The notes under the pieces are model-generated. The model did no database searches. It had not been told where the DNA came from and saw only the letters and a list, made by a program, of their open reading frames with translations. This document shows, one piece after another, positions 1 through 32,375 of a stretch of DNA of 32,375 nucleotides (positions are counted from its first letter, which is position 1; each line of letters opens with the position of its first letter). The position numbers and the translations under genes are program-made. The DNA comes from an uncultured Bacilli bacterium (GTDB lineage Bacteria; Bacillota_I; Bacilli_A; RF39; UBA660), in NCBI GenBank assembly GCA_947628685.1, contig CANRAT010000004.1:1-32375 (forward strand). Reading direction: 5' to 3'.

Positions 1-16
1 ATTTTTATTAATGTGT

Positions 17-91
17 TATAATAAATGCAACCAAAACTATACAAAAAACAACTTAAAATTGGTAGAACGCAACTAGTATATTCAATATAAT
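17..91 (+). promoter_or_regulatory. Two possible promoters before the XRE-type regulator
   Basis: Two TATAAT hexamers are visible. The first, at 17-22, is preceded by TGT (extended -10). The second, at 86-91, is close to the AAAGGAG ribosome binding site at 101-107. Neither has a clear -35 hexamer. The first would give a leader of about 85 bases. No obvious operator palindrome was found. Confidence 0.4.
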
Positions 92-112
92 TATGGATAG
101 AAAGGAGAAATT

Positions 113-1630
113 ATGAATTTACAAGATAATTTAAAAAAGATAAGAAAAGATAATAATTTATCTCAAGAAGATTTAGCGGAAAAACTTGGAGTATCAAGAC
201 AGTCAGTATCCAAATGGGAATCAGGTTTAGCATACCCAGAAATGGATAAGGTACTTCAAATATGTAAAATGTTTAATCTTAATATTGATGAATTACTTAA
301 TCAAGATATTACCGAGGTAAAGGAAAGTAAAGAATCTAAATCAAATATAAATAAATTTATAGATGATTTTCTTGGATTTATAACTAAAACTGTAGATATG
401 TTCTCAAGTATGAAATTAAAGTCAAAAATAAAATGTATCTTAGAACAAATAGTAATAATACTTTTACTTCTATTATTCTTTCTAACTCTTGGTAAAGTTT
501 TAAGTTTTGTAGTATATAGAATACTTAGAGGATTAAACTTTTTAATTCCAAACTATTTTCTTGTTAACATCTTAGAATCACTTTATATAATATTTGCTTT
601 AGTGTTTGGAGCATTAATATTTTTTCACATCTTCAAAATTAGATATTTAGATTATTATGTAATAGTTAAAGACAAAACTTTAGAACCTTCAAAAAATACT
701 AAAGAAGTAAACGATAAAATATATTTAGAAAAAAAGCCTGAGACCATAGTAATTAGAGATCCTAAATACTCTAGTTATAGATTTATAAAAAGTATATTTA
801 AAATAATGTTATTTTTCTTTAAAATACTTATAATTGCTTTTTCATTCTTCTTATTATTTGTACTAGTAATTCAATTTATTATGCTTATATTATCGTTTAT
901 GATTATTAAAACAGGTTTATTTTATATAGGTATATTCTCTTCAATAGTTGCAACTATAATTTTGAACTTAACACTCCTATATATAATCTATAATTTAATA
1001 TTTAATAAAAAAATAAATAAATTCAAACCTAGTATATTATTTGTTACATCAGTTATATTTATTGGAATAGGTATAGGACTAACTTTAATATCATTAAAAG
1101 ATTTTGACTATATTGATAATTTAGATTCAAATTATTACTTTTATGATACTAAAGTTATCGAGATGAAAGATAATCTATTTATTGATAATTTTTACAAAGT
1201 AGAATTTGTTGAAAGTGATATTGACGATATTGAAATAACTTGTGTTCATTCAAAATTTTATAAATTTGAAATAGATAATAGTTACGACCAAATTTATTTT
1301 AGAATATATGATGATTCAAATTTTCCAAATCAATTAAATGAACAATTAAAAGATTTTAATAATCGTAAAATTGTAGATTATTCAAATTATAAAATTTATG
1401 TAAAAGCATCTAAAGAAAATATAACTAAAATTAAAGAAAATCGTGAAAATTATCTAAAACTACAAAATCAAAAATATTATGAAGAATTAAACTATCAAAA
1501 TAAAGTAGATAAATTAAAAAGAGAATTACAAGAAAAAGAAGATAATATATATGAGTTAGAATCCAAACTTGAAGATAAAGAAAATATAATATCAGAACTT
1601 GAAAATACCTTAAAAGAATATGAGGGATAA
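113..1630 (+). CDS. Membrane-bound XRE-family transcriptional regulator
   Basis: A 505-residue protein in three parts. Residues about 6-62 form a Cro/C1-type helix-turn-helix, with the family's LSQEDLAEKLGVSRQSVSKWE core. Several hydrophobic segments follow between about 105 and 335, and a polar region between about 340 and 430. The last 60 residues are a charged heptad-like coiled coil. The N-terminus should bind DNA from the membrane face, so a role in sensing an envelope or external signal is plausible, but no ligand can be read. The ATG follows AAAGGAG by five bases. The gene ends at a hairpin terminator shared with the convergent gene. The HTH call is secure; the rest is described only. 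Confidence 0.85.
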   Translation: MNLQDNLKKIRKDNNLSQEDLAEKLGVSRQSVSKWESGLAYPEMDKVLQICKMFNLNIDELLNQDITEVKESKESKSNINKFIDDFLGFITKTVDMFSSMKLKSKIKCILEQIVIILLLLLFFLTLGKVLSFVVYRILRGLNFLIPNYFLVNILESLYIIFALVFGALIFFHIFKIRYLDYYVIVKDKTLEPSKNTKEVNDKIYLEKKPETIVIRDPKYSSYRFIKSIFKIMLFFFKILIIAFSFFLLFVLVIQFIMLILSFMIIKTGLFYIGIFSSIVATIILNLTLLYIIYNLIFNKKINKFKPSILFVTSVIFIGIGIGLTLISLKDFDYIDNLDSNYYFYDTKVIEMKDNLFIDNFYKVEFVESDIDDIEITCVHSKFYKFEIDNSYDQIYFRIYDDSNFPNQLNEQLKDFNNRKIVDYSNYKIYVKASKENITKIKENRENYLKLQNQKYYEELNYQNKVDKLKRELQEKEDNIYELESKLEDKENIISELENTLKEYEG

Positions 1631-1660
1631 TTAAAAAGACCAAATGGTCTTTTTAATTTA
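1631..1660. terminator. Bidirectional terminator between convergent genes
   Basis: A perfect 11-base-pair stem (1631-1641 with 1646-1656), loop AAAT, has A-rich and T-rich flanks. It can stop transcription from both sides. The stop codon of the minus-strand gene (1653-1655) lies inside the stem. Confidence 0.85.
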
Positions 1661-2399
1661 AAGTTTCATCTATAATCTTATCGTCAAAATCAAAAATATT
1701 ATACTTATTAGGTGTTCTTTCACTACCTATTTCTACTAAAAAACTTCTTAATTCTAAGTTTTGAGAATCCTCTATGTTATTCATTAAAGCATCTTCTCTT
1801 GTTGTAAAATCAAAAGAAACTCTAACGTGAACATACTCATTATCATCACTATCAAAGAAATTATTATAAACATTGTTTGTATTAATAATAACTGCAATAC
1901 CTAAATTTGTACATTTTCTAACTAAATTAGCCAAAAATTCAACTCCATCATCATTAGATATAATATCAGTAGCCTCATCAATTGCAATAACAATAAAAGG
2001 TAATTTTTCAACTCCATTTATATTATTGTAAGAATCAAAGTTCTTTACATAATTTTTAATGAGTAAATTTTCTCTTTCTTCTACTAAATCATCAATAATT
2101 TTAATAGCCACATCTTTGTTACTTATAACCTTACAATAATTATATTTAGAATCCGCATAGCAATTTAATTCAACCCTAGTTTTAGAAATTGGAATTATTT
2201 TTAAGTCCTCAAAAGAATTTTTACTTATTAATTCTAGTAGTATTTCATGCATCATAATAGATTTACTTGTACCAGTAGATCCTGTTATTAAAATACTAGG
2301 ATTTTCTTTTATGTTAATTTTTAAATTTTTATCATCATTATATCCCAATATAACTTCAAAATTATCACGATTTTCTTTTAAAATTTCACTAAATTTCAT
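1653..2399 (-). CDS. Small stand-alone FtsK-like P-loop ATPase
   Basis: A 248-residue protein that aligns along its length with the motor domain of the complete FtsK at 6595-8796. Shared stretches include the Walker A region (residues 40-47), the segment before KTRVEL matching VDPKKVEL, and the Walker B block PFIVIAIDE (134-142). It has no membrane domain and no C-terminal gamma domain. Walker A reads GSTGTSKS instead of GSTGSGKS, so the invariant glycine before lysine is serine, and the Asp of VDPKK is missing. DNA translocation may be altered or lost. The ribosome binding site AAGGTGAT precedes the ATG. It could be a domesticated mobile-element ATPase or a decayed FtsK paralogue; function unknown. 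Confidence 0.75.
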   Translation of the reverse strand: MKFSEILKENRDNFEVILGYNDDKNLKINIKENPSILITGSTGTSKSIMMHEILLELISKNSFEDLKIIPISKTRVELNCYADSKYNYCKVISNKDVAIKIIDDLVEERENLLIKNYVKNFDSYNNINGVEKLPFIVIAIDEATDIISNDDGVEFLANLVRKCTNLGIAVIINTNNVYNNFFDSDDNEYVHVRVSFDFTTREDALMNNIEDSQNLELRSFLVEIGSERTPNKYNIFDFDDKIIDETLN

Positions 2400-2414
2400 A
2401 CTATCACCTTAATC

Positions 2415-2458
2415 ATTATAACATTTTTATTTTATTAAATAAAGATATTTGGTATAAT
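2415..2458. promoter_or_regulatory. Divergent promoter region
   Basis: On the minus strand a TATAAT (plus 2415-2420) preceded by TGT faces the FtsK-like gene. On the plus strand TATAAT at 2453-2458 faces the DUF4186 gene. Both -35 regions are weak. Confidence 0.55.
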
Positions 2459-2473
2459 AAGTTTGGTGGTAGA

Positions 2474-2839
2474 ATGGATAGTGTAAATAAAGTGCTTGAT
2501 AAACTATCTAAATCAAAATTTAGAAGTAGTTTTAAATTAAAACAAGAAGATATAGAATATATAGATAAAAAAGGTTTAAAGAAAATAGAAGAACATGCTT
2601 TAGAATTTATAAATAACAGATTAGCCCCTAAATATATAGCAAATGATGGAAAACAAACCCCAATGAAAGGCCATCCCGTATTTAAAGCGCAACACGCAAC
2701 AGCTACTTGTTGTCGCAATTGCTTATTTAAATGGCACTATATAACTCAAAATAAAGACCTTACAGATGAGGAAATTAAATATATAGTGAGATTAATAATG
2801 ACTTGGATTGCACGTGAGTATTATGATTTTAAACGTTAG
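2474..2839 (+). CDS. DUF4186 family protein
   Basis: A 121-residue protein with the conserved His/Cys signature of DUF4186, HATATCCRNCLFKWH near residues 74-88, followed by a helical C-terminus with MTWI. The fold and activity of the family are not established to my knowledge; the Cys/His cluster suggests metal binding. The ATG is close to GGTGG at 2465-2469, an unusually short spacing. The gene overlaps the next one, so the two are probably translated together. Confidence 0.8.
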   Translation: MDSVNKVLDKLSKSKFRSSFKLKQEDIEYIDKKGLKKIEEHALEFINNRLAPKYIANDGKQTPMKGHPVFKAQHATATCCRNCLFKWHYITQNKDLTDEEIKYIVRLIMTWIAREYYDFKR

Positions 2840-3713
2840 CGGTAGAACAGATATTGTAGCCTTTTATACGAAGTGGTTTATGAATAGGTATAAAGAGGGC
2901 TTTTTAGATGTAAGGAATCCATTTTATCCTAAGAGTGTAAGTAGAATATATTTTAAAGATGTAGATGCAATTTGTTTTTGTACTAAAAATCCAATACCAA
3001 TAATTCCATATTTAAAAGAAATAAATAAACCAATAATATTTCATGTAAGTTTAACTCCATATAAAAAAGATATAGAGCCAAATATCCCACCTAAAGGAAC
3101 AATAATAGAAGCAATAAAAAAAATATCTAATATAATTGGAATTGATAATGTTTATGTTAGGTATGATCCTATATTAATAAATGATAAATATACTCTAACT
3201 TATCATATAAAATCTTTTGATAATATGTGTAATTTACTTAAAGGGTATGTTAAGCATATAATAGTATCATTTGTAGATGAATACAAAAACGTTAAAAATA
3301 ACAAAGATATATTAAAAAACAAAGAATTTACTTTAGAAGATTATAAGGAAATTGGAACTAACTTTGCAACTAGTGCGCATATGTATGGTATGACAGTACA
3401 AACTTGTAGTGAAGAGAATAGATTAACTGAATATGGTTTTATCAAAGAAGAGTGCATGAGTGGTAATTTAGCCTTTAAAATAACAGGAAAAACTGATTTT
3501 AAAAGATGGACATCTCGCAATAATAAAAATTGTAAATGTATAAACATGGTTGATATTGGTGTTTATAATACTTGTAGACATTTTTGTAAGTATTGCTATG
3601 CCAATTTTGATGAAAAATTAGTAAATACTAATTATAGTCTTCACGATGATAATAGTTCATTATTAATAGGACATATAAAAGATGATGATATTATAACCAT
3701 AAGACATTCTTAG
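2823..3713 (+). CDS. DUF1848 family protein with radical-SAM-like cysteines
   Basis: A 296-residue protein beginning MILNVSGRTDIVAFY, the usual DUF1848 N-terminus. For that reason I start it at 2823 rather than at an upstream in-frame ATG at 2808. Near the C-terminus is the motif CRHFCKYC (Cys 251, 255, 258), a CxxxCxxC set like the iron-sulfur site of radical SAM enzymes, with further cysteines just before it (237 and 239). Family function is unknown; an Fe-S enzyme is the natural guess. The start lies inside the end of the DUF4186 gene (17-base overlap), suggesting a shared task. Confidence 0.85.
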   Translation: MILNVSGRTDIVAFYTKWFMNRYKEGFLDVRNPFYPKSVSRIYFKDVDAICFCTKNPIPIIPYLKEINKPIIFHVSLTPYKKDIEPNIPPKGTIIEAIKKISNIIGIDNVYVRYDPILINDKYTLTYHIKSFDNMCNLLKGYVKHIIVSFVDEYKNVKNNKDILKNKEFTLEDYKEIGTNFATSAHMYGMTVQTCSEENRLTEYGFIKEECMSGNLAFKITGKTDFKRWTSRNNKNCKCINMVDIGVYNTCRHFCKYCYANFDEKLVNTNYSLHDDNSSLLIGHIKDDDIITIRHS

Positions 3714-3767
3714 TTTACACAGTAAAATCTTTATTTATCAAGAATTATATTATTTTAAACGAATTTA

Positions 3768-3776
3768 TGGTATACT
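3768..3776 (+). promoter_or_regulatory. Extended -10 promoter of the four-gene enolase operon
   Basis: TGG directly before TATACT (3771-3776) forms an extended -10 about 15 bases before the first start codon at 3792. No good -35 is seen. Confidence 0.5.
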
Positions 3777-3791
3777 AATAGTGGTGAAAAT

Positions 3792-4250
3792 ATGAAGATC
3801 ATAGTGCTTAATATAAAACAAGAAGAAGATTTGTATGAAAAATATAGTAATAATGTATCCCGCGATTTAATAAATTATTTAATTAGAGAAACTAAATACG
3901 TAAATGATGATATAAAAATAAGGATAAATACAAAATTAAAAACAGATAATATAGAAAATATTATTAAAAATGGTTTAATGAAAATTTATAATGAATCAAG
4001 AAAATTCGATAAAATATTAGATTCAAAACAAATAATGTTTTTTATAATAGGAGTAATGTTTTTATTACTATCTAGTTTAATACCAACTGCTTTAATTAAG
4101 GAAATAATAATTATAGCAGGTTGGGTTGCAATATGGGAAGTTGTAGATATATCTTTAAATGTAGATAGTGAATTAAAACTAAATAGAAAACTTGTAAAAA
4201 AACTTATGAATTCAAATATAGAAATTAATAAGGAGAAAGACTTTGAGTAA
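3792..4250 (+). CDS. Small membrane protein, unknown function
   Basis: A 152-residue protein that I do not recognise. The first 75 residues are polar and charged. A hydrophobic stretch from about 81 to 120 could form two membrane helices, and the last 30 residues are basic and polar. It is the first of four overlapping or coupled genes ending with enolase. The start ATG follows GTGGTG at 3781-3786. The 3' end overlaps the next gene by 8 bases. Confidence 0.7.
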   Translation: MKIIVLNIKQEEDLYEKYSNNVSRDLINYLIRETKYVNDDIKIRINTKLKTDNIENIIKNGLMKIYNESRKFDKILDSKQIMFFIIGVMFLLLSSLIPTALIKEIIIIAGWVAIWEVVDISLNVDSELKLNRKLVKKLMNSNIEINKEKDFE

Positions 4251-4693
4251 ATATATTAAATTTATAGGAATTATTTTTATATTAATGACGTGTGGATGCA
4301 GTAAAGATAAATATATACTATGTACAAATAAAGTAGATAATAAAATACAAAATTATGAATTGTATGCAGAATATAAAATATATTACGATGGTAACTTTGT
4401 AAAAAAAATAGAAAAACTTGAAAAATATAGTTCTAACGATTTAGAAGTTTTAGATTATTTTGAAGAATATAAAGATTTATATTATAACAATTTCAAAGAT
4501 TTGTATGGAGGTTATACATATACAATAAATAAAGATAAAAAAAATGTAGAAATTAAAACCACAATAAATTTGGAAGAAGTAAATATAAAGCAAATGATAA
4601 GAGACGATATATTAGATAAAAATTATTCAAATTCAAATAAACTGACTAAAAGTGGAGCAATATATTATTATGAAGGAATAGGAGCAATCTGTA

Positions 4694-4701
<8 letters not shown>
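4243..4701 (+). CDS. Putative lipoprotein, TTG start
   Basis: A 152-residue protein with a short N-terminal hydrophobic segment ending ILMTCGCS, which resembles a lipobox with Cys17 or Cys19 as possible lipidation site; neither fits the consensus perfectly. The rest is polar and Tyr/Lys-rich. The start is TTG at 4243: AGGAG at 4231-4235 sits seven bases upstream and no ATG is closer. It overlaps both the gene before it (8 bases) and the one after. Predicted location is the outer face of the membrane. Function unknown. Confidence 0.7.
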
Positions 4702-6387
<1,686 letters not shown>

Positions 6388-6480
6388 AATATACTATAAA
6401 TTTAATAAATATCAATTAAAAAAGTAAAATTATTTTGTATTTTTTTCTAAAATAAAAAGGAAATTCGATATTTTTTACAG

Positions 6481-6568
6481 TATAATATATATTGAGGTAC
6501 TAAATTAATTATATTTAAAAAATACTTAAATAAAATTATAGAAAAAATTTATTAATTCATGATATAAT
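6481..6568 (+). promoter_or_regulatory. Candidate promoters upstream of ftsK
   Basis: TATAAT hexamers occur at 6481-6486 and 6563-6568, the latter preceded by TGA (extended -10) and 27 bases before the ftsK start. The 216-base gap between eno and ftsK is very AT-rich; nothing else is recognisable there. Confidence 0.45.
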
Positions 6569-6594
6569 ATTTGTAGAAACTATGGAGGTTGTTT

Positions 6595-8796
6595 ATGCCA
6601 AAGAAGAAAAAAAGAAAAGAAGAAAATACAGAGCCAAGTGGATATATAGTAGAATTAAAAGGAATAGGACTTGTTTTAATATCTATCATAGGTTTATGTC
6701 CTTTTGGACCTGTTGCAGATTTTATAAAGGGATTTTCTTGCTTTCTATTTGGAACACTTTGGGCACTATTTTTAGTTGCTTTAGGAATAGTAGGGTGTTA
6801 CATAATAGTAAAAAGAAAAATGCCGAAGTTATTAAATGGTAAAACTATAGGTTTATTTGTAATACTTATTGGAATTTTAACGTTATTACATTCATCTTAT
6901 ATAAAAGCAGAAGGTATAGATCCAAATAAGTTTAATTTGGTAAAAGATGGAGCGAATGTACTAAAATCAACAATTGATAATGTTTTAAGAAGTATAAATG
7001 AAGGTGGAAATACATGGTTTCCTGAAACAGGCGGAGGAGTAATAGGCGCTATATTTATAAGTATATTTACAACACTCCTAACGCTTAATGGGGCCAAATT
7101 TATATGTGTTGCTTTAATAATTTGTGGTGTAATTATTTATACAGGATTATCAATATATGATTTAATTAAAAAGACAAAAGATGGAGTTAAGAGTGTAGCA
7201 AGTCATATGGGTGAAAAACACAAATCTGATAAAGAGATTAAAGAAGATGTAAGTAAAGCAGAAATAGAAGGACCAAAAGAAGAGCCTAAAGAGTTAAATG
7301 ATGATGTAGTACTTGTAAATAGTGAAAATAATGATAATGTAATCAATAAGAAATATACATTGCCACCTATAAATCTATTAAATAAATTAAATAAAACTGA
7401 CAATAAAGAAAATGAACTTTTAATAAAAAAGAATATACCTATATTAACACAAGTTTTAATGGACTTTGGTATAGAAGCAAAAGTAGTTGCAACCCATGTA
7501 GGTCCTGCAGTAACACAATATGAACTTGAAATAAAAGCAGGGACAAAGGTTAGCAAAATACTTAGTTTAAATAGGGAAATCGCACTTGCACTAGCAGCAA
7601 AAGATGTTCGTATACAAGCGCCTATCCCAGGTAAAAATACAATAGGAGTAGAACTTCCAAATAAAAATATTTCTATGGTATCAGTAAGAGAGGTTTTAAG
7701 TAGTGTGCCACCTGAAAAAGCAAATTCAAAACTACTTGCAGTTTTAGGTAGAGATATAATGGGCACACCACAGTGGATGGAAATAAATAAAACTCCACAC
7801 CTATTAGTTGCAGGATCAACAGGAAGTGGTAAATCAGTTTGTATAAATAGTATATTAGCCTCAATTCTTATGAGAACTAAACCTGATGAAGTTAAACTTG
7901 TATTAGTTGACCCTAAAAAAGTAGAACTTTCAATATATAACGGAGTTCCTCATTTACTTGCTCCGGTAGTAACAGATCCAAAGCGTGCGAATGTCGCATT
8001 AAAAAAGATTGTTGCTGAAATGGAGAGACGCTATGATGTCTTTGAAGAAAGTAAAACAAAAAATATAGAAAGTTATAATGCATACATAGATAAGAAAAAC
8101 GAACAATTACCTCTAGATCAAAAAGAAAAACACATGCCTTTTATAGTTGTTATAATAGATGAACTTGCAGACCTTATGTTGGTCGCTGCAAAAGAGGTAG
8201 AAGATTCTATCATGCGTATAACTCAAATGGCGCGTGCTGCTGGTATACACTTAATAGTTGCCACACAACGTCCATCAACAGATGTAATAACAGGTGTTGT
8301 TAAGGCAAACATTCCATCTCGTATATCATTTGCAGTATCGAGTGGTATAGATTCAAGAACAATTCTAGATATGGTTGGAGCAGAAAAATTACTTGGAAAA
8401 GGAGATATGCTTTTTCTACCACAAGGAACTAATGCACCAATGCGTATCCAAGGTACATTTATATCTGAAGATGAAACTAAAAAAATTGTAGATTATGTGT
8501 GCAATGAGCAAAAAGCACACTATGATGAAACGTTACTTATGGATAATGAAGAAGCAAATGCTACGACAATGGTAGATAATAACGATGACTATGAAGAACC
8601 TTTATATAACGAAATAGTAGAATTTGTAACAGAACAAGGAAAAGCGAGTGCATCACTTTTACAAAGGAGATTTCGTTTAGGATATAATAGGGCTGCAAGA
8701 TGTATAGATTTACTTGAAGAACGTGGAATAGTAGGCCCACCAAATGGATCTAAACCTCGTGAAGTTTTAGTAAAAGGAAACAAAGAAGAAGAATAA
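6595..8796 (+). CDS. ftsK: DNA translocase FtsK/SpoIIIE
   Basis: Membrane-anchored DNA pump that clears chromosome DNA from the division septum. The 733-residue protein has a basic N-terminus, membrane helices between about 22 and 190, a variable charged linker (195-255), the alpha/beta motor with Walker A GSTGSGKS (407-414) and Walker B VVIIDE (518-523), and a C-terminal winged-helix gamma domain (about 666-726) that reads polar DNA motifs. I choose the ATG at 6595 because GGAGG (6584-6588) is six bases upstream; a TTG at 6589 would abut that site. It is the first of a run of plus-strand genes to mreD. A truncated relative lies at 1653-2399. Confidence 0.96.
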   Translation: MPKKKKRKEENTEPSGYIVELKGIGLVLISIIGLCPFGPVADFIKGFSCFLFGTLWALFLVALGIVGCYIIVKRKMPKLLNGKTIGLFVILIGILTLLHSSYIKAEGIDPNKFNLVKDGANVLKSTIDNVLRSINEGGNTWFPETGGGVIGAIFISIFTTLLTLNGAKFICVALIICGVIIYTGLSIYDLIKKTKDGVKSVASHMGEKHKSDKEIKEDVSKAEIEGPKEEPKELNDDVVLVNSENNDNVINKKYTLPPINLLNKLNKTDNKENELLIKKNIPILTQVLMDFGIEAKVVATHVGPAVTQYELEIKAGTKVSKILSLNREIALALAAKDVRIQAPIPGKNTIGVELPNKNISMVSVREVLSSVPPEKANSKLLAVLGRDIMGTPQWMEINKTPHLLVAGSTGSGKSVCINSILASILMRTKPDEVKLVLVDPKKVELSIYNGVPHLLAPVVTDPKRANVALKKIVAEMERRYDVFEESKTKNIESYNAYIDKKNEQLPLDQKEKHMPFIVVIIDELADLMLVAAKEVEDSIMRITQMARAAGIHLIVATQRPSTDVITGVVKANIPSRISFAVSSGIDSRTILDMVGAEKLLGKGDMLFLPQGTNAPMRIQGTFISEDETKKIVDYVCNEQKAHYDETLLMDNEEANATTMVDNNDDYEEPLYNEIVEFVTEQGKASASLLQRRFRLGYNRAARCIDLLEERGIVGPPNGSKPREVLVKGNKEEE

Positions 8797-8847
8797 AATT
8801 CGACAAAAAAAACCTTTGATTTAAGCTACAATAAAAATGGTGATAAT

Positions 8848-9303
8848 ATGAAAAAATATTTATTAACTTTTTCGGTGGCTTTAATCATTGGTTTTTTTCT
8901 TTCTAATTTTTTTATAAGACAATATAATAATTTTAACGGAATAAAAGTTGGAGGTATGGGTGAAGAATTATATTTTGTACAATATGGTGTCTATTCTAAT
9001 TTAGAAAGTTTAGAAGATAATACAATTTCACTTCAAAATTATGTATATAATGAGCAAGATAATTTATATTATGTATATGTCGGAATCACAAAATTAGAAG
9101 AAAATGCTAATAAGATTGTTAAACACTACAAAGATTTAGGATATGATGCAATAATAAAGAAATTTGAAATAACAAATAAAGATTTTTTAGAATTACTTGT
9201 AAATTATGATGAAATATTAAAAGGTACAGATGATGATACTGCAATTTCATCTATAATAAATCAAGTTTTAATGAAGTATGAGGAGGTTGTAATAAATGGT
9301 TAA
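8848..9303 (+). CDS. Membrane-anchored protein with a SPOR-like domain
   Basis: A 151-residue protein with one N-terminal membrane segment (about 4-23). A domain from about 41 to 107 has the SPOR pattern: YFVQYGVY strand, YYVYVGI strand, then a helix ending in ANKIVKHYKDLGYDA and a final strand. SPOR domains bind denuded glycan at the septum in other bacteria, which suits a position between ftsK and radC/mreCD. The assignment rests on pattern and not on close similarity. The start follows GGTGAT at 8839-8844. The end overlaps radC by eight bases. Confidence 0.7.
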   Translation: MKKYLLTFSVALIIGFFLSNFFIRQYNNFNGIKVGGMGEELYFVQYGVYSNLESLEDNTISLQNYVYNEQDNLYYVYVGITKLEENANKIVKHYKDLGYDAIIKKFEITNKDFLELLVNYDEILKGTDDDTAISSIINQVLMKYEEVVING

Positions 9304-9982
9304 AATAAAAGATATACCAGTACTTGATAGACCAAGAGAAAGATTAATACATTATGGAGTTGAAAGTCTAAGCAATGAAGAATTACTTGCAATAATATTT
9401 AAAACAGGAACTAAAGGAAACTCTGCAAAAGATTTAGGTATAAATCTATTAAGTAAAATAAGTAGTATAAAGAGGTTAAATGATATAAACTTTGAGTACT
9501 TAAAAAATATAAAAGGTATAGGTGAGAGTAAAGCATGTGACCTACTTGCTACAATAGAATTAGGAAAAAGAATAAATAGAGAAGTAGATACACTAAAGAA
9601 TGTTAAACTTACAAATACAAGTGTCGTTTTTAAATACTATAAAGATAAAATAGGAGATAAAAAGCAAGAGTGTTTTTATTGCGTATACTTAGATAGCAAT
9701 AAAAAAATATTAGGAGATAAATTAATGTTTATGGGAACAGTAAACTATAGTTTAGTTCACCCAAGAGAAATATTTAAAGAAGCATACTTACTTGGCGCTA
9801 GCGCGATTATATGTGTACATAATCATCCAGGAGGAAATCCAATTCCAAGTAAGCAGGATTATGAAATAACCAATAATTTAATAGAAGCATCTAAAATATT
9901 AGGTGTGAAATTTTTAGATCATGTAATAATATGTAAAAATAATTATTATAGTTTTTTAGAAAATGATGATATTAACTTTTAA
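9296..9982 (+). CDS. radC: RadC family JAB/MPN-domain protein
   Basis: A 228-residue protein with an N-terminal helix-hairpin-helix-like part (LKNIKGIGESKA, residues 69-80) and a C-terminal MPN/JAMM domain whose metal site is visible: His175, His177 in VHNHPGG, Ser185 and Asp188. Historically called a DNA repair protein, but its true role is unsettled. A start inside the preceding gene and GAGGAGG-type spacing (GAGGAGGTTG before the ATG region) suggest coupled translation. In many Bacillota radC sits just before mreBCD; here mreC and mreD follow directly, while mreB is absent from the window. Confidence 0.95.
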   Translation: MVKIKDIPVLDRPRERLIHYGVESLSNEELLAIIFKTGTKGNSAKDLGINLLSKISSIKRLNDINFEYLKNIKGIGESKACDLLATIELGKRINREVDTLKNVKLTNTSVVFKYYKDKIGDKKQECFYCVYLDSNKKILGDKLMFMGTVNYSLVHPREIFKEAYLLGASAIICVHNHPGGNPIPSKQDYEITNNLIEASKILGVKFLDHVIICKNNYYSFLENDDINF

Positions 9983-9999
9983 AATAAGGTAATCTGTAT

Positions 10000-10005
10000 T
10001 ATAAT
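10000..10005 (+). promoter_or_regulatory. Possible internal promoter before mreC
   Basis: TATAAT in the 39-base radC-mreC gap, 17 bases before the GTG start; the -35 is poor. mreC may also be read from upstream. Confidence 0.35.
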
Positions 10006-10021
10006 AAAAATAGGTGATAAA

Positions 10022-10864
10022 GTGAAAAAGAAAAAAAATATTAAAATAATTATTGCAATAGTAGTCATATTTGGATTGCTTCTTGGAATTAGTTCATATA
10101 AAGTTAAAGATGATAATAATTTGAACTTTTTTGAAAAAGCCATAAAAGATACAACTACATTTATAACTAAAATCTTTTCTTCACCTATAAATTATATAAA
10201 AGAAGAATTAGAATCATATAACGAAAAAAAAGATTTATATAAAAAATATACTGCATTAAAAGAAAAAGTAGATAAAACAGATTTTTACTATGCTCAAATA
10301 GAAGAATTACAAAAAGAAATAACAGATTTAAAGTCGACATTAGAACTTAATGCTACACTCTCTGAATATACTTATGTAAATGCAACAGTAGTAAATAGAA
10401 ACATTGGATATTGGTATAATAGTCTTGTAATAGATAAAGGACAGAAAAATGGTATAAAAAAAGGAGATGCAGTTATAACATCTAATGGATTAATTGGAAG
10501 AATAATTAGTGTTAGTAACTTTTCAAGCACAGTTAAACTTTTAACTACTGATGAAATAAGTAATAAAATATCTGTAAAAATAAGTTCTAATGATGAAGAT
10601 TTATATGGACTTTTAACAGGATATGATAAAGAATTAAACGTATATAAAATTGAAGGCGTAACTAGTTCTAATAATATAGAAGAAGGAAATATAGTTACAA
10701 CTACAGGGTTGACAGATTATTTTCCAAGTGGAATATTAATAGGTAAGGTATCAAAAGTAGTAAAGGATGAATATGATTTAAATAGCGTTGTAGAAGTAAT
10801 GCCAGCAGTAGATTTTAAAAATATAAGTATCGTAACGGTATTAAATAGGAAGGCTTTAGAATGA
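10022..10864 (+). CDS. mreC: Rod shape-determining protein MreC
   Basis: Scaffold of the cell-elongation machinery outside the membrane. The 280-residue protein has a short basic N-terminus, one membrane helix (about 10-27), a coiled coil (about 62-105) and a beta-rich C-terminal domain with the family motifs NRNIGYWYNSLVIDKGQKNGI and NGLIGRI. The start is GTG at 10022, after AGGTGAT at 10012-10018. It overlaps mreD by four bases (ATGA). Its presence argues for a walled, possibly elongated cell. Confidence 0.95.
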   Translation: MKKKKNIKIIIAIVVIFGLLLGISSYKVKDDNNLNFFEKAIKDTTTFITKIFSSPINYIKEELESYNEKKDLYKKYTALKEKVDKTDFYYAQIEELQKEITDLKSTLELNATLSEYTYVNATVVNRNIGYWYNSLVIDKGQKNGIKKGDAVITSNGLIGRIISVSNFSSTVKLLTTDEISNKISVKISSNDEDLYGLLTGYDKELNVYKIEGVTSSNNIEEGNIVTTTGLTDYFPSGILIGKVSKVVKDEYDLNSVVEVMPAVDFKNISIVTVLNRKALE

Positions 10865-11340
10865 TTTATATATTAATTATATTATCTTTTATTTTAGAGG
10901 CAGTATTATCTAATATAATAAGTATTCCATTACTGACTCCTTTATTTTTGATTGTGTCTTTAACAATTTCATATCCATATTTTAAAAATAATAAATTTAA
11001 TTTTGTAATGACTTGCGCACTTACAGGATTAATATATGATATATCCTTTAGTGATTCTTTATATATAAATACAATTAGTTTTGGACTTTTAAGTGCCATA
11101 GTAATAATTGGTTATGACTATCTTAAATATAATATAATTAATTGTAATATCATTAATGTTATAGTAATAATATTTTATAGAATAATCAGTTACTTATTAT
11201 TATGTTTTATAGATTATATAAATTTTAACTTTAAATTGTTACTTGAGGGGATATATAATTCTCTTATCTTAAATATAATATATGCTACATTAATATATTT
11301 AATTTTACATTTTACATCAAAATTATTTAAAACTAAATAA
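10861..11340 (+). CDS. mreD: Rod shape-determining membrane protein MreD
   Basis: Partner of MreC in the elongation complex. The 159-residue protein is strongly hydrophobic with about five membrane segments, and has the MreD-like GLIYDISFSDSLYINTISF segment after the second one. The ATG overlaps the mreC stop by four bases. Sequence conservation in MreD is low, so the position after mreC is an important part of the evidence. Confidence 0.88.
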   Translation: MIYILIILSFILEAVLSNIISIPLLTPLFLIVSLTISYPYFKNNKFNFVMTCALTGLIYDISFSDSLYINTISFGLLSAIVIIGYDYLKYNIINCNIINVIVIIFYRIISYLLLCFIDYINFNFKLLLEGIYNSLILNIIYATLIYLILHFTSKLFKTK

Positions 11341-11363
11341 TTCTTTTTTTTTATAAAATTGTA

Positions 11364-11372
11364 TGATACAAT
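11364..11372 (+). promoter_or_regulatory. Extended -10 promoter before the 201-residue gene
   Basis: TGA plus TACAAT (11367-11372), 24 bases before the ATG at 11397; no clear -35. Confidence 0.45.
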
Positions 11373-11396
11373 ATATGTAGAATAAAAGGAGTATTT

Positions 11397-12002
11397 ATGG
11401 AAGATAACATTATTAATATAGTAACAGTTTTAATAGTATCTGTAATAATTGTCACATGTTCTATAGGGATTATAGTAGCAAGTACTTTTCAACAAAAGAA
11501 AAAGAAAAAATATAATGAGTTTTTAAAAATATTAGAAGAAAAAAACGATTCTACATTTCAAGTTAAGGACTATTTAACCAAAGATGAAATAAATAAGATA
11601 GATAGTGAAATAGATGTAGATCTTTTAATGAAAAATTTATATGAAACTTATTTGACATTAGAAAATAAAATGAATACATTTGACGATAATCTTGACGAGG
11701 TACTTACTGGATATTTAAAAGATTTCTACATTAATAAAATAGAAAATTTTAAAGAAAAAAATTTTGCAGATATTAAAGATCGTATAGAATTAGTAGGATA
11801 TTGTATAACTGAATTTAAAAAAGAGGCTTTAAAGTTTAGAGTAACAATTAATTGTTTAAGTTATAAGATGATTAACAATAAAATAGTAAGTGGTAGTAAT
11901 CTAGATAAAGTACAAGAAATCTTATTATTATCATATAAAAAGATTGATGATAAATGGTTAATTGAATCATATGAAAAGATATATGAAAAAAAAATTGAGT
12001 AA
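11397..12002 (+). CDS. Membrane-anchored protein, possibly Tim44/NTF2-like domain
   Basis: A 201-residue protein with one N-terminal membrane helix (about 7-29), a basic KKKKK patch marking the cytosolic side, and a soluble domain of about 150 residues. The C-terminal half, with alternating strands and a final KKIDDKWLIESYE, resembles Tim44-like or NTF2-like domains found in bacterial membrane proteins; this is a weak pattern match. The ATG follows AAAAGGAG. It lies between mreD and recA with its own promoter and terminator, so it is probably a single-gene unit. Confidence 0.6.
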   Translation: MEDNIINIVTVLIVSVIIVTCSIGIIVASTFQQKKKKKYNEFLKILEEKNDSTFQVKDYLTKDEINKIDSEIDVDLLMKNLYETYLTLENKMNTFDDNLDEVLTGYLKDFYINKIENFKEKNFADIKDRIELVGYCITEFKKEALKFRVTINCLSYKMINNKIVSGSNLDKVQEILLLSYKKIDDKWLIESYEKIYEKKIE

Positions 12003-12020
12003 TTAAATTTACTCTTTTTT
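11997..12020 (+). terminator. Terminator overlapping the stop codon of the 201-residue gene
   Basis: GAGTAA (11997-12002) pairs with TTACTC (12009-12014), loop TTAAAT, then six T. The TAA stop is in the 5' arm. Confidence 0.75.
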
Positions 12021-12051
12021 AATTTCTGTAAATTATTAGTTACAATTTTTC

Positions 12052-12065
12052 TAAACAAATGTTCG
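12052..12065 (+). promoter_or_regulatory. SOS (LexA) box-like site upstream of recA
   Basis: TAAACAAATGTTCG matches the Gram-positive SOS consensus CGAAC-RNRY-GTTCG at 12 of 14 positions, with an intact right half-site. It ends nine bases before the recA -35. No lexA gene is in the window. Confidence 0.6.
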
Positions 12066-12074
12066 TAAAAAGTA

Positions 12075-12103
12075 TTGACAAATATTTTTTTATCTAGTAT
12101 AAT
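12075..12103 (+). promoter_or_regulatory. recA promoter
   Basis: Consensus housekeeping promoter: TTGACA (12075-12080), 17-base spacer, TATAAT (12098-12103). The start codon is 30 bases downstream. Confidence 0.9.
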
Positions 12104-12133
12104 TAATTTGTACTTATAAAAGGAGGAAAACAG

Positions 12134-13171
12134 ATGGCTAAATCAGTAAGTAACGATAAAACATTAGATCAAGTCTTATTAGACATAGAAAAACAATTTG
12201 GTAAGGGTTCTGTTATGAGATTAGGAGAGCATGAAAATCAAAAAATAGATACTATACCTAGTGGTTCAATTTCTCTTGATATAGCGCTCGGAATAGGCGG
12301 ATATCCAAAAGGAAGAATAATAGAAATATTTGGACCAGAATCAAGTGGTAAAACTACTTTCGCACTTCATGCCATAGCAGAAGCACAAAAAAAGGGAGGA
12401 AGAGCGGCATTTATAGATGCAGAACATGCATTAGACCCTGTATATGCATCTAAACTTGGAGTAAATATAAATGAGTTATTACTATCTCAACCAGATAATG
12501 GTGAACAAGCATTAGAAATTTGTGAAGCGCTTGTTAGAAGTGGCGCTATTAGCATCATAGTAATAGATTCTGTTGCAGCTTTAGTACCTCAAGCAGAGAT
12601 AGAAGGAGAAATGGGAGATTCACACGTTGGATTACAAGCAAGGCTTATGAGTCAAGCATTAAGAAAACTTTCAGGAGTAGTTAATAAAACTAATACTGTT
12701 GTAATATTTATAAATCAATTACGTGAAAAAGTAGGAGTTATGTTTGGAAATCCAGAAGTTACTCCAGGTGGAAGAGCACTTAAATTTTATGCTTCAATTA
12801 GACTTGAAATAAGAAAAGGAGAACAAATTAAATTAGGAAGTGAATCAATAGGTAATAGAACTAATATCAAAGTTGTAAAAAACAAAATGGCTCCACCATT
12901 TAAATCTTGCTCAGTAGATATAATTTATGGAGAAGGTGTATCTATAACTGGAGAAATTGTAGATTTAGGTGTAGAAGCACACGTACTTGAAAAAAGTGGC
13001 GCATGGTATTCATACAATGGAGAAAAAGTTGGACAGGGTAAAGAAAATGTAAAGGAATGGCTAAAGAAGAATCCTAATATGAAAGAAGAAATAGAAAAAA
13101 AGGTTAGAGATTACTTTGAAAATCATGATGCACTTCAACTTGGTAATGTAAATGAACCTTTAGAAGATTAA
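12134..13171 (+). CDS. recA: Recombinase RecA
   Basis: ATP-dependent strand-exchange protein for homologous recombination and SOS induction. The 345 residues cover the whole family: N-terminal helix, Walker A GPESSGKT (67-74), the RecA signature with [19 protein letters not shown], loop 2 with [17 protein letters not shown], and a short acidic C-terminus. The ATG follows AGGAGG at 12121-12126. It stands alone between terminators, with a consensus promoter and a LexA-like site, so damage-inducible expression is likely. Confidence 0.98.
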
Positions 13172-13184
13172 AATATGTGTCGTT

Positions 13185-13213
13185 AAAAAGAATAGATTTT
13201 TCTATTCTTTTTT
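13185..13213 (+). terminator. recA terminator
   Basis: A 12-base-pair stem, AAAAAGAATAGA (13185-13196) with TCTATTCTTTTT (13201-13212), loop TTTT. Its T tract is only two bases from the -10 (TATAAT, 13216-13221) of the next gene. Confidence 0.88.
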
Positions 13214-13215
13214 AG

Positions 13216-13221
13216 TATAAT
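13216..13221 (+). promoter_or_regulatory. -10 element of the DUF3048 gene
   Basis: TATAAT 16 bases before the ATG at 13237. The region where a -35 should lie falls inside the recA terminator stem, so any -35 contact overlaps that hairpin. Confidence 0.5.
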
Positions 13222-13236
13222 TATAGTGGTGATGAT

Positions 13237-14307
13237 ATGGCAAAGAGAAAAAGATTGAATAAAAGGGGTAAAAGATTACTTAGTGTATTAATACTCCTTA
13301 TAATAATTATAGTTGCGGTTATTATATGTTTAAATATCCCAAAAGGAAATAATAATACTAAAGAAAAAGAAAGTGAAAGTAATGACAATCAAAATACACC
13401 AAAACCTGTTGAAAAATTAAAAATAATAGATTTAGATTCTGATTCTAGACCATATGCTGTTATGATAAATAATATAAAAACGGTATGGGGATATCAATCA
13501 GGCATTCAAGATGCATATCTTGTATATGAAATAATAGTTGAAGGTGGATATACTAGATTGATGGCCATTTATAAAGATAAGAATTTAGATAGAATAGGTT
13601 CAGTTAGATCTTCAAGACATTATTTTTTAGATTATGCTTTAGAAAACGATGCAATATACGTACACTTCGGTTGGAGTCCACAAGCAGAAGCAGATATTAA
13701 AAAATTGGGTGTTGATAACATAAATTTCTTAAGTTATAATGGTTATACGAGAGATACTTCACTAGGTTTAGCGACTGAACATACCGCATTTACGACAACT
13801 GATAAAATAATGAAAGGCGCAAATAATTACAAATATAGAACAACTACTGATGAAAAACCATTATTAGAATATAGTGTAAGTTCAGTAAATTTAGAAAATA
13901 TGGATGGTTCTAAACCGGCAAATAAAGTTTATATTGATTATTCTAGTAGTAGATCTACATCATTTGAATATGATAGCGTAAATAAAGTTTATAAAAGATT
14001 TCAAAATAATATCGAACATATAGATCATGAGACAAAACTACAATATACTGTAAAAAATATAATAACTTATCAAGTAAATAGTTACACAATAAGTGGAGAT
14101 GATAAGGGAAGACAAGATTTTGAAAACTTAGGAAAAGGAACAGGTTGGTATATATCAGAAGGTTATGCTGTTCCAATAACTTGGGAGAAGACCTCAAGAG
14201 CAGGTAAAACAGTATATAAGTATACTGATGGTACAATAATAAAGGTTAATGATGGAAATACACATATAGAAATACAACCATCAGGAAGAAATTTAACCAT
14301 TGAATAA
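13237..14307 (+). CDS. DUF3048 (YerB-like) membrane-anchored protein
   Basis: A 356-residue protein with a basic N-terminus and a membrane helix at about 14-33, then a polar linker. The extracellular part is a DUF3048 protein. Family signatures are RPYAVMINN, the GYQSGIQDAYLVYEIIVEGG block, and DRIGSVRSSRHYF. It ends with the second family domain (GTGWYISEGYAVPITWEK). YerB of Bacillus is a lipoprotein of unknown function; here anchoring is by a helix with no lipobox. It has its own promoter and terminator. Confidence 0.9.
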   Translation: MAKRKRLNKRGKRLLSVLILLIIIIVAVIICLNIPKGNNNTKEKESESNDNQNTPKPVEKLKIIDLDSDSRPYAVMINNIKTVWGYQSGIQDAYLVYEIIVEGGYTRLMAIYKDKNLDRIGSVRSSRHYFLDYALENDAIYVHFGWSPQAEADIKKLGVDNINFLSYNGYTRDTSLGLATEHTAFTTTDKIMKGANNYKYRTTTDEKPLLEYSVSSVNLENMDGSKPANKVYIDYSSSRSTSFEYDSVNKVYKRFQNNIEHIDHETKLQYTVKNIITYQVNSYTISGDDKGRQDFENLGKGTGWYISEGYAVPITWEKTSRAGKTVYKYTDGTIIKVNDGNTHIEIQPSGRNLTIE

Positions 14308-14337
14308 GCATTGATTTTCAATGCTTATTATAATTTT
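14303..14337 (+). terminator. Hairpin terminator after the DUF3048 gene
   Basis: A 12-base-pair perfect stem, AATAAGCATTGA (14303-14314) with TCAATGCTTATT (14318-14329), loop TTT. The T tract after it is weak (ATAATTTT). The stop codon is in the 5' arm. Confidence 0.65.
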
Positions 14338-14381
14338 GTCATAAAATGGTTACAAAAAGCATTATAATTTTTTTAAAAATG

Positions 14382-14390
14382 TGATATAAT
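14382..14390 (+). promoter_or_regulatory. Extended -10 promoter of the HD-domain gene
   Basis: TGA plus TATAAT (14385-14390), 29 bases before the ATG. The -35 is weak. Confidence 0.5.
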
Positions 14391-14419
14391 GTAGTAGTAA
14401 CTGAGGTGAGTATAAAGGT

Positions 14420-14932
14420 ATGACAAAATACAAAAAGGATCAAGAATACCTACAAATCATAGATAATATAATGTCAAATAAAGAATTTAGAAAAATAGAT
14501 AATATAAAACACCATAATACAACTAGATTAGATCATTCTCTAAAGGTATCATATTATTCTTATAAAATAGCAAAAACTTTAAAGTTGGATTATAAAGATG
14601 TTGCAGTTGGTGGATTATTACATGATTTTTATATAGATAAAATAAGTGATTGTGCTAATGTAAAGGACAAAATAAAACTATTTTCAACAGGTCATCCTAA
14701 AGATGCAGTAAACAATTCACTTACATATTTTAATTTAACTGATAAAGAAATTAACATAATAGAAACACACATGTTTCCTGTTGATTATAAAATACCAAAA
14801 TATGCGGAGAGTTGGTTAGTAAGTTTTGTAGATAAAATATTAAGTTTAGGTGAAGTTTCTAGTAAATTTAGTTATAAACTTACATATGTATTTAATTTAT
14901 ACTTATTGTTTTTGTTTAATATATTAAAATAG
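14420..14932 (+). CDS. HD-domain phosphohydrolase-like protein
   Basis: A 170-residue protein built of a single HD domain. Metal-binding positions visible in order: His39 (RLDHSLKV), His68-Asp69 (GGLLHDF), His92 (GHPKDA), His117 (ETHMFP) and Asp138 (FVDKI). HD proteins hydrolyse phosphoesters, often nucleotides; the substrate here is unknown. The last 17 residues are hydrophobic and may pack against or dip into the membrane. The ATG follows GAGGTGAG at 14403-14410. It is a single gene between its own promoter and terminator, next to the tRNA. Confidence 0.85.
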   Translation: MTKYKKDQEYLQIIDNIMSNKEFRKIDNIKHHNTTRLDHSLKVSYYSYKIAKTLKLDYKDVAVGGLLHDFYIDKISDCANVKDKIKLFSTGHPKDAVNNSLTYFNLTDKEINIIETHMFPVDYKIPKYAESWLVSFVDKILSLGEVSSKFSYKLTYVFNLYLLFLFNILK

Positions 14933-14960
14933 ACTTATTAATTTAAGTCTATTGTCTTTT
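14928..14960 (+). terminator. Terminator after the HD-domain gene
   Basis: AATAGACTTA (14928-14937) pairs with TAAGTCTATT (14944-14953), loop TTAATT, followed by GTCTTTT. The stop codon TAG is in the 5' arm, and the tRNA begins three bases later. Confidence 0.75.
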
Positions 14961-14962
14961 AT

Positions 14963-15039
14963 GTCCTCGTAGCTCATCAGGATAGAGCAAAAGTTTCCTA
15001 AACTTTAGGTGGTAGGTTCGAGTCCTATCGAGGACACCA
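14963..15039 (+). tRNA. tRNA-Arg (anticodon CCT)
   Basis: A full 77-base cloverleaf: acceptor GTCCTCG/CGAGGAC, D stem GCTC/GAGC, anticodon stem AAAGT/ACTTT with loop TTCCTAA (anticodon CCT at 14997-14999), T stem GTAGG/CCTAT with TTCGAGT loop, and an encoded CCA at 15037-15039. It reads AGG codons. Accessory-looking genes follow immediately. Confidence 0.96.
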
Positions 15040-15077
15040 GATAGATACTAAGTTCGGACTTTGATGTTCGGGTTTTG

Positions 15078-15086
15078 TGATACAAT
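15078..15086 (+). promoter_or_regulatory. Extended -10 promoter after the tRNA
   Basis: TGA plus TACAAT (15081-15086), 25 bases before the chosen GTG start at 15112. No convincing -35. Confidence 0.45.
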
Positions 15087-15111
15087 AATCATGTTTAAGG
15101 AGGTTTTGGAA

Positions 15112-15918
15112 GTGGATTTTAATGCAAGTTTGAGTAAATTAAGAAATAAAAAAAGTAGTATATTACAATCTATAAAAGATTTAAATAATAGTAAAGAACA
15201 AGAAATTAAAGAAGCAATACAAAAAATTGAAGAGAAATATGCAAGTTTAGGTCAAAAATATGAGGATAAGTTTGATATCGCATATATTCAAACATATAAT
15301 TATTGCAATCTTATAGAAAAATATTCTATTTTAAATAGAGAAGATATTAGTATAGTTTTGAGTGAACTTATTAGCACTTTTGAAGGAAAAACTTATGTTC
15401 CACAAAGTTTATTATATCATGTTGATGGTGAGTCGCCTGCAGCATTTTGGAATATTTTTATGATTATGCCAAAGGGTATAATTGAAAAAATTAAAGATCC
15501 TAGAAGAGTACAAGTAAGATACATTAATCATTTATTGAAAAATGGTTTTGCTATTAAATTATGTGATGAATGGTCACAAAGTAAATGGCCTAATGAATTA
15601 TCATTTTATAAGACAGATGGAATGTGTAGAGTTAATCAAAATATAAGTTTTAAAGGGTTCACATATGTTAAATGCTTTATTGATTTTGTAATTAATTATC
15701 GAATAGAAAATAAAATTGATGAAATTTCATTTGAAGATTTAGAAAAACTAAAAGAACAATTTATTTTAATGAATATTGATACTATAGAAGATAGATATAA
15801 AACACTTGCAGATGCTGAACAAAGTAAAATCAATGAAATAATTAACGATGATTATAAACATAAACAAAAGTTACTAAAAAGATTTGTAAACAAGATAGAA
15901 AATAAAAAAAATAATTGA
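15112..15918 (+). CDS. Unrecognised 268-residue protein
   Basis: I do not recognise a family. The N-terminal 50 residues and the last 45 are charged and helical, likely coiled coils; the middle is mixed, with a Trp-containing stretch (CDEWSQSKWPNEL). There is no membrane segment or known catalytic motif. I start it at GTG 15112, eight bases after AAGGAGG (15097-15103). In-frame starts upstream exist, but they precede that site and overlap the promoter. It ends with TGA. Position after the tRNA and before an ADP-ribosylglycohydrolase suggests accessory cargo. Confidence 0.7.
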   Translation: MDFNASLSKLRNKKSSILQSIKDLNNSKEQEIKEAIQKIEEKYASLGQKYEDKFDIAYIQTYNYCNLIEKYSILNREDISIVLSELISTFEGKTYVPQSLLYHVDGESPAAFWNIFMIMPKGIIEKIKDPRRVQVRYINHLLKNGFAIKLCDEWSQSKWPNELSFYKTDGMCRVNQNISFKGFTYVKCFIDFVINYRIENKIDEISFEDLEKLKEQFILMNIDTIEDRYKTLADAEQSKINEIINDDYKHKQKLLKRFVNKIENKKNN

Positions 15919-15931
15919 AAATAATTTTACT

Positions 15932-15973
15932 TTGTTAATATAGAAAACACACTTGTATATTGTCAAAGACAAT
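15932..15973 (+). promoter_or_regulatory. Candidate promoter and palindrome before the ADP-ribosylglycohydrolase
   Basis: TTGTTA (15932-15937), 18 bases, TATATT (15956-15961). A perfect six-base inverted repeat ATTGTC-AAA-GACAAT (15959-15973) overlaps the -10 and likely start point, the usual position of a repressor site. No regulator gene is adjacent. Confidence 0.35.
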
Positions 15974-15994
15974 AAATAAGAAAGAGGTAATACT

Positions 15995-16777
15995 ATGTGG
16001 GGAGCAGTTATTGGCGATTTAGCGGGTTCTATATATGAATATCAACAAAATAACCATTTTTCAAAATTAAATCCTAAAGAAATCATTAGTGAAAAAAGTT
16101 TCTATAGTGATGATACTATATTAACTATAGCTATTTTAGATGCTATTTTAAATGATAAAAATTATGAGTATTATTTAAGAAAATACGCAAAAAACTTTTT
16201 AACATATAAACCAGACTTTACCCCTTATTTCAAAAGTATTTTTTCACCTGGATTTACAAAATGGGCATTAGATCAGAAAAATGGAAAAAGCATTGGTAAT
16301 GGAGCAATGATGAGAATTTCTGCAGTTGGTTATTTGTTTAACAACAAAAAAGATATAATTAATAATGCACGTTTGGCTACTATCCCATCTCACGATTCTT
16401 TAGAAGCAATAAATTGCGCTACAACAATTGCATTAATTATTTTTTTAGCACGTTTAGGTTTTTCAAAAGAAGAAATAATAAAAGAATTGAATTTAAAGTT
16501 AAATTATTCTGATTTTAATGAATTTAATACAACATGCTATAAAACAATTGACAATTGTTTATATGCTTTATTTACTTCAAACAATTTTGAAGAATCACTG
16601 ATAAAAGTTATATCTTTTGGAGGTGATACAGATACAAATGCTTGTATAGTTGGTTCAATGGCAGAGGCATTATATGGAATTCCAAATGAATTAATAGAAA
16701 AAGCAAAGAAAAAAATACCTGATAATTTTAGTAATTTATTATCTAAAGGTTATTCTAAAGTTTTAAAAAAGCAATAA
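15995..16777 (+). CDS. ADP-ribosylglycohydrolase family protein
   Basis: A 260-residue protein of the DraG/ARH family, which removes ADP-ribose from modified targets using two Mg2+ ions. Visible motifs: GDLAGS near the N-terminus, SDDT (Ser38-Thr41), GNGAMMR (101-107), SHDS (132-135) and GGDTDTNA (209-216, metal ligands Asp211 and Asp213). Length is typical for a single-domain enzyme. The ATG follows AAAGAGGT. Such enzymes reverse ADP-ribosylation by a partner transferase, but no transferase is in the window. The neighbourhood (tRNA, unknown gene, small toxin-like modules) hints at a defence or addiction role; this is inference. Confidence 0.92.
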   Translation: MWGAVIGDLAGSIYEYQQNNHFSKLNPKEIISEKSFYSDDTILTIAILDAILNDKNYEYYLRKYAKNFLTYKPDFTPYFKSIFSPGFTKWALDQKNGKSIGNGAMMRISAVGYLFNNKKDIINNARLATIPSHDSLEAINCATTIALIIFLARLGFSKEEIIKELNLKLNYSDFNEFNTTCYKTIDNCLYALFTSNNFEESLIKVISFGGDTDTNACIVGSMAEALYGIPNELIEKAKKKIPDNFSNLLSKGYSKVLKKQ

Positions 16778-16839
16778 TAGTTGTCAGTCCTACTTTGAAA
16801 CACTAAATTGATAATAAATTTAAATTTTTCAAGTATAAC

Positions 16840-16868
16840 AAAAGATGACTTGCAAAAAAGTCGCTTTT
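16840..16868 (-). terminator. Hairpin over the antitoxin A promoter, probable end of toxin mRNA A
   Basis: AAAAG-A-TGACTT pairs with AAGTCG-CTTTT (one-base bulge, one G-U pair). Read leftward, the stem is followed by TCTTTTGTT, a usable U tract. Read rightward, it covers the -35 of the antisense RNA. Toxin mRNA ending here would overlap the whole antisense RNA. Confidence 0.5.
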
Positions 16869-16878
16869 ATGTTATTAT
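16850..16878 (+). promoter_or_regulatory. Promoter of antisense RNA A
   Basis: TTGCAA (16850-16855), 17-base spacer, TATTAT (16873-16878). Predicted start near 16885. Confidence 0.75.
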
Positions 16879-16884
16879 GAATAT

Positions 16885-16998
16885 GTCAAGGGAACTTGCA
16901 TAAAATAAAAAAGGGAACATTCAGTTTTTTCGAGTTGAATGTCTACCCAAAATAAATTTGTTTAGGCACTTATTCTAGCGAATGAGTGTCATTTTTTT
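16885..16998 (+). ncRNA. Putative antisense (antitoxin) RNA A
   Basis: A predicted RNA of about 114 bases with no ORF. Hairpin 1 is CAAG-GGAA-CTTG (16887-16898). Hairpin 2 pairs ACATTCA (16917-16923) with TGAATGT (16936-16942). The terminator stem pairs 16965-16975 with 16980-16990 (two G-U pairs, loop TAGC) and is followed by seven T. Its 3' end is complementary to the end of toxin gene A (stop codon at 16989-16991). GTTGAATGTCTACC (16934-16947) has an inverted near-copy in the toxin mRNA leader (17113-17126), so the two RNAs carry like hairpins that could also kiss. The layout matches type I toxin-antitoxin loci; function is inferred. Confidence 0.65.
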
Positions 16999-17081
16999 AT
17001 AACCACTATCATAATGATAAGGAGAAATAAAATGATAGTAATGAACTTGAGAACTTTTAAAATAAAAGTCTTAGTTTTCAC
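16989..17081 (-). CDS. Putative type I toxin peptide A (30 residues)
   Basis: A minus-strand ORF starting GTG at 17081, nine bases after a strong AAAGGAGG (17091-17098), ending TGA at 16989-16991. The peptide starts MKTKTFILKVLK, continues with about 16 mostly Ile/Leu/Val/Phe residues (one Thr, one Met) and ends IKK: a basic head, one membrane helix and a basic tail. That is the form of membrane-acting type I toxins. I cannot match it to Fst, TxpA or BsrG. The convergent antisense RNA covers its 3' end. An ORF this small could arise by chance, but the promoter, ribosome site and a parallel copy next door argue otherwise. Confidence 0.68.
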   Translation of the reverse strand: MKTKTFILKVLKFITIILFLLIIMIVVIKK

Positions 17082-17146
17082 TATATCAAACCTCCTTTCT
17101 ATAAAGATTGGAGGTAGACACTCAACAACTGATATTCCCTATAAAA

Positions 17147-17175
17147 AGTATACTATTTATTACATACAAAAACAA
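17147..17175 (-). promoter_or_regulatory. Promoter of toxin A mRNA
   Basis: On the minus strand: TTGTTT (plus 17170-17175), 17-base spacer, TATACT (plus 17147-17152). Predicted start near 17140, giving a leader of about 60 bases. Confidence 0.65.
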
Positions 17176-17263
17176 GTGTTTGAGTAATATTTTATTAAAA
17201 AATTGTTATACTTCCTCTTTATACGTACCAGATTGAACTAAACTTGAATTTTTCGAGTATAAC

Positions 17264-17292
17264 AAAAGACGACTTGCAAAAAAGTCGCTTTT
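17264..17292 (-). terminator. Hairpin over the antitoxin B promoter, probable end of toxin mRNA B
   Basis: AAAAG-A-CGACTT (17264-17275) pairs with AAGTCG-CTTTT (17282-17292), loop GCAAAA. Leftward transcripts meet TCTTTTGTT after the stem. Fully paired apart from one bulged base. Confidence 0.55.
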
Positions 17293-17302
17293 ATGTTATT
17301 AT
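17274..17302 (+). promoter_or_regulatory. Promoter of antisense RNA B
   Basis: TTGCAA (17274-17279), 17-base spacer, TATTAT (17297-17302), identical to copy A. Confidence 0.75.
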
Positions 17303-17308
17303 GAATAT

Positions 17309-17418
17309 GTCAAGGGAACTTGCATAAAATAGAAAAAGGATACATTTGACTCCAGAATCAAATGCAATCCCTTATGGAATGCATCTGAAATCAACTATTG
17401 TTGAAATCAGATGCTTTT
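17309..17418 (+). ncRNA. Putative antisense (antitoxin) RNA B
   Basis: A predicted RNA of about 110 bases. It has the same CAAG-GGAA-CTTG first hairpin as RNA A. The second hairpin pairs CATTTGA (17343-17349) with TCAAATG (17358-17364). The terminator pairs GCATCTGA (17381-17388) with TCAGATGC (17407-17414) plus CAAC with GTTG, then TTTT. GGATACATTTGA (17338-17349) has a perfect inverted copy at 17558-17569, the 5' end of the toxin B mRNA. GCATCTGA is likewise complementary to that leader's TCAGATGC. The RNA ends two bases short of the toxin B stop codon, so it overlaps the 3' untranslated part. Confidence 0.65.
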
Positions 17419-17419
17419 G

Positions 17420-17497
17420 CTATTTTAGGAGTAAAATTATTACAACTAAGAATAGGAGTAATATTATGATAAATTGAGAAAGTTCTCTTTTTGTCAT
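17420..17497 (-). CDS. Putative type I toxin peptide B (25 residues)
   Basis: A minus-strand ORF starting ATG at 17497, eight bases after AAAGGTGG (17506-17513), ending TAG at 17420-17422. The peptide begins MTKRELSQ and then has 16 unbroken Ile/Leu/Val/Phe residues before a final lysine, so a single membrane helix with a short charged head. It is not similar in sequence to peptide A, although the flanking RNA cassette is nearly identical. The antisense RNA B ends right after its stop codon. Type I toxin by architecture; no experimental family recognised. Confidence 0.7.
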   Translation of the reverse strand: MTKRELSQFIIILLLFLVVIILLLK

Positions 17498-17575
17498 AAA
17501 TACCACCACCTTTCTTTTATCATTCGATAAATAGAAAGGGAAAGCATCTGATATATTTCAAATGTATCCATGAAC

Positions 17576-17604
17576 ATTATATCAAACAAATGTTCTTTAA
17601 GCAA
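17576..17604 (-). promoter_or_regulatory. Promoter of toxin B mRNA
   Basis: On the minus strand: TTGCTT (plus 17599-17604), 17-base spacer ending TGA, TATAAT (plus 17576-17581): a strong extended -10 promoter. Predicted start near 17569, at GGATACATTTGA. Confidence 0.78.
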
Positions 17605-17650
17605 TACTTCCATTAAAATTATGTCTAATATATAAAATAATTTTAAAATA

Positions 17651-17679
17651 TTGAGTTTTATATTTCATTTTGTTATAAT
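17651..17679 (+). promoter_or_regulatory. Promoter of the envelope operon
   Basis: TTGAGT (17651-17656), 17-base spacer ending TGT, TATAAT (17674-17679), 18 bases before the first start codon. Confidence 0.75.
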
Positions 17680-17696
17680 TATATCGGTGTATATAT

Positions 17697-18368
17697 ATGA
17701 TGTTTTTAAAAATTTTATTTATTTTTGCCTTATTTTCGATTGTAGGTTGGATTCTTGAAGTAATATATAGAAGTTTAATGGTAAAAAAATTTGTTAATCC
17801 AGGATTTATGACAGGCTGTGTGGTGCCTATTTATGGTTTTGGAGCAATAATATTAAATATTATTTGTAGTGCGTTAGATGGTATAAATTCAAATAATAAA
17901 ATTTTAATTATATTTCTCGTATCGTTTCTTTCTTTAACGCTCTTAGAATTTATATCAGGATATGTATTATATAAATTTATGCATGTTAAATTATGGGATT
18001 ATAGCAACTATAAATTTAATTATAAAGGATTTATATGTTTAAGATTTTCTATTATATGGGGTGTGTGTGCGTTTATATTTTATTTTTTAGTATATCCTTG
18101 GATAAATGAAGTTGCTTTAAGTTTTACAAGTAATATTATAGGAATATTCTTTTTAGGAATTTACTCTGGAATATTTTTAGTGGATTTAGGTGTATCTATT
18201 AATCTTTTAAAACAACTTGTCAAATATGCCAAAGATATAAAAGAAATTGTAGATTTAGAAAAGTTAAAATTAACTGCTCGAATGAAAGTAAGAAGAAAAA
18301 AATTCCTAAATGCTATATACCCTTATGTTTCTATAAATAGATTCTTAAAAGAAAAAATAAAAAGGTAG
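17697..18368 (+). CDS. Putative ABC transporter permease (CmpB-type) membrane protein
   Basis: A 223-residue protein with five or so membrane segments. It carries the signatures of the CmpB-type putative ABC-transporter family: GWILEVIYRSL (about 18-28), NPGFMTGCVVPIYGFGA, and LWDYSNYKFNYKGFICLRFSIIWG cut by a membrane helix. The C-terminus is basic. The transported substrate is unknown and no ATPase gene is beside it, so transport is not shown. Two ATG codons stand in tandem (17697 and 17700); either could be the start after the weak GGTG at 17686-17689. The next gene starts ten bases after its end. Confidence 0.85.
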   Translation: MMFLKILFIFALFSIVGWILEVIYRSLMVKKFVNPGFMTGCVVPIYGFGAIILNIICSALDGINSNNKILIIFLVSFLSLTLLEFISGYVLYKFMHVKLWDYSNYKFNYKGFICLRFSIIWGVCAFIFYFLVYPWINEVALSFTSNIIGIFFLGIYSGIFLVDLGVSINLLKQLVKYAKDIKEIVDLEKLKLTARMKVRRKKFLNAIYPYVSINRFLKEKIKR

Positions 18369-18378
18369 TCTGATTATT

Positions 18379-19014
18379 ATGGAATATGAATTAGATGGTA
18401 AAACTTTTGAAGTTGTAATAGAAAAAAAGAATAATAAAAATTTATATATAAGAGTTAAAGAAGATGAAAAAATCTATGTCACTTGCAATTATTTAACGAG
18501 TAAAGCAATGATTAAAAAAGTATTGGATCAAAACATAAATACTTTACGAAAAATGGTTAAACATATAGAATTTCAAAACAAAAAAAGCAATAAATTCTTT
18601 TATTTAGGCAATTCTTATGATATAATAATAAATGAAAACATAAATGAAGTAGCGATATTAAATGGTAAAATATATACTAAAGATTTAAAAATGCTAGATA
18701 AGTGGTATAAAGAGGAAACAATTAAAGTATTTGATGATAGATTCGTTTATATATTTAATCATTTCAATGAAAACATAAAATCTCCAATATTAAAAATAAG
18801 AAATATGAAAACAAGATGGGGAGTTTATAATAAAAAAAATCACACCATAACACTCAATTCAAAACTAATAGAATTTGATATATCTAAAATAGATTATGTA
18901 ATAGTTCACGAATTATCTCATATAATACATTTTAATCATTCTAAGGAGTTTTGGTCTTTAGTAGGTAAATATGTTCCAAATTATAAAGAAATAAGGAAAG
19001 AGATGAAAGAATGA
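18379..19014 (+). CDS. YgjP-like (DUF45) zinc metallopeptidase
   Basis: A 211-residue protein of the YgjP-like metallopeptidase family. The zinc site HELSH (His177, Glu178, His181) and third ligand His187 in FNHSKEFW are present, with the family's MKTRWG (143-148) before them. The N-terminal part is beta-rich. Substrate unknown. It overlaps the next gene by four bases (ATGA), so it is co-translated with an M23 peptidase. Confidence 0.9.
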   Translation: MEYELDGKTFEVVIEKKNNKNLYIRVKEDEKIYVTCNYLTSKAMIKKVLDQNINTLRKMVKHIEFQNKKSNKFFYLGNSYDIIINENINEVAILNGKIYTKDLKMLDKWYKEETIKVFDDRFVYIFNHFNENIKSPILKIRNMKTRWGVYNKKNHTITLNSKLIEFDISKIDYVIVHELSHIIHFNHSKEFWSLVGKYVPNYKEIRKEMKE

Positions 19015-20246
19015 AAAAATTTTTAAAAAAGTCAAAATATTTACTAATAATACTAATTTTACTAGTTGTTAATTTTTCAATGCCAACTAAAGAAGTTGCT
19101 GAAGCCAAAACATTAAGAGATTTAAAAGCAGAACTTAATGCTGCAAAAAAGAAATATGAAGAAAGTCAAGATGATAAAAAATTAACAGAAGAACAAATTT
19201 CTAAAAAAAATGAAGAGATTAATGCTATAAGTAGAGAAATAGAAGATATTAGAGAAGAAATACAAAATTTAAACTTAGAAATAGAAACTTTGGAAAAAGA
19301 GATAGTAGAAAAAGGGGAAGAAATAAAAAAAATAATCAATTACTATCAATTATCTAGTAGTGAATCTGCATATTTAGAATATATATTTGAGGCTGCTGAT
19401 TTTACAGACTTCATATATAGAATGGCCGTTTCAGAACAATTATCAAGTTATAATGATAGACTTATAGACGAATACAATCAAACAATAAAAGAAAATGAGC
19501 AAAAGAAAAAAGATTTAGACGCAAAGACTATTTCTTTAGGTGAAAAACAAATCACTTTACAAAAAGATTTAAATAGTTTAGGTTCACGATTAAGTGATAT
19601 TACTGATATTAGTATAAGTGCGGAAAAAGAAATAGAATCTTTAGAAGAATTAGTTAATACATATGAAAATGAATTAAAATGTGATTTAGATGAAGATATA
19701 AATAATTGTGGTAATGGGCAACTTCCACCTGGAACAGCTTTTTATAGACCAGTAGTTTCAGGATATATTTCAAGTGATTTTGGACCAAGAACTTATTATT
19801 TAAAAGGAAAGAAAGTATCTGATTTCCACTATGGAGTAGATTTTGGTGGTGCGGGACACGGAGCACCAGTTTATGCTGCTGCTAATGGTAAGGTTGTATT
19901 TATAACAAGAAAATCAAATTGTGGAGGAAATATGGTGTATATTCAACACACAGTAAACGGTCAAAAATACACAACAGGATATTTCCATTTAGCAAAAATT
20001 AATGTAAACTTGAATGATATAGTTACAACAAATACGGTAATTGGAGCAGTAGGTGGAGATCCAAATATTGAAACTTGGGATGGATGTTCAACAGGTTCAC
20101 ATCTTCATTTTCAAGTTGCAACAGGACATATACCTTATCAAGTAGGTTTTTATACGGCTTTTACAGCGAACTATATAAATCCTAGAACTGTGTTAAATAT
20201 ACCTAAAGAAGGCGTAAGATTTAGCGATAGAACAACTAAATATTAA
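19011..20246 (+). CDS. Secreted coiled-coil M23 peptidase (EnvC/PcsB-like)
   Basis: A 411-residue cell-wall hydrolase. It has a signal or anchor segment (about 10-24), a long coiled coil (about 34-112 and 146-223), and a C-terminal M23/LytM domain (about 245-395). The zinc ligands His273, Asp277 (FHYGVDFGG) and His366 (SHLHF) are intact, with His326 and His364 as catalytic partners, so it should be active. The coiled-coil plus LytM design resembles EnvC and septal hydrolases, whose coiled coil usually receives a signal from FtsEX; no ftsEX is here. Cys224, Cys233, Cys304 and Cys359 are in the secreted part. It is the last gene of a three-gene operon ending at a terminator-like hairpin. Confidence 0.93.
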   Translation: MKKFLKKSKYLLIILILLVVNFSMPTKEVAEAKTLRDLKAELNAAKKKYEESQDDKKLTEEQISKKNEEINAISREIEDIREEIQNLNLEIETLEKEIVEKGEEIKKIINYYQLSSSESAYLEYIFEAADFTDFIYRMAVSEQLSSYNDRLIDEYNQTIKENEQKKKDLDAKTISLGEKQITLQKDLNSLGSRLSDITDISISAEKEIESLEELVNTYENELKCDLDEDINNCGNGQLPPGTAFYRPVVSGYISSDFGPRTYYLKGKKVSDFHYGVDFGGAGHGAPVYAAANGKVVFITRKSNCGGNMVYIQHTVNGQKYTTGYFHLAKINVNLNDIVTTNTVIGAVGGDPNIETWDGCSTGSHLHFQVATGHIPYQVGFYTAFTANYINPRTVLNIPKEGVRFSDRTTKY

Positions 20247-20261
20247 TCGACAAAAAATAAT

Positions 20262-20298
20262 AGTCACTGCTATTAAAATAATAGTGGTGATTTTTTTT
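20262..20298 (+). terminator. Terminator-like hairpin containing the next gene's ribosome binding site
   Basis: A 13-base-pair stem, 20262-20274 with 20280-20292 (including G-U pairs), loop AAAAT, followed by a run of T to 20298. It serves as terminator of the envelope operon. The 3' arm contains GGTGAT, the ribosome binding site of the gene starting at 20299, and the T run is its spacer. Confidence 0.75.
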
Positions 20299-20469
20299 AT
20301 GAAAGTAAAATTATTTGACGAATCTCATGAATTAGATTTAGAGAAAAGTATTAATAAGTTTTTAAGTGAAAAAGAAATAGATTTAATTGATATTAAATAT
20401 CAAGTGGCTATAAGTATATGTGGTGAAGAGCAAATATACTGCTTTAGTGCGATGGTAATTTATCGGTGA
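20299..20469 (+). CDS. Cse60-like small protein
   Basis: A 56-residue protein starting MKVKLFDESHELDLE and ending with IYCFSAMVIYR, the pattern of the Bacillus sporulation protein Cse60 and its relatives, which are common even in non-sporulating Bacillota. Function unknown. Start ATG at 20299, preceded by GGTGAT with eight bases between; two in-frame GTG codons (20284, 20287) lie inside the stem and overlap that site. Its translation signals are buried in a terminator hairpin. Confidence 0.75.
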   Translation: MKVKLFDESHELDLEKSINKFLSEKEIDLIDIKYQVAISICGEEQIYCFSAMVIYR

Positions 20470-20533
20470 TTTTGTTGTATAAAATTTAATTTTTTTATTC
20501 ATTATAGACATAGAATAATATAGGAGGGATACT

Positions 20534-22837
20534 ATGTATAATAGTTTTACAGAAGAAGCAAGAAAAATATTAATGTCTGCAAAAGAAGAGATGAAAAAAC
20601 TTAAACATCCTTATATAGGTAGTGAACATCTTCTTCTTTCAATATTAAAAGATAATAATGAAATAAGTGAAAAATTAAAAGAATATGACTTAGACTACAC
20701 AAGATTTAGAAATGAAATAATAGAAATAGTAGGAGTCGGAAGTAAGGAATCAGAATGCTTTTTATACACACCACTTTTAAAAAGAATAATGGAAAATGCA
20801 GTATATGACAGTAAAGAAAATAACAATGGGAGTGTAACTGTTAATCATCTTTTCTCTGCAATGTTAGAAGAAGGAGAGGGAATAGCTATTAGAATTCTTA
20901 TAGGCATGGATATAGATCTAGATGAATTATATCAAGAATTTGCATATAAACTTCCAACTAAAAAGTCAAAAAATAAAAAACTTCTTATAGACGAACTTGG
21001 TGTAGATTTAACTAAAAAAGCAAGAGATTTTGAACTCGATCCAGTAATAGGAAGAGATGAAGAAACTAGAAATGTAATTGAAATATTAAGTAGGAGAAAG
21101 AAAAATAATCCTATTTTAATAGGCGAAGCAGGAGTTGGTAAAACTGCTATTGTAGAAAACCTTTGTAAAATGATCGTAAATGGAGAAGTACCTAATAATT
21201 TAAGGAATAAAAGAGTAATTTCGCTTGATATGGCAACTACTGTTGCAGGGACTAAATATCGTGGTGAGTTCGAAGAGAGAGTAAATAAAATATTAAAAGA
21301 ATTAGAAGAGAATGATGATATAATTCTTTTCATAGATGAGATACACACACTTGTTGGAGCAGGTGGAGCAGAAGGAGCAATTGATGCATCAAATATATTT
21401 AAGCCTGCACTCGCTCGAAATAAAATAAGATGTATAGGCGCAACTACTACATTAGAATATAAAAAATTTATATCTGGTGATAAAGCACTCGATCGTAGAT
21501 TTCAAAAAGTAGAAGTAAAAGAACCTAATAGGAAAGTAGTAAAAGAAATACTTTTAAAATCAAGAGATATATATTCTAAATATCACAAAGCAATTATTTC
21601 AGATGATATAATAGACTATATCATAGAACTTTCAAATAAATATATAAAAAATAGATTCGAGCCAGATAAATCAATAGACATATTAGATGAAGTGTCCGCA
21701 CACGCATCACTTAAAGAAAATAAAAAACTAAAGACCTATAATAGTTTAAATAAAGATTTAAGTGAAATAATAAAAATAAAAAAAAATTACCTAATAAAAA
21801 AAGATTACGAAAATGCTTCAATATACAAAGAAAAAGAAAATAAATTAATGACAAAAATAAATAAACTAGAACTTAAACTTTCTAAAGAAACTGCAAATAT
21901 AGTAACGCGTGAAGATGTCATTAAAGTAGTAAGTAGAAAAAGTAATATACCAATATATGAATTAAAAGATATGGACGTATCTGATATAACTAGTTTTTCT
22001 AAAACTTTAAAAGAAAAAATAATAGGTAATACAAGTAATATAGATGAAATAGTTAAAGTTTATAAAAAATTAAAACTAGGATTTAAAGATGATAATATGT
22101 GCTATTCACTTATTTTTGTAGGACCTAGTGGAGTTGGGAAAACAGAACTTGCTAAACTTTTTGCAAATAAAATTTCAAGCAATGTAATTAGACTTGATAT
22201 GAGTGAATATAGTGAACCACACCAGGTGAGTAAATTAATAGGTTCTCCTGCAGGATATGTAGGATACTCTGATAATAAAAATATATTTGAAAGCGTTAAA
22301 GATAATCCTTTTTCAGTAATTATATTAGACGAAGTAGAAAAAGCACATCAAAATGTCTTAAATTTATTCTATCAAATACTAGATGAAGGTAAATTAAAAG
22401 ATTCTAAGGGTGATGATATATATTTTAATAACTCGATTATAATTATGACATCAAATATAGGTTACAATACCCAAAGTATAGGATTTAATAATAAAAACAA
22501 AGTAAATAATGAGTTAAAAGAAACACTCGGTATACCATTTATAAATAGAATAGATAATATACTTGAATTTGATTTTTTAACAAGAGAAGATATAAAAAAA
22601 ATAGTATCTATTAGGTTAAATAAATTAAAAGATAAATATAAAAATAAAGGAGTTAAAGTTAAAATTAATTCTAATGTTATAGATGAAATAATAGAACTGT
22701 CTAATTTTGAAGAATTTGGAGCAAGAAAGATAGATAAAATAATTAAAAATAAATTAGAAACAATAATTATAAATAATGTATTAGATAATATTTATAATAT
22801 TAATATAAAAACAATTAAAAATGAAGTTTTAAATTAG
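20534..22837 (+). CDS. clpC: ATP-dependent Clp protease ATP-binding subunit ClpC
   Basis: AAA+ unfoldase that feeds proteins to ClpP. The 767-residue protein has a Clp N domain (about 1-140), first ATPase with Walker A GEAGVGKT (197-204) and Walker B ILFIDE (264-269), a short middle region with a UVR-like motif (about 411-440), and a second ATPase with GPSGVGKT (530-537) and VIILDE (595-600). IGF (649-651) is in the position of the ClpP-binding loop, which separates it from ClpB. Somewhat shorter than Bacillus ClpC (about 810). The ATG follows TAGGAGG. No ctsR, mcsA or mcsB is upstream, and I see no CtsR operator. Confidence 0.93.
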   Translation: MYNSFTEEARKILMSAKEEMKKLKHPYIGSEHLLLSILKDNNEISEKLKEYDLDYTRFRNEIIEIVGVGSKESECFLYTPLLKRIMENAVYDSKENNNGSVTVNHLFSAMLEEGEGIAIRILIGMDIDLDELYQEFAYKLPTKKSKNKKLLIDELGVDLTKKARDFELDPVIGRDEETRNVIEILSRRKKNNPILIGEAGVGKTAIVENLCKMIVNGEVPNNLRNKRVISLDMATTVAGTKYRGEFEERVNKILKELEENDDIILFIDEIHTLVGAGGAEGAIDASNIFKPALARNKIRCIGATTTLEYKKFISGDKALDRRFQKVEVKEPNRKVVKEILLKSRDIYSKYHKAIISDDIIDYIIELSNKYIKNRFEPDKSIDILDEVSAHASLKENKKLKTYNSLNKDLSEIIKIKKNYLIKKDYENASIYKEKENKLMTKINKLELKLSKETANIVTREDVIKVVSRKSNIPIYELKDMDVSDITSFSKTLKEKIIGNTSNIDEIVKVYKKLKLGFKDDNMCYSLIFVGPSGVGKTELAKLFANKISSNVIRLDMSEYSEPHQVSKLIGSPAGYVGYSDNKNIFESVKDNPFSVIILDEVEKAHQNVLNLFYQILDEGKLKDSKGDDIYFNNSIIIMTSNIGYNTQSIGFNNKNKVNNELKETLGIPFINRIDNILEFDFLTREDIKKIVSIRLNKLKDKYKNKGVKVKINSNVIDEIIELSNFEEFGARKIDKIIKNKLETIIINNVLDNIYNINIKTIKNEVLN

Positions 22838-22847
22838 AAAAATGTAG

Positions 22848-22853
22848 TATAAT
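22848..22853 (+). promoter_or_regulatory. -10 element before alr
   Basis: TATAAT 15 bases before the alr start codon, in the 31-base clpC-alr gap; -35 weak. Confidence 0.35.
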
Positions 22854-22868
22854 TATGTAGGTGGTTTT

Positions 22869-23918
22869 ATGTATAGAAATACGTGTGCGAAAATTTATTT
22901 AAACAATATAAAATATAATGTAGAAAAAATAATTTCTACATTTAAAAATTATAAATACTATATAGGAGTAGTTAAGGCAGACTCATATGGACATAATAGT
23001 AAAAAAACAGTTGAGGCTATTATTAGTGGTGGGTGTAATTATCTTGCAGTATCTTCTCTTGATGAGGCCCTAAATTTAAGAAAATATTTTACTATACCAA
23101 TATTATGCCTTGGAATAATAGATTCAAAATATATAGATATATGTGAGGAAAATAATATAGATATAACTGTTACTAATTTAGAATATTTAAATAAAATAAA
23201 AGATAAAAATGTAAATATTCATATAAAAATAGATACAGGTATGAATAGATTAGGTGTTAAAGAAAAAGATGAATTTAATAAAATGATAGATATAACAAAT
23301 AATAGTAATGCTAAATTAAAAGGTTTATATACTCATATTTTTGCTGCAACAGATAAAAAAAGTTTTAAAAGACAAATAGAAATTTTTAAAGATATTACAA
23401 GTGATATAGACTTAAACAAAATAGATATGGTACACATCGCACAAAGCGATACATTAATAAATAATGAAAAAATACCATTTTGTAATGGTTGCAGACTGGG
23501 AATAATAATGTATGATTTAACACCTAATAACTTAAATTTAAAAAGTACTATATCCCTAGAAAGTGAAATAGTCGAAATAAAAACCTTAAAAAAAGGTGAA
23601 ACAGTAGGTTATAATGGAATATATAAAGCAAAAAAAGATACTTTGATAGGTATAGTATCAATTGGATATGCAGATGGAGTAAATAGACACCTTAAAGGAG
23701 CGCATGTATATATAAACAATAAAAAATATGAAATAATCGGTAATATATGCATGGATATGCTTACTTTAAAAATTGATTCAAGTATAAAAATAAAAGATAA
23801 AGTATATATTTATAAAGATAGTGAGCATATAAAGTATTTAAGTAAATATATAGACACAATTCCATATGAACTTATCTGTAATATATCTAAAAGAGTTCCA
23901 AGAAAATATATTGGTTAA
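22869..23918 (+). CDS. alr: Alanine racemase
   Basis: PLP enzyme making D-alanine for the cell wall. The 349-residue protein has the PLP-binding lysine in VVKADSYGHN (Lys36), the GMNRLG block, the C-terminal-domain catalytic tyrosine in IGYADGVNR (Tyr267), and the terminal YELICNISKRVPRKYIG-type ending. The usual NSA loop reads AQSDTL and the CRLGIIMYDL segment replaces the common RPG form. The substrate could therefore be another amino acid, though alanine is most likely. The ATG follows AGGTGG. It lies between clpC and secE and is probably needed for the peptidoglycan that MreC/D and the M23 enzyme act on. Confidence 0.9.
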   Translation: MYRNTCAKIYLNNIKYNVEKIISTFKNYKYYIGVVKADSYGHNSKKTVEAIISGGCNYLAVSSLDEALNLRKYFTIPILCLGIIDSKYIDICEENNIDITVTNLEYLNKIKDKNVNIHIKIDTGMNRLGVKEKDEFNKMIDITNNSNAKLKGLYTHIFAATDKKSFKRQIEIFKDITSDIDLNKIDMVHIAQSDTLINNEKIPFCNGCRLGIIMYDLTPNNLNLKSTISLESEIVEIKTLKKGETVGYNGIYKAKKDTLIGIVSIGYADGVNRHLKGAHVYINNKKYEIIGNICMDMLTLKIDSSIKIKDKVYIYKDSEHIKYLSKYIDTIPYELICNISKRVPRKYIG

Positions 23919-23924
23919 AAAATA

Positions 23925-23953
23925 TTGACATAAACTACTATTTGTGTTAAGAT
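23925..23953 (+). promoter_or_regulatory. secE-nusG promoter
   Basis: TTGACA (23925-23930), 17-base spacer, TAAGAT (23948-23953). AAACAC (23962-23967) and GTGTTT (23974-23979) then form a small hairpin followed by TTATTTT at the start of the leader, a possible attenuator. Confidence 0.8.
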
Positions 23954-24019
23954 TTATTTGTAAACACGAAATAGTGTTTTTATTTTAGAAAAAATCATAA
24001 TATTAAGAGTAGGTGGAAT

Positions 24020-24199
24020 ATGAAAAAAATAGCAAGATTTTTTGTAAATGTAAAAAAAGAAATGAAAAAGGTTAGATGGCCAAATAAAAAAGAGATGATC
24101 ACACTTTCAACTGCTACAATAAGTGTAATTATATTCTTTATGGTATTTTTCTCTTGTATAGACGGGATACTTACATTAGTAGAGAAGGTGTTTAACTAA
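24020..24199 (+). CDS. secE: Preprotein translocase subunit SecE
   Basis: A 59-residue single-span subunit of the SecYEG channel. The family signature EMKKVRWPNKKEM (about 14-26) sits just before the membrane helix (about 29-48), which is the usual Bacillota arrangement. The ATG follows AGGTGG. The stop codon shares one base with the nusG start (TAATG), so the two are coupled. The rpmG gene often found before secE is absent. Confidence 0.95.
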   Translation: MKKIARFFVNVKKEMKKVRWPNKKEMITLSTATISVIIFFMVFFSCIDGILTLVEKVFN

Positions 24200-24732
24200 T
24201 GGAAAAAGAATGGTATGTCGTAAATACTTATTCTGGTCATGAGAATAAAGTAAAAGAAAAACTTTTAATGCGTGCAAGTTCAATGGGCATGGAAGATTAT
24301 ATATTTCGTGTAGTTGTTCCATCTCAAAAAGAAATAGTAGTAAAAAATGGAAAAGAAGTAGAAAAAGATTCTAAGATGTTTCCAGGATATATATTAGTTG
24401 AGATGGTTATGACTGATGAAGCATGGTTTGTAGTTCGTAATACACCAGGTGTTACAGGATTTATAGGTTCAAGTGGTAAAGGAGCTAAACCATTTCCATT
24501 AACAAAACAAGAAGTAGATAAAATACTTGGAAATATGGGAATGAGTAGAATAGACGTTATAAATGAAATAAAAGAAGGCGACACAGTTAAAGTAATAAGT
24601 GGAGCATTTGCTAATATGTTTGGTAAAGTTAAAAATGTCGATATGCCAAATCAAAAAATTGAAGTCGCTCTAGACCTTTTTGGACAAGAAACTATTGTTG
24701 AAGTATTATTTACTGAAATAGAAAAAGCATAA
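24199..24732 (+). CDS. nusG: Transcription termination/antitermination factor NusG
   Basis: A 177-residue protein that binds RNA polymerase and links it to ribosomes or Rho. The N-terminal NGN domain begins KEWYVVNTYSGHENKV and includes NTPGVTGFIGSSGKG. The C-terminal KOW domain is seen in EGDTVKVISGAFANMFGKV. Length is normal. The start overlaps the secE stop by one base; ribosome site is AGAAGGTG. Confidence 0.97.
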   Translation: MEKEWYVVNTYSGHENKVKEKLLMRASSMGMEDYIFRVVVPSQKEIVVKNGKEVEKDSKMFPGYILVEMVMTDEAWFVVRNTPGVTGFIGSSGKGAKPFPLTKQEVDKILGNMGMSRIDVINEIKEGDTVKVISGAFANMFGKVKNVDMPNQKIEVALDLFGQETIVEVLFTEIEKA

Positions 24733-24736
24733 ACAC

Positions 24737-24765
24737 TTTACAAACAAAAAAAAATATGTTATTAT
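24737..24765 (+). promoter_or_regulatory. rplK-rplA promoter
   Basis: TTTACA (24737-24742), 17-base spacer, TATTAT (24760-24765). Confidence 0.8.
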
Positions 24766-24772
24766 TATATGG

Positions 24773-24847
24773 CTATATTGATTTTAATATAGATTTGTGG
24801 GAGCTAATGGACAAGATTTATCTTAAAGCGGAGCATTTGAACCACAA
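24773..24847 (+). promoter_or_regulatory. rplKA leader, candidate L1-binding regulatory RNA
   Basis: The leader holds a 7-base-pair hairpin (24773-24779 with 24786-24792). A second structure is closed by TTGTGG (24795-24800) with CCACAA (24842-24847), with AAGAT/ATCTT inside and GGAGC near each flank. In other bacteria L1 represses this operon by binding an rRNA-like leader site; this is a fitting candidate. Confidence 0.5.
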
Positions 24848-24879
24848 CGAAAAGCTAAAATTTATAGGAGGTGTTTTTC

Positions 24880-25302
24880 GTGGCACAAAAAGTTAAAGAA
24901 ATAAAATTACAAATTCCAGCAGGAAAAGCAACACCAGCCCCACCAGTTGGAACTGTGCTTGGACCAGCAGGAATTAATTTACAAGATTTTTGTACAAAAT
25001 ATAACGATGCAACTAAAGATAAAATGGGAGATATATTACCTGTTGTAATTTCTATTTATGAAGATAGAACATTCGATTTTGTAATTAAGACTCCACCAAC
25101 ACCATTCTTGATAAAGAAAATATGTGGTGTTAAAAAAGGTTCTAGTAAAGGTTCTAAAGAAATTAGTGGAACAATGACAAAAGAACAACTTAAACAAATT
25201 GCTGAGATTAAGTTACCTGATTTAAACTGTTATACAGTTGAAGAAGCCATGAAGATTGTTGCAGGTACTGCAAAAAACATGGGTGTTAAGGTAGAAGAAT
25301 AA
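24880..25302 (+). CDS. rplK: 50S ribosomal protein L11
   Basis: A 140-residue protein of the ribosomal GTPase centre. It starts AQKVKEIKLQIPAGKA and has the proline-rich PAPPVGTVLGPAGIN and the C-terminal rRNA-binding domain with GTAKNMGVKVEE. I choose GTG at 24880, eight bases after GGAGG (24867-24871); an in-frame GTG at 24871 overlaps that site. Confidence 0.98.
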   Translation: MAQKVKEIKLQIPAGKATPAPPVGTVLGPAGINLQDFCTKYNDATKDKMGDILPVVISIYEDRTFDFVIKTPPTPFLIKKICGVKKGSSKGSKEISGTMTKEQLKQIAEIKLPDLNCYTVEEAMKIVAGTAKNMGVKVEE

Positions 25303-25378
25303 TTTATTAATAATAATTAAATGATTATGATGTCCGCTTTTCATATTTTCATTTAAAAAATTAAAATAGGAGGTTAGT

Positions 25379-26074
25379 ATGAAAAGAGGAAAAAAATATT
25401 TAAATGCTTTAAGTAAAATTGAAAAAGGTAAAGCATATGAAGTTAGCGAAGCAGTAAAACTTTTAAAAGAAAACAAAATCGCTAAATTTGATGAATCAGT
25501 TGAATTAGTATTAAGACTTAACTTAGATACTAAGAAAGCCGATCAACAATTAAGAGGCGCTACAGTTTTACCAAATGGAATTGGAAAGTCAAAAAAAGTT
25601 TTAGTACTTGCTCGTGGTGCAAAAGCACAAGAAGCGAAAGATGCTAATGCTGACTTTGTTGGTGAAGTAGATATGATAGATAAAATTGCTAATGAGAATT
25701 GGTTTGATTTTGATACTATCATTGCTACACCAGATATGATGCCTGCATTAAGTAAAATAGGACGTGTTTTAGGACCTAAAGGATTAATGCCAAATCCTAA
25801 AACAGGAACAGTTACTATGGATATCGCTAAAGCTGTTAGTGATGTTAAAAAAGGACGTGTTGAATATAGAACTGATTCTTTTGGAAATGTTGCAGTTTTA
25901 GTTGGAAAAGTATCATTTGATGAAGATAAGTTAGTTGAAAATATTAATGCTTTCATATCTTTAATCAATAAAACAAAACCTAGTACAGTAAAAGGTAAAT
26001 ATATCTTAAATATATCATTATCTAGTACAATGGGTCCTGGAATTAAAATTGATACTACAAATTTTGAAAATTAA
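25379..26074 (+). CDS. rplA: 50S ribosomal protein L1
   Basis: A 231-residue protein of the L1 stalk and translational repressor of its operon in other bacteria. Family signatures: [10 protein letters not shown] at the start, [21 protein letters not shown], and [15 protein letters not shown] with the GRVEYRTD strand after it. The ATG follows TAGGAGG. It shares the rplK transcript; the 76-base gap has no promoter. Confidence 0.98.
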
Positions 26075-26076
26075 TA

Positions 26077-26105
26077 TTTACAATTAAAATAAGATGTGCT
26101 ATAAT
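26077..26105 (+). promoter_or_regulatory. rplJL promoter
   Basis: TTTACA (26077-26082), 17-base spacer, TATAAT (26100-26105), starting two bases after the rplA stop codon. Confidence 0.85.
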
Positions 26106-26113
26106 AAATGCAA

Positions 26114-26220
26114 TTGGAAGTTATACCGTAGACAGTAGGGGAGAAATCTTAATAATCCTACCGAGGAACTTAAATACTAAAATAAGTTTAGTCTACACGT
26201 ATAGTGTAGACTTTTACGGT
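26114..26220 (+). promoter_or_regulatory. L10 leader (rplJ autoregulatory RNA)
   Basis: The rplJ 5' region has the L10-leader design: AGTAGGGGAG...CCTACCGAGGAACTT in the middle and a terminal hairpin AGTCTACAC (26190-26198)/GTGTAGACT (26204-26212) followed by TTTT. ACCGTAGAC (26125-26133) can pair with GTCTAC of that hairpin or, through ACCGTA, with TACGGT (26215-26220), giving exclusive structures. L10(L12)4 binding is known to control such leaders. Confidence 0.85.
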
Positions 26221-26241
26221 TTAAAGATTAGGAGGTGTATT

Positions 26242-26733
26242 ATGGCAAATCCAAAAATATTAGAAAAAAAACAAAGTGTAATAGATGAAATTACTAATAA
26301 TGTAAAAGAATCTAGTTCATTCATATTCTTAGATAACAACGGTTTAACTGTTAAAGAAACTATGGAACTAAGAAGAAAATTAAAAGAATCTAATTCTGAA
26401 CTTAGAGTCTATAAAAATACTTTAGTTGCAAGAGCACTTAAAGATTTAAACATAGATGTAAGTTCTGAATTAAATGGTCCAAAAGTAGTTGCTTTTGGTA
26501 AAGATATTATAGAACCTATTAAAGCAGTATCTGAGTTTGCAAAAACTCATGAAAACTTAGTTATGAAAATAGGTATCGTTGATGGGAAGGTAACTTTAGT
26601 CGACGAACTTAAAAAACTTGCTACAATTCCATCAAGAGAAGGATTACTTACAATGTTTGCAAGTGGATTACTTGCTATCCCAAAAGATTTTGCAATTTGC
26701 TTAGATTTACATAGCAAAAATTTAGAAAGTTAA
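26242..26733 (+). CDS. rplJ: 50S ribosomal protein L10
   Basis: A 163-residue protein that anchors the L7/L12 stalk. N-terminal rRNA-binding domain (IFLDNNGLTVKETMELRRKLKE, then the KNTLVARAL segment) and C-terminal helix for L12 dimers are recognisable. The ATG follows TAGGAGGTG. The gene is controlled by the leader upstream and is 22 bases from rplL. Confidence 0.97.
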   Translation: MANPKILEKKQSVIDEITNNVKESSSFIFLDNNGLTVKETMELRRKLKESNSELRVYKNTLVARALKDLNIDVSSELNGPKVVAFGKDIIEPIKAVSEFAKTHENLVMKIGIVDGKVTLVDELKKLATIPSREGLLTMFASGLLAIPKDFAICLDLHSKNLES

Positions 26734-26755
26734 AAAATAAAGGAGGAATAAAATT

Positions 26756-27127
26756 ATGGCAAAATTAAGCGCAAAAGAAATTATTGATTCACTAAAAGAA
26801 ATGTCTCTTTTAGAAATTAAAGAAGTAGTAGATTTAATGAAGGAAGAATTTGGTGTTGACCCATCTGCTGTTGCAGTTGCTGCTGCTCCAGCTCAAGCAA
26901 GTAACACTAATGAAGGACCAAGCACTGTTGATGTTGTACTTGCAAGTGCTGGTGCTAACAAAATTGCTGTTATTAAAATAATTAAAGAAGTTACAGGTCT
27001 TGGACTTGGAGATTCTAAAGCAATCGCTGATAACGGTGGAGTTGTTAAAGAAAAAGTTGCTGCTGATGAAGCTAATGAACTTAAAGCTAAATTTGAAGAA
27101 GCTGGCGCTACTATAGAATTAAAATAA
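26756..27127 (+). CDS. rplL: 50S ribosomal protein L7/L12
   Basis: A 123-residue stalk protein that recruits translation factors. N-terminal dimerisation helices, an Ala-rich hinge (about 40-50), and the C-terminal domain with NKIAVIKIIKEVTGLGLGDSKA and EEAGATIELK are all typical. The ATG follows AAAGGAGG. Alanine-rich and using codons more evenly than its neighbours, as expected for a highly expressed gene. Confidence 0.98.
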   Translation: MAKLSAKEIIDSLKEMSLLEIKEVVDLMKEEFGVDPSAVAVAAAPAQASNTNEGPSTVDVVLASAGANKIAVIKIIKEVTGLGLGDSKAIADNGGVVKEKVAADEANELKAKFEEAGATIELK

Positions 27128-27145
27128 TTAATTTAATTTGTTTTT

Positions 27146-27178
27146 AAGCCTGTACTAATGAAAAATTAGTATGGGCTT
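27146..27178 (+). terminator. Hairpin after rplL, probable partial terminator
   Basis: A 14-base-pair stem (27146-27159 with 27165-27178, two G-U pairs), loop GAAAA. Only a broken T tract follows (TTCGCCGTTTT), so some readthrough into the methyltransferase and rpoBC is likely. Confidence 0.65.
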
Positions 27179-27198
27179 TCGCCGTTTTAAAAAGTAGG

Positions 27199-27204
27199 TA
27201 TAAT
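27199..27204 (+). promoter_or_regulatory. -10 element before the RsmC-like gene
   Basis: TATAAT 23 bases before the ATG at 27228; -35 poor. Confidence 0.4.
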
Positions 27205-27227
27205 ATTATAGATAGAAAAGGAATAAT

Positions 27228-27815
27228 ATGAGTTATTATTTTGATAAAGAAACAAATGTAGAAAGTAAAATATTTACAACTAGAGCAAATATAAAAAATA
27301 AACTTTATACATTTAAAACAGATAATAATGTTTTTTCTAAAAAAGGATTAGATTTTGGGACAAGGACATTAATAGAAAGTATCGATATAAATACTTTAAG
27401 TGGAGATATATTAGATTTTGGATGTGGATATGGACCTATTGGAATTTACATAAAAGATAATACAAATTCTAATGTAGATATGGTAGATATAAATTCTCGC
27501 GCACTTTCTTTAGCTAGGAAAAATGCTAATATAAATAATGTAGATGTAAATATATTTGAAAGTGATATATATAGTAACGTAGTTAAAAAATATGATTATA
27601 TAATATCAAATCCACCTATTAGAGTAGGTAAAAAAATATTATATGAAATATTAATAAAAGCAAATGAACATTTAAAAAGTAAAGGACACTTAATATTTGT
27701 AATAAATAAAGACCAAGGTGCTAAAAGTGTCGTTAAAGATATGAGCGAATATTATGATGTAAAAGTACTAAAAAAAAATAAAGGATTTTTTGTAATTGAT
27801 TGTCAAAACCGTTGA
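27228..27815 (+). CDS. RsmC-like class I SAM-dependent methyltransferase
   Basis: A 195-residue methyltransferase resembling the catalytic half of RsmC (16S rRNA m2G1207) and Bacillus YbxB, which also lies between rplL and rpoB. Visible: SAM-binding motif I ILDFGCGYGPIG (61-72), acidic MVDIN (85-89), and NPP (128-130), the motif of amino-group methylases. Substrate not proved; a guanine in 16S rRNA is the best guess. The stop TGA is inside the rpoB -35 region, so the two promoters and genes are tightly packed. Confidence 0.88.
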   Translation: MSYYFDKETNVESKIFTTRANIKNKLYTFKTDNNVFSKKGLDFGTRTLIESIDINTLSGDILDFGCGYGPIGIYIKDNTNSNVDMVDINSRALSLARKNANINNVDVNIFESDIYSNVVKKYDYIISNPPIRVGKKILYEILIKANEHLKSKGHLIFVINKDQGAKSVVKDMSEYYDVKVLKKNKGFFVIDCQNR

Positions 27816-27840
27816 CATATTGATACAAATGATGTAGAAT
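27812..27840 (+). promoter_or_regulatory. rpoB promoter
   Basis: TTGACA (27812-27817, overlapping the preceding stop codon), 17-base spacer, TAGAAT (27835-27840). Confidence 0.8.
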
Positions 27841-27852
27841 TATAAATTGGCG

Positions 27853-27879
27853 GCATATATTATTCTTCACAATATATGC
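27853..27879 (+). promoter_or_regulatory. rpoB leader hairpin
   Basis: A perfect 9-base-pair stem, GCATATATT (27853-27861) with AATATATGC (27871-27879), 9-base loop, right after the predicted transcript start. No T tract follows, so a stability or regulatory structure rather than a terminator. Confidence 0.5.
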
Positions 27880-27911
27880 TTACTAGAAAATATAGTTTAT
27901 GGGGTGAAAAA

Positions 27912-32375
<4,464 letters not shown>

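Follow-up and report, generated by a model that had tools for sequence, protein, structure and literature searches.

In the window (the whole 32375-nt stretch of DNA analysed here; contig C4 of a 1.29-Mb metagenome assembly), the start codon of cse60 lies immediately behind a terminator-like hairpin that also contains the ribosome-binding site of the gene, raising the question of how cse60 is expressed and what becomes of transcripts arriving from upstream. The gene (20299–20469, + strand; 56 aa), called Cse60-like in an initial annotation made from the letters alone, matches PF10957 over its full length (residues 1–56; 83.3 bits against a cut-off of 20.7; 1e-23). An NCBIfam search returned no family for Cse60 or for an ABC_trans_CmpB-type gene. 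Homologues align from the ATG in nearly all cases, despite in-frame GTG codons at 20284 and 20287 inside the 3′ arm of the hairpin. The upstream gene (19011–20246, + strand; hereafter the M23 gene) encodes a PcsB-like coiled coil and an M23 peptidase (Pfam PF01551, PF24568). A ClpC-like ATPase gene (20534–22837) comes next after cse60, as in related genera, and the order M23-cse60-clpC is common to all three genera in which the hairpin was found. Cse60 (YteV) of Bacillus subtilis belongs to the same protein family, and its gene is under σE control. It has been placed in the mother-cell sporulation regulon (Henriques 1997, as cited in PMC8863042), whereas cse60 of the window looks like a direct Spo0A target.

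The sequence from the M23 stop codon to the cse60 start codon (20244–20301) is TAATCGACAAAAAATAATAGTCACTGCTATTAAAATAATAGTGGTGATTTTTTTTATG. It folds into AGTCACTGCTATTA, a loop of AAA and TAATAGTGGTGATT, giving a stem of 14 pairs, three of them G-U (5′ arm, 20262–20275; 3′ arm, 20279–20292; + strand); the initial annotation had recognised the stem and counted 13. As it had also described, the Shine-Dalgarno (SD) sequence GGTGAT (20286–20291) is part of the 3′ arm and is separated from the ATG (20299–20301) only by a T tract (T8, 20291–20298; first two T paired in the stem, six unpaired), which thus doubles as terminator U tract and SD-to-start spacer. An 81-nt stretch carrying the hairpin has a minimum free energy of −14.8 kcal/mol (z −3.06), equalled by 2 of 200 dinucleotide shuffles, and a terminator scan of 7 kb found the hairpin independently, among three terminator-like sites (0.8 expected), the remaining two being both strands of a single site. 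Having a stable stem and an immediate U tract, the element has the make-up of an intrinsic terminator, and it is more stable than the usual terminator-like hairpin behind genes of the same genome (median −7.9 kcal/mol). T-tailed hairpins of −10 kcal/mol or lower that end at a start site were found at 5/415 sampled gene starts (background counts from 432 kb of stretches of this genome). Termination may be partial, since the stem is A-U rich with only three G-C pairs.

Conservation of the pairing, which the initial annotation had proposed as a check, was assessed in relatives, which are uncultured Bacilli from animal guts. Hairpin, T run and adjoining start codon are kept in 15/15 cse60 homologues of the same genus, and in an alignment of 17 distinct homologues from three genera 97.5% of cells are paired; the covariation score of this alignment was matched by 0/500 shuffles, and structures shifted by 1–3 columns have far fewer pairs. 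Changes in same-genus stems are mostly wobble-compatible: in the 5′ arm A/G varies opposite U and C/U opposite G, with the SD-carrying 3′ arm nearly constant, and a related genus adds a double compensatory change at two pairs (A-U to G-C, C-G to A-U). With the 5′ arm varying mostly in pair-compatible ways, and given the double changes and the covariation score, the pattern points to selection acting on RNA pairing. Genome contigs from public records gave the same picture. A 29-bp inverted repeat lying over a promoter −10 (see below) with an invariant 3′ half is also a common operator layout, and the repeat might be read as a DNA site for a repressor or activator instead of an RNA element. We consider this very improbable, as the two halves are asymmetric as DNA (the A/G and C/U alternatives preserve RNA pairs and break DNA symmetry, a pattern on which this candidate was rejected), a T run directly follows the repeat, and other genera retain the promoter without it.

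The three genera sharing this hairpin, all with an M23 gene in front, probably inherited it as a single hairpin. At L028, L046 and L034, hairpins of other sequence cover the same SD behind other upstream genes, which suggests several origins. In most other genera the promoter is retained and the hairpin is absent.

That promoter, missed by the initial annotation, is conserved and of Spo0A type, and it occupies the same 30 bases as the hairpin. Upstream of cse60 the layout (T)CGACA, 21 bp, TATAAT, 6 bp, GGTGAT, 3–4 bp, ATG is nearly universal in the family, with a GACA to −10 distance of exactly 21 bp in 99 of the 109 homologues that have good elements. In the window, the putative Spo0A box ATCGACA (20246–20252, + strand; GACA, 20249–20252, at a position fixed family-wide) falls in the −35 region and matches TTCGACA at 6/7 positions, this being the reverse complement of the Spo0A box consensus TGTCGAA, whose core reads CGACA on the other strand (PMC3485338). 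The −10 element TAAAAT (20274–20279, + strand), 21 bp after GACA, runs across the hairpin loop (AAA, 20276–20278). TANAAT is unchanged in 17/17 hairpin homologues save for its third base (A, T or C), and the rest of the loop is constant, a constraint that, as expected, would fit a promoter and not a free loop. From the conserved N6 after the −10, the cse60 start is predicted at ~20286, the first G of the SD; RNA from this promoter would lack the 5′ arm, because the predicted start lies inside the 3′ arm. An ordinary σA promoter with 16–18 bp spacing is absent at the site, only the 21-bp spacing being conserved, and a generic promoter scan gave nothing above chance. A MerR-type activator (19–20 bp spacers) was also rejected, the spacer in hairpin-less genera containing no conserved palindrome.

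The promoter pattern recurs upstream of other sporulation genes. CGACA-N21-TANNNT-N6-GGTGA has five exact sites in the genome of the window, preceding spoIIGA, spoIIP, a histidine kinase gene, a SPOR-domain protein gene and cse60, and none when the pattern is reversed; a scan of 58 family genomes gave 86 sites versus 0 for the reversed pattern, and the genes behind them include spoIIGA, sirA, spoIIP and cse60. Without the SD, the looser pattern YGACAW-N20-TANAAT occurred about as often as its reversed form (9 versus 8), specificity being gained once N6-GGTGA is added. Predicted leaders of the family promoters are 9–13 nt. Within the window, a second copy of the promoter (8801–8843, + strand) precedes a gene for a SPOR-domain membrane protein (8848–9303), followed by radC, and served as comparison site. 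In B. subtilis, spoIIE and spoIIG have −35/−10 spacers of 21–22 bp (21 bp here). The cse60 promoter resembles these Spo0A~P/σA promoters in its 0A box near −35, TATAAT-like −10 and over-long spacer, but differs in the rigid layout seen throughout this family, in which the −10 and N6 lead directly into the SD (GGTGAT). Both spoIIG and spoIIE are σA-dependent members of the Spo0A regulon (PMC12090719), and Spo0A~P controls the production of SirA in B. subtilis (PMC5295017). A Spo0A_C domain is encoded in 269/291 family genomes, including that of the window, and the genomes lacking cse60 are mainly those with a weak Spo0A or none (Fisher p 2e-11; some absences reflect incomplete assemblies). Because the motif precedes spoIIGA and sirA, Spo0A is encoded and loss of cse60 tracks Spo0A, the cse60 site is read as a Spo0A-activated σA promoter, at which Spo0A would bind the ATCGACA box. 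On this reading, the functionally uncharacterised Cse60 would be controlled by the first regulator of sporulation in this family, and the family itself, a large one made up of uncultured gut Bacilli, gains a defined Spo0A regulon motif (CGACA-N21-TATAAT-N6-GGTGA).

The superposition of promoter and hairpin has different predicted consequences for the two kinds of transcript. Opening the SD is predicted to cost 9.3 kcal/mol in read-through RNA versus 1.3 in the gene’s own RNA in the window (8.9–13.0 versus 0.2–2.3 kcal/mol across the genus), in agreement with the initial proposal that read-through RNA from the M23 operon hides the ribosome site. We therefore propose, with a probability of about 0.77, that the element separates the M23 gene from cse60 as a promoter-in-terminator insulator, which ends the M23 unit, silences transcripts that escape and leaves a Spo0A-driven start as the only route to expression. 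Polymerase arriving from the M23 gene would produce the 14-pair hairpin and U8 and mostly terminate; RNA that escapes would retain both arms, and by the computed fold its SD would be paired and cse60 left untranslated. In sporulating cells, Spo0A~P at 20246–20252 together with σA polymerase at the −10 (20274–20279) would, judging from the family-wide conservation, start RNA at ~20286. This RNA, beginning at the SD with a leader of ~13 nt, would form no hairpin and could be translated freely, so that Cse60 would be made from its own developmental promoter alone in a locus with no spare intergenic DNA. The initial annotation had counted a transcript beginning inside the stem against its reading. 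The comparative evidence predicts just such a start, which would complete the insulation, since read-through RNA would be locked and the gene’s own RNA free.

That annotation left insulation and a switch side by side, and it is insulation that the predicted locking of the SD in read-through RNA supports. A conditional switch within a single M23-operon transcript (attenuator, riboswitch or RNA thermometer) would likewise bury an SD in a terminator-tailed hairpin, as translational and transcriptional attenuators do. It is nonetheless hardly credible here, given that an Rfam search gave no match up to E = 1, that the alignment contains a single conserved helix with no conserved competitor, and that, the promoter aside, nothing resembling a conserved leader separates the stem from the M23 stop codon; an assignment to a riboswitch, an attenuator or a known RNA family was rejected on the Rfam result and the lack of an alternative conserved pairing.

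A simpler account, that the hairpin is just the M23 terminator, compacted against the next start codon, with burial of the SD as a by-product without effect, is the strongest of the alternatives but still unlikely. It draws on the tight packing of the locus: the M23 stop codon (20244–20246 in the window, where it abuts or overlaps the Spo0A box) abuts the box in nearly all hairpin loci (0–6 nt; one at 40), a separate terminator for the M23 gene was found in none of them, and elsewhere in the family terminators lie immediately before the promoter spacer or within it. However, the spacer could house a terminator clear of the SD, as it does at spoIIGA, every homologue pairs the 3′ arm that carries the SD, SD-covering hairpins occur in unrelated contexts (L028, L046 and L034 above), and sigG of the same genome is arranged likewise. 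Many genera in which the upstream stop codon abuts the promoter have neither such a hairpin nor a separate terminator, and for this reason the device appears useful yet not indispensable everywhere. Occurrence of either a lock hairpin or a separate terminator, never both, was only a trend when counted by genus (0/6 versus 29–31/74, p about 0.08).

Read-through locks of comparable logic are known from other systems. In transposase genes of IS10 and IS200, read-through RNA folds the ribosome-binding site away and the gene’s own RNA does not; here no transposon is involved, and the use would be developmental timing. For B. subtilis sigG (spoIIIG), it has been proposed that a hairpin of 20+ bp keeps read-through RNA from spoIIG untranslated, whereas RNA from PsigG cannot form this hairpin (PMC5942855). 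B. subtilis sigG and cse60 of the window are both sporulation genes, and both have a hairpin that is proposed (sigG) or predicted from the opening cost given above (cse60) to hide the ribosome-binding site in read-through RNA. Own RNA free of the hairpin is, for cse60, a prediction from the conserved −10 in the loop, which would put +1 at ~20286. They differ in promoter (Spo0A/σA at cse60, σF/σG at sigG) and in the T8 end of the cse60 hairpin, which makes it a terminator as well, with the SD-ATG spacer as its tail. Preferring the insulator reading, we regard the cse60 element as a new version of the read-through lock known from sigG, combined here with a Spo0A promoter and a terminator. Terminator, translational lock, developmental promoter and ribosome site would then fit in about 55 bp of a compact genome, making a sporulation gene deaf to transcription of its neighbour, the presumed benefit to the cell.

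Besides cse60, four of the 415 sampled starts have a strong T-tailed hairpin. One is sigG of the same genome (L158:10804–11580, − strand; NF006071 above cut-off), with a promoter-in-hairpin and T tail directly before the ATG: GTATA-N18-CAATATA (σF/σG type) has its −10 in the loop and is followed by an SD in the 3′ arm, a T run and the ATG. This hairpin is kept in some, not all, of the genus and found in other genera too. A gene of EssC type (T7SS; L146:6317, + strand) and one encoding 109 aa (L152:693, + strand) each have a TATAAT-like −10 in the hairpin loop and an SD in the 3′ arm. Such insulators could be searched for by a simple rule, namely 5′ arm upstream of +1, −10 in the loop and SD in the 3′ arm. 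The last of the five start-site hairpins, counting cse60, looks like a T-box terminator, a different kind of element. A T-box-like leader at L154:16640–16707 (GGTGGTACCACG plus terminator) precedes a 114-aa ORF.

A second combination of promoter and terminator was seen at spoIIGA (L162:9528–10304, − strand; upstream 60 bases, G000:C20:10309–10351, − strand), where the N21 spacer contains a terminator-like hairpin whose 5′ arm is formed by the Spo0A box (CGACACATTTAACAGTGTCTTTTTTTTATAAT); in relatives this spacer terminator is often present, as CGACAC-loop-GTGTC-TTTTTTTT-TATAAT. Among the 86 promoter sites, 18 have a T-tailed spacer hairpin (mean 2.9, maximum 10 in 200 shuffles), and wherever the 0A box formed one arm and the gene could be read, that gene was spoIIGA. 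Tentatively, the Spo0A promoters of this family may in general also serve as intrinsic terminators of the preceding gene, in two forms (within the N21 spacer with a 0A-box arm, as at spoIIGA, or over the −10 and SD as a lock, as at cse60), and Spo0A~P binding or initiation might compete with or block incoming polymerase. If so, one short DNA segment would decide whether a locus serves as an end or as a start. Elsewhere in the window, a bidirectional terminator-like hairpin (CGACTTGCAAAAAAGTCG) is located between genes at 17269–17288.
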